Below are positions 1-64,000 of a stretch of 64,000 bases of DNA, in pieces. The stretch covers positions 11,993,501-12,057,500 of the forward strand of contig CM049308.1 of the NCBI GenBank assembly GCA_026874595.1, read 5' to 3'. The notes under the pieces were generated by a model. It was not told the origin of the DNA. It searched no databases and saw nothing but the letters and a program-made list of their open reading frames with translations. Origin of the DNA: Sipunculus nudus (taxonomy: Eukaryota; Annelida; Sipuncula; Golfingiida; Sipunculidae). Every line of letters starts with the position of its first letter. Within the stretch, counting starts at the first letter, position 1. The position numbers and the translations under genes are program-made.

Positions 1-240
1 TTTAATTGTTTGACTTTTTCAGAATTTTCCCTATGTGACTGTGTGTCAGACACTGTCTTTGAATTCTCGCTAAACTGTTTGTCTTTTTCAGAATTTTTCC
101 TGTGTGACTGCGTTTCAGACACTGTCTTGGAATTCTTGTTTAATTGTTTGACTTTTTCAGAATTTTTCTTTTGTGGATGCGTGTCAGACACTATCTTGGA
201 ATTCCCATTTAATTGTTTGACTTTTTCAGAAATTTTCTTA
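1..240 (-). repeat. 69-bp coding tandem repeat in KNL2
   Basis: The block GACTTTTTCAGAA recurs at 12, 81 (as GTCTTTTTCAGAA), 150 and 219, an exact 69-bp period, so units are 23 codons and keep frame. The peptide unit is SEKVKQLN-NSKTVSDTQSHRKN with few changes. Its right end degenerates by about 240; its left end is outside the window. Confidence 0.93.
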
Positions 241-446
241 TGTGATAGCTCTGCCTGCTTTATATTTTTACTATTTTGTTTTGTTGAGGCATCTTGAGAT
301 TGGTGTTTACTCTTCTGGTTTTGTTTTGTTTTGTGCAGTTCTTGTTTTACAGACTGTGTGATATTTGTCTGTATCCGTTCTCTGCTGCCGTTCTTTGAGG
401 CTGGCTTGCTGCCACATCTTCTTCTGTCAACCCTGCGCTGAAGCCT
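1..446 (-). CDS. KNL2: KNL2 basic exon with 23-residue repeats, runs off left edge
   Basis: The exon opens at 446 after an AATGCAG acceptor in phase 0 and stays open to base 1 (148 codons and 2 nt). It starts with an Arg-rich stretch (RLQRRVDRRRCGS), then Lys/Gln-rich sequence, then repeats of the form SEKVKQLNxNSKTVSDTQS. Neither stop nor donor is in the window. No SANT domain has begun by base 1. Confidence 0.85.
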
Positions 447-3400
447 CTGCATTAAAACAATAGTCATTACTTTTTAAAATAATTTGGCTATTATCAAATG
501 TTTTTGATTATTATGCAGAGTTTTTTTTTAATATAAGAGCTAATTCTGACATCAATGAGAGCTGAAAATTCAATCATTCAACAAAATGTTTGAGAAGCCT
601 GGATTCAACACATATGCTTTATCTGAATGATACTATATATCTAAATCTTAACTTACAAGCAGAATTTCTACTTAAATACTACCATTTTTTTAGTCCCAAA
701 ACATTTCCCTACTTGTATGTACAACATCTGCCTCTTTTTTACAAACCAAATGGCTAGGAATTAGGGAATAACTCCTGTTAACTGAAACCTTCCTCAGGTG
801 TTGTTAATTACTTATCAAGGGCTGCCGCAGCCACCTAGTAAGCAATTTTCACATCTGTACCTTTGATCCCAGGGAAATGAACAATTTTAATGGAAAATGC
901 TTAAAAAAATTTCTGGTTACACTGACTGACAAAACTTTAAAAGTTTACCTAATGTGTATCAAATGTGAGGTTGCATAAAATACAGGGGGTTCAATAAACT
1001 GGAGTTTTCATGAAGACAGAACAGCCTGTTCTGATAAAGATGATTTTCTTTTCGGTCAAATATTTTCTCTTAGCTTTTTACAGCCATCATTCTCCATTCA
1101 AAACAAAATATACTGAATGGATCTAATCAAAGATTTGCAGTATCGGAGAATTAATAAGTCAAGGGGCCTTTCTTTTCTATTGAATGAGGATGAAGGTAAT
1201 ACTAGAAAAACAATACGTTATCATAAGATTTCTGGAATTTTGCTTTTAATTCTTTATGAGAATCTGAACCAGTCCACTTCTACTCTTAAATATTGATAAA
1301 GCATAAATACTAGAAAAAAATTGTCCATGGTGAATTTTTCACATTGACTAAAAACCAGCTTGCTATTCACAAGCCTATGAACTGGTTCCAGATGTTGCCA
1401 ATAGATGTCACCAATAGGTCTACCACTGTTATCCACTGAATATGGATGAAGGTTACAATATGAGGAGAACAATAGGTTATCATGAGCCTTCTGGATTTCA
1501 GCTTTTATGTGAACAGGATAGATATAATCCAGATATCATAAGCCATCACTGAGTCACAAGAGCAAATCTCTCAGGTTTTCTTTCACCATTTTAACTCTGA
1601 GGCACCAGTTGGGGTTCAAATTTTGAGTCTTCTTCTCCTAATTCAAATGTCTGAACCACTTAGCTACATTCTAAACCAATAAGCCTGCCATGCTTCAAAG
1701 GATAAATAAAAGGACACCCCTGTCTAGAGGTAATCCGGGAGGGTGAACTAAACTGGCGCCACCTACCTTGTCTTCAACAAAATTTGGAATCTGGTTAAAA
1801 TGCAGGTAGTTTGGACTCTCCATAAGAATTTGAACCAGTCCAGTACTTCTGTCCACTTCTACTCTCTGACCTGCCCAGTGGGCCAGCTGGGGCTTCACAA
1901 TCCGGCCACTTCGAGTGCAGGGCAAGGTGGTAATATCCAACTCTGACAAACAGGTAAACAGTCAATCAGTCACCAACAACAAACCAGTGTCAGTGATCCT
2001 ATTATATGCGACGCCGGAGATCCTTGATCTCCTGTGCTGGAAGTAAAGTGTCACTCTGTTTGCTCTCTATCGCAGGCAGGTGTGCCCCTATCACGAGAGT
2101 CACTGGGGGCAAAAACAATGATGGCTGACGATGCCCAAATGCTCTGCCTGCTGGGCAAGCCCAATTAGTTCAACTGTTTTATAACCCTAAGTCTGATCTC
2201 TTGTAGAAGTGAGAAATTCTCTCCATTGCTGAATGGTCTTAACACTAAATTTTGTTGCACAATGTAGTGACAATCAGTTTGCTGTAATAATACTGTTGGA
2301 CATATTTGTTTTTGCCCGCAAGTCTGCTGGTGCAGCAGCACTTCCGCACCTCCAGTACAGAAGATCAGGGATCTCTGGCATCACGTATTATTTCTACATT
2401 AATAGAGAAGCCTAAGTCCAATTCCAGTCAGTTAATAACAGTGCTTATTGAATTGAAAGTAACCAAGTCATAAGTGACTCATTATTATTACCCCTTATGG
2501 ATTCCAGCTTTACCCTGCACGGGGCTGAAAAAAGCATAAAGTCCTATAGGAAGGATATCAATTGGCTCTTCGTCAGTATGAGATGAAAGGGTCAACGGAC
2601 AGTCTGTAGAAATATTCACAAATACAGATCACCTGGAAATATTCATTTATTCCAGTGAAACCTTCACACTATAGCCTCGGGACATCAAGCATGGATGCTG
2701 GTCAAATTAACTACAAACCTTAAACCCCAACCCTTGGTGCATGCTGGAGACCTATTGGCCAATCATCAATGTAGAGGGATTTCCATACTTTACGGTAAGC
2801 CGTAAACACACCACCCAATCTATGCCATACTGGCGCTTACTTTCTGGCTGGGATCAACCACAGAATCATTGGCTCGTAATTCAACTGCCTACCAATAGAA
2901 ACAGCATTTATTTATATCTCTCATATTACTTTTTGCCAAGGTCATAGGATGAGCACTCACTTGAGAATTTCAAATCTTTAGAGAATCTACATGACTTTTT
3001 TAAATTCACATACATGTGTAAATCCACTATTATAGTTTCACGGTAACATGAAACAAAAGATCTGGGCAATGTAGCACAAGAATTCAATCATGTAATACTA
3101 GTCCTTGAGAAAGTTAACCAACAACAAGGTCACCTGCAGCCATCTCTAAAAAATTCCCTGACTTTATCTTGACTATTCCCTGACTTTCAGTTGGTTTTCA
3201 AGAATAAACGATCACTCAAATTTTGAAATTGGTCTTAAAAATGTCATTATTTCACAACCAAATCATTGCAAACTTAATTGAAACTAAGGGATCCAGGGGT
3301 CTCAATGCTCAGCTGTATTTGTCTATAAGGATATTTTGAAGAAATTTTCAGAATGACTGTCCTGTGACCTTCACCTTTGACCTCTGGACCCTGAAAATTA

Positions 3401-6400
3401 AAATGTTTCTTACTTAAATGGTGGGTCATTAATAGATCAAGTTTGAAGCCAATCTGTCTAGCCAATGCAAAATTTTCATCCATAAACTAATTTGTGAATG
3501 GATGGGTCCTGTGACCTTGCCCTTTGACTCTATGACCCCAAATCGAAAAGAATCTTCCCCTATCAGCAGGTGAGTAATGTCTTGAAGATGGAAGGTTTGT
3601 GATGAAAAGTTTGGCATGAAATGCATACACATTCCTTTTAAAGAAATGGGTCCTGTGACTTTGATCTTGACCACCAAACTGACAGGGTTCTAATTTTAGT
3701 TGTGAGCCATATATAAGTTAAGTTTGAAACCAATATGTCAAACTATACTTGAGTTATCATCTGGAAACTAACTTTTGAACAGATGGCCCCTGTGACCTTG
3801 ATCTTTGACCTTGTGACCCCAAATTCATTTATGCTCTCCCCATACTGGCAAGTCAGCTAAATGTGCAAGATGGAAAGTTTGGGATAAAAAGCTTGGCTGA
3901 AAATGAAGCCATGATCTTTTTAAATAAGTGAGTCTTGTATCCCTGACCTTTGAACTCATAACCAAAAAATCATACAGGTTCTGTCTTTAGTGGTGGACCA
4001 TTTGTAAGTCGTGTTTGAAATCCATATGTCAATCCAACCTGGAGTTATCATCTTGAAACAAATGTTTGTGGATAAAGGGATGGACAGGCAGACAGACAGA
4101 CAGACAGGGTGATTACTATAGGGCATCCACTTGTGATCATTAAACACACCAGGTTTTGGGACCCAAGATGGAATCACAGCGGAGAAACTGACATGATTGA
4201 TGTCATTTTATTGTAAAAAGAAAAAAAAAAGAAAAAATATTCGTAAAAATGAGAAAAAATACAGGTGGCACCACCACTTTTCAGGAACTGACACAACTAG
4301 TCATGGTCAATATTCAAGATATAAGGTTTGAATTGCCATGCTTGTCTGTATATATGAGTAAGTGAAGTAGACATATGATACCTTAATGTAGACTAGCTGG
4401 TGTTGTTACTCTTGACACAAGCTTTCGGGGTACAGCCCCCTTCTTCATGTGTAAATGAAGGTCAATATTCAAGGCAAGTTTCATGACAATCCATGCATCA
4501 ATTATCAAGTTATTGGAGGTTTTGTATCAAATTTTTTGTTATTCTGGGGGGTACTTACAAGCCCCATAGCTCGGAGGATATAGGTCACAGTGACTTAATT
4601 TCAGGTATCCAAGGAATTTTTTATAGACCTTCATAGTTTTTCAGTTACAGGCTTCTAGGTTCAGCGGTTGTGATATGTGCCCTGCTAACAGACAACCGGA
4701 TGGATGACAGACAAAGCACCATACCTATACCTCAGATGACTTACAGTCAGCTGAGCTAAAACATATGGAACACCAAAACCATACATCAGATCCAGCTTTT
4801 TTCATATATCACTGCAATTGGTCCATCATTAATTGTTGGTGTTTTTTATTGTGTATCCATATTCTGCATCATTAACCCTTGTTTTTTAATACAAAAATTA
4901 AAAGGAAACAAGATTAAATCTGTAAACTGACCACACATTTATATGAGATGCCAAATTCTTTCAATCTGATAACGAATTGTGATTGCCAAAGCCATTGAAA
5001 ACTCCCTGACTTTTCCCTGACTTACCAAAATATCAAAGAATTCCCTAACTTTTTATAAAATTCCTTGACTTTTCCCTGACCTTGAAAAAATTATTATTTC
5101 CCTGACCACTGGCAACCATGTTCAAACATTGGCAGTACTGATAAGGAAGTTGGACTGAATAAAATAATACCTGATGTGTCATTGTGTGGAGTAGAATAAG
5201 AAGTTGATGTTGGTTTCTTTTTTGACTTCTTGTTGGTCACTGGTTTCTGTGACTGGGACTTTTTCTGGTCTTTCTTGTTCAGCTTTTCTCTGAAATGTAA
5301 CAGAAAATATACAGCATGTCTGTTCTAACAGTGTACATGGTGAAATATGACTTGTGAAAACATGTTAAACTTAACAGTTTTTTTAAGATTTTTTTTGGGT
5401 GGAAATTACCGCCTCCATTTTTATGCTCTCTTATCTAATTCTTAATCTAAGTATGTACATCTGCAGAGTTCCATTTCAGTTTAGGACTACATGACAGGGT
5501 GCTTGCACTTGCTTCCTATCATATTATTTTTTGTATCCTGGTGTCACACAGGCCTGGTGTCTACCACACCTGTGGTTCCTGGGTGTGTAATCATCCCCAT
5601 AGCTCGGCAATACCTCGAGGAACCCCTCAAAGGCATACTTTGTGAGTGATATCCGGCTGAGGGGTGCTGCCTTCCCATTAAGCCTGCAGAGCGCTCACCT
5701 TGAGTGGGGACAGAAAATCTCAGCCATTTTAATGTTTACTTATTTTCTTCTTCTAGATGATCAGTTTCTTTCAAGAGTTACATTAATTTAAATATTAAAC
5801 CACTAATGAATCTTTAACTGTCAGATACTTATCTTTTCATTATGGATTAACACTTTTTAAGCAGAGCATTAGAATGCTGTGAAACTTGATATATTTACTA
5901 CCAAGGAACAGCTGTTAGTATGGTCAGCAATACTGGTCCTGAATTTTTATATTGCATAATGCACATAAAATTTGATGTGAAAAAGCAATATTTTTATAGC
6001 AGTCAATCAAACAACAGACCGACTTGATATCTGTGTGTAAAGCTGATAAGCAAACATATGGAAGTGCAGGTATGGAACCAGTTATGGTGTTATTTTGATA
6101 TAAGATTCACAAATAATAAACAGATAAATACAATTTTATTTAAATTCCCCTCTTTGATATGATGACCTTTCCATGATTACCTTACCACTGGTCTCCCACA
6201 GAAAATGAAGTTCATAAAAGTGACAGACACTTTAGCCTAGAAGTAATATATAAAAGGTTGGAGACCTGGATTTTATATTTTTGCTTGAAATACTTTTTAC
6301 ACTTACACATCTGCAGCATGTTTGAAATACTTCTCAATCAATTGTTTCCAGGATTCAGGAAAACCATATCGAAATGCTGAAATGATTTTCAAGGGCACAT

Positions 6401-9400
6401 CTGCAAAAAAAAAACAATAAAACAATATATATCTGATTGTATATACATTTACATAAATAATATTCATAACAACTATATACCTACATCATTAACATTTAAT
6501 CAGTCTGGGGCCATGAATTATTCTTTTATATGGGGAGAAGGTTACAGAATTGCCAATATCTAAGTTAAAAATATGAAAAGGGTCAGTTAATGTTTAAATA
6601 TGAAGAGCATATAACAAGATACAGCTATTTCAGTATTTGATATGCACATAAATCTTAACAATTTGACTATACTGTGGAAGTGGTTTTGGTAGGGTTTTAA
6701 TTTTTGCGCTTTTAGCAGGAGCTGGATTTGCGATAAATCAAGAACGCGAATTATTTCAATGCTTGGAAGATGGCAACATTCTTGCCTGACACACAGACAC
6801 ATGGAGCTGGTAATCCAGGACACTCCTTGCAGGTCGCGGCTACTTGAACCAGGGTTTTAGAGTAGTCATGTTGTCATAAGAGGTCATAGCAAATGATATC
6901 TCAGCTGAAATCCCTCTGATTTATAATGATTTGTATAAACAGTTTTGAAATAAGTATGGCATTTGAAGACCTTTCGAACCCCCCCCCCCCCCCATGACTT
7001 TGAAGTACGAAGGAGCTGAGAGCCAGCCTAAGCCGCGACTGTTGTCAGCTTGGTTTGTTGTTCACACATAGTGGGCTTCTAGTTAGTAATCACAGTTGTT
7101 GTTGAGCAATTCTACAACTTAGTCAAAGTCTTGAGTGCAGTACCATTGCATTATCAACGTGATTAGTCCTGATTAATTACGAGTTGTAAAAACATCCAGC
7201 CAAGGTTCTCAGTCACCTGTAGGATGTATGGGGTAACCCGGTGCTTGTCAGGTGTTAGGTAGTTTGCACTATTAACTGTCTTTTATATAATTGGTTAATA
7301 ATTTGATGCAAAATGAATCACTTTGTCACATTGATTTGCGCAAAAATTTGAACTGGGCTAATACTGTAAAATGAAAAAAGCACAAAAATTCAGAGGCGCC
7401 AAATAAACCACTTCCACAGAATCTAAATCAGCAAGTGGCAAATCCTGTTTCAATATTGGTAAATAATATAAAAAGTCTGATATTATTTACAACATATCAG
7501 TCTTTGACTTACAGGTAATACAGGATCTGTTACTATTTGTAGTATCAACACTTAGCCTTCTGATTCTGGGTATACACAAAACTGCTCCAAATATTATAAT
7601 TTATGAATTTATTTTGGGATAAAGAGAGGCATGTACATAAGACATTACAATATATATTCTATTTTTCATTTAAAATATCCTGAACATATAAATAATAATA
7701 GAATTTCACAGCACATCATTAACATTTTGCATCATAACCTGTGACTGCATGTGCCTTTTCATGGGTGTATTGTACAAATGATATTTCTGGTAAACTACTG
7801 GACTTACTTTGCTCCAATGCCCTTTCCTTATCAAGAATGCCCATCAGTCTGTATCTGTTACCACTGGCCGTCTCAACTGTCCTTCTGTCAAGGCGCTTCA
7901 CGATTGCGCTGCTGTGCCAGCCAGGACCATCAGTCTCATCACTAATGAGGAAAACAATTAAGGTAGCTTTGTAGTACAGTAATTATAAAGTGTCCGGAAT
8001 CAGTTGTAATTTCATGATTAATTGTTAGTAAAAATCAGTTGACACCTATCGATCGGAAATAATCGGTTATTTAGAAGTATGAACTTTTGGACCATATACA
8101 GACCAGTACTCCCTCTCAAGTGATATGTAGGCATAAATGCAGGCTATAAATGCTGTAATTCTACAGCCTACATGTCTATGTAGTAATTTAAGAATTAAAT
8201 TTTTTTCAGTAAACACACTTTTCTTCGTTTTGCTTGCATAATGTATATTAAAGCACACATATAAAAGCAAAGTAGTGAACATAGCCACTAGCGTCACCTT
8301 GTATCTGTATGAAAGAGTAATGCTCCTGTAACTTATGAAAGCAACAAAATCATATAATGTGTCAAACAATGTAGGCTATGATTGGCAGGTGATGAAGAAT
8401 TAGGTGAATATTGGAATATATTTGAAAGATTCAAGTCAAGTTCCTGTGGTGGAATTAAAACTGTTGGGGTAAGAGGCTAACTTTCCTGATTTGTCCAAGG
8501 ACAAACTCACTAAGTTTGTCGGCTCATGCAGGTTTTGCTAGTGTTGCTTTGGGAGAGAAAGAGAGAGAGAGAAAGATAGAGAAGAATATTGGATCAGTTA
8601 TCAAGGATTGTAATTTGCTCATACTAGACATCTGAATAATTGTCATGTATATATAGGGAGATAGTGAGTATGAAGCTGCAAATTATGTTTTTTTTTTTTT
8701 TTTGATGAGTTGATGAGTGGAAGGTATGACTTGGTTGCTGCAGTTAGCACAGCTGGCGATTACTGTCTTAGCACCTGATAGCCAGCAACCTTGGCATGCG
8801 TCACTGACCATGCCTGAGTTCCATCGAGACACATGGGTACATGTGTTCCTCAGCAGTCAGATGTTAAATTGTGCATTAAAATTACAGCAACAAGTGCACC
8901 GCAAATGTGCATAATGCACTCATCGTGTACTTGTATCTGGTGACTTCTGACATCATTAAATCTACATGAATTTTGATGAGAAGGTAATTCAGGTGAGGAA
9001 CTCTATTGGTAAATTTGTATAATGATCCAAGGTGCCTCCAAAGTGTAGTGACCTCTGACCTCAGACGATATGCATGGATTTTGCTTGGAAAAAAAACTTA
9101 GGCGAGAAATTTTATTGATTAACATTTCTGATGAGTTTTATCAAAGTCCTTTATATTCTTCATAAGTTATCAGGGCGACACCACAAAGTAGCCTGTAGAC
9201 CTGTGACCTTACTAAATATGCGTGGATTTTGCTGATAATCAAACTTGGGCGAGATCATCTGTTGGTAAGTTATTATGGTGAGATACTTGAAAATCCATCA
9301 AAGTCCCAGTAAGTTTTTGTGGCAGCACTAAAAGTTAAAAGATGGAGGGACAGACAGCACAACTGATCGATGGCATACCTTGGGTATACCATAATACTCC

Positions 9401-12400
9401 CATTATATGACAGGTGTATAAAAAGTAAGATTAAAGCCAGGGTTGGGGTCAAATATGTAATTCTATTTGTATTTAAATAGAGTCAAAATATGTACTTGTA
9501 TTTATATTTGTATTTGTGTTGTGCACAATGATAATATTTGTAATTGATCTCAATATTTGATGTATTTGATAAAATACTGTACAAACACATATGTATAAAT
9601 ACATATTCATATCTGCCATAAATTTAAAAATTTAACTACTAACTGACTTCTGATAAACCCAAAAGTCAGCATCTAGTCAAGTGTTTAACTTCTCCCTCTG
9701 ATCTCTAAATATACACTTGTAGTACATGAGTAGACATTATGAATATTTATGGTGCTGATGATTAATAAATATTCTGTATAACCTACATTTACGTATTTGT
9801 ATTTGCATTTGATGTTCTGTATTTGTATTTGTATTTATCTTCACTCACTTGTATTTGTATCTGGAGGAGACCAGCTACATTATTTATATTTGTATTTGAC
9901 ACACTGTATTTTACCCCAATCCTGATTAAAGCACATTTGGTTTATCTTACTATACTTAATAATGACAACAGGTTGTCATTCACAATAAACCTTTGTTAAG
10001 GTCCATATTTTAGTGGGATTACACCCATCCTGTTTTTCGCCATTTCTCAACATTTGATCTGGTTAAATGCATGAGATTTCAATCAATATTTCTCAGTAAC
10101 CACAAATCAAATACCCTTCTAATTTCATACCCACAAAGTCAAAAGTATTTTTTTTTCCAAATTGTTATTTTGAAATAAATTTACAGCTTTTTTCCTCATT
10201 AAAGTTAAATCTGACATGAGCAAAATTTTTTTAATTGCATTATAAACATGAAAAATATGTGATAGGTCAACAATAAAAGAATTGCCTGGAGATATTTTCA
10301 TCTGCTACAAAGTTTGCTGAATAACTTGTTTTGTACAAAAACATTACGTTTTATTTGACTGTTAAAAAATGAAACTCATTGATTAGATATGAAAACAAAT
10401 TATATTTCTTTAGTTAGATAATTTTATAAGGTTTAAAATAATATATACTTTATGGGGTTCTGCATGAAAATAGGACAACTTATTGGCATTTTATTGATTT
10501 CTATCTTAAGACTCAATCAAAAATCTCTTCATAGTTTTATGGCTCAAATATTCAATGTGTTCATTTGTGTTTCATGGCAATGAGTGAATGGATTTTCATG
10601 TTACAATAAGTACACATTACACTGGTAATATTTAAATACAACATACCTCCTCCAGCCATCTACACAGATTTTCCCTGCAGCTGGATCTCCCAGAGGTCCT
10701 ATAATCCAGTTAACCAAGGTGGTCTCTGTTTTTGGAAGTGTCTGCTATAGAAACATCACACACATTAAAACTGAGCATGGCAAGAAAAAATCAGTTTATC
10801 AAAGCTGGTACATTGGCAATAATGGATAAACAAGGGACCCATGGGTCATGTCGCCTAGCTGCATTTGGGAAAATTTTAGCGTATGCAAAATATACTTATT
10901 TCTTTTTTTTAAAAGCTAAGAGGAAATGGCCCTGCTAACTGGTGATAATCAAATATTAAATATACGTCTGCTGAACGAATAATGTGCACTTTTTGGACTA
11001 TATAAGATGAAGGAGCCTCTCATGATCAAACATTTCTATAAGTTTCATTATTTAAGCTATATGAGTTTAATATGTGTATAAAATACCATGGAAATGTATG
11101 AACCCCTGTCAATTATAGAACAAGGAAGAAAGTGGATTGGCTGACGTATAATAATACATATTTAATTAAAAAAAAATAAAATGCTGTAAGATTTTCCTAT
11201 TTCAAATGAGCATGAACTAAATCTGATAAGAATATATTGACCGTGTAATATATAAAAAATTGGGGCCTGAAACCATTTAATAATGCAATAGGGAAATATA
11301 TAATGTGATGTGCTGAAGAGTTATTTGAAAGGAAACACTAAGTATAAAATACCGGTACACATTTAACTTAATAACTGAAATAAAATGCTGTAAACAATTT
11401 TCCATTTATACATGAGCAAGAACTAAATCTGAAAAGAATATATTGTATTGTGTAATACATGAAAATTGGGGCCTGAAACATTTAATAATACAATAAGGAA
11501 AAAAACTAGAATATCAGCAGAAGCTGACAAAAGCCCTCAGCCAAAAGAACAGTGTTTAGAGGTGGTAACAGTAACAAGTACTAAATATGTGTTCTCACAT
11601 GGATGTATATCTGTACATGTCTCAGTTATAAATTTAAAATGGAGAGGTATGTACCATGAGTCATAACAATCCACCAAATGCTTCCTGAAAAATAAGCTTC
11701 TAAGTTTTATTCTATTATAAGCTCTGTGACCTTGAAAAGTAGGTCAAGGTCACCCATCTTCGAACTTGACCGAAATTTTGTCGAAATACATCTTCACCAA
11801 AGAAATAAAATTCCTACAGTGAATCCTTTTAGAGATAACCCGCTCACAAGGCCACAGTTGAAAAATCCAAGAAAAATTCATTAAAAATCAGAAATTGTAG
11901 GTGGCGCCCCTAAACTTGTGCAGCAGTTACAGACCATCAGTCCCTATGATCATAGTAAGTATTGTGAAAATCCACCCAATGATTCCTGAGAAATATGCTT
12001 CTAAATGTTTTTTCTATAATCAGCTGTAAAACGTAGAAAAATAGGTCAAAGTCACCCATCTTCGAACTTGACCGAGATTTTGTCAATATACATCTTCACC
12101 AAAAAAATAAAATTCCCACGGTGAATCCTTTTTGAGATATCCCGCTCACAAGGCCACAGTTGAAAAATCTGATAAAAATTCATTAAAAATCAGAAATTGT
12201 AGGTGGCGCCACCAAACTTGTGTAGCAGGTACAGACCATCAGTCCCAATAATCATAGTAAGTTTTGTGAAAATCCACCAAATGTTTCCTGAGTAATAAGC
12301 ATATAAGGGTTTTTCTATAATCAGCTCTAAAATGTAGAAAAATAGGTCAAGGTCACCTATCTTCGAACTTGACCGAGATTTTGTCAATATACATCTTTAC

Positions 12401-15400
12401 CGAGGAAATAAAATTTTGACGGTGAATCCCTCTCAAAATATCCTGCTCACAAGGTAAAAGTTAACGGATGCCGGACGGACAATAGCCCATCAGCCTAAGG
12501 GCTGAGGGCTAAAAATGTGATGAGCCCAAGAGTTATTTGAAAGGATTCATTTGACCAACAAAAAATTGCATCACTATTTATCCATAATTTGGCTCATATA
12601 TTGTCAATTTTCGTCTACTGATGGGTTAAATGATATTTTAATTTCCTAAATTATTTGAAAGAAATTTAATTTCTTTTGCAATGCTACATTACCACAGCAT
12701 GCCATCTTCCAGATAACTCCTTGAATTGCTATATCAAGAAAAGTTTTGTATACTGAAGTGGAAACAGCATTAAAGTTAAGGAAAAACAGTTCAAACAATA
12801 ACAATTTCTGCTTAACACTTGGTTGGTGGGTGGGATAGGGGGGGGGTTATGAAAGCAACTGTACACCTTCCACAGCAGGGAATCTCCCTCAGTGACCCAT
12901 GACAAAACAGATAGCCTGGCACAGCTGACCTTCAGTGACCAAGAAGTGAGCTGGCTGGAGTTTCATAATTCAAGTGAATACAATAAGAGCCTCCCAAAAA
13001 ATTCAATAACTAGCCTAATTTTCAAGCTTTTATTTTCAAATTTGAGATTTTAACAGATTAAATCCTAATGTGTATATGCTGAGAAAATAACTTTAAAAAA
13101 TAATTTCAAAATTCAGATCTAATTTTGGGTATACAACTGAATCTTGATTATATAAACTTATAACCATGAAAAAAAGCTACAACAATTCTCATGTTAAGTG
13201 AGCAAATATCTTTCCTGTGTTTATACAAAGTACACTGTGTTTGGGCCTATAACTTCAAGAATATACACCATACTGACCTAATTTCTGGTATGTTTATAGG
13301 AAATATATAGAAGAATGGTTATACTAAATATCAGGTCACTGCTTTCGATATAATGCAGCCTTGAAGTGTAACAATGGGGTTTTCATGGAAAATTGATGTT
13401 TTTCCTCAACATCTCAAAGGAACCAATCATAGTGAAGCTATTTTTGGTATGATAGGAGAATTTGGGGATAAACTTATGACTAACAGATAGCTTAGCTAAA
13501 AAAATGTTTAATCTGTTATATAAAATGTTGTGAAGATGGTTGGTCAAATTTTTTTACTAGATATTTTCTGACCATTTTTTATTTGCAATATATATTAATT
13601 TTGCTTTAAATCTGACTTTTTCATATTCTGTGCAATTAATGCAATAACTTTTTCAAACTCTAATTCTGCTTTTTTTAGTTTCTTATTAATCAGAAAACAT
13701 TGTGCCTTATTTTAAGAATATTTTTAGCCTTGCTACATTTCAACAGATCCATGTACTCCATGTATCTCTATGTACTTGCCCTAATTAGCATAGGGGCTGA
13801 TGAGTGGAAAGGAAGTATTTCATCACATATAACAGAAAGATTTCAAAGAATATGCACAATTAATGTGATTCTATTATATGTTCAGCTCAGGGAACATAGT
13901 GTGTATAGGAACATTTAGTAACTTGGATATATTTATAATATAGAATTTAAGTAATTTATCGTAAACATTTTTCTCTGACAAATATTGAAAAAAAAATAAT
14001 GATCTCCTGTTGATTTTCTGGTAAACTAATGTACCATTAATAAATGTCATCCTGCACTTCCTAAGAAAGGTTATTTGGCATAAATAGGCCATAATGCCAG
14101 AAACCAACTAGTTTATGCAATACCCCCTTTCTTTGGTATTTGCCACCATAGAGACACATAAATTACAAACTAGATGTGGTGGGACAATGGTCCTCAGAGG
14201 GCCCCACATTTTTGGCAGTGTTGGACTAGTTTACATATTGGTAAAAAGTTTTGTAAATTGTTTAACAAGTAAATTTGTGGAATTTATGTCCTTTACTGCT
14301 GCCTCTTGTTATTATAGCTTCAATATATCTTCGTTTTTATTTTCCCATGAAGATGTTTCCTAATGTCATAGTGGCTGTGTTTTAGTTTCCACTGTCCCCT
14401 GAAGATGTCTCGACAAGTCATAAGTTTGGTTGTAAACTCAGAACATAAGGGAAAATTTTGTTTGTTTTTGTGCTAGTGACAACAAATTTCCAGACAGTCA
14501 CTCCAAAACCAATCCAAACCAAGGTATGCATGAGAGGAATCAGTGACCCAAATCTGAATTAAATTGGATAATATTTAGGAAAGTTATCACACCGAAATGA
14601 AAATCTGACTAAGAGACAGACAAAATCAATGTCCTCTGTTTTTCAGAAGTGGGGGACAAAAATATGACAAACAGAAACTGAACAGAAACATGTGCATGAG
14701 GGAACAAAAATCCGATCTGGTTAAAATCAAATTAAAGAAGTTATGTTTGAAATAATGTGTGCAATACAAAATCACCGACTGTACTCTGGCAGCCATATTT
14801 GATTTTTGACGGTTTTGTTATTTGACATGGATGGAGTCCTCATAGGCACCAATCATCCCTGTGAATCTGAGAAAAAGATCAAGCATGGTGTTGTTGAGAT
14901 ATCATGCAATATCATCTGGTGGACATATTGAAATTCTGACAGGTCTGAAATTTGATAGGTCTGGATATCTCTATAAATATGTGAAAGATCAAAAGATTTC
15001 TTCTTGAGATATGCATAAGAAAGCTTCACTGGCGGATGGACGAACTGACATGGTGATCACTATAGGGCACTGCTTTTCAAGCGGGGCCCTAATTTTAGTA
15101 ATAAACAACAGTAATACAGATGTAACTACCCACCTTCTTTGTGCTTGGCACAGTGATTGTTCTAGTTTTTCGAGGAGCTGGCTGTTCATCTTCCTGACTT
15201 TCTGTGAATGGAACTGAGCAAAATTATCCTTTGATTTATATTCCAGAATTTTTCATAAAAGTAACAATGTAAGCCTTCAAGAGCCTCTCATGCCTAAATC
15301 AAACATTAAAAATTTTATTTATCTAAATATGAAACATGTTACTTCATATATTTTTAACTGAACTAAACATTTTGGTGGAGGCAACCATCTCCATCTTTAG

Positions 15401-18400
15401 ACTTAACGGTTTAATTATTTCAACTTAACCTGTTTGTACATCTGCAGGATTCAACTTCGGCATGAGATTGGCTGAGAGTGCAACTTCTTTTTATTACACA
15501 TCCTGGTGTCATCCAGGCCCGGTAACAACCACACATGCAGGTCCTGGGTGTGATCACCTCACCTGCTGGGTCATAGCACGATGGACCCAATGTCGCATTC
15601 ATTTGTGAGTAATACACGACCTTGGGACATGGCCCATCCATTAAACCTTCCGAGAGCTAACCCCTGGGTTAGGGCCGACTGTGGATAGTCTCCTTGGATA
15701 AAACATGGAGGTATAATATTAGAGAGTGCACACATCAGAGCTTGCCGCAAGGCTGTCCCCAGAAGTTTTATAGCCCTGGTTTATTGTCATGACCATGTCT
15801 TGCTATTGTATTTGCTCAAGCGCTTAGCATAACAACTCATTAAGCTCTCAAATTATTATTTTAGCCTCAAGGCATTATCCCTGCATGGAATTGTTGTTTG
15901 AATGACACCTGGATCTTAAGAGGCAAACCAGAAACTTGGTTCTTATACTCTGACATCCAGGCCGTAAAACCAGTGGAAATGTCCATTGCCTCCCTTGATA
16001 TCATTGGCCACATCATACTTCTAGTGTAAATGAAACATTACCTGGGTTATTTAGTTCAAATATTTTTACAAAGTATTAATAGTATGCATACTATTGTTGG
16101 TAGCAACTACTGACAGCAACCAGGAAGAATTATTGTTCATTTTTGTGAGATTAGACGAGAAGTACACTTAGTTTCTTAAACAAACACACAGCAGCACTCC
16201 CCGGGTGTTGAACCTGTGCAAGGTTTAGCTGATAGTGTTCTGGTGCCATGGCCCACACCTGTAGGGTTTCACACCTGGGTGCAGGTTTCTTATTAGATTT
16301 AGCAATAAACAACAGACATGCCCTGAACCTGGAGTGCCCTCTATCTCCATTATACCTCCATGGCTGTAATTTTAAGTCACAGTGTCACAGCTTTGTGTCC
16401 TGTCACTCCTGTGTTCTACCCAAGACCTCACAAGCTGGTTTTTAATCAAGTTTTAGTCCATACATATTTAGTTTGGATGATCAATTATCTAATCATATGG
16501 TTTACCTGAAAATCTTTACTAAAATATATTTGTTCATACCTTTAAAGATATTCCACAAAACTGAATCACCTTTAAACAAACAATGCAGTAGCAATCAGAA
16601 ACATATAGATGAGACCCAACATGAAAGCCTAACCTAGTACTGTGGTTGGCTTTTAGTTTGTGAGGATTTAAAATTTGCTATATCTGTTAAGAGGAAATCA
16701 CTGCGAAAATAAAAATTTCTTGAATAAGATGCCAAATCTGCACAGTAATGTAATCTATAGGCTCAGTAGCATCTCATGTGTGTTCTGTGCTGGTAGCTTA
16801 AATATTAGCATACATTTCATGTTACTCATATTTCAAAGAATGATAATTTAAAGGGACATAATCAGGAGTAATATTATTCCTATTCTTTCACACTATCACT
16901 TCAGTTTTGCTTTATACTAACATTTCCCCGCAAAACCATTCGAACACACAGTCTCATTTCCTCGCATACGACTGTTTAACACCTTGTTATAGCTCCTCGT
17001 GTTGGTAAACAGTCCGTTTACGAAAACAAGGACGCGTGACCAGAGGTCTGATCAAGAGGGGCAACAAACGGTGTTTCAGCCAGCGGGAACATGTATTACA
17101 TTGTTTGGGCCCAGTCAGTCAGGGCATCTTCTGATTGGCAGGTGTTGTGGTTACACGCAGCACACGGCCCGACGCACTGTGTTTATGCTGACACCTGGGA
17201 TCACGCCCAATTCACTGTTTTTAACACTAGTTTAAAGGAGTAAGCAAAGGGTTTCAAAGCAATATTTTGGCAGGTACAGATTCATTTTCAAGGGAAGAAG
17301 CTATTTTTCGTGTTAACTCAACATGCTTCATAGGTGATTGGGCCCCTTTAAATAATTAATATCAATACTTTTATAGATCTCCCACTACTACTGGACGAAT
17401 TTACCGTACCACCAGAGGCATTATGCTCTGCCCTTTTGACCTATTATTATAATAAACACCCTAAACTCTCCTACACAGAAGGTCTTCCTTGTGAGAGCTG
17501 TTTACAAGACAATAATGACGTCACAAAGGTCAATGACTTAGACGTCACTTTGACCGACGTCATCAACTGTAATCGCTGCACTGATGAATATATCGCAAAC
17601 ATTGTGAACTGTCTTGCAATATTTTGGATTATTTGTCTCATACAAATTATGTGCCATGCAGGTAAGACATTATTATTCACTCAGTTTCAGTATTCACTAA
17701 GGAATGGCTCCTGCAAGTGCAACCTTTGGCCTAGAACTTTCAATACTGTATCCTTTGTATAAAAATATCCAGGCAAACATGCGGACATGGGTACTGATAC
17801 AGACTGCATGTGTTCTGTTTGGGAGAGCTCTCCCAATTTATGCAAAATTTATAACTGCCAGGTGACTGACAGTTTACAGCAATATGGGTGACCTGATTGG
17901 CTGCAAGGAACAGTTAAGCTCATGATTATTCATTAAAAGAATATGCTATTCAGGTCACATAAAGTTCATGGTGAGGTCAATTTCCACCTGCTGGATGCTC
18001 CCTTAGCTTCTTGTTAATTAAGATTTTGCATGCATATCAAGTACATGTATTGATATCATAATGATTATGCATATTGTGCAATGAAACCCTCACAAAACAC
18101 TGAGGAAGCAAAAATTGCGAATATTCAACCTTGTAAATATTAAGCCAACCACAGTATATATATAACCATCTTCAGCATCATCTGCAACTGTGAGGAAGTA
18201 AAAATAGCGAATATTCAACCTTGTAAATATTAAGCCAACCACGGTATATACATACCATCTTCAGCATCATCTGCAACTGTCTGAGAGTCATCTTGCTGCT
18301 CAGCATCAGCTGACAGTTCATCTTGCTCATGTATGATAACATCGTCTTCATCTTGCTGTTCACCAGCAGTATCCATGCTGTCCTCCGCAGATGAACAGTA

Positions 18401-20488
18401 AGTCTCTGACACGACACCCTCCTGTTGACCAAGTCCCACGTTTATGACCCCATGGGCCTCAATTCTCATGCCATCTTCACCATCACCTGTTGGTTCCATA
18501 ACAGTCAGTGGTGCCAACTCCACAACACAGTTCGTAGATCTTTTGTTAAAAGGAGATGGGAAATCCAATCCATGCACTTGCTGTGGATCCCTTTCAATGT
18601 GACTTAGAGGAACGCTTTCTTCATCATTGCTAAATCCTTGATCAGTACTTCCTTCCTCAAAACCAGCATCTCTGCTTCCATTTGATGTTGTTTCGGCCTT
18701 TGTTTTGATATGCTGTGGTATATTGCTTGTAGCTTTATTGTACTGCACTGTATGATGTGGTTCTGCATTACTATATCGTGTGGATCTGGCCCTAGATCTG
18801 CTGGGGTTAGCTGTATGTATTACATCAGTATTGCCATGCCTTCCCTCAGGTCTGGTTTCTGTATCACCATAATCTCTTGCAGCTCTGGTTACAGTGCTGC
18901 TTGAAACTGCATTACTGTACCCTTGTTTCTGGATCCTCAAAGCGTCGCCATGTCGATGTACATTAGTAAACTCCAGATCAACAGCATCTTCATCATTTTC
19001 TTCAAGATACTCACGACTGATTGGATGTATGGGTGATATCTCCTGCTCATCTGCATCTGTATCTTCCTGCTCTTTCATCACGTCATCTTCAGAGATAACT
19101 GTATGCTGCACTTTAGGCTTGTGGAAAGCTGTAATAAGCTTTGGTGTACTTTCAGAACACAATGTATTTGCTGAACTACTGTCCCCTTGCCCTCGAGTTC
19201 TTTCAATGTGATTCTTATTTTTTGGGGTCTCTTCTCCTGACACTGTTGATCTATCTACAATCTTCTGTCTTGACGATGAAGGGACCCCTTGCCCTGGGGT
19301 CCTATTTGTGGGAGTAGCCGGTTCTTCAGGTGTCCTTCCCAATACATTCTTGGTGGATGGAGTGAGCTGACCGTCTCTGCTACCCCTCAATGACTGTAGT
19401 ATACTTAATTTCTTTGGTTGGGTTGAAGGTGTTTTGAATTCTGGACTTCTAATTTTAGCGGGAGACCCTGCTGAATCTTGACCTTCAGGAAAAAGCTGAA
19501 GTACAACAAGATAACACAAATGTTATGATGAATTTCAGATGAAAGAAATATAGTCCAGAGATTCTGCCTAATATTTTGAACAATATTAAATGTTCAGAAC
19601 TTTTATAGGCCATATTTTGGAACAAACAGGATGCTGAAACGGCATTTGCACATGTAAGAGTGCATTATGCAAGACAACAGTTGTTTCATCAACTTCTTCT
19701 TGATTTTGCAACATTTCATCTGAATTGTTTTACAGCATATAAGAAATATATCAATACTATATATATGTAAGATATTGTCAATCATACATTATATTTTTCA
19801 TTTTACATCTGACCTTGTAATATTTCATATACATGCATATATATACATACAAAGTCTGTGCTACTATAATTAATCAATGACAATATTTTCTTCTCCAGAA
19901 TTTAAACATTTTCATTTAAATTTATATCTGAAACTTTTTGAAGTTCAAATATATGGCTTTAATAACTAACCAATTCAGAAGAAAACTGTGACTCCTTCAC
20001 AACATAAATTAAGAATAACCATAGAGCAGTTCCTTTTTGCTGTACTTGAAAATAAATGTGGTATACACTACATAAAATTCAATTCAATTTTAATACTGAT
20101 TCAATCAAAGCCATCAAACATCTTATAGATTCCTGTCAGCGGCATTTGAAAATCAAATCTGTCATTTCCATTCATCTACACATATTGATCATATTATGAC
20201 AGGCATTAAAAGTGGGATCAGAATGGTCAATGAACACCAAAAAAAATATGAATGATAAACTGAGATTAACACTAATTTTGTGCCCTGAAACCTGTGAACA
20301 TTAGTACATACTGCTGTCGTGAGCTTACAGGAGCTATAATCCTTATGAGTGCCAGAGAAAGCAGTGCTATCAATCATATAAATAAACATCAGTTCAATAA
20401 ACCGGGAAAACTTTACCTTTGCAAATGGACTATTTCTGTACCAGGAAGTAAAGACTTCATCTACATCGCTGCTCCACTTAGAAGTCAT
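1..20488 (-). CDS. KNL2: KNL2/M18BP1-like centromere protein, 9 coding exons, 3' part beyond the window
   Basis: The protein is a Mis18-complex partner that, in the known family, brings CENP-A deposition machinery to centromeric chromatin in the nucleus. Coding exons, in transcript order, are 20488-20417, 19495-18256, 15201-15134, 10741-10647, 7941-7808, 6400-6307, 5289-5171, 1942-1767 and 446-1. All introns are GT-AG and the phases chain without a break, giving 2444 coding nt (about 814 residues) before the left edge. Residues 25-437 are acidic, Ser/Thr-rich and probably disordered, with SP/TP sites near their start. A SANTA domain spans about 468-560 (LVNW, VDGW, WHSSAIVKR, SGNRYRLMG, FRYGFPESWK). 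A CENP-C-like motif lies at about 616-634 (TRSGRIVKPQLAHW). A C-terminal SANT/Myb domain, usual in the family, would lie off the window. The order SANTA then CENP-C motif fits non-mammalian KNL2. The name rests on motif recognition, not on a search. Confidence 0.9.
447..1766 (-). other. KNL2 intron 8
   Basis: 1.3 kb, AT-rich. It holds no gene, but two related stretches of about 70 bp (1183-1254 and 1438-1510), the first followed by a piece resembling part of the CENP-C-motif exon (see the pseudo-exon entry). Confidence 0.6.
1183..1510 (-). pseudogene. Degenerate echo of KNL2 CENP-C-motif exon
   Basis: On the minus strand, 1290-1254 reads AGAGTAGAAGTGGAC, then TGGTTCAGATTCT, closely matching the exon at 1866-1825 but lacking 13 bp bounded by a short direct repeat. 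The neighbouring blocks 1183-1254 and 1438-1510 resemble each other (GGATGAAGGT, CAATA-GTTATCAT, TTCTGGA). I read this as remains of a local duplication including part of the exon. The CENP-C core itself is not recognisable here. Confidence 0.5.
1767..1942 (-). CDS. KNL2: KNL2 exon: CENP-C-like motif
   Basis: 176 nt, residues 608-666. It reads LPCTRSGRIVKPQLAHWAGQ then RVEVDRSTG. R-S-G-R, the Pro and the Trp six residues later match the CENP-C motif found in plant and many animal KNL2 proteins, which binds the CENP-A nucleosome with Arg on the acidic patch and aromatic residues on the CENP-A tail. The donor, GTAGGT, sits inside TAGGTGGCGCC, a motif also common in mobile elements of this window. 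Confidence 0.92.
3260..4140 (-). repeat. Diverged ~145-bp tandem repeats (GTGACCTTGACC type)
   Basis: Blocks like CCTGTGACCTTGACCTTTGACC...GACCCC recur near 3361, 3510, 3651, 3792 and 3935, about 140-150 bp apart, with linked text (AAGTTTGAAACCAATATGTC). A CAGACAGACAGACAG run and GGTGATTACTATAGGGCA follow at 4090-4127. The same GTGAT-ACTATAGGGCA text lies at the 5' end of the element at 14170-15092, so this is probably a truncated relative. Confidence 0.7.
4250..4758 (-). mobile_element. Helentron-like element fragment, family E type
   Basis: The right end (read on minus) is TTTTAGCTCAGCTGAC followed by GTCATCTGAGG, the same 5' hairpin as the two large family E copies. GGTGGCACCACCAC near 4265 resembles the shared internal palindrome. 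The 3' end is not clear. Confidence 0.55.
5171..5289 (-). CDS. KNL2: KNL2 lysine-rich linker exon
   Basis: 119 nt, residues 568-608, between the SANTA domain and the CENP-C-like motif. It is very basic (KKDQKKSQSQK, KKSKKKPTSTS), so it is a likely nuclear-localisation or DNA-contacting linker. GT-AG borders and phase (2 in, 1 out) agree with its neighbours. Confidence 0.85.
5290..6306 (-). other. KNL2 intron 6 with dispersed repeat
   Basis: About 1 kb. The part at roughly 5510-5735 resembles 15480-15700: TCCTGGTGTCAC-CAGGCC-GGT, then CCTGGGTGTG-AATCA, GTGAGT, CCATTAA-CCT and GAG-GCT. It may be a SINE-like dispersed repeat. No A/B boxes convincing enough to call tRNA-derived were seen. The rest is plain AT-rich intron. 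Confidence 0.5.
6307..6400 (-). CDS. KNL2: KNL2 exon: SANTA domain, end
   Basis: 94 nt, residues 537-568. It encodes IISAFRYGFPESWKQLIEKY, the closing F-x-x-GFP-x-x-W block of the SANTA domain. A TTTTTTGCAG acceptor precedes it. The donor is taken as GTAAGT two bases past an alternative GTGTAA. Confidence 0.93.
6401..7807 (-). other. KNL2 intron 5
   Basis: 1.4 kb without coding signal. It contains a pure run of 15 C at 6979-6993. Near 7000-7250 it is more GC-balanced, but I recognise nothing in it. Confidence 0.55.
7808..7941 (-). CDS. KNL2: KNL2 exon: SANTA domain, middle part
   Basis: 134 nt, residues 492-537. It carries the most diagnostic SANTA block, WHSSAIVKRLDRRTVET followed by SGNRYRLMGILD (family pattern W-S-S-x-I-x-x-R ... 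G-x-x-Y-x-L-x-G). The acceptor is CATTAG and the donor GTAAGT. Confidence 0.95.
8888..9418 (-). mobile_element. Family H Helentron-like element
   Basis: On the minus strand it begins near TATTATGGTATACCC, continues GTCTGTCC...TTTTAACTTTTAGTG, repeats a ~110-bp unit (GATTTTCATGAAACTCA-like text, then ...AATGAGGTCAGAGGTCAC-like text) and ends in a small hairpin (GCAC/GTGC) followed by ACTTGTTG. Relatives lie at 40540-47490, 58351-58874 and 62010-62541. Confidence 0.7.
9438..9924. mobile_element. hAT-like MITE with 8-bp target duplication
   Basis: The ends are inverted repeats: CAGGGTTGGGGTCAAATA at the left and, reverse-complemented, CAGGATTGGGGTAAAATA at the right. Flanks are an exact 8-bp direct repeat, ATTAAAGC (9430-9437 and 9925-9932), as expected for hAT insertion. 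The inside is rich in GTATTTGTATTTG and has no ORF, so the element is non-autonomous. Confidence 0.92.
10647..10741 (-). CDS. KNL2: KNL2 exon: SANTA domain, first part
   Basis: 95 nt, residues 461-492. It encodes the start of the SANTA domain: TTLVNWIIGPLG, then GKICVDGWR. The Trp in LxxW and the VDGxR strand are family hallmarks. The donor is GTATGT and the phase going out is 2. Confidence 0.93.
10829..12513 (-). mobile_element. Helentron-like element G with 301-bp tandem core
   Basis: Read on minus, it starts TTTTAGCCCTCAGCC with a 5' hairpin (AGCCCTCAGCC / GGCTGATGGGCT) and ends with the palindrome GACCCATGGGTC then CCTTGTTT. The core holds three copies of a unit marked by CGAACTTGACC at 11761, 12063 and 12364 (period 301-302 bp). 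The palindrome GGTGGCGCCACC occurs at 12202. No ORF. The inverted repeat near the 3' end is only partly conserved. Confidence 0.7.
12960..13560 (-). mobile_element. Internal fragment of family E element
   Basis: Text such as GTGTTTGGGCCTATAACTTC, TTTCTGGTATG and AACATCTCAAAGGAA, in this order, matches the core of the family E copy at 26700-26960. Neither terminus is present. Confidence 0.6.
14170..15092 (-). mobile_element. Helentron-like element D (CTAG 3' end)
   Basis: On minus the 5' end is TTAGGGCCCCGCTTG, folding with AAGCAGTGCCCTA into a hairpin. Near the 3' end GTGGGGCCCT repeats the end in inverse, then comes the stem GGAC-CATT-GTCC, 8 nt, and CTAG followed by T. The inside has no ORF. 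A relative of its middle (CACTCCAAAACCAATCC) occurs inverted at 57960-58015. Confidence 0.75.
15134..15201 (-). CDS. KNL2: KNL2 small exon
   Basis: This 68-nt exon lies between a CACAG acceptor and a GTGGGT donor and encodes residues 438-460 (ESQEDEQPAPRKTRTITVPS..). It is basic and Pro/Thr-rich and leads into the SANTA exons. It was chosen because it restores the phase from 1 to 0. Confidence 0.75.
17236..17347. mobile_element. Short piggyBac-like MITE
   Basis: TTAA flanks both ends (17232-17235 and 17348-17351). The right end, reverse-complemented, is AGGGGCCCAATCACCTAT, identical over 18 bp to the left end of the MITE at 40607-41058. The left end (AGGAGTAAGC) is diverged. No coding capacity. 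Confidence 0.6.
17513..17563. promoter_or_regulatory. Cluster of three CRE-like sites
   Basis: Three GACGTCA sites lie within about 50 bp, one of them a full TGACGTCA palindrome, with AAGGTCA and its inverse TTTGACC between them. They sit in KNL2 intron 2, downstream of a CpG-richer stretch with a CCAAT-like ATTGG at about 17135. An internal enhancer or promoter is inference only. Confidence 0.4.
18102..18280 (-). repeat. 89/90-bp tandem duplication across a KNL2 exon-intron border
   Basis: Copy 1 (18102-18191) and copy 2 (18192-18280) differ at only a few bases. Copy 2 contains the last 25 nt of the large exon and its GTATGT donor; copy 1 is wholly intronic and has GGTTATAT at the matching place, a weaker donor. 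Reading through the real donor gives a stop after eight codons. Confidence 0.9.
18256..19495 (-). CDS. KNL2: KNL2 large acidic exon
   Basis: This 1240-nt exon (residues 25-438) opens after a TTGTACTTCAG acceptor and ends at GATG before GTATGT. It has an SP/TP cluster near its start (GSPAK, RSPEF, KTPST, PATPTNRTPG), which are possible CDK sites, and ends in a strongly acidic Gln/Asp/Glu stretch. No folded domain is visible. In vertebrate M18BP1 the N-terminal region contacts Mis18-alpha/beta and is CDK-regulated; assigning that role here is inference. Confidence 0.9.
19496..20416 (-). other. KNL2 intron 1
   Basis: 0.9 kb of AT-rich intron with GTAAAG donor and TTCAG acceptor. No feature recognised inside. 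Confidence 0.7.
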
Positions 20489-20502
20489 GGTCCAGTCATT
20501 AC
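20417..20502 (-). CDS. KNL2: KNL2 exon with start codon
   Basis: The coding part is 20488-20417 (24 codons, MTSKWSSDVDEVF...), ending in AAG before a GTAAAG donor. A pyrimidine tract and CAG end at 20503, so 20502-20489 look like the end of a 5' UTR spliced to an upstream non-coding exon that I could not place. Another ATG sits 11 nt upstream (20499), out of frame, and would form a short overlapping uORF. Confidence 0.8.
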
Positions 20503-21784
20503 CTGAAGGAAAAAAGAAAGAGGAAACTTAAGATACCAATCACCATATCTCTATCAAAGAGAGAAATTCTTGCTTTAATTATTAAAATAACATAACTTGG
20601 TAAACTTAATGTGAAGCATTAATTTTGAAAAAGAAAACTTATTAATTTTTCCTTAAAAATCAACTGAGCACAATGACAACTAGTTCAGGTCAGGAGCCAA
20701 CATATTTTGTTAGGAATTTGGTTGTAAAATCATGTTTCATGACTGAAAGAAGAGAGTTACCATTGGCTGATCTTTCATCATTATTTTATGTACATCCTAC
20801 AGATATCATTTTTTTTTTTACAAATCTGAGTGACACTGCCATTCTAACAGCTAAGCACAGTCTCATGTCCATTTTTTCTCTTGTGCAAAAGCCTGACACA
20901 TCGAACACATTAGCAGATACTGGTAAGGGTAATCATGACCAATCATCATGCAGACTTATAAATCAAGCTACTTTAACCATACTTTTTGGGAAATGTCACA
21001 CTCTAGCTAGAATCGTAACAACAGCAGAACGGTGGCCAATTTTAAAATAAAATTAATAAATATTAATAACAAGACAGCCTGTATGAGCCCAGGGAGGACC
21101 ACCCATCAGCCAGTAACACTGCATTTTGCTTACATCCAGCCTGTGTGTGTGGTGTACAGGCAAGTGAGCTGTCAGATAAAACAAAATGTACAAGTAAAGA
21201 AATTGGCTCACTGGCACTTCATGCTGGGATGGTAGGTGAGCTAATGATGTTACCTTTCATTTTGACTGATAGCAAACCAGCCCAGCAATCCACGTGCATA
21301 GGCCACAGGCTCAAAAAGAAAGGCCGGATACCCAAACAGCACAGGGCTTAGGCGAGCCGATGTGCTGTCAGTCCAAAAGAAATGTAACAACATTGGCTCT
21401 AGGCACAATGGAGAAATCAATCAAGCCATATAGTGATTAGCAGGGTTATAGCTAGACAAATCTGAGTTCCAGCTAAATTTAAGGACTTTGGTGAAGCAAA
21501 CAGAGGTGGTCAAGGCAGGGGGTCAAAGGGCCTGCCTTATGTAAACTTGATCTGTGTGTTTTTCTGTGTGTTATAACTGTTTTTTCATGATTATTTTGGC
21601 TCTCAATTGATTCATTTTTGTAACCATACTTATGAGGTAAAAATCAATGCAGTTTGGGGTAATAAATAACCAGTTTCATTGCTGGTAGCTTTTTTTTTGA
21701 TGATCTTTAAGATCTTTTTTGCAAGCTGGTAGGTTGCAAATGTTAGCTTTGTGTGGCTATAACCCTGGTGATTAGTGTAGGATT

Positions 21785-22085
21785 AGACTCAGTTGTGGAT
21801 GAAGTGCATACAAAATGCTGCACAGCACTTGTTGTGACCCCTTGTGTTGGCCAATGGTTGCCTGTCCCAATGAGTTGAGTCAACCATTAAGCTACATATG
21901 CCATTGTTTCAGCCTGCTGGTGGTGTTACGTTTCAGCTGGATGGGCCAGGAGGTGAACAGTGATGATGTAATACATGCACACCACTGGCTGAAACAATGG
22001 TGCTGGCTCACTGGGACAGGCACCCAACCCATCTTTTCACAACAAGCTAGGTGTATATACTACAGGGCCACAACTGAGTCCAGTG
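21785..22085. mobile_element. Fold-back element with ~110-bp inverted arms
   Basis: Left and right arms match in inverse: ACTCAGTTGTGG with CCACAACTGAGT, TTGTTGTGA with TCACAACAA, TGCCTGTCCCA with TGGGACAGGCA, GCCATTGTTTCAGCC with GGCTGAAACAATGG. The loop is about 70 bp. No ORF of note. Confidence 0.8.
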
Positions 22086-22132
22086 TTGGATTAACTGTAC
22101 TAGATCAGACCAATGTTTGCAACCTGGACACT

Positions 22133-22159
22133 CCCCCCCCCCCCCCTCCCCCCCCCCCC
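22133..22159. repeat. Poly-C tract
   Basis: 26 C with a single T at 22147. It produces a spurious poly-proline reading frame. Confidence 0.95.
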
Positions 22160-23335
22160 AAGTTTTCTAGACTTCAGGACTTTTTTAAGGGGCGCTTTGA
22201 CCAAAAAGGGGTTCTGGTGCCCTTGTTCAGGGCTTTGGTTGAACCAGTGGTCAAACCAAGCTCAACCAAAAACGGTTGTTGGTTCTGCACTGACAGAAGG
22301 TTGGATTTTAGGCCTTCATACAAAATCACAGTTCCATGGCCAGTACATCTGTAGACATGGCCCCGGATAAAATACAAGTGTAATTGGGCATTGTGTGCAA
22401 ATGGGTTGAAACCAAGTTGCATCAGGGTAATGTTGCCTTGAAAAACATAAAACCACAACAAGCTTAATAGGGAAATTTGGATAAACCATCTCATTGTCGG
22501 TCTTGAAATCTGTTAACCAACTTTAAAAAAAAAAACAAGGGACCTACGGGTCACAGCACTCAGCTGTTATATATGATAAAAAAATATGATTTAGAAATGA
22601 GGCACATGCTGGTTTTGTGTGGTAATAAGTATAAGCTGTATTATGAGTTGTTGTTGTTTGGCTTATGTATGATTTTGATAGTACCTTAGGAGACAGAGAA
22701 GAGAATTGATTTCATTTATTTTATTAACAAATGGAGTACTATTGTCACACAGATTTTGACTTGGCCATATAACTTATAAGCAGAACATATAATATAAGAG
22801 TTTAACTATTTATTAAAAAAATTACAAATATTGTCCCAGATATTATTTTTATTAACAAGGCCTACAGGCCTAATGCGAACCTGTGCAAATGGATATACAC
22901 CTGGTATAACGCTTCAATGCTGAACCACTACTTTTCATATATAAGAACAATGCAAGTACTAAACATTTTGAACAATACACAAACATCACTGCTGAAATTC
23001 TGGCATGGGTGCACACAACACAAAAATTATTGTAGGTGGCACCACCAGTCTTGTATACGACAAAGCTATTTGACATGTATAAATATGCCCAATTTCAGGC
23101 TGATATATCAAATTCCTCCTTAGAATTAAGCAATACACTTTGCAGAAGTCATTGTAGATGGCGACACCTGTCTTGTGAACGAGAAAGCCATTAAAGACAC
23201 ATAGACAGGTCAGAATATCAGGCCTTGAGTCTGATGCACCGGGCTGACCAGGCTTTGCACTGAGTGAACTCTTGACCTGCACCTGGCTAGACTGAGTGAA
23301 CTTTTGACCTGTACTTGGCTGCACTGAATGAACAT

Positions 23336-23415
23336 GAGGTGATCACATGATACTCATGAGGTGATCACATGCTACCCATGAAATGATCACATGCTGCCCA
23401 TGAGGTGATCACATG
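23336..23415. repeat. Short tandem repeat with TGATCA palindromes
   Basis: Four copies of a ~26-28 bp unit (ATGAGGTGATCACATG plus a variable tail). The palindrome GTGATCAC/ATGATCAC lies in each. Confidence 0.85.
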
Positions 23416-24195
23416 CCTTGTTTTTGGCTGCACTGATTGAACTCTTGGCCTAAATCTGGCTGCACTGAATGAACTCTTGATCTGTTGCCAAATCTGAAAC
23501 AGTTGGCAGTTTCTCAACCTATTCAAGAAACATACACAATCTTGGCCTGTTACGTAACTCTGCTAAAATTTATCCAACACAAACCATTTGAACAAACTTG
23601 AGAAGGCTCGTCTCTGGGATCATTTCTGTAAATTATTGAACAATTTGGCTGGACTCTTTACAAGAAGAAGAAGTTTTTATCAGCTTTTTCCCTGTAAAAT
23701 CTAAGTAAATGCGATAGGGAAAATAAGCAGAATCCATCAACATTTGATATGTGACTGATAATTGCATAAAATTTGGGGATGGTAGCTCCTGCTATTCCTG
23801 AGAAATGATATGTAATATCATAAATCTACATTTTTAAAAGCTTTTAAAAAGCATTCTTGTCAATATTTTCCATAGATATTCTAAAATCTAAATGTCTAGA
23901 GGCATGATGTAATGGATGTTGATAAACTGGTGCTAGGCTAGATGTATCTGCTTCACACAGCTAACATATATGGTAAAATGACTCAATTCAATCTTTATAA
24001 TTCAGCCAAAATTCATTTTTTTGAACCATAAAAGACAATTATTATTAGAATGATTCAGGGAATTATTCTTGCAAAATATTAAACAAACTGGCCTCAGTAT
24101 CATCAGTCGAAAAACGTTTTGTAGGTTTATAACTCATATGGGAAAATACAGCAAAATGGCTTCCCATAACTCAGCCAAAAATCATTGAACCAAAA

Positions 24196-24920
24196 CCATT
24201 TGAACAAACTTGAATTATCAACTTCTAAGGATAATTAATGTGTGAGATTTAAGAATTTGGCCCAGTGGTTTTTGAGAAGAAGATTTTTGTAGCCACTTAG
24301 CTTACATTGGCTGTCATGGCATATGACTAAATTAAGCTTCCCATAACTCAGCCAAAAGTCACTGAACTGAGACCATTTGAACAAACTTGAATTATCAACA
24401 TCTAAGGATAATTAATGTGTGAGATTTAAGAATTTGGTCCAGTGGTTTTTGAGAAGAAGATTTTTGTAGCCACTTAGCTTACATTGGCTGTCATGGCATA
24501 TGACTAAATTAAGCTTCCCATAACTCAGCCAAAAGTCACTGAACTGAGACCATTTGAACAAACTTGAATTATCAACATCTAAGGATAATTAATGTGTGAG
24601 ATTTAAGAATTTGGTCCAGTGGTTTTTGAGAAGAAGATTTTTGTAGCCACTTAGCTTACACGGGCTGTTATGGCACATGACTAAATTCAGCTTCCCATAA
24701 CTCAGCCAAAAGTCACTGAACTGAGACCATTTGAACAAACTTGAATTATCAACATCTAAGGATAATTAATGTGTGAGATTTAAGAATTTGGCCCAGTGGT
24801 TTTCGAGAAGAAGATTTTTGTAGCCACTTAGCTAAAATGGGCTGTTATGGCATATGACTTAATTCAGCTTCCCATAACTTAGCCAAAAGTCACTGAACTG
24901 AGACCATTTGAACAATCTTC
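24196..24920. repeat. 177-bp tandem repeat array
   Basis: CCATTTGAACAA recurs at 24196, 24373, 24550, 24727 and 24904, always 177 bp apart. The middle units are almost identical. Diverged single relatives flank the array (near 23585 and 25222), so it expanded inside the element. Confidence 0.95.
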
Positions 24921-27826
24921 AGAAAGCACTACCCTAGGATCATTTCTGTGCGATATTCAACAATTAGGCCATTTCGTTTCAGAGAAGAAGTTATTTGTAG
25001 CTGTATGTATGATACGGGCACTGATGACCCCCGTACAAAAAAGGCCGATGCAGGTGGCGCCACCAATACCTAAATTTCAGATATGACTCATGTGACCAAC
25101 ATTGGCATAAAATTTGGTGGTAATAGCTTAAGCCATTTCTGAGATTGTAATTTTAGTATGCTTTTTTGGACAGATGACTAAGTTCAACTTCCTGTAACTC
25201 GGCCAAAAATCACCAAACTTAAACCATTCGAACAAACTTGAGAGAGATTGTTCCAGGGATCATTTCTGTGAAATATTGGACAATTTGGTTGAACAGTTTT
25301 GGAGAAGATTTTTAAAGGTTTTTTAGCTTTTTCCCTATAAAATTTAAGAAAATGCAGTTAGCCAAAAAATAAGCAAAATCCGATAGAGTTTTTCAGATGA
25401 CTAATATTTTGCATAAAATTTCGTTATGCTAATTCTTGCCGTTTTCAATATAGTATGGGTTAACGTACAGACGACGGACGACGGCCGATGGATGCCTGAC
25501 GAGGCCACACCATCGCATAAGCTCACAGGTTCGCTAAAAATAATAAGAGAATTGTATGATTTTTAAAATGAAATATAACTGAAATGATTACTAAAATAAT
25601 ATTAAAGAATATATTCATGAATGCATTCATGAATACATTTGGAAAGTATTTGCACTGGTATTCATATACTTTCATTTTTACCTGAATTCCCATTCTTTAT
25701 GCAAGAAATTTTATAATGGAGTACATATTCATATTCGTATTTAAATACAATTGCAAAGTATTCCCACCATGTCTGGTATTTATTCAGTTTTCACCAAAAA
25801 ATGGTGTTGAGAATCCAGAATGTACAAACTTCACACATTTAAATAATGATCATAAGTACCTGGTTTTATGGCTTATATTAAAAAAAATAAATGTGATATA
25901 TTCATTTTGGACTAATTTCACATCAATGTACACACTAGACACAGTAGGAATCTAGATTAATATTATCAACTGCATCTTTGTCTATCATTAATATCCTTCA
26001 TATGATCCCTAATGATTAGTAATGAATAATATGATTTACTTTTTTATTATTAAAATTGAACTGAAAAATGCCATAGGTGACTGCATGGTGTTATTTGGAA
26101 TATTTGACATTCTATCCATCGATACAAGATTCTAATATCATCAGTAACTGCTAGTTAATTCCCTATTATTATAAACTAACAAATTCCTTTTCTATTTTTT
26201 TTAATTTGTTATTAAAAACCAATAAAAATTGATTAATTTATTGTTTATTGTTATGTTGTTAGTTAAAACTACTAGATGAGTTGGGTTGGACACCTGGATC
26301 AACTGTGGCTGGCCATAAGCTGCCTGGCTGCCCCAGTATATGCCTCGCCTCAACTTACAGGTGACTCAAGAGTGGCTGGAGAGAGCCAAGGTCTGACATG
26401 GTCTCATAAAAACATTAATAAAAGCTACAATTTTTGGCCAATTTCATTCAGCTTTCTAAACTAAAAAGCTGAAATCCTTATGTGTGCATGATATGAAAAT
26501 TATATAAACAGAGCTCACATGAAACAAAAGTGAAATGGTCAAAGTTGGGCAAAATTTAAGGTACTAATTTTATATTTATACTAATAACTTATAAAATTAA
26601 AAAAATTCAGAACTATTTTGGGAAATCAATTGAATCTTGATTAGATAATGTTACATCCCTGACAAAAAAATCTCTAGCTTCAGCAAGCCCCTTGTTGAGG
26701 GAGTAAATATATTTCTTGATTTTTTACAAAGTGCATTATGTTTGGGCCCATAACTTAAAACAATTACACAATACTGACATCATTTCTGGCATGTGCACAG
26801 AGAATGTATAGAAAAACATGTATATTATATATGATTAAAGTCAGATCAGTGGTTTTGATATTAGGCTGTATTGAAATGTAACAATGGGTTTTTAATTGAA
26901 AAATGAAGTTTTTCATTAACATCTCAAAGGCATTAAGTCCTAGCGACCAAAATCTTGGCATGATAGGGGATTTTGGAGACATCTAATTGTATGCCAATTT
27001 TTACGAACTGAGAGCTTAAGCTGGGGAGCTGAGCTCTTGCAAACTGCATAACACTTGCCTGATGTAAACAATATGTTACATGGTGCTTGAAAACTTGAAT
27101 AAAATCTACAGTTTTTGATCAACTGGTTTCAAATTTTTGGTGTTAACAGACAAAATGCTAACAATAACATGATGTGAAAATTAAATCCACAGTACTTACA
27201 GTAAAAAAAAGTGCCATGGTCAAAGTTGGGCAAAATTTAAGGTACCAATTTTTTATTTTTATTGATATTTTTCTTAAATTATATAATACAGACATAATTT
27301 CAGGCATGTATATAGGAACTATATAGAGGAATATTTATGGTAAATATGAGGAAAAACAGATGAGTGGTTTTTATATTAGGCAGCCCTGAAGTGTGAAAAT
27401 AGGTTTTTAATAAAAAATTGAGGTTTTTCCTTAATTTCTCAAAGGAACAAAGTAGCAAAGACCCAGTTTTCGGCTTGGTAGGAGATCTTGGGGACATCTA
27501 ACACTATGCCGAATTTTGGATTCCTAGGTCTTACGGTTTCAAAACGTGCCACATCTACGGACGGACAGACGGACGGACGACGGACAATGGACCACGACTA
27601 TAGCTCAGATAACTTATAGTCAGCTGAGCTTAAAAACCTGCATATATTTTTAGGAAATGTGACAAATGTTGACATTGATTTCGTCTTTACCAAGGTGACA
27701 TTTTGTTTTTGTGTTTTAGTGCAATCTAGCAACCAGCTTCTGTTCACAACCAACCAACCAACTTGTCGAAATGTACCTTCTAAAGGCTAGGGTTCGTCAT
27801 TAGTCTTACCAGTCCAGGGTTTGACC

Positions 27827-28733
27827 ACCCTTATTAAGTAATAGGTCAAATTTTGCTCCCACCTTATTCCCGCTCCATCCACCTCTAATGACATCAAGAC
27901 TTTAAGAGCGAGTATAAAATCTGGTCTACATGGAAGAGGTTATGAGTGTATACGGATAGACGTAATGATGTTTAGAAATCATGTAATGGAGAATAGGCAT
28001 GTCAATGTCATATCACCAGGCATGTCATGGCTTATGTTGATTACTACTAATTAGCCGCCGACGTCGACACAACAGGTTTCAGGTATCTGTTGCGTCGCCA
28101 GACCACCAAAGGGCTTACTGGGGATATTGAACGATACAATCTGTTACTCTTAGAAAGAAAATTAAATAAAAATATTTCCGATGGTTTTAGCAGACCAATG
28201 TTCACATAATGGTGTATGTCGAAAGGCCTGTAACAAAAAATAACCATTCTGGAAAGCATGAAGCACATGTAGATCAACAACTGATAGTATTTGTCCAGAG
28301 AGAATTGAAGCATTAAGAGCCCCGGTAGACATCTTGCAATTGGTGGCAGTCCTGTATAAGGCTTTAGGCCTGTGTACTATTATGTTCATATTTTAACTTC
28401 CTTGGTGCATAATAGGGCTGAGAACAGAACAGTAATGTTTTCTAGTGGTCAAATATACAATACACATAGATGTACTGAACATTAATCAGTGGATATATGT
28501 TAAATCTCACAGTTATTTATGGAGTGTTATAATTACAGTTAACTGCAGGTGCAATCTATGGACTCCACAATGCGTCAGTCACTGAAAAAAAGCAATTGAG
28601 GAGTTCATTCTTATGGGCTAACTACTAATATGAGTCGGTCCAGTCAGTTTAGACCCATCTTGGAAATGAGGACTGGATTCTAAGCGGTAACAAAGTGGTA
28701 GCAAAATTTGAATTATTATTTAATAAGAATAGG
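27827..28733. mobile_element. Element with AT-rich terminal inverted repeats
   Basis: The left end, CCCTTATTAAGTAATAGGTC then AAATTTTGCTCCCACC, pairs in inverse with the right end (GTGGTAGCAAAATTTG then TTATTTAATAAGAATAGGG). Similar ends bound the element at 51310-51653. No coding capacity recognised. Confidence 0.6.
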
Positions 28734-31039
28734 GACGTATTAGGGCTGGACCAATTCTTTTCCTTAATCCTGGAGGCTGGACCCGTCCCTGTTCTACATA
28801 CGACGTAATTCTGTTAATAAACTTTCATTAAAAGGTAACAGTCCCTAGCATCTGCGGGCATCAGGGATTAACTGGTCTGACAGATCAGATCTTTGAGGTC
28901 ATCCCTGTCAGATTCACAGAGACTCGGCCTATGACTATGAGCAGAGGAGACCGACCGGAATTCCCCCATCCCTCTGCCCCATCTCATCGGGCGATCCCGG
29001 CGTCTCAAGTTAAACCGCAACTCCACATGCAAATTTGCACACTGAATGCTGTATTTTTTAAATATGATATCTAGATTTATATATTTACCTTTGATCTAAT
29101 GATCACCCTGATCTGTCATCTAAACTTTTTAAATTTTCGTCCATTGAGTTTTCGCGGCATAGTCCGAAACCAAAACAGTAAGGTCAAGGTTGCTGCGGCT
29201 CCTCTCCGCGCAGTTTGCAATATTAACAATATTTTGTAGTGTCACACCGGTATACCTTATAATTTTCATAACCATATAAAAACCTAAAAATTTGATGTAA
29301 TGTATTGCATCAGACCCCTAATAATCTATACCATTATTTCTTTTATAGTTTTCTCATGTTCTCCATTGGAGATTTTAAAGTTGCTTGACTGGAGAGTTCC
29401 TGCTTTCAAATCACAAATAAACAGAGGATTCTCAGATTTCGCGTACAACGGTGCCGCATTCCGCCACGGGAATGTGCAATATGCATGTAACATGATGTAT
29501 GTCGAATATAATTAATGTGGTAAATTCTTAGACATAAACAAATTTATGTTCTCGGTCAGGAATTCTGATCGCTCTTGGAACCTTACATTTTCACGGGAAT
29601 ATGCTAAGGATATTTCCCCACTTTAAATTAAGCCTACTTTAATTTAATTAAGTCAAAGTCGGCCTTATAAAGTCTAATACAAATCAATTAAAAAACTAGT
29701 TGAGTATAACTTAAATAAAATAAATTTATTTTCATAAAATTTGCACATTCTTGTAACTTAAAAAATTAGTCCAATATATCAATTGTAATTACATAATTAT
29801 ATATCACACTGAAATGAAAAGAAAAATTAATTTATCTGCGTATTCCAAATATATCATGCTGCTTCCAGTGTAGAAATATGTCTACACATAAAAGAAGATA
29901 ATAAAGAAGAATTAAAGAAGAAGATATATCACTGCAAATGAGAGGATTAGAAATATTATCATGAAAACTTACTTAATACAAAAAACTACTTAGTACTGAC
30001 CCTAATGGGTTCCCTAACAGAAAACACCATATACAGCACGTGAGCCAAATTATAGAAAATAATAAAAAAAAAAAATGAACACGGAATATGCAGCCAGTCG
30101 ATTGTGGGTACAAATTATCAATAATTTATATTCACTGTTTTGATGTATTTTTCTTATCATACTATATGCTAAGAGGGTCCGGAAATTCAAATATTTTCCC
30201 TTTCACATTTATATATTTGTAGGGAAAATATTTTTTTTCTTTTATAAATATTGATATATTTGTAGATATTTACCGTTAAAATTGATTGAGGCAGGAAACA
30301 GTTTTTGGAATAGAATTCTAATTATTTCATTCATCATATATTTAACTTGGATAAAGGATCTCTGAGAGCCCATATAAGTTTTTTTAACTGTTCATATTCT
30401 ATTCGACGAGATATTATCACAAGGCCATGCATGCAATCACAAACCTTTCCGGGCCCTGGCCCTGGAACATAAGCATCCCTGCATGCAGGGGATGATGAGG
30501 CTATTGTCCAACCTTAAAAAAAATTTTGGCAATTGGTCAACATTTCTGCCTTGCTCGAGATGGCATATAGGCCAGTCATCATGCCCTGCTAAGGGGTTCA
30601 TGTAAAACGACATAATTCGGAACCTCTTGGAAGTACCATATTTTAATATTTTAATTATTACCATTAGCTCAAGGACTGGCAGTATTGTATGTTTCGGATA
30701 GTCCTGAAATATTCTAAATTCAGACATGTTTCTTCATTTAAAACTAAATTGCTGTGTGTTTCATTTCATTTATTGGGGAATTCCTACAACACCTCAATTA
30801 TTGTTTGCATGTTACTAAAGTCAGTTAGGTAAAGGTGGGTCTATAAATCCGCGCAGTGACGCGATGGTTACTGTGGATAAATATAAAAAAAAACAGAACA
30901 CACATACACCCTTACAAACACACCCACACACACATATATATATATTTATATATAAGTTCATAAAATACAACTTATTGCAGCTCTTCTTTTATGTATCGAT
31001 CACCTTGATCGTGGAATGGCAACCAAACTCTTTCAGTAA

Positions 31040-31143
<104 letters not shown>

Positions 31144-31202
31144 CTCGTAATTTCGTAAAGTCTCGGCTTTTCAAACCACGCCGTTAGCTTCATTCTAACC
31201 AC

Positions 31203-31250
31203 ATTCACCTGATGATCGGGTCGCATCCCGTGAAACAGACTGTTGTGAAT
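31203..31250 (+). ncRNA. Hammerhead-ribozyme-like motif (type I, minimal stem III)
   Basis: All core parts are present in order. Stem I is ATTCAC (31203-31208) with GTGAAT (31245-31250). The core CTGATGA is at 31209-31215. Stem II is CGGG/CCCG (31217-31220, 31227-31230) with a 6-nt loop. GAA is at 31232, stem III is ACA/TGT (31235-31237, 31241-31243) with loop GAC, and the cleavage base is T at 31244. The base pair next to the core in stem II is T-T instead of the usual G-C, which may weaken activity. Such tiny-stem-III hammerheads are known in Penelope-like elements of animals, and this copy sits between two TA microsatellites. Confidence 0.65.
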
Positions 31251-31274
31251 TAACAGTGTTGTTTTTCTTCAGAG

Positions 31275-31275
<1 letters not shown>

Positions 31276-31325
<50 letters not shown>
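31276..31325. repeat. (TA)n microsatellite
   Basis: About 25 TA repeats follow TTCTTCAGAGT, 25 bp after the hammerhead-like fold. Confidence 0.97.
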
Positions 31326-31329
<4 letters not shown>

Positions 31330-32447
31330 CACTTCAGCATTTGCATTTAAAAATTCATGAATATCTAACAGTTACAGGCTGATATAATGCAAGTTTTCTT
31401 TTGTTTTCATGCGAATACAGGGAGATATATGGAGTGTGTAGAATAATGTGCTGATCACGGCTTATATTAACCCCATTTCGTTCCTTTGACATTCGAAAGT
31501 TTAAGATCGACCAGCCAATCGGTAGTGTTTTTACTATATTTTCTAACAACACCCACCCTGTGCGAGAAAAATTTAAGTTTGTGTTAACCACTCTGCATGT
31601 TGTTTGATTTTCTTTCCGCATGAACACAAGCATGGCTCGCAGTTTAGGGTTGGAAGTGACTCGTTACCAGATTTTCAGTTTGTTTTGCGAGTTCACGTGT
31701 ATTCTTCTGTGTTTATTCCTAATTCGTAGTCAAATGTTATGATTAACTTCTGCTCGCCACGACATCAGGGCGAAATTATGGGTGGCCGTTACAGTACGTT
31801 CCCCCGTATATGGCTTGTATCACGACTCGGGCCAGGCTTACCAGCCCAATATAAATACCAACTGAGTCGTGTATTTACGGCTATAGGCTTAAACACACTG
31901 GGGTTTACCCAATTCAATCGTTCAACGTTAAGTCATTTCCAATTCTTTTAATTGTTTTTGGAAAATATCATTTACAATTTATTTAAAAGTTTTTATTCAG
32001 TTCAAATACGATAATCAATTTAAAAAAGTTGCAATCTCTTGGTAAAGAGACATTTCTTGGGCAAGTGTGTTGAGATAGAATTGAGTAAGAGGGAATAAGT
32101 AGAATGAATGTGGCGTTCTACATATAATGCTTGGACATTGCAATCCAAATTTATTCACCATATATCACACTGATGTACATTACAAATGTTATATCAGTTC
32201 ATTTTTATTTTAATATTTATATTGTGTTGTTAAAATCTCTTTGAATCTAGACTCTCGTTTGTTAAACAGTTTAAAACCCATTCATATCAGCCTATGGACT
32301 TTCAATTCATTTAATTTTTTTTTATTAAATATATCTGTTAATTTAAGTTTATTTTCCCTTATTAATTAAGTTATATTCCGATTCAATCCATATTTTATTA
32401 CAGGTCCGAAACATAGATTATTTACTCTTTTGCTAGGGCAGAATTTT

Positions 32448-32449
<2 letters not shown>

Positions 32450-32488
<39 letters not shown>
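32450..32488. repeat. (AT)n microsatellite
   Basis: About 19 AT repeats. Confidence 0.95.
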
Positions 32489-32490
<2 letters not shown>

Positions 32491-33165
32491 CTGTTTTACT
32501 TATAATTTGCTAGTGAATTTTATCTTATCTTTATAGAGGTCCTGCAGATACCTTCAATAATTCTTATTATCTAAACTTTAAAAAAATGCAGATTATAATT
32601 GCAAATGGCTGTTATACAAACAGGGAAGCGCACTCATATGAGGAAATGTATCGTAGTTTTTTTTTTTTTTACTTTATTTTAAGAATATACGTTTCTGCTA
32701 CAGATGATGATACTAATTATCCATTTGATAAAAATATATAGTGCATGATATAATTTCACGAAGAGTTGAAACCATCTGTATAATAATGAAGAATGGTATG
32801 ATCTTTTATGATCGGATATACATACTATAATGATCGTTAATTGATTTAATACGCATTAGATGATCTATCGAAGTGCTTTTCTCTAAAAATAACTATTTAC
32901 CTTTATCAATTATACATCTACATATTATTCTAACGTATCAGAATCCGTGTCACAAAAATGCTTTGATTTATTGGTGAGTTTTTTTTTTCAAATACACATT
33001 GATACACTAAATTAGATATAAAAAATACAAATAATATTAAGCCATTCATGTCGTTTACATATCTCGTATATATATTCGTATTTAAACTTTGTGAAATTAT
33101 GTAATTCATACATCGATAGCTTTATCTCTTCACGGGAATGGATATCATAATGATGATTTATGATG

Positions 33166-33206
<41 letters not shown>
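33166..33206. repeat. (ATA)n microsatellite
   Basis: About 13 trinucleotide repeats; gives a spurious poly-isoleucine frame on minus. Confidence 0.95.
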
Positions 33207-33208
<2 letters not shown>

Positions 33209-33269
33209 TAAATACTCTCAGTATCACTACTATTATTACTACTAATCAGCTAACGGTTATTATAATATT

Positions 33270-33481
33270 CAGGGGCGGATCCGGGATTTAGGAAAAGGGG
33301 GGATCCAACCCAGGAGGACAAATGAAAATCCTAAAAAAAAGGTCATCATCAGGTCTGGAAAAATGAGGGTCCATGCAGGCCGAAAAATTACGTCTAAAAC
33401 CCCTTAAAAAAAAGTTGCTTCGGGTGAAAAAGGGGGGGGGGGGGTCCGGACCCCCTGGACCCCCCCCTGGATCCGCTTCTG
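33270..33481. mobile_element. MITE with CAGGGGCGGATCC ends
   Basis: The left end is CAGGGGCGGATCCGGG and the right end, reverse-complemented, CAGAAGCGGATCCAGGGGG. The CAGGGG start resembles hAT ends, but no clean 8-bp duplication is visible. A run of G/C near the right end (33432-33470) is itself palindromic (GGGTCCGGACCCC). Confidence 0.75.
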
Positions 33482-33759
33482 ATACTGACTAAATGTGGCT
33501 ATTTATGGAATTGCAATAGCTATATATGTATATGTAGTAGATTATGAATTTGTACGAGGTTATAAATCTCCAAGAAAATACTTGTGCCCTCTATGGTTTC
33601 GTTCTTAGGTCAAGGTTGGCCAGCTGAACGCACAGTGTGCGACTTCACGATGGTGAAAGAGATCTTGTAAACAAATTTTTCTCTGCGTCATTATTCGCGA
33701 TTCTGACCAACAAACATTGAAAAAAAGTTGACAATAAAGACGCTTTACAGGGAGCGAAA

Positions 33760-33973
33760 ATGGGCTCATCAAAGAAACATAAAGATCGGGACAGGGATAG
33801 GGAACACAAGAAAAAGAAACGTCACCGTTCCAGGTCGCGATCCAGGGAACGACACAGCAGACGAGAATCCAGCAGGAAGCACAAACGGGGACACTCAGAG
33901 GACGATGACGTTACAGCAGGTGCCCCGCCACCTTCAAGGCCCAAGGAAGAATCAAGGGACAACAATGATGAAG
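33760..33973 (+). CDS. SART1: SART1 exon 1, RS-like N-terminus
   Basis: 214 nt, residues 1-72. [16 protein letters not shown] then RS/RE/KR-rich sequence and an acidic patch (HSEDDD). This kind of tract is a nuclear-targeting and phosphorylation region in the family. The GTAATA donor leaves phase 1. A CAG at 33748-33750 could end a 5' UTR intron. Confidence 0.95.
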
Positions 33974-36900
33974 GTAATATGTCGTGTTTACATGAGCGAT
34001 ATTAGGGGTATCAAAGACAAAGGAAGTGACAAGTGCAACCAGTCACCACAAGGGGTCATTCATTACTGTCACAGTTAATCTGATTAAATAAAATATTATT
34101 TTGCGCCCTGGGAATTGACCTTTTATGACATTAAGACTTTATTTTTGTCATAGCTATGGTTCCATCCTAGCAAAACGAATACCTCTTGCCAAATATGCTC
34201 CCGAGGCAGCAGAAATCTTGGGCTTCTAAAGTAGCAACTGATTTTCATGCTGCCTGCTTTGACCGTTTATGATACATTTAGACACCAGATAGTTCGTTGT
34301 CTACTGAAAAAACATGTGTATGATGTGATAAGCAGCCAACCAGATGCCAATTAACAAACACTCGACAGGCATCCTGGCTCCGCCCATAGCTGCGCTTGAA
34401 GCACCGCTTGATGACAGGTTTTAGTCGAATTTATATTACTCCCTCTGCATTCTCGCATCATTGACCGATTCAATAATGACATTATGACTGTGTCAGCGTA
34501 GCCATGTATCTGTTGTCTGCAGAACTGCAACCAGCCAGCGAGGTGTGCACGCAGCCTTTGTTATTACGTTTTGTTTGAATTACAGCTCACCGGCCAGGCA
34601 TCCTGTGTGCCCAAAGCCCTAAGAAAACCACGTCTGGGGCAATTCTCTCTGAGACTGTGCCCTGTTCAGACAGTTACCAGGGCGATGAGCTGTCACTCAA
34701 AATGAAATGAACATGATTGGCTCCGTGTATTCATTGCTTGGCTGTGTCTTCCAGCACAAGGTCTCATCTGATTGGACAAAAATACAGTGCTCCCCTCTGG
34801 TTTAGCAATTCAGGATACGAGGTCATAACAAACAGCGCATTAGGTATAGGTAGTAGGCCTGTAGGTAAAGCACTGTGTAAAGAGGGTACTTGCCAACCAG
34901 CCCTACGTGGAAGGCTGAACCACATATGATGCCTGGTATCCATGTTTAAGGGTTGTCGTGGTCACAAATGACATTCTTAACACAAGTAACATTCATACAA
35001 AGTCGTGGACGAGGGAACCAATGATTTATCTGCAGGCACCCGCAAAAACTAGAAAGGGAATGACTGCAAAACTAGTTTTATTTGGTGCTTATAAGTGTGT
35101 TATTTTTTTTAACCTTCCCTTCCTAGCAGATATCATTTTACAATTGATTTAGTTCTTGGAAAAAATGAGAATTCCTGTTATTCCCAGGAAAAATCGGAAT
35201 TCTCATTTCTCCCTAGGAAAAAAAAATTATCAAGAGATATAATGAATTTTGATGAAATTGATTCTTCTAAGGAAGAAATTGGAATTCCCATTTAACCTAG
35301 AAGAACTGGAATTCTCATTGTTCCTTTAATGATTCTGGACCTTCCCGGATTCTCATTCTTCCCTTAACATATATATATATAGCAAATAAAGAGCTAGTTG
35401 TCTGTAACTCAACTATATAAAATCACTTGATTAAAGATGTGGCACTCAAAACACATTGGCATGCATACTTTAAAGTGTAGATTTAAAATTGTGTTTGCAG
35501 GTTTTCATTTGGAGCAGTTATTAAATACAATAAATCATATGAAAATGAATCATATAAATATTATGAATATGCATTTATAGATAAATAGGGGGTGTTTCTT
35601 TTACTTCTTCTTCTCACATTTTATATCCATACTATTAGGCATATGGCAGAGTTAAACAAAAATTAATACTGGAGTAAATTTAAACCCTGGCAATTTGGTC
35701 AATTTTTTCTCACACAAATAAAACACAAAACAGGAGGACCATGATTTCTAGAAACTAGTATAACATATTTCACTCATATTATTGGGCACATAACAGTGTT
35801 AAACAAAAAATTATATTAGAGTGCATTCAAATCTGGGCAATTTCTGTCAAATCCTGTGTCCAACACATCCATTAGTCCAACCCAACATAATACACATAAA
35901 AGGTGAAATATGGCTTTATTTAATATTATGAAACACACTACTCGAGTGTGCACTTCAAAACTCCCTTGAATCAACCATCAGTATATTCATGAACAGAGGA
36001 CCCATGTTAGCACTAATGGGTCTAAGTGGCGAGCTAATTGTATCCGCCAAAACAGTTTTGCGGATACTATGTTTTCAGCCCACCGCCGCCGCCGCGTAGG
36101 TTTCAGGAGAACTCCTCCGTAACCACTGGGCGGAATTTTACGAAACCCAGGATTATGTTCAGGTCACATGTGTACTGCTGCGCCCTGACTGTTTTGACCT
36201 CTGACCTTTCCTCTGCACTCTGTGTCCATTTGTGCGTCTGTTTCGAAACATAAACCCACATATCTCCTGAACCGTTCGACCGATTTGGAAAAAAAAATTG
36301 CACAAATGTAGCCCTTGGAGAGCTTTATAACATACACAAAAAATGGTGGCGCCACCTGCAACCATGTTTGCTCAGTGTCCATCTGTTCATCTGCCTTGGG
36401 TTAAAATCACTCATATCTCATAGCTCTTTATCATACCCTAAACATGGTGGCGCCACCTGCAGCCATTTTTGCACATCTTCCGTCTGTTTGTCTGCCATGG
36501 GATAAAATCACTCATGTCTCAGCAGTGGTTTGACATATCTGCCTAAAAGTTTGCAGGTTTATACATCCTGGACAGCTCTCTTTATTGTATGACGGGTGGC
36601 GCCACCTACATTCACGTTTACGCTGCAGACATCTAAGCTCATATCTTGGGAACCGTTTGACTGATTGGGCCATAATTTTGCATGTTTATAGATTTTACAC
36701 AGCTCTGTATCATACGCAGAACTGATGGCGCCACCTGCAACCATTTTTGCACAGCATCTGTCTGTTTGTCTGCCGTTGGATAAAAAATCACTCATATCTC
36801 GGCAGTGGTTTGACATATCTGCCTAAAATTCTGCAGGTTTATACATCCTGGACAGCTTTCTTGATTTTATGACAGATGGCGCCACCTACATTCTAGTTTA

Positions 36901-39900
36901 CGCTGCAGACATCCAAGCTCATATCTTGAGAACCGTTTGACCGATTGGGCCAAAGTTTTGCATGTGTATAGATCTCACATAGCTCTTTATTATATGCAAA
37001 ACTGGTGGCACCACCTGCAACCAATTTTGCACAGCGTCCATCTGTTTGTCTGCCACGGGCTAAAATCTTTCATATACATGTAGTGGTTTGACTTATCTGC
37101 CTTAAATTTTGCATATGTATACAACTTGTTCAGCTTTCTGGATTTAGTGGTAGGTGGCGCAACCTACATACACATTTCGGCTGCAGACATCCATGCTAAT
37201 ATGGAACACTTCACTCTATTTCCCCTTGCCACTCAATCCATGCCTCACTTCACCCGTTCCACTCTGATTTAGGCGGATACACGTAGTTGCTTGTTGACTA
37301 CCCGTATTCTAGTTTGCTAGATATGTCTGTTATTTTAGATAATTATCATATAAATACTGCATTATATGAAGATGTTATTTAGCCACCATAATGTCATATA
37401 CCATTTGATCTTTCAGTCACAGTAAATTATCCAGTTGAAATGGTTCAGAATTTGTTTGTTTTTCCTTTCATTATGTGTGACCCTGGTTGAGGGTTGCAGT
37501 GCAGATGATTTTCCTTTTGTAGTGTTCATGACTGAGTCTCAGTCATGATACGGCACAATGTTGAGGGGCATCATTTAGGGATGTAATTGTATCCGTCAAA
37601 ACAGAGTTTTGAGGATACTATGTTTTCAGCTGAACGCCGCCGCCGCCGCGTAGGTGTCCGGAGAACTTCTCCGTAACTGCTGGGCGGAATTTTACGAAAC
37701 CCGGGATTATGTTCCGGTCACATGTGAACTGCTGCGCCCCGATTTTGTTTTGACCTCTGACCTTTCCTCTGCGCTCTGCGTCCTTTGGGCGTCTGTTTTC
37801 ACACATAAACCCACATATCTCGGGAACCGTTTGACCGATCAGGAAAATTTTTTACACAAATGTAGCCCTTGGAGAGCTTTATAACATACACAAGAAATGG
37901 TGGCTCCACCTGCAACCATGTTTGCACAGTGTCCATCTGTTCGTCTGCCTTGGGTTAAAATCACTCATATCTCTGCAGTGACTAGACTAATTCACCTGAA
38001 ATTCGGCATGCGTAAACATCCTGGATAGCTTTTCTGATTTATGACAGGTGGCGCCACCTACATTTACGCTGCAGACATCCAAGCTCATATCTCGGGAACC
38101 GTTTTACCGATCAGGAAAATTTTTTTGCACAAATGTAGCCCTTGGAGAGCTTTATAACATACACAAAAAATGGTGGCGCCACCTGCAACCATGTTTGCAC
38201 AGTGTCCATCTGTTTGTCTGCCTTGGGTTAAAATCACTAATATCTCTGCAGTGACTTGACTAATTCCCCTGAAATTCGGCATGCGTACACATCCTGGATA
38301 GCTTTTCTGATTTTATGACAGGTGGCGCCACCTACATTCACATTTATGCTGCAGACATTCAAGCTCATATCTCAGGAACCGTTTGACCGATCAGGAAATT
38401 TTTTTTGCACAAATGTAGCCCTTGGAGAGCTTTATAACATACACAAAAAATGGTGGCACCACCTGCAACCATGTTTGCACAGTGTCCATCTGTTCATCTG
38501 CCTTGGGTTAAAATCACTCATATCTCTGCAGTGACTTGACTAATTCACCTGAAATTCGGCATGCGTACACATCCTGGATAGCTTTTCTGATTTTATGACA
38601 GGTGGCGCCACCTACATTCACGTTTACGCTGCAGACATCCAAGCTCATATCTCGGGAACCGTTTGACCGATCAGGAAAATTTTTTTGCACAAATGTAGCC
38701 CTTGGAGAGCTTTATAACATACACAAAAAATGGTGGTTCTACCTGCAACCATGTTTGCACAGTGTCCATCTGTTCGTCTGCCTTGGGTTAAAATCACTCA
38801 TATCTCTGCAGTGACTAGACTAATTCACCTGAAATTCGGCATGCGTAAACATGCTGGATAGCTTTTCTGATTTTATGACAGGTGGCGCCACCTACATTCA
38901 TGTTTACACTGCAGACATCCAAGCTCATATCTCGGGAACCGTTTGACCGATTGGGCCAAAATTTTGCATGTGTATAGATCTCATATAGCTCTTCATCATA
39001 TGCAAAACTGGTGGCGCCACCTACAGCCAATTTTGCACAGCTCCTGTCTGTTTGTCTGCCATGGGATAAAATCACTCATATCTGGGCAGTGGTTTGACAT
39101 ATCTGCCTAAAATTTTTCAGGTTTATACATCCCCGACAGCTCTCTTGATTTTATGACAGGTGGCGCCACCTGCCTTCTAGTTTATGCAGCAGACATCCAA
39201 GCTCATATCTTGGGGACCGTTTGACTGATTGGGCCAAAGTTTTGCATGTGTATAGTTCTCACATAGCTCTTTATCATATGCAAAACTGGTGGCGTCACCT
39301 GCAACTATTTTTGCTCAGCGTCCATCTGTTTGTCTGCCACGGGCTAAAATCACTCATATACATGTAGTGGTTTGACTTATCTGCCTTAAATTTTGCATAT
39401 GTATACAACTGGGCTGGCTTTCTGGATTTTGTGGTATGGGGGCAACCTACATACACAATTTGGCTGCAGACATCCATGCTAATATGCAACACTCAATTTT
39501 CCCTTGCCACTCAATCCATGCCTCACTTCACCCGTTCCACTCTGATTTAGGCGGATACATGTAGTCGCTTGTCGACTACCCGTATTCTAGTTTTTAAATG
39601 GGGCCTTTTTGTGATGCATCACAGTATCACAACTTATTTTTGATAAAAGTGCAATATAAGTGACCTGACTCAAACTCATCTGGTGCCTGTGACGGTACCT
39701 TATTTCTGGCCCAAAGAATTTAGATGTCCCTAAGTACTCCTCACATGCTTTCAACTTAAAGTCTTTAGAAAACACATGGTCAGTTCCTTACTCGTCAATA
39801 CATACAAGTCATTTCAACTAACCATGGCCTATCTTACCTTTTCCTCACAGATTTTATCTACACTTGCCATTATTTTAGGTTTATTCCTTCAAGTTCAACT

Positions 39901-42900
39901 TCAGCTTAGCACCGTTACCCATGGATCCATTGTTTTAACATGTTTTTGACTGTAAGAAACCCGACCCTGCTACACATATATTATATTGAACATCACATAA
40001 ATTTATTGTCTTTCAGGGCCACCAGCTGGGGGTTCCTCAGGGGGTGGAGACATCTCTCTGACATTAGAAGAAACTAAGTAAGTATATTATTATCTTCAGA
40101 AGGACCTGAAGATGTACTTCTCAGTCATGTTGACAGTTTAGTGTTAAGTGTCACAGGATTTATTAGTCCTCAAGCAAATGTCTCATCTTAGATAATTCTA
40201 ATTCGGTAACTTTCCTGGATAAGGATGAGTATTTAGGTAAAATGCAAAAATACAATTTTCTTATATTCATGTATGAAACATCTTCAATTCAGTAAATTAA
40301 TTTGTGCTACACAATTTAACCTTTTTTCAAAAATATTTGATTGAATAATTTAAGAATAAAGTGTCTGTCAGTGGTCAGCATATCATTGTGGCATAGACTG
40401 GTATACAGGAACTACCTACCACATGAAAAGTTATCACATGTCAGTTAAGTTAATTTTCTTTTCAGTCGACTGAGGGCCAAGTTGGGATTGAAACCACTGG
40501 AAATCAATGCAGAATCATCAAAAGGTATGTATAGGTCTTTTTATTATACACCCTTCTGTGATGAGATGTGTAATGGTATACCCATGTTCGTCTGTCCATC
40601 TGTTAAAGGGGCCCAATCACCTATCTAACCTTTATAAACTAAAGGTAATCCCTTGGAGCTTTAATGAAATAAGGCCAGATATCACCACACACAGGCTGCT
40701 TGTTTTGTTTATATCAACGTGTCTATAATATGTTTGGGCCTTCGAGTATAATCAAAACAAATTTAACAAAGGCATCTAGCAGCAAGTCAGATAAGCCAGA
40801 GCTTTACAAATGGCGTTTTACAACAAGTAACCTTCCTTCCTCTGTATATATGCAACCTACCACCTTAGGTTACATGTCTTTCCTGTTTGTCAATATTGCT
40901 GTGTTTTCAAACATGTTGTTGATAAACAAGTTCATACATCCTTTTAAAGGCATTTTAAGAATTTTTCACAACCAAAATTACCCTCAGATCATTAATATAT
41001 ACACAGGAAGCCAGAAATCACATAAATTCTTTTTCAAAAGGTAGGTGAATGGGCACCTTTAACATTTAGTTTCCCCACAATAAGTTACCTTTTTTAGCTC
41101 AGCTGACTATAAGTCATCTGAGCTATAGTCGTGGTCCATTGTCCGTCGTCCGTCCGTCTGTCCGTCCGTCCGTAGATGTGGCACGTTTTGAAACCGTAAG
41201 ACCTAGGAATCCGAAATTCAGCATAATGTTAGATGTCCCCAAGATCTCCTACCAAGCCGAAAACTGGGTCTTTGCGTTTTCATTCCTTTGAGAAATTAAG
41301 GAAATATCTCAATTTTTTATTAAAAACCTATTTTCACACTTCAGGACTGCCTAATATCAAAACCACTCATCTGTTTTTCCTCATATTTCCTATAAATAAT
41401 CCTCTATATAATTCCTATGTACATGCCAGAAATTATGTCTGTATTATATAATTTAAAAAAGTTATGGGCCCAAACATAATGCATTTTGTAAATAATCAGG
41501 AAAGAAATTTTATCACTTAACACAAAACTTGTTAAAGCTAAGCACTTTTTTTTTCCAGTAATATTACTTTCATTAATCAAAATTAAATTGTATACCCAAA
41601 ATTAGATCAAAATCTTTTAAATTTTTTAAAATATTAGCAAAAATAAAAAATTGGTACCTTAAATTTTGCCCAACTTTGACCATGGCACATGTTTTTCCTT
41701 TAACTGCTGTGGATTTAATTTTCAAAGCATGTTTTTGTTAGCATTTCAACTGTTAACACCCAAAATTTGAAACCAGTTGATCAAAAACTGTAGATTTTAT
41801 TCAAGTTTTCAAGCACCATGTCACATATTGCTAGTGTTATGCAGTTTGCTAGAGCTCAGCTCCCCAGCTTCAGCTCTAAGTTCCTTAAATTTGGCATACA
41901 GTTAGATTTCTCCAAAATCCCCTACCATGCCAAGAATTTGGTTACTAGGACTTCATTCCTTTGAGATATTAATGAAAAACTAAATTTTTCCATTAAAAAC
42001 CCATTGTTACACTTTAAGACTGCCTAATATCAAAACCACTGATCTGACTTTGATCATATATATTATACATATTTTTCTATACATTCGCTATGCACATGCC
42101 AGAAATGATGTCAGTATTGCGTATTTTTTTTTAAGTTATGGGCCCAAACATAATGCACTTAAAAATCAAGAAATATATTTACTCACCTAAGATGAGAATT
42201 GCTGAAGCTTGAGACTTTTTGTCAGGAATATAACTTTATTTAATCAAGATTCGATTGTTTACCCAAAATTAGATCTGAATTTTGCAAATTTTTCAAGTTA
42301 TTAGCTTAAATAAAAAATCAGTACCCTAAATTTTGTCCAACTTTGGCAATAGCACTTTTTTTTCTGTAAGCACTGTTGATTTAATTTTCACAGCATATAT
42401 ACATAAGGATTTAATGTTTGTAAATCTGAAATTTCAAAGGATTTGATTGAAAAGAGTAGCTTTTATTCAAGTTTTCATACACCATGTCAAGTGTTGTTTA
42501 CATCTAGCCCACCTAGTAATAAAGCCTTCAGTTGCATTATGTAACCCACCCCAGGCAGCTTGTCTTGGCTCAGCTGGGCCACTACTAGCAGGCTTCCCCT
42601 CTGCCCTGCACACCCCCCCTAGATGATGCATTAACTAGATGAATGTTATAATTTTCTGTATTTCATTTTATTCTTGGCTATGCTACATTATAGATTTTGT
42701 ATTTACCACCAGGGTAACAATGATAAAAGTGCACATTTAATTGTGTCCACAAAGTGGTGTATTGCTATGAAAGTGTGGATGTTCATCAGACAAGTAATTC
42801 CTTCCTTGAGAAGAGAAAACTTCACCAGGTGTGAAATTGACTATTATTTCCAGGAATAAATTAAAGCTTAGATTGTAATTAGCTGAATGATATTGTTTGT

Positions 42901-45900
42901 CACTCATTCAACCAACAGTGTGTATACTTTATTTGAAAAGATGTTTTTATTTTACCAAATTTACAGAATCTTATTTTATTTTGGTGAATAAGATTAAGCA
43001 TGTACTGAAAACTCCAATGTGCAAAACTTTAGTGTGATTCAAGGAATAATCTTGTAGATGCCATGTTGTGGCATTATTTTCTTTTAAATTCAGTTTAAAA
43101 ATTTGTGATTTAAAAATAATAAAAATATATGTGTATGCATAATATGACCCAATAATATGAGCTACACTCTGGATGTATAATGATTGCAACTAAGAATTCT
43201 AATATTTTAACTTATATTTTCAGTGTTTTTTTAATAAAAATTTATAAAACTTGTAAAATCTTTTAAATTTTTTTAAAATATTAATAAAAATAAAAAATTG
43301 GTACCTTAAATTTTGCTCAACTTTGACCATGGCACGTTTTTTTCCTGTAAGTACTGTGGATTTAATTTTCACAGCATGTTTTTGTTAGCATTCCAACTGT
43401 TAACACCAAAAATTTGAAACCAGTTGATCAAAAACTGTAGATTTTACTCAAGTTTTCAAGCACCATGTAACATATTGTTTCATCAAGCTAGTGTTATGCA
43501 GTTTGCAAGAGCTCAGCTCCCCAGCTTCAGCTCTAAGTTCCTTAAATTCGGCATACAGTTAGATGTCTCCAAAATCCCCTACCATGCCAAGAATTTGGTC
43601 ACTAGGACTTAATACCTTCGAGATATTAATGAAAAACTTCATTTTTCCATTAAAAACCCATTGTTACACTTCAAGACTGCCTAATATCAAAACCACTGAT
43701 CTGACTTTAATCATAAATAATATACATATTTTTCATTCTCTATTCACATGCCAGAATGATGTCAGTATTGCGTAATTGTTTTAAGTTATGGGCCCAAACA
43801 TAATGCACTTTGTAAAAAATCAAGATTCAATTGAATACCCAAAATTAGTTCTGAATTTTTCAAATTTTATAAGTTATTAGTATAAATATAAAATTAGTAC
43901 CTTATATTTTGCCAAACTGTGACCATGGCACGTTTGTTTCCCGTGAGCACTGTTGATATAATTTTCATATCATGCACACATAAAGATTTCAGCTTTTTAG
44001 TTTAGAAAGCTGAAAGAAATTGGCCAAAAATTGTAGCTTTTATTAATGTTTTTTATGAGACCCTGTCAGACTTTGGCTCTCTCCAGCCCCTCTTGAGTCA
44101 CCTGTATGTTGACCTTGTTGACCTTTCATCAAATTATGCACGCTTGAGGCGAGAATCCAGGCAGCTTATGGCCAGCCACAGTTGATCCAGGTGTCCAACC
44201 CAACTCATCTAGTAGTTTTATCCAACAACATAACAATAAACAGTAAATTAATAAATTTTTATTGGTGTTTAATAACAAATTAAAGAAAAATAGAAAAGGA
44301 ATTTGTTAGTTTATAATAACAGGAAATTAACTTGCAGTTACTGATGATATAAGAATCTTGTATCGATGGGTAGAATGTCACATATTCCAAACAACACCAT
44401 GCAGTCACCTATGGCACTTTTCAGTTCAATTTTAATGATAAAGAAGTAAATCATATTATTCATTACTAATCATTAGGGATTATATGAAGGAAATTAATGA
44501 TAGACAAAGATGCAGTTGATAATATTAATCTAGATTCCTACTGTGTCTAGTGTGTACATTGATGTGAAATGAGTCCAAAATGAATTTTTTACAGTTATTT
44601 TTTAATATAAATAAAAGCCATAAAACCAGGTACTTATGATCATTGTATCGCCAGACATAGTCTGGAGATACTATGGTTTAGGCACGGTTGCGCCGCCGCA
44701 GAGATTTCTTTTGGACACAATAACTCAAAAAATATTTCAAGGATCTTTTTCAAACTTGACACATTTATAGATATAGGTGAGAGGACGAAGCCTATTTAAA
44801 ATGTGGTCATGACCTCAACTAGGAGAGTGACCTTGACCTTGAATAGATCCATTTTTGGGGAAAATCACACAAATTCTTAAATATCTCAAGAAATCTTTCA
44901 TGGATTTATCCAAAAATCAAGTTGGACAAAGATCTTGGATAGTGATGTCATGAACCGGAAACTAGTGGTGCCACCTAGTATCCTTTTCTTGTTTTTGTGC
45001 CGTTTAATACCCCCATCATTGCCACTTGACAGTACTTTTAGCATCACAAGTCAAAAACTGATTGACAGATTTCTTTAATATTATGCATGTACATAGGTAT
45101 GGGTTATGGGATGATGTATATTAAAATTGGGGTCATGACCTTTCCTTTGAGAGTGGCTTTGACCTTGAATATTACCATATATGGTGAAAATCACATAAAA
45201 TCATGAATATCTTTAAAAGGGACGCATGGATTGGTCCAAAAATCAAGTTGACGGAAGATCTTGGATAGTTTTGTCTTTTGCAGAAGATAGGTGGCGCCAC
45301 CTGTTGTCCTTTTCTTGTTTTTTGCGCCTTTGAATACCCCATCATTGCCACTTGACAGTATATACTGTGAGCATTATAAGTCAAACAGTAATGGACAGAT
45401 TTCTTTCATGTTATGCATGTATATAGATATAGTTTATGGAATAAGGTATATTTAATTTTAAATTTAATTTTAAAATTTAATTTAATTTAAATTATTTTTT
45501 TTAAATTTATTTTTTTTTCAAATGTTGGATATTTTGGAATGCAGTTTATTGATTTAGGGTCATGACCGTGACTATGAGAGTGACCTTGACCTTGAATATT
45601 CCCATATTTGGTGAAAAACATAAAATTATGAATATCTTAAAAAGGGCCACTTGACAGTACTGTGAGCATTATAAGTCAAAAACCCTTTGATCAATTGTCC
45701 TTCCCAATCCAAAATATTCCTATATTTTGTACAAATGTTTCTCACATTCATTGCTAAAATACAAAGACATCACATTATATCAACAAAATACCACAAAACC
45801 TCATTTGTCTGGCGATACTATGGCACCAGCGGTGCCAAGAAATGTCTAGTTATTTAAATGTGTGAATTTTGTATATTCTGGATTCTCAACATCATTGTTT

Positions 45901-48900
45901 GGTGAAAACTGAATAAATACCAGACATGGTGCGAATACTTTGTAATTGTATTTAAATACGAATATGATTATGTACTCCATTATAAAATTTCTTGCATAAA
46001 GAATGGGAATTCAGGTAAAAATGAAAGTATATGAATACTGGTGCAAATACTTTCAAAATGTATTCATGAATGCATTCATGAATATATTCTTTAATATTAT
46101 TTTAATAATCATATCAGTTATATTTCATTAAAAAAAATCATATGATTCTCTTATTATTTTTAATAAAAATTATATTTGGGACAATATTTGTAATTTTTTT
46201 TAATAAATAGTTAAACTCCTATATTATATGTTCTGCTTATAAGTTATATGGCCAAGTCAAAATCTGTGTGACAATAGTACTCCATTTGTTAATAAAATAA
46301 ATGAAATCAATCCTCTTCCCTGTCTCCAAAGGTACTATCAAAATCATACATAAGCTAAACAACAACAACTCATAATACAGCTTATATTTATTACCACACA
46401 AAACCAGCATGTGCCTCATTTCTAAATAATATTTTTTTATCATATATAACAGCTGAGCGTCGTGACCCATAGGTCCCTTGTTTATGGATTTTCATGAAAC
46501 TCACCATGACTTCTAACCAATAGATTATCTCACCCAAGTTTGATTATTGGCATAATCTGTGCATATCTAATGAGGTCAGAGGTCACCAGGCTACTTTGTG
46601 GTGTCGCTATGCTAACATACAAGGAATATGATGCATTTTGATGAAACTCAACAGAAATATTAACCAGTATAAAATTTTGCCTAATATCCTCTACCAGCAA
46701 AATCCATGCATATTTTATGAGGACAGAGGTCATCAGACCATGATGGCATAGTAATGACTTGGATTTTCATGAAATTCATTATGAATATTTACCAATACAG
46801 TTTTCCATCATATTCTCAGCAAAACTTTTGCTTTTTTAATGAGATCAGAGGTCTCCAGACCTTGCTGGCGTCATAATGACTTAGCAATAATCCAGTGGAT
46901 TTTCATGAAATTCATTACCAATTTTTACCAATATAGTTTTCACTTAATTAAATTCTCAGCAAAACTTGTGCATATAAATTGTTATTTAATGAGGGACAGA
47001 GATGACAAGACACAACCAGGGTTTGCACTTGACCTGGGTAAAACCGATTTTACCCAACCCACTGGGTGAAACCTGGGTTAAAAATATTTTACCCAGGTTT
47101 ACTCACATTATAACCAGGGTTATGCCCAGATTTTTACGGAAGCTTTTCCCATGTTTATTTGCGTTTATCTAGCATAGCCAAGGCTAAGTTTCTGTGTGCT
47201 TGGTCATCAGAAGTTATACTCACATTTTGTGAATATAGGTAGCAAACCAAGTGTCTCTAACCACATCAACCCTGTCTTAAAGAAGCCATTTACCACTCAC
47301 AGTTTTATAGGGCTGTATCAGTATACTGATATATCGATACATATCATAGGAATCCCGGGTAATACCTGGGTAAAACCTATATTACCCAGCCCAGGTTTTC
47401 TCCAGAGAAAACACTGGTTATACCCAAGTGCTGGGTACAACCTGTGAACCCTGGACATGAAAGGGATATTAGGCACCCTTGCAGTGCTCGTGTCTAATGT
47501 TAAATTTTTATTTCAGCCGGGTTATTATTTGTCAGTATTACCAGGGAGTGATATGAAGTGAGCTTACAGAAATGTTTTGATATGGTGAATAGGACTAAAT
47601 CATTAAAGATCTTTTTCAGATGATGATAAAAATCCTGTTGAGACTGTTAGTACTAACAATGTCTTGCTAGTCAGCTGAAGTCCATGACCTATAGGTGACT
47701 TGTTTTATGTTTAAATGGACTGCAGTAACTTGTTTATTGAGAAAACAAGAAGAACATTTTTCAAGGCACCTGTCTATAATTTATTGACAATACATGGTTT
47801 CAGATGGCACAGCCAGTAAAGATGAGGATGTGCATGTACCAGCTGTCAATCTCCGGCAAATCAAAGAGTCACAGGTCCTCAAGGAAAAACTGGCTGCGGC
47901 CAAAGAAAGACGGAAAATCCAGGAAAAACTCAGGTCAGGATTTTCAGGCATCAATTCACAATGCTTTGTCCATGGCCGAAACTGTATGTTATTTTTGTTG
48001 CTAAAAGACCAGTTGCAGGTAAAATTTCAAGATACTGTGTTGAATTTTGGTTTGCCTTTCTTTTTCTGTCCCAGACAACAAAGTGTTGAAGAAATATCAG
48101 AAAAATAGCTCACTAAGTATCTGGATTTGCTGGTGTAATTATATCACCACAACTCCTTTATGTTTATCTATAAAGATTGCTGTGAATAATGTGTTCGTGA
48201 AAGTAGTCAAATTCTAAGAAAATATTAAAAGCACATTTCAACGTTTTATGAATAAATGATGTTTGTTCGATTAGAGTTTCATTGTAAAGTTTAAGTATGT
48301 GTTATATCCAAGGCTACCACCATCAAACACTCATATCAGATTTGCTGTTGTCAGACTCTGTTAATATTGGGATGCTGTTAACAGCCTGTGTGTCACAGCT
48401 TTAATATCCACTTGCAGTAAAGTGAAGACATTAGGTGACAGTGATGAAGAAGAGAGTGTTGTAGCATGGGTCAAACGATCTCGTCATCAGCAGCAAGAGA
48501 GGGAAATGGCTGCAAAACGGGTGAGCTACCAGTGTCACACCTCCTCTGTGTGAACCTACAGGTTCTTGTGTATCACTCTGAAATGCTGTGTGACACTCTC
48601 AACTCATGCAAGCACACAAAAATCAGTGAGACATAGGATTGAGTGCACACCACTTTATTCTTGTAGACACTCAAGGTTTACAGATATGCAGGACACTGAG
48701 TGAATGACACACCAATGAACCTACTGGTTTGATCTCTGTCATACAGCTGAACATCAGACTAAATAGTCAAATGTCCACTGCCCACAGTGAAGACTTTGCA
48801 AAAGTCTTTCTCTCATAACTGTCTCCTCATAACTTAATTAACAATAGCATAAGGCCGTAATGCACGTACTGTCTTAATTCTGAGCTAAATTTCCAGCCCT

Positions 48901-51900
48901 TCTATATATAAATACCCCTAATTACCAAATCTCCATGTGTATTCCATGTAATCACTTTCCACTTCTCCTATTGGCTAATGTGCAAAATGTCACTCAATGC
49001 ATGAATAAATTAGAAGTTCCACAAAATATGAGAAACCCAGGCCTCCACCACCTTCAGCCTTTGGTGTACTGATTTTGCCTTGAAATTAACAATCTTGCCT
49101 GTCTAAATTTGACTTAAAGCAAATTCTGACTTCCATGAATGGAAGATAAATAACAGGTCAAGGGCCCAAATTAATCCTTACACTCTTACATAAATACTGT
49201 CCCTGTATTATCCATAATCATTATAAACCACATTTTAAACATATTCAAATAAAGACAACTTACAACAAACTTGTGACAGTCTACCAGTTTGTACAAAACT
49301 AGACTGATTGTCTTCAGTCATCAGTATCATGTAAATACACTTGGCCCATTTTGAATGTATTTTAAAAATATTATCAGACTTAAATGAAAAAAACAGTTCA
49401 AATATTGATTTTTACCCACAAATGTTTGTTTACAAACAAAAAGTGTAGTTGTATTTGGCAAAAAAAGCAAGGGAGATAATCAAAGGCATAGTCCTTTAGC
49501 TTGTTTTGGTACTCCCAGACACATATCTGAATTTGATATAAAAATGATACGTTAATGGTTGCATATGATAAAGCTATTGTGTATTTTGGGTAAATTTTTG
49601 TGCTTGAGAATTAAAAATACCTATAATAGGTTTTGGTTTTGTCTTAATTATAAAGAGCTTGTCTTCATTTTTTCTGCCAGAGTTAAGATTTCAACATGAG
49701 GAATGGCATTATTGAATTAAGTGTTAGTTATAACATCTAGTGTTGGATAAGTATGTATCTTAACCTTTATCAATTTCATTCTTATCTCTGCTAGGCCAAA
49801 ATGTTGGAAGAAATGGATCAAGAATTTGGTATATCAGACTTGGTTGAAGAAGAATTTGGAACCAAAAAGGCCAAGGTAAGTGAACCAGTGGCAGTATTAT
49901 GAAACACATACTAGCTTTGGCAATGTATTACTGAGCTGAAATATCTATCAGTGTTATTATAATGACATAATCACTGAAATAAGTACCCAAGTCTTTATAA
50001 TCCAAAACTGTTGTATATTCAAGTCCAGTATCAAGTGTCCAGTATTTGTGAAAGCTATAAATGTAAAGAGTTATTTGTGAAGTTATCCATTTGTTAAGGA
50101 TATTAGATTTTGAAGTTGATGATATAAATTTGTATTTTTGAAGATTTGCTTACACTTGCTTGCCTTTGTACCTAGGACCCTGCTTTAGCATAAATAGTTA
50201 ATAATACACACATGGGTCATACTAAGATATAAATGCTCAAATCCCCTAATCTTTTCTTGATTTTCTCCTTTGAAATGTTCTGCATGATTGTTGATAATGA
50301 GAAAAAATCACTTCTGATCGTTACTGTCAAGTGCTCATTTCCTAGATTTCATCCCTAATTAACTAAGTATTTCTTGCACTTTAATAGAAACATGAAAAAA
50401 TAATGTGTGAAAATATTATAAATGTAACAATGCATAAAAAGCCAGTGCATTTAATCACAACCCCTTTATTAATTGTAATAGATTCTTAACCTCTGATTTT
50501 GTTAATTTTATTTGTTTATTTTTTACACATACCTCTTGTAGCTGTCAAATTTGCCATTTCAGTGGTTCTTAAATAAAACATGGAGAAATGCATTCTTTTT
50601 CTACCTGCTTGCATTAATTAGCACCCATGGAGGTAAAATGATTGCCTTTATAATTGAATGGAGAATTCACAGGTGTATAACATCATATATTCTGAGCTGA
50701 TCACCTTAGTATTTTCATCAGAATAATAAGCAGTCGAGGTAGCTGCTCCAGCTGCAAAGTTAAAAGTTCACATACAAATTTACATGGTAAACCATAAGCT
50801 GGCTTGACTTGTGTTATACAGGAGTACACGTCCAGAGACCTGAGGGGACTGAAGGTGGAGCACAGTCAGGAGAGCTTCAAGGAGGGTCAGACGGTCATCC
50901 TCACCCTACAGGATAAAGGTCAGTATGTCTGCTCACATTCACTATCAAATTAGTGTTCTTCTTTTCTCTGAAGTTAAAGGTGATTATTTTACTAAGACTT
51001 TATTGTAAGAATGTTGCTTGGATTTTTCATATTTATTTTATTCTTTTTTGCCAGTATTGTAAAAAAAAATATCCATTATAATTACAAGTGCTCAGTGGAG
51101 GTGACACAATCCACAATATTAAGGGTTCATTTATACGATATGCAATAGATACAAAATTCATAAAAGACTGTACTGGTTACATATTAAATTAGTGAGATGA
51201 TTAAGAACAGTGTACTATTAAAATAAAGTTGCATAATGGGTGTTCAATAGACCCCTCTAATACAGACACTTCTCATCCTGAAACAAAAACACAGGTCTCC
51301 CCAGTATCTTACTCTCATTAAATACAAGGTTGAATTTTGCTCCCTCTGTGTTCTGCTTCATCGACCTCTGATGATATTAAGTCAGCTTACCGGCCCAGCA
51401 ACAGGTGTGCATAGGGCAAAGTCAGGCAGGCCTGATACCCGGCACAGAGCCTTGTGTATGAGGTTTGCTGGGCTAGTGAGCTGTCACTCAAAAGGAAATG
51501 TAACAACATTGGCTCTGTGCACTTCTCATTTGGCTGGTATCTGTTTTGCTGGCAACAGATACATGGCAACAATAAAATAGTTGTAATGTCATTAGAGGTC
51601 GATGAAGTGGGAATGTAGAGGGATCAAAATTCAACCTATTATTTAATGAGAGTACCCGGTATCCATACTAATAATTAAGATGGTTCAGCTGTATATTTAT
51701 GATTATTATTTAGAAAATGGTTTCCTTCATAATCACAGTTAGATTAGAATAGATCTTATGACAGTGTAATGATTTTTTAACTGTGACAGTGATGATTAAC
51801 GCATGGTGTGAACTCTGAACAGGTGTGTTGGATGAAGAGGAGGGTGACACTCTGATAAATGTAAACATGGTGGACGATGCCAAAGCTGCTAAAAACATTG

Positions 51901-53706
51901 AGAACAAGAAAAAGAAGCCAGACTACAAACCGTATGACGAACCAGAGTATGATGAATATGGCATGGTGAGTCAGCAAGGAATTTGTTAAAAATGTGAAAC
52001 TCAGCATAAATGTACCTGGATTACAAATAGATAGAACATTGATATTTCTTTTAACTATTAGTCACAAGTTTTCAGGTTACAAGACATTGTTACTCTGTTA
52101 TTAAGGATAGGTATTGCTTTCCCTCTTTTAAGACAGTGATGTTATATTCACAGACCGTTGCTTTTGTTCATTGAAATTTGTATTTGATTGAAGACCTATA
52201 TAGTGCACACACCCAATACATATAACACAATTTCATATAAATAAATATAACATCACATCAAAACTTTTTAAGTACATTGGTATTTGTTTGAATTATAATT
52301 GTGAGAATTAAGCATTCCTTTTGCTGTAAATTATGCAATGAATACACCATTATGGAATCAATGCATATTTATTATTTATTATGTGATATAGTGATAACCT
52401 TTTTTATTCAATGATTTTCTGCATACTTTGACCATTTCCTAGTTTATCTTGTATCAGTAAAGCAGTTTAACTACTCGGTCAAAATTATATTTTCCTTTTT
52501 TCAACATCATAATAAAATTCCCATTTGTTTTTATTATTCATTATTTTTCCACTCTGTTATATCTGCACAATCACACATGCTGATAACTTAAGTCACCAGG
52601 ATGAGATGTTACACTTGTAGCTGAAGTCAACAGAAGTCCTTGACAAGTATGATGAGGAGATATATGGTCAGAAGAAGGAGTACATCGAGCTGGGATCTGG
52701 AGGCAAATACAATGCTGAGCACGAGCGGAGGATGCAGGACATCAAGAGAGAGATACGGCAGCAAGGAGTGAGTCCCCACTATCACTGTAGCCAACTTTAT
52801 CTGCTTTTACAGCAACACTCCATCTTTTATTAAGCCTCCTCCTCCCCTTATCTGGGTTTATTATTATTCTACATCCATATTTGAGTAACAGTTTTTGTGG
52901 GTGAACCTACTTACATCCCCCTGAGTGCAAAAAAAAATAAATTTAAAAAAATTGTTTTTCTTGAGCCTTTTTCTATTTGCGATTGATTATTCTCCAACAT
53001 GGCTGATTTTGAGAAGTTGACATTTGGGCACAGTATTAGTCCTAGGTCACAGATTTACATCTGACGTTTACGTCTGTATTAAAACTTATTAAAACACTTT
53101 GAAATGATAAACCTTGTGTGGAGGAGGTAGGATAATTTGTTTATGACATTCTGTTTAAAATTGGTCTGATATAGCTGAAAGCAGGACTGCTAGTTTTGTG
53201 GAAATTTCCACATTATTGTTCCATATTGATTATTTTACTGTGTGTGATATTAGCTCATATTATTTCGCATAAAGATGCTTAGATTTTGTAGCATGGCATT
53301 ACAAATACGTTTCTTTAATACCATCGTAAATCCTTGGAAAAAATTTCATTTTCATTTAATTATTTGAAAATTTCCTAGAAAATTTGATCATATACTTTGA
53401 AGTTGATAGAAAAAACAACACAGAAATTTGATAAGAAATTTTAAAATTTAAAGTCTATATAGCAACATATCTGTTTAGAGAGCCTGATGTGTTAATATTT
53501 TATTTTTCTTTTTTTTCAGCAAACCCTGGAGCTGCCTGCACCAGTCCTAGCAAATGAATTTTACTCAAATGAAGAAATGGTAAGTCTTGGAATTGATTCA
53601 TTGAAATTCAACACGAGGTTAATCTTGTGAGTCAGTAAATTATGATAGACTTTTTGTAATTTTGTTATCAGTCCAGATACATTTTATCAGTCAATGCTTG
53701 CATTTA

Positions 53707-53754
<48 letters not shown>

Positions 53755-56700
53755 ATACATTAATGATGTCATGGACCTTTTCGTAGAACTACAGTGCCTG
53801 TTTACATGTACCTTCTTTGTAAAAAAAAGAAGATATTTTATTACCTTAATGCTAACATTGTATTCTAGTACAGTTTTAAATAACCCTGGTTTCCACATGG
53901 GTGAGAGCTTAGTCCGTTTATTGTATTCCATCGATTTTATTACCTGTCAGGGTTCATGGTTGGATATGCTTTCTTGTTATGCTTATGTTCCACAGAAAAT
54001 GAATGAGGCTTACATGTACATATATTCTTATCCAACCCAGGTTTAATATAATATTATTTGATAATTAAAATATTGCTATGCTGTGATGTTATATTTCAAG
54101 CCCAATTTACTTTGCTGTGATGTTATATTTCAGGCCAGGTTTACTATGCTGTGATGTTATATTTCAGGCCAGGTTTACTTTGCTGTGATGTTATATTTCA
54201 GGCCAGGTTTACTTTGCTGTGATGTCATATTTCAGGCCAGGTTTACTATGCTGTGATGTTATATTTCAGGCCAGGTTTACCTCGCTGTGATGTTATATTT
54301 CAGGCCAGGTTTACTATGCTGTGATGTTATATTTCAGGCCAGGTTTACTATTCTGTGATGTTATATTTCAGGCCAGGTTTACCTTGCTGTGATGTTATAT
54401 TTCAGGCCAGGTTTACTATGCTGTGATGTTATATTTCAGGCCAGGTTTACCTTGCTGTGATGTTATATTTCAGGCCAGGTTTACCTTGCTGTGATGTTAT
54501 ATTTCAGGCCAGGTTTACTATGCTGTGATGTTATATTTCAGGCCAGGTTTACTATGCTGTGATGTTATATTTTAGGCCAGGTTTACCTTGCTGAGATGTT
54601 ATATTTCAGGCCAGGTTTACCTTGCTGTGATGTTATATTTCAGGCCAGGTTTACTATGCTGTGATGTTATATTTCAGGCCAGGTTTACCTTGCTGTGATG
54701 TTGTATTTCAGGCCAGGTTTACCTTGCTGTGATGTTATATTTCAGGCCAGGTTAACTTTGCTGTGATGTTATATTTCAGGCCAGGTTTACTATGCTATGA
54801 TGTTATATTTCAGGCCAGTACCTTTAAGAAAGTAAAGAAGAAGGTTCGCAAGATCAGGAAGAAACCTAAAGTTGTGAAAGCAGAAGATTTAATACCACTG
54901 AAGAGCAGTGGTGACGGCGGTGGTCAGGACTGGGGAACGCGAGGAGTCTACACCAGCAGTGGAGGGCAGGACTGGGACCTTGAAATGGCTAAAATGACGT
55001 AAGTAAAACCCAAGATTTCAGAATGATTATAATAATAATAATATTAATAATAATAATAATTTCCATTGAGACCACTAAATTGCTGAAATAACAAACATAG
55101 GCATTGAAAACACAGTGACTTAAATCATGTAAGTAGGTACTTTGACCTCCAATTGGCTAAAATGATTCAATCTTTGTAGTTGGACCAGAAAATGGCAAAA
55201 ATAACCTAGTAGGTACTGCTATCCCATGCATGGCTAGAATTACATGCAACTAGATATAGGGACTGAAATTATGTAAGTAGACACTTTGACCTCCAGCTGG
55301 CAGTTGGACCTAAAAAATGGCTAAAATAAATATCCAAGTAAGCACGGGGACCTTGAAATGGCTGAAGTGACATGAATAGATTCTGAGGGCCATCCAGGAA
55401 AAGTCTTTTATAATTAAAATGAATTGCACTTGTATGTCCATAGCTTGTGTACCTATGTGCTACACTAATGACAGATATTTGTATATCCTGTACACAACAG
55501 ATAAGGGTAACAGTTTTTCAGTCATTTAAGGCATTGCTACTAATCCATTTTTGGAAAATTTTCAAAAAGGACAAATTTCAAATATTTGTTACTTGTGTTG
55601 TCAGGTGATGTAACAAATTAAATAAAATGGTTGTTACAGAACTCCACTTGAGGAAGAGGCCCAAAACGAGGCTTTGCCAGAAGACGTGCAGGTGAAGCAG
55701 GAACCAGTGGAAACCCCAGCAGTGGACATCCCAGGGCTGGACATCACAGAGAAGACCAAGATGGAGGTAGATGAGGCAGAAGGTAGGTGCATTGATGTTG
55801 ATAAACAGTAGCAAGACTCTTGTTAACAGCATGTCCAAGTACTGAAAGCTCCATACCTTGACTTAATTACCTGTGCCTCCATATAAGACTTAATTAACTG
55901 TTCCAGCAAAGTTTCATGGAGGTTAATTATCAAGTCTGTCTGAGGTTTGTCAAGGCAGTGATATGTAGTGCTTCCTGCCAGGCTGTCATCCTTTTGTCCT
56001 GTTGGTATAATGGATGGTCATAGAACCATAAATTAGTTATGTAATTTAACTACAGGTAGCAGTATCTGTGCTAGAGCACCTGAGTGCATGCAGACCCTCT
56101 GCGTGATTTCAAGCATTTGTACACATAAACGCTGACAGACACTTTGAAATATGGTGCTTATAAAATAATATGCACAGATATGCCAGCATGGAAGTAACTT
56201 AGGTAGACTTTACCGTTCAGTGCATCTAGTTCTGAAGCTTTAACTTCTAGCTCATTCATTTTGCCTCCACCAATTATTAACTGGTGTATTTTTATAGATG
56301 AAGAGGAGGACCTGGGTCCAGTGGTAGATCTCAACAATGTGGATGTTGAAGAAGACGACGCAGGACTCGAGCTCCAGTCGTTTCTCACAGAGCGCATTAA
56401 AACCCAACAAAAGAAACAGTTACTTGCACCTGAAAATGTTGCTGTTAGCGTAGCACCTGACAGTGACGAAAACATGGAGGAAGACAAGGAGAAAGCTGGG
56501 GCATCCATAGCGTTTAACGCCACCTCAGAGTTCTGCCGCTCACTGGGGGATATTCCTACCTATGGGATGGCGGGTAACAGAGACGAAGAAAAGGAGGATA
56601 TGATGGTTTGTGATTTTCTGATCTAACAATATGTTTTGTATATCTCCTTGTGATACATTCTTCATGATTCAGTACAAATCACAAAACTCACTCATTACAT

Positions 56701-59700
56701 GATGTGATTTGATACATGTATGGTACTTACGGTTCAGGTACTAAACCTGTGTTATACCCTGTTCATAAAAAGATAACCCAAAAATAAACTATAAACCATA
56801 AACTAATTTCATTGTGTTCCTTACAGTTACTCATGCGCTATTGAAAGATTAATTATGCTTCAAATGATTCCTATATTAATTTTATAATTAATTTGCAAAT
56901 AGCCAGTCAGTTTAGGGTTCAAATTGTTCCTGAACCAGACCTCCTACCTTGGATTTATTATATGGCAATAAGACACTAATATAAACTATCAGAATGTCTT
57001 TTCATTCAAATGATGAAATGTCATCACTGTATCAAAATACGGATTTCTTAAGATACAGCACAATATTTGATTTGATGCCATGGTGTATTTGTGCACTGGT
57101 GTATTGTTTTTGCCTTTGTGATTTGATTAATTTATAACTTAATGTATCAACTGGTATATTGTTTTAATGATATTTAGCATTAAAAGGATCGGTCCTCATG
57201 AGAAATGATGTGTTTGATGGACTTCCCATCGCCATATCGTACTTTACAGTGTCAATATCCAGATAATATTTCACTAAGTTTTTTAGCAGCCATATGAAAC
57301 AGTAGACCTTTAAAAGCATTTCATCATAGAACTGAATTAGGTGTCCTGTTAATGGCACTTATGTTAGCAGAACATGGATTACAGGGATTATATTACGCCT
57401 TTCCAGTATTGAATGATGTATTTGATCAGTCTTTCCTGCTGTGACATGGTAAAATTTGCAGACTTCTCCTAACTTCATAACATAATTTCCTTTACAGGAC
57501 TTGGAGAAAGAGCTTCTTGAAGAGAGGAAGAAGAAATTACTGGAGGAGGAGGCTCGGGCGGGATGGACAGAGGTTGAGATTGATACTAAACCTGTGGATA
57601 TCAAGGTCAGTCTTAATTATTTGTGTGACTAAACATACCCACTCAAATTGGATTATTATCTTTGATATAAGGTACACATAGACTCTGGAGCCTACTTAGC
57701 CGCACAATTGTGGCTGGTTTGAAAAAAACTTGGCTGGCTTTAGTATTCAGCCAACTTTTATGACTTGACTTTGGAAAAGTTGTCTGGTTTGTGATATTTT
57801 GGCAGTGTTACATACTGTATTAGCCCCCGCTTCCTTGGAAGGAACAGGGGACATCAATTTGGGTTTGTCTGTCTGTCTCTCCATTCATCTATCAGGTTTT
57901 TTGTTTCTGTGCAATACTTTCCTAATTTTTATTCAATATTATTCATATTTGGGTCAGTGATTGCTCTCATGCTTACCTTGGTTCGGATTGGTTTTGGAGT
58001 GTCTGTCTCACATGATTATAATGCAATATGATATTTCATTTTTTATATGATGAATCAGCACATTTAGTTTCACTAATCACCAACAGGTGTCGCTAGCAGA
58101 GGACATAAAATACTTAAATCTTTTTGCAGTAACTGCCAGGTGCTGCCATCTTTTGAGCGTGGTAAAAACTATTTGTACGTACCACAGACTTTAAAATCAT
58201 CCTGGTTTTGAAGGCGAAAGCTTGGGAATTTCTTGAATTTGCCTGTTTAAGTATAATCTATTTTTATATATAAATACTATTATAAGATATTTGTAAGTAT
58301 TTTCATATTTATTTTAATATAAATTATCAATCATGTCTGTATCTGGTCCTGTCTATGACAGGATGTAATATGGTATACCCAGTGCCTGCCATCCGTCTGT
58401 CCGTTAACTTTTAGTGTTGCTTTGATAACTTACCAGGGCTTTGATCAATTTTCTCGAAACTCACCATAACCACTTACTAATAAATTATCTCACCCAATTT
58501 GATTATAGGCAAAATCCTTGCATTTTTATGAGGTCCGAAATCACGAGGCTACTCTGTGGTTTGCTGCAATAACTTATCAGGAATATGATGGATTTCACAA
58601 AATTTAAAAGAAATATTAACCAATATAATATCTCACCCGAGTTCAATTCCAGACAAAATCCATGCATATTTAATGAGGTTAGAGACTCAGAGGTCACCAG
58701 ACTTTGGTGGCACAATAATGACTGAACAAAATTCTTATGGATATTCATTAAACTCATTATGGATATATACAATACAGTTTCTCATCTGAATTTAATTCTT
58801 TGCAGAATTCACGCATATTTAATGAGGTCACAAGACAAGATGGGCATATTATGCATCTTTGTGGTGTTCTTGTAACATGATGATATGCTTATCTGGATAG
58901 TGTCTTTGGCTAACTTACTTTTACATTGCCTACATAAGCCTTTTTAGAGTTTTATCTATTTGAGAACCACATTTTCACTCAAGTCACTTTAGCTCATTGA
59001 AAAAAACAGCATTGACTGCATGTTAAATTAGTTCAGCTTGGCTTGACTTGTGTTGAGGCCAGATGGAGGCAGGCCCTCTGCTAATAGTAAAATGAACACT
59101 TTACATATTTAACATTAATATAAAATTCTCTCAAATTGTGTCATCAGTCCTGTATTCACTGTATAATTAAGTATTAATTTAATGTGTTTCTGCAACTGTT
59201 ACCTCAATAAGTCACCACAAGCAGTGAACATCCTCATGTATATGTTATCTTTTTCTTTTTAATTTCCAGGAAGACAAGTTGCGGGCCTTGGATGATGAAC
59301 CTGTTGTAAATCAGGGTATAGGAGCTGCCCTGTTGTTAGCCCACAAGAAAGGTGAGTGATCTTTCAAGTACCTCATCTTGCCTGCAGAGGGCAGGACTGC
59401 ATGTCTTATGCCTGTGCCATTCCAAACTTCAATAGCAGGAGATGATGTATGCTTTATGTTTAGAACTGCTGTTCATATGACAATACACAGAGAGATGAAA
59501 TAACCATATATGAAGACCAAAACTTTAATTTAGACACTTTTTACTATGAAATTAAATATCTGATAATTGGATTGGGTGTTCAATGTAAAACTTCAGAGAG
59601 CATAGAAATCTGTTTCATCCAATCTCAAGTGGAGATGACTAAGTTAATGCATGCTTTACAACATTGGGATTTATATCTGAGTTGATTTATCAGTTAATCT

Positions 59701-62700
59701 GATTCTTTTGGACTACTTTGAGATATATGTCCCATAATAAAAAATGTTAACAGAACATGATATAGGGAAATTAGAATAACCAAGGCCACTTCCTATTAGT
59801 GATGTGCCAATTAATTGATTTTATCAATGATTAGTCATTTTCTTTCATTCCTTAGTCCTGTTCTCACTGAAACATGTATATATGTAAGTAATCCACTTAC
59901 TGTATGGCATAACATAATGTAGTAGGTAACTGATGCTTGATATTTTTGTAGGTTACCTGGAGAAAGAATTCAAGAAAAGTGTTAAAGCTCCAAAACATGT
60001 GAATTTAGAAGCCAAGTCATATACCATTGAAGACAAGAGATATGAGTAAGTTTTGTTCCATAATGGTGGGAAGTGTGAAGCAGAATCTTTCAGTATTTTA
60101 CCTCAATCAGCTGTAGTTAATATGTTATCAACCGGCTTGCTCTGTATTGCCTTTGTATTGACCTACGGGTGGCATATCAGCCCGAGGCCCAAAGGCCAGT
60201 ATCATGGCAATATCCAGCAAGCTGGTTCATGGTTTCTAATAAACAACCATGCATGTTATCAACACAACCAACCATGTACAGTCTCTCTATTTTCACTAAG
60301 TTCTCAAGTAAAACACTTCAGTAGTGCACAGGAGCGGCACCTTCGACATACAACTGTTCTCATTTTCATTCCTGGGCAGTCCATCACAGAACATCATCAC
60401 CCCGGATTATGCCTGTAGAATAAATTTTTGGTGGTGAGTCACTGAGCAAAGTGATGTCTTATGAATCGTGATGCTTGTCGATTTCAGTCCTGGGGTGTTG
60501 CTTCACTGAGTACTCTGATGCTTGGCTGATATGAGCCCACTGTATTAAATTAGTGTTTAAGCCGTATCACCAACAGCATTTATATGAACTTTGAATGACC
60601 TTTGTATCTTGTATTCCGGGGCCTCTGTATCTGTGAGAACAAGAGTGGACAGTTAATAATTATGATTACAATACTGTGTATAGTATGCATAAATATGAAT
60701 ATTTTAATAAATTGTTTCATTACTTCCAACTGTGGCACAATCAATTAGCTTGATAGCTTGAATTTTGGTTGGGTTATAAGGTTATGGAAAAGTAATTGAA
60801 TTTAAGATCAATAATTCAAGGAATCATTATTTTGTAAAGTGTATGTGCCCTGGTCTGGACAGTTATTCTAGCCCCCATTTTATAACTTCAAAAATTTTGG
60901 GGTGTAACATGGTCTTGAACATGGCTTTGGAGCTGGAGGGTCAGACCGTGAATACAGACAGAGCCACATGGAACTAGATAGTAGACAGAGAGTGGATTCT
61001 ACTGCCAAAACCAAGAGCAGCAGCCAGATACAAATAAATATTTTATGGAACTGCTCCATTATGAAACATCTTATTCCTTAGCCCACAGCTCAGCCCTCTG
61101 CAAAATTTCATCCACATTTGTCTAGAACTTTCATAGATATAATGTACACAAACAGACCAACAGGTGTGATCACATAACCTCTTGAAGGTAAATTTATTGT
61201 ATTTTTTACAGTATCTCTGAATTCCTTTCCACACCTGTTACCTCCGTTTGAAGATTCCTTGCCCTATGGAAACACAAAATTGTTCAAGCAAGAAAATAAA
61301 ATGATTTATAATTACAATTTCAACTTCATTCAGTACAGTGTGAAATACAGGCAGTGATTGTACCATTAAAAATGGAAAATTCAAAAGATGGGTATTTGAT
61401 ACATGATGTTTTAAGGCACTTATTTTTAGCAGCCAGTTAACCGCTAATTTCTAGGTTTTATTTTGTCTCGTATATCAGCTTATCCCAACAATTTTAATGT
61501 CCCAGGAGAAAGGTGAAAAGGTTTGGATGAAAAGAGTTTACTGTGCCTTGTTTTTTAGGCATGATTACTGTCACATTGACTTGCTAAGATAAATGATGTT
61601 TTCATGGTACATTATGTATTGTATCAGATGAACTGGGCCATTTAAGTGTTCAGATTATCAAGGTAATACTGTATATTATTTTTCTCAGTGACCTTGATGA
61701 GAAGTACAGGAAGAGGGACAGGTACATTGGGGGTGTTACCATGGACTTTAAGGAACTGGATAAATACAAACCAGATGTCAAGTTAGAGTACATCGACGAT
61801 TCAGGGAGGATGCTGAACGCTAAGGAAGCTTTCAGGCAGCTCTCTCACAGGTTCCACGGGAAGGGCTCTGGCAAAAAGAAAACCGAGAAAAGACAGAAAA
61901 AGCTGGAGGAAGAACAGGTGAGGTTTAAATCCAGTGTGCAGCTTTTTCAGAGATGGATTTCTACAGAGTTAAATAAAAATGATTTTAACTTCATTTCATA
62001 TTTCTCATTTTTCAACACGTCTATAATAGGACTTATACCAACGGTCCATTGGTCCATCTGTCCATCTGTCCGTTAACTTTCACTGCAGTGTTGCTGTGAT
62101 AACTTACCGAGCATTGATTGATTTTCACTTAACTCACCATACTTACCAGTAGATTATCTCACCGGAGTTTGCTTATGGGAAAATCCATGCTTATTTAATG
62201 AGGTCAGAGCTCAAAAGGCTACTTTATGGTGTCACCTTGATAATTTACCAGGAATATGATGGATTTTGACCAAACTCAACAGAAGTATACTTACTTAAGT
62301 TTGATTTCCAGCAAAATCTATTTATATTTGATGAGGTCAGAGGTCACCAGACTGTGGTGGCACCATTCTGACTACCAAAACTCATTTGGATTTTCATGAA
62401 ACTCATAACAAAAATTAACCAATAGAGAATCTCGTCTGAATTACATTCTCAACAAAATTCACATATATTTAATAAGGTCAGAGGCCACAAGATAAGTGAC
62501 ATGTGTATTATGCACCATTTGGTATTTTGCGGTGCTCTTGTTTAACACAGAGTCTTTACTGACTTTTATTGAGGTAGCAAGTCTTTAAAGAAAGTAAAAT
62601 ACAAATTCTGTTATATGTTCAAAAACATTATAAAATGGCAGCCATGCTGAATGCAGAGAACTAAGCACCAGGGGCCTGTTGCAATAACATTTTACTGGAC

Positions 62701-63512
62701 TTAAGCCCAGTTGCGGGCCTAAATACCATTGTGACAATTGTGACGTCATAATGGTTACCATAGTGACACACAGGTGCCCCCGGGCTTAAGTCACCTACAT
62801 GACTTAAGTCACCTTATTGCAACACACCCCTGAGCTTGAAAAGGCTTTCAGCATGAACAAGATATTTATCTGCCTCAGAGTTGGGTTGTCACTAGGGTTC
62901 AACATGATGTCTGTTATGTCTCTTGTGATGAAATTAGTGTTGACCAGAGTGAGAAATGTAAATATTGATTAATGGTCTGATGTTTGTGATTGATTATTGA
63001 TAGAGTTGATTCTCAGGTAAAATATTTATATTGATTGTTAATAAGGGAAAAGTATACAGTTTGTATAGATTTCCCTACCTGATTATGAAGATGTATTTTT
63101 GAATATAATTTTTCTCAGAGCTATTGATAATAGAATTTATTCTTGTCAGAGCCACCAATAATCATATTGATTATCATCACAGCCATTGGTAATAATACTG
63201 GTCTTCTTGCCTCAATCAACATATAAATTTCTCTGTATGTTGTGCCATTTCTAATGAGGTTATTTTGTCATGATTACATTTGATCTGTGCAAGCATCACT
63301 TGGTTATTACAATAACCAGAGCAGGAGGACTGCAACATGTTCATTATGCAAGCAGTGTTTAACTTTATCATTATTGCATATAATTTCAGCTGATGAAAAT
63401 GATGAGCTCCACCGACACTCCCCTCAACACTGTGTCCCTGCTACAAGAAAAACAGAAGATAGAAAAATCACCGTACATTCTACTTAGTGGCAGCAAATCA
63501 TTTACGTCGTAA
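33760..63512 (+). CDS. SART1: SART1/Snu66 tri-snRNP protein, 18 coding exons, complete
   Basis: This is a nuclear component of the U4/U6.U5 tri-snRNP, needed for its joining to the pre-spliceosome. Exons: 33760-33973, 40017-40077, 40466-40524, 47804-47933, 48418-48520, 49795-49875, 50822-50918, 51823-51965, 52621-52767, 53520-53579, 54814-54998, 55640-55782, 56298-56605, 57498-57605, 59270-59351, 59952-60045, 61689-61917, 63390-63512. All are GT-AG with chained phases: 2367 nt, 788 residues, against about 800 in human. Residues 1-71 are Lys/Arg/Ser-rich ([12 protein letters not shown]). A HIND motif for Hub1/UBL5 is at 83-104 ([20 protein letters not shown]). Conserved blocks follow: [54 protein letters not shown], and [18 protein letters not shown] near the C-terminus. 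An in-frame TGA at 33718 lies upstream of the chosen ATG. Confidence 0.97.
34420..34780. mobile_element. Partial relative of the 51.3-kb fold-back element
   Basis: TCGAATTTATATTACTCCC, CATTGACCGA-TC-AATGACATTA and then GAGCTGTCACTCAAAATGAA with ATGATTGGCTCCGTG match, in order, the left arm and the core of 51310-51653. The right arm was not found. Confidence 0.5.
35155..35370. repeat. GAATTC-containing imperfect repeats
   Basis: Variants of GGAATTCTCATT with TTCCCAGGAA or CCTAGGAA spacers alternate about five times, partly in inverse. No function is apparent. Confidence 0.6.
36039..37312 (+). mobile_element. Helentron-like element A (CTAG 3' end)
   Basis: The 5' end TGTATCCGCCAAAAC folds with TTTTGCGGATAC. 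A (CCG)n tract follows at 36082-36097. The 5' motif returns inverted as GGCGGATACAC near the 3' end, then the stem GTAGTTG/TGACTAC, CCGTATT and CTAG with T after it. The inside has diverged ~280-bp units carrying GGTGGCGCCACC (36345, 36446, 36595). No ORF. Confidence 0.85.
37588..39590 (+). mobile_element. Helentron-like element B with 280-bp array (CTAG 3' end)
   Basis: Same family as the element at 36039: 5' TGTATCCGTCAAAAC hairpin, (CCG)n, inverted GGCGGATACAT near the end, the perfect stem GTAGTCG-CTTGT-CGACTAC, CCGTATT, CTAG|T. Its array shows TGCAACCATG at 37911, 38184, 38464 and 38744 (273 and 280 bp steps). Most units carry two GGTGGCGCCACC palindromes. The small ORFs repeat with the units and are not genes. 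Confidence 0.88.
40017..40077 (+). CDS. SART1: SART1 exon 2, start of HIND motif
   Basis: 61 nt, residues 72-92. A Gly/Ser-rich linker, then DISLTLEET, the first half of the Hub1-interaction (HIND) motif. The donor is GTAAGT. Confidence 0.95.
40078..40465 (+). other. SART1 intron 2
   Basis: 388 nt of plain AT-rich intron. It splits the HIND motif between its acidic and LRxKLGLKPL halves. Confidence 0.85.
40466..40524 (+). CDS. SART1: SART1 exon 3, end of HIND motif
   Basis: 59 nt, residues 92-112: [14 protein letters not shown], the helix of the HIND motif that docks on Hub1/UBL5. The acceptor is TTTTCAG and the donor GTATGT. Confidence 0.95.
40607..41058. mobile_element. piggyBac-like MITE, TTAA target
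   Basis: Exact TTAA at both flanks (40603-40606, 41059-41062). The ends are inverted repeats AGGGGCCCAATCACCTAT and, reverse-complemented, AGGTGCCCATTCACCTACC. Inserted in the 5' part of the family H element. The reading frame across it is not transposase-like. Confidence 0.88.
41094..46482 (+). mobile_element. Large Helentron-like element E, right copy, interrupted by C
   Basis: The 5' end is TTAGCTCAGCTGAC-TATAA-GTCATCTGAGCT (hairpin). Near the 3' end CAGCTGAGCG returns inverted, then GACC-CATA-GGTC and CCTTGTT. Internal repeats contain GTTATGGGCCCAAACATAATGCA at 41461, 42133 and 43784. It is the inverted partner of 22534-27633 and contains element C (44644-45849). It lies in the family H element. 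No transposition gene is visible. Confidence 0.87.
44644..45849 (+). mobile_element. Helentron-like element C nested in E (CTAG 3' end)
   Basis: The empty site survives at 25840-25855 in the left E copy, so the borders are exact, with insertion between two Ts and no duplication. The 5' end is TGTATCGCCAGAC-ATA-GTCTGGAGATAC; the 3' end has TGTCTGGCGATAC inverted, the stem GGCACC-AGC-GGTGCC, 9 nt and CTAG. GGTGGCGCCACC lies at 45290. The internal units repeat CTTGACAGTAC...GCAT-A-AAGTCAAA text. Confidence 0.92.
47018..47454. mobile_element. MITE with CCAGGGTT ends, inserted in family H
   Basis: The ends are CCAGGGTTTGCACTTG and, reverse-complemented, CCAGGGTTCACAGGTTG. Inside, ACCTGGGTAAAACC-type text repeats in both orientations. 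hAT-like ends, but no clear 8-bp duplication. Confidence 0.75.
47804..47933 (+). CDS. SART1: SART1 exon 4
   Basis: 130 nt, residues 112-155. [32 protein letters not shown] matches the family's coiled-coil-like basic helix (split here for length: [21 protein letters not shown]). The GTCAGG donor is preferred because phase 2 fits exon 5; reading on gives a stop 174 nt later. Confidence 0.93.
47934..48417 (+). other. SART1 intron 4
   Basis: 484 nt, no recognisable feature apart from the splice sites. Confidence 0.8.
48418..48520 (+). CDS. SART1: SART1 exon 5
   Basis: 103 nt, residues 155-189: [19 protein letters not shown], then a Gln/Glu/Arg helix. It aligns with the family's W-I-E/K-R-S region. 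Confidence 0.93.
48521..49794 (+). other. SART1 intron 5
   Basis: 1.27 kb, AT-rich, nothing recognised. Confidence 0.7.
49795..49875 (+). CDS. SART1: SART1 exon 6
   Basis: 81 nt, residues 190-216: [20 protein letters not shown], one of the best conserved SART1 blocks. Acceptor CTGCTAG, donor GTAAGT. Confidence 0.97.
49876..50821 (+). other. SART1 intron 6
   Basis: 0.95 kb, AT-rich, nothing recognised. Confidence 0.7.
50822..50918 (+). CDS. SART1: SART1 exon 7
   Basis: 97 nt, residues 217-249: [18 protein letters not shown] then [12 protein letters not shown]. Matches the family's SARDLxGLxVEH...LTLxDKGVL region. Confidence 0.97.
50919..51822 (+). other. SART1 intron 7
   Basis: 0.9 kb, mostly the fold-back element at 51310-51653. 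Confidence 0.7.
51310..51653. mobile_element. Fold-back MITE with ~70-bp inverted arms
   Basis: Left arm ACTCTCATTAAATACAAGG...TTTTGCTCCCTCTG...TTCATCGACCTCTGATGA is matched in inverse by the right arm TTAGAGGTCGATGAAG...TAGAGGGATCAAAATTC...TTTAATGAGAGT. The core (GAGCTGTCACTCAAAAGG, AACATTGGCTCTGTG) recurs near 21370 and 34690, so it is a repeat family. Confidence 0.85.
51823..51965 (+). CDS. SART1: SART1 exon 8
   Basis: 143 nt, residues 249-296: [20 protein letters not shown], then [19 protein letters not shown]. The KKKPDY motif is a family signature. Confidence 0.97.
51966..52620 (+). other. SART1 intron 8
   Basis: 655 nt, AT-rich, nothing recognised. Confidence 0.75.
52621..52767 (+). 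CDS. SART1: SART1 exon 9
   Basis: 147 nt, residues 297-345: [20 protein letters not shown], then a charged helix ending in REIRQQG. Corresponds to the family's SILSKYDEE block. Confidence 0.95.
52768..53519 (+). other. SART1 intron 9
   Basis: 752 nt, AT-rich, nothing recognised; strong polypyrimidine tract before CAG. Confidence 0.75.
53520..53579 (+). CDS. SART1: SART1 exon 10
   Basis: 60 nt, residues 346-365: [19 protein letters not shown], matching the family's LASEYLTPEEM segment. Phase 0 on both sides. Confidence 0.95.
53580..54079 (+). other. SART1 intron 10, unique part
   Basis: A (TA)n run of about 19 repeats at 53710-53748, otherwise plain sequence. The rest of the intron is the 34-bp array. 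Confidence 0.85.
54080..54813 (+). repeat. 22 x 34-bp array containing the exon 11 3' splice site
   Basis: Units begin GCTGTGATG at 54080, 54114 and every 34 bp to 54794, with no length change. The unit reads GCTGTGATGTTATATTTCAG followed by GCCAGGTTTACTAT or a close variant. The AG is kept in 21 of 22 units (unit 1 has TTTCAAGCCC; one unit has TTTTAG). The AG of the last unit (54812-54813) is the true acceptor, as exon 11 must start at 54814 to stay in frame. TTTACTAT, about 20-25 nt before each AG, could serve as branch point. Confidence 0.97.
54814..54998 (+). CDS. SART1: SART1 exon 11
   Basis: 185 nt, residues 366-427: [19 protein letters not shown], the most basic block of SART1, then [19 protein letters not shown]. 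Both its acceptor and its donor lie in repeated DNA. The first bases GCCAG equal the start of the array units. Confidence 0.95.
54999..55639 (+). other. SART1 intron 11 with echoes of exon 11's end
   Basis: Between about 55085 and 55380 there are degenerate copies of the exon's last bases and donor: ATGTAAGTAG at 55127 and 55271, each followed by ACTTTGACCTCCA, and CCTTGAAATGGCTGAAGTGA at 55351 (exon: CCTTGAAATGGCTAAAATGA). Two copies have a perfect GTAAGT. Short (AAT)n precedes them. Confidence 0.75.
55640..55782 (+). CDS. SART1: SART1 exon 12
   Basis: 143 nt, residues 427-475. Acidic, poorly conserved linker. It contains VKQE (445-448), a possible SUMO site. Confidence 0.92.
55783..56297 (+). 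other. SART1 intron 12
   Basis: 515 nt, nothing recognised. Confidence 0.75.
56298..56605 (+). CDS. SART1: SART1 exon 13
   Basis: 308 nt, residues 475-577. Acidic start ([11 protein letters not shown]), then [18 protein letters not shown] and AGNRDEE, highly conserved in the family. The donor GTTTGT is a less usual one; the joined DMM-DLEKEL agrees with the family's LMDFERDE. Confidence 0.96.
56606..57497 (+). other. SART1 intron 13
   Basis: 0.9 kb, AT-rich, nothing recognised. Confidence 0.7.
57498..57605 (+). CDS. SART1: SART1 exon 14
   Basis: 108 nt, residues 578-613: a Glu/Lys-rich helix ([17 protein letters not shown]), then GWTEVEID, matching the family's IGWSTVNLD. Confidence 0.95.
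57606..59269 (+). other. SART1 intron 14
   Basis: 1.66 kb. Holds a D-like element remnant (57818-58015: TAGCCCCCGCTTCC hairpin start and an inverted match to the element D middle) and a family H element (58351-58874). Confidence 0.65.
58351..58874 (+). mobile_element. Family H Helentron-like element
   Basis: Starts near GTAATATGGTATACCCAG, then GTCTGTCCGTTAACTTTTAG, several ~110-bp units (TTAATGAGGTCAGAGGTCACCAG-like, diverged), and ends TATTATGCATC...GTGGTGTTCTTGT. Confidence 0.7.
59270..59351 (+). CDS. SART1: SART1 exon 15
   Basis: 82 nt, residues 614-641: [19 protein letters not shown], the family's LDEEPIVNRGLAAALLL block. Confidence 0.97.
59352..59951 (+). other. SART1 intron 15
   Basis: 600 nt, nothing recognised. 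Confidence 0.75.
59952..60045 (+). CDS. SART1: SART1 exon 16
   Basis: 94 nt, residues 641-672: [16 protein letters not shown]...YTIEDKRYE, matching the VKAPNK...YCIEDK region of the family. Confidence 0.95.
60046..61688 (+). other. SART1 intron 16
   Basis: 1.64 kb, nothing firmly recognised. Confidence 0.65.
61689..61917 (+). CDS. SART1: SART1 exon 17, conserved C-terminal block
   Basis: 229 nt, residues 672-748: [19 protein letters not shown], then [18 protein letters not shown] and [13 protein letters not shown]. Near-identical in all SART1 proteins. Confidence 0.98.
62010..62541 (+). mobile_element. Family H Helentron-like element, least disrupted copy
   Basis: TATAATAGGACTTATACC start, GTCCATCTGTCCGTTAAC, ~110-bp units with AATGAGGTCAGAGGTCACCA, and an end with GTATTATGCACC...TTTTGCGGTGCTCTTGTT. 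This copy serves as reference for the broken copy in intron 3. Confidence 0.75.
62671..62830. mobile_element. Palindromic MITE
   Basis: The ends GGGGCCTGTTGCAATAA and, reverse-complemented, GGGGTGTGTTGCAATAA form inverted repeats. Inside, ACTTAAGCCC and GGGCTTAAGT pair as well, so the 160-bp element folds along most of its length. Confidence 0.88.
63390..63512 (+). CDS. SART1: SART1 exon 18 with stop codon
   Basis: 123 nt, residues 749-788 and TAA at 63510. [19 protein letters not shown], then [11 protein letters not shown], the conserved SART1 C-terminus. Confidence 0.97.
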
Positions 63513-63571
63513 GTTGTTTCACATTCCGTAATTACCATGAAACTCGTTGAAAGTTATATAGTAAAAATTAA

Positions 63572-63577
63572 AATAAA
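63572..63577 (+). terminator. Polyadenylation signal AATAAA
   Basis: AATAAA 60 nt after the SART1 stop, followed by a GTGTTT-type U/GU-rich stretch. It would give a very short 3' UTR; later signals outside the window cannot be excluded. Confidence 0.6.
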
Positions 63578-64000
63578 GTGTTTAAACAAAAGAAAAGAAC
63601 TTAGTAGATGTGTTCTTTTAAAAAACAGGAGATAATTTATGCTTGCTTGCAGATTTTGCTGAAAAATATTCAGGGTATTTTGTTTTATCTCTAGTCTTTA
63701 AATCAAGTTGAAATGTAAAAATAAGTGCTTGGCTAACTCTAAACAATGAACTGTTAAAATTGGCTTTTGCTTTTCAATTGACTTTCTGGTTTGCTTTAAA
63801 AATGGTTGATTTTGAAACCATTTAGGCTGATAATTCAGCATTAGACTTAAAGTTAAATGGAAAATTATTTGTCTCATAATCTGCTCAACGCTAATACAAA
63901 TTTTGTGACAGTTTAACGTAGAATCCTTGAGTGAAACTGCTCATTTGTTAGCTTAATGTTGATAATTGTTGGAACAATGGACTTATTCAGCAATATTTTT
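63578..64000. other. Downstream of SART1
   Basis: AT-rich, no coding region or repeat recognised. Confidence 0.6.

What the first reader, a model, noticed from the sequence alone, without database searches (positions are those of the whole stretch)
54080..54813. 22 exact tandem copies of a 3' splice site in front of SART1 exon 11
The true acceptor of exon 11 is the AG of the last of 22 units of 34 bp. 21 units keep TTATATTTCAG (or TTTTAG) at the same position, and each has a TTTAC(T)-type branch-point candidate 20-25 nt before it. All units are exactly 34 bp and nearly identical, so the array is recent or homogenised. Starting exon 11 at any upstream AG reads GCC AGG TTT ACx xTG CTx TGA, a stop in the seventh codon, so all 20 decoys would be unproductive. 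GCCAG|GTTTAC in each unit also looks like a weak donor. This is a splicing factor whose own transcript has a scanning or competition ladder of acceptors.
Basis: partly seen in the sequence, partly recalled or inferred. Interest (0 to 1): 0.8.

Follow-up and report, generated by a model that had tools for sequence, protein, structure and literature searches.

The report
Splice-acceptor minisatellite in a SART1 gene
In an unnamed animal's SART1 gene, the DNA around one intron end has been copied about 22 times in a row, so the splicing machinery meets a ladder of near-identical false acceptor sites before the real one; similar repeats are known from lancelets, and whether it regulates anything is unproven.

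Summary
The array is real: 22 units of 34 bp (54079-54818), about 95% alike, ending 5 nt inside a SART1 exon that starts at 54814. 21 of 22 units keep AG; unit 1 reads CAA. Of 20 decoys, 19 stop at codon 7, one at codon 41. The copies are not exact. Nothing in the acceptor marks the last unit: 17 of 20 decoys score the same. The exon behind it may: 11 GAR-type motifs in 60 nt, most of 11 SART1 exons, none behind 19 of 20 decoys (motif list chosen after seeing the exon). Best reading: a young minisatellite made by duplication across the boundary, tolerated because exon context favours the last acceptor. Interior mutations hit the acceptor core about as expected (3 of 7), so no sign of selection keeping decoys. 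The kind is published: lancelet "mirages" duplicate intron-exon boundaries, reportedly without disturbing splicing; a human ABCA7 repeat is the donor-side mirror. An apparent donor-side array lies about 14 kb downstream. A regulatory ladder is possible but unsupported; no RNA was available. Moderate interest: a duplicated strong acceptor spliced poorly through double occupancy; this is a natural 21-fold version.

The parts
53520..53579 (+).
   Evidence: Sequence; translation [20 protein letters not shown] aligns with human SART1
53580..54813 (+). Intron, 1234 nt; 520 nt if only one 34-bp unit were present
54079..54818 (+). Tandem array, 22 units of 34 bp; similarity on the left reaches about 54076
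54079..54112 (+). Unit 1, diverged edge copy with CAA in place of CAG
54132..54779 (+). 20 decoy acceptor AGs, one per unit 2-21, every 34 nt (first AG 54132-54133, last 54778-54779)
54786..54790 (+). TTTAC branch-point candidate for the true acceptor, A 24 nt before the final G of the AG
   Evidence: sequence; matches yUnAy (recalled consensus)
54812..54813 (+). AG of the true acceptor (unit 22)
   Evidence: In-frame [17 protein letters not shown], aligned to human VTFKKTKRRVKKIRKK
54814..54998 (+).
54826..54864 (+). Purine-rich GAR-type stretch just behind the true acceptor, candidate exonic splicing enhancer
   Evidence: 11 motif hits in the first 60 exon nt; 0 behind 19 of 20 decoys

Best explanation
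It is a young minisatellite made by tandem duplication of a 34-bp segment spanning the 3' end of a SART1 intron and the first few bases of the next exon (at least GCCAG). The upstream copies therefore carry a branch point-tract-AG module like the real one. The last copy must be the productive one, since it alone continues into the coding exon in frame. Inferred: the last module wins enough of the time because the purine-rich exon start and its nearby donor (185-nt exon) support it by exon definition, while decoys lack such sequence and would make exons of 219 to 865 nt. Leakage would give transcripts with early stops, probably removed by nonsense-mediated decay. The array is most likely neutral or mildly costly and probably varies in length between individuals. 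Shown: anatomy, reading frames, motif contrast. Inferred: splice choice, decay, length variation, age.
For: 22 in-register units ending 5 nt inside the exon. 17 of 20 decoys have the same acceptor score as the real site (5.6; the other three 4.3 to 5.2), mid-range among 10 other SART1 acceptors (-1.4 to 8.7). GAR motifs: 11 behind the true AG, most of 11 exons; 0 behind 19 of 20 decoys; 0.17% of 3435 AG sites in the window reach 11. Interior singletons show no avoidance of the acceptor core (3 of 7 in 11 of 34 positions). Unit 1 has diverged as array edges do. Exon bases after GCCAG align with a unit after a 3-nt in-frame gap (TACCTT). Tandem arrays are ordinary here: 9 of period 15-100 with 3 or more copies in 200 kb from 20 places, one of them with 10 or more copies. 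Published boundary minisatellites: PMC3087553, PMC3902484.
Against: No RNA shows that only the last acceptor is used. In PMC5389562 (section 12) a duplicated strong 3' splice site was doubly occupied and spliced poorly, so 21 modules may not be neutral. The GAR motif list was chosen after I had seen the exon, the exon start codes for a lysine-rich stretch, and its purine share (0.67) is not exceptional among the 10 other exons (0.53 to 0.73), so the enhancer reading is weak. The acceptor matrix rests on 10 introns and discriminates poorly: 6.9% of 3395 AGs outside the array score as well, and the second AG five bases on scores 5.2 in most units. One junction residue more than human leaves the ancestral acceptor uncertain.
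Confidence: 0.72

Rival explanations
1. Regulatory ladder: the decoys compete with the true acceptor so that a set share of SART1 transcripts is unproductive, and the share responds to splicing capacity, giving feedback on a splicing factor.
For: All 20 decoys end in early stops and the gene matches a tri-snRNP protein. Two 3' splice sites can be occupied at once and this inhibits splicing (PMC5389562).
Against: No depletion of mutations in the acceptor core; a 34-bp unit with a TGA makes stops inevitable once duplicated; boundary arrays occur in unrelated genes (and probably 61). One literature search for SART1 with unproductive splicing listed two papers, neither with these terms in title or abstract, and neither was read.
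Confidence: 0.08
2. Mildly harmful array: several U2AF/U2 complexes load on the ladder and slow or block removal of this intron, lowering SART1 output in step with unit number; not a regulatory adaptation.
For: A duplicated strong 3' splice site splices poorly, and a competitor oligonucleotide raised splicing several-fold (PMC5389562); a donor-side repeat in ABCA7 is reported to affect splicing with its length (passages).
Against: Lancelet boundary arrays were reported or inferred not to interfere with regular splicing; SART1 is single copy here by search and presumably essential (recalled), so a strong cost would be selected against.
Confidence: 0.15
3. Assembly artefact: collapsed or expanded repeat number.
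For: One assembly only; repeat number is a common error (recalled); the amphioxus authors report that the draft genome's version of one such array appears aberrantly assembled.
Against: Units carry distinct single-base variants with no significant periodic order, and the genome has 153 contigs, the longest seen 111 Mb, as from long reads (inferred).
Confidence: 0.05

Closest known systems
Amphioxus 'mirages' (BflGb6, BflGb9 globins; Adh3), PMC3087553, passages seen, part of the abstract included; the Adh3 paper (Canestro 2002) was not held
   Same: Minisatellite-like tandem copies of an exon-intron boundary; BflGb6 repeats the 3' end of an intron plus the 5' part of an exon; many units keep splice signals; edge units escape homogenisation
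   Different: Other gene and apparently other animal; here 22 units of 34 bp against 6 and 3 units of 150-160 bp in BflGb6 (Adh3 units 10-72 bp); only a few exon bases in the unit; no RNA or allele data here
Lancelet PGBD5 tandem repeats, PMC3902484, passages seen
   Same: [quoted passage not shown] copy number differs between two assemblies; the authors suggest accurate splicing is kept
   Different: 2 to 7 copies; other gene
ABCA7 intron 18 VNTR, human, PMC5954066, passages seen
   Same: About 24 units of 25 bp whose first two bases are the real splice site; retention of one unit shifts the frame
   Different: Donor side, real site first; here acceptor side, real site last
Human internal tandem repeats at exon-intron boundaries in segmental duplications, PMC2812944, passages seen
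   Same: Tandem repeats across boundaries that bear on splicing
   Different: Found by comparing paralogues, some forming new introns; here one gene copy found
Duplicated 3' splice-site globin substrate, PMC5389562, abstract and section 12 read
   Same: Equal acceptors in cis
   Different: Engineered, two sites, in vitro

Membership tests
mirage (boundary minisatellite) | Tandem repeat spans an exon-intron boundary and its unit holds both intron and exon bases | tested here: met
   Array ends at 54818, 5 nt into the exon at 54814; exon match may reach 11 nt with a 3-nt gap
mirage (boundary minisatellite) | Units repeat the splice signal | tested here: met
   AG kept in 21 of 22 units
mirage (boundary minisatellite) | Interior homogenised, edge unit diverged | tested here: met
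   Mean identity 95.0% among units 2-21; unit 1 carries five changes of its own. Against: adjacent units are no more alike than shuffled ones (P 0.86)
mirage (boundary minisatellite) | Regular splicing is not disturbed | not testable with these tools
   No RNA data
mirage (boundary minisatellite) | Length differs between alleles | not testable with these tools
   One assembly; one locus found
unproductive-splicing autoregulation | Alternative sites lead to early stops | tested here: met
   20 of 20 decoys
unproductive-splicing autoregulation | Selection keeps the alternative sites | tested here: inconclusive
   3 of 7 interior singletons in the 11-nt core, binomial P(<=3) 0.84; small numbers
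unproductive-splicing autoregulation | Alternative sites are used and respond to protein level | not testable with these tools
   No RNA data

The most novel reading that the evidence does not exclude
The ladder is a spliceosome-capacity sensor. When tri-snRNP (with SART1) is scarce, U2 complexes pile up on several modules at once and block or misdirect this intron's removal, or the reverse, so that unit number sets the gain of a feedback on SART1, tunable by unequal crossing-over.
Probability: 0.04. Interest if true: 0.8.

Novelty: new member of a known kind. Interest (0 to 1): 0.4.

Why it matters
How the spliceosome picks one of several equal 3' splice sites has been studied with engineered substrates carrying two sites (for example PMC5389562). 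This is a natural gene with 21 nearly identical branch point-AG modules, where mainly the downstream exon context differs, so exon definition, scanning and multiple-occupancy models make different, directly countable predictions. It also suggests that boundary minisatellites, described in lancelets, occur in another animal (species unnamed; that it is no lancelet is my inference from the 1.43 Gb genome against a recalled lancelet size of about 0.5 Gb); an apparent second one, on the donor side, lies nearby.

Tried and rejected
RNA structure that hides the decoys: the array plus exon folds no better than shuffles (z -0.66, 7 of 20 shuffles as good). Unit as a dispersed repeat: the 706-base array finds only itself (two pieces) and a 31-bp, 7.2-copy array on C17 that shares a core like TGTTATATTTCAGG; I take that as a chance resemblance, not tested further, and the tool scores only its best candidates. 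Second gene copy or spliced retrocopy that would show the junction: none found with the array-bearing exon alone or with a 49-residue stretch across the junction. Higher-order periodicity: units three apart are more alike (P 0.0155), not significant over seven lags (0.10). Adjacent units are no more alike than shuffled ones (P 0.86). A genome-wide pattern for triple CAGGTRAG gave 1170 and 1204 matches against 943 and 323 for the reversed control; the places listed (the first ones only, all on C1) belong to a few satellite families, so it says nothing about exon boundaries. A scan of 287 kb of held sequence for equally spaced donor or acceptor motifs reported the L005 array, a 17-bp array in L007, and the SART1 array only on its minus strand (through AAGGTAA, the reverse of the CCT-type units); its strict acceptor pattern missed the SART1 acceptors, so it is not a sensitive survey. 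A survey of exon edges in kinase genes was dropped: 138 matches were listed, 12 loci were fetched and not analysed, being mostly long open frames. Pfam gave nothing above cut-off for the exons beside the donor-side array, nor for two other open frames of the window. Some donor positions printed are off by a base or two and were not used. Abalone TSSK1-like (PMC6905558, passages) has a 27-bp intron 3 minisatellite, and earthworm metallothionein genes (PMC12783039, passages) have first-intron minisatellites; whether either touches a splice site was not seen. The C. elegans paper (PMC4039745, passages) says nothing of boundary arrays in the passages shown.

Full report
Observation. The array is real. 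TRF reports 54079-54818, period 34, 21.8 copies, 94% matches and no indels; the 21-base core occurs 22 times with up to 3 mismatches, none in 100 shuffles. AG is kept in 21 of 22 units; 18 of 22 carry TTATATTTCAG exactly, units 5, 15 and 19 have one-base changes, and unit 1 ends CAA. The title word 'exact' is therefore too strong. Mean identity is 95.0% among units 2-21.

Gene. The exon before the intron ends EFYSNEEM at 53579 and the exon after it begins [17 protein letters not shown] at 54814. The joined exons match human SART1, the tri-snRNP-associated protein 1 (5o9z_P, E 3.5e-58), which reads EEMVTFKKTKRRVKKIRKK there, and Pfam SART-1. Of the two AGs of the last unit only the first keeps the frame: the second, five bases on, would read TAC CTT TAA. 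The junction carries one residue more than human. Exon numbering was not checked.

Decoys. From 19 of 20 decoys the frame stops after six codons; from unit 15 it runs 40 codons. Decoy use would give exons of 219 to 865 nt in place of 185. A matrix from 10 other SART1 acceptors gives 5.6 to the true site and to 17 of 20 decoys, the other three 4.3 to 5.2; the 10 other acceptors score -1.4 to 8.7 left out one at a time. The site itself therefore does not mark the last copy. The matrix is crude: 235 of 3395 AGs elsewhere in the window score as well, and the second AG of most units scores 5.2.

What may mark the last copy. The first 60 bases behind the true AG hold 11 GAR-type motifs, the most of 11 SART1 exons scored; 19 of 20 decoys have none and the last decoy has 2 because its 60 bases reach the exon; 0.17% of 3435 AG sites in the window do as well. 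I chose the motif list after seeing the exon, the plain purine share (0.67) is not exceptional among the exons (0.53 to 0.73), and the exon codes for a lysine-rich stretch, so this need not have evolved for splicing. RNA folding gives no sign of a structure that hides decoys (z -0.66).

Origin. The array stops five bases inside the exon, and the exon continues TACCTT where a unit reads GTTTACCTT, that is, the same after a three-base in-frame gap. I infer that the duplicated segment once reached further into the exon and that the last copy lost three bases, or the units gained them. Unit 1 is diverged, as edge units are. Seven interior single changes were found, three in the 11-base acceptor core (2.3 expected), and the chance that none hits the AG is 0.65; AG survival is no evidence of selection. 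Adjacent units are no more alike than shuffled ones. The SART1 exon was found once in the genome.

Setting. The genome (1.43 Gb in 153 contigs, unnamed) holds many minisatellites: 9 arrays of period 15-100 with at least 3 copies in 200 kb from 20 places, one with 10 or more copies, covering 0.87%; 8 in the 84 kb of window and flanks, the SART1 array included, 3.1%. About 5 kb beyond the window end (L005, minus strand) an open exon ending YGSPVQ|gtaagc is followed by three more copies, 56-57 bp apart, of TCACCTGT(A/T)CAG|GTA, and a later open frame carries the same NPMY motif. It looks like a donor-side array of the same kind, with the real site first; no RNA or family match confirms the gene. 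With roughly 25 boundaries looked at by eye and 1-3% array coverage, 0.2 to 0.8 would be expected, so two is suggestive only (my estimate).

Comparison. [quoted passage not shown] BflGb6 duplicates the 3' end of an intron with the 5' part of an exon, six and three units in two haplotypes, and the authors state that Adh3 and RT-PCR results suggest no interference with regular splicing (PMC3087553, passages). Lancelet PGBD5 has 60- and 108-bp repeats over splice sites, and that paper names further lancelet cases (PMC3902484, passages). The human ABCA7 repeat is the donor-side mirror (PMC5954066, passages). My searches on this theme (titles and starts of abstracts of the papers listed, often a part of those found, in an open-access library) showed no SART1 case. 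They did list an abalone gene with a 27-bp intronic minisatellite; its place relative to the splice sites was not seen.

Mechanism. I favour a tolerated minisatellite with exon-defined choice of the last acceptor. The main rival is a mild cost: a globin substrate with a duplicated strong 3' splice site was occupied twice and spliced poorly, and a competitor oligonucleotide raised splicing several-fold (PMC5389562, section 12). A feedback device is not excluded, but nothing found here supports it. Without RNA no step of splice choice is shown.

Noticed in passing
L005:5008-5192 (minus strand), C3:12062508-12062692, about 5 kb beyond the window end: 56-bp array whose first copy is an apparent exon end (CACCTGTACAG|GTAAGC) with three further copies of the donor; a donor-side boundary array near the acceptor-side one.
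   Followed up: partly
window 3-473, minus strand: 157-aa open frame, running off the window edge, with in-frame 23-residue repeats (69-bp units at 1-245), a lysine-rich coding-like minisatellite; no Pfam match.
   Followed up: partly
L002:1488-1709: 31-bp, 7.2-copy array on another contig; the reverse strand shares the core TGTTATATTTCAGG with the SART1 unit.
   Followed up: partly
G000:C1:62836-63964 and C1:2740396-2744939: Satellites of 24 and 42 bp whose units contain CAGGTGAG, a strong donor-like motif, in long arrays.
   Followed up: no
window 23258-23416, L015:5108-5222, L004:1387-1473: Short arrays of related 22-bp units (window and L015) and 32-bp units (window and L004) at separate places.
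   Followed up: no
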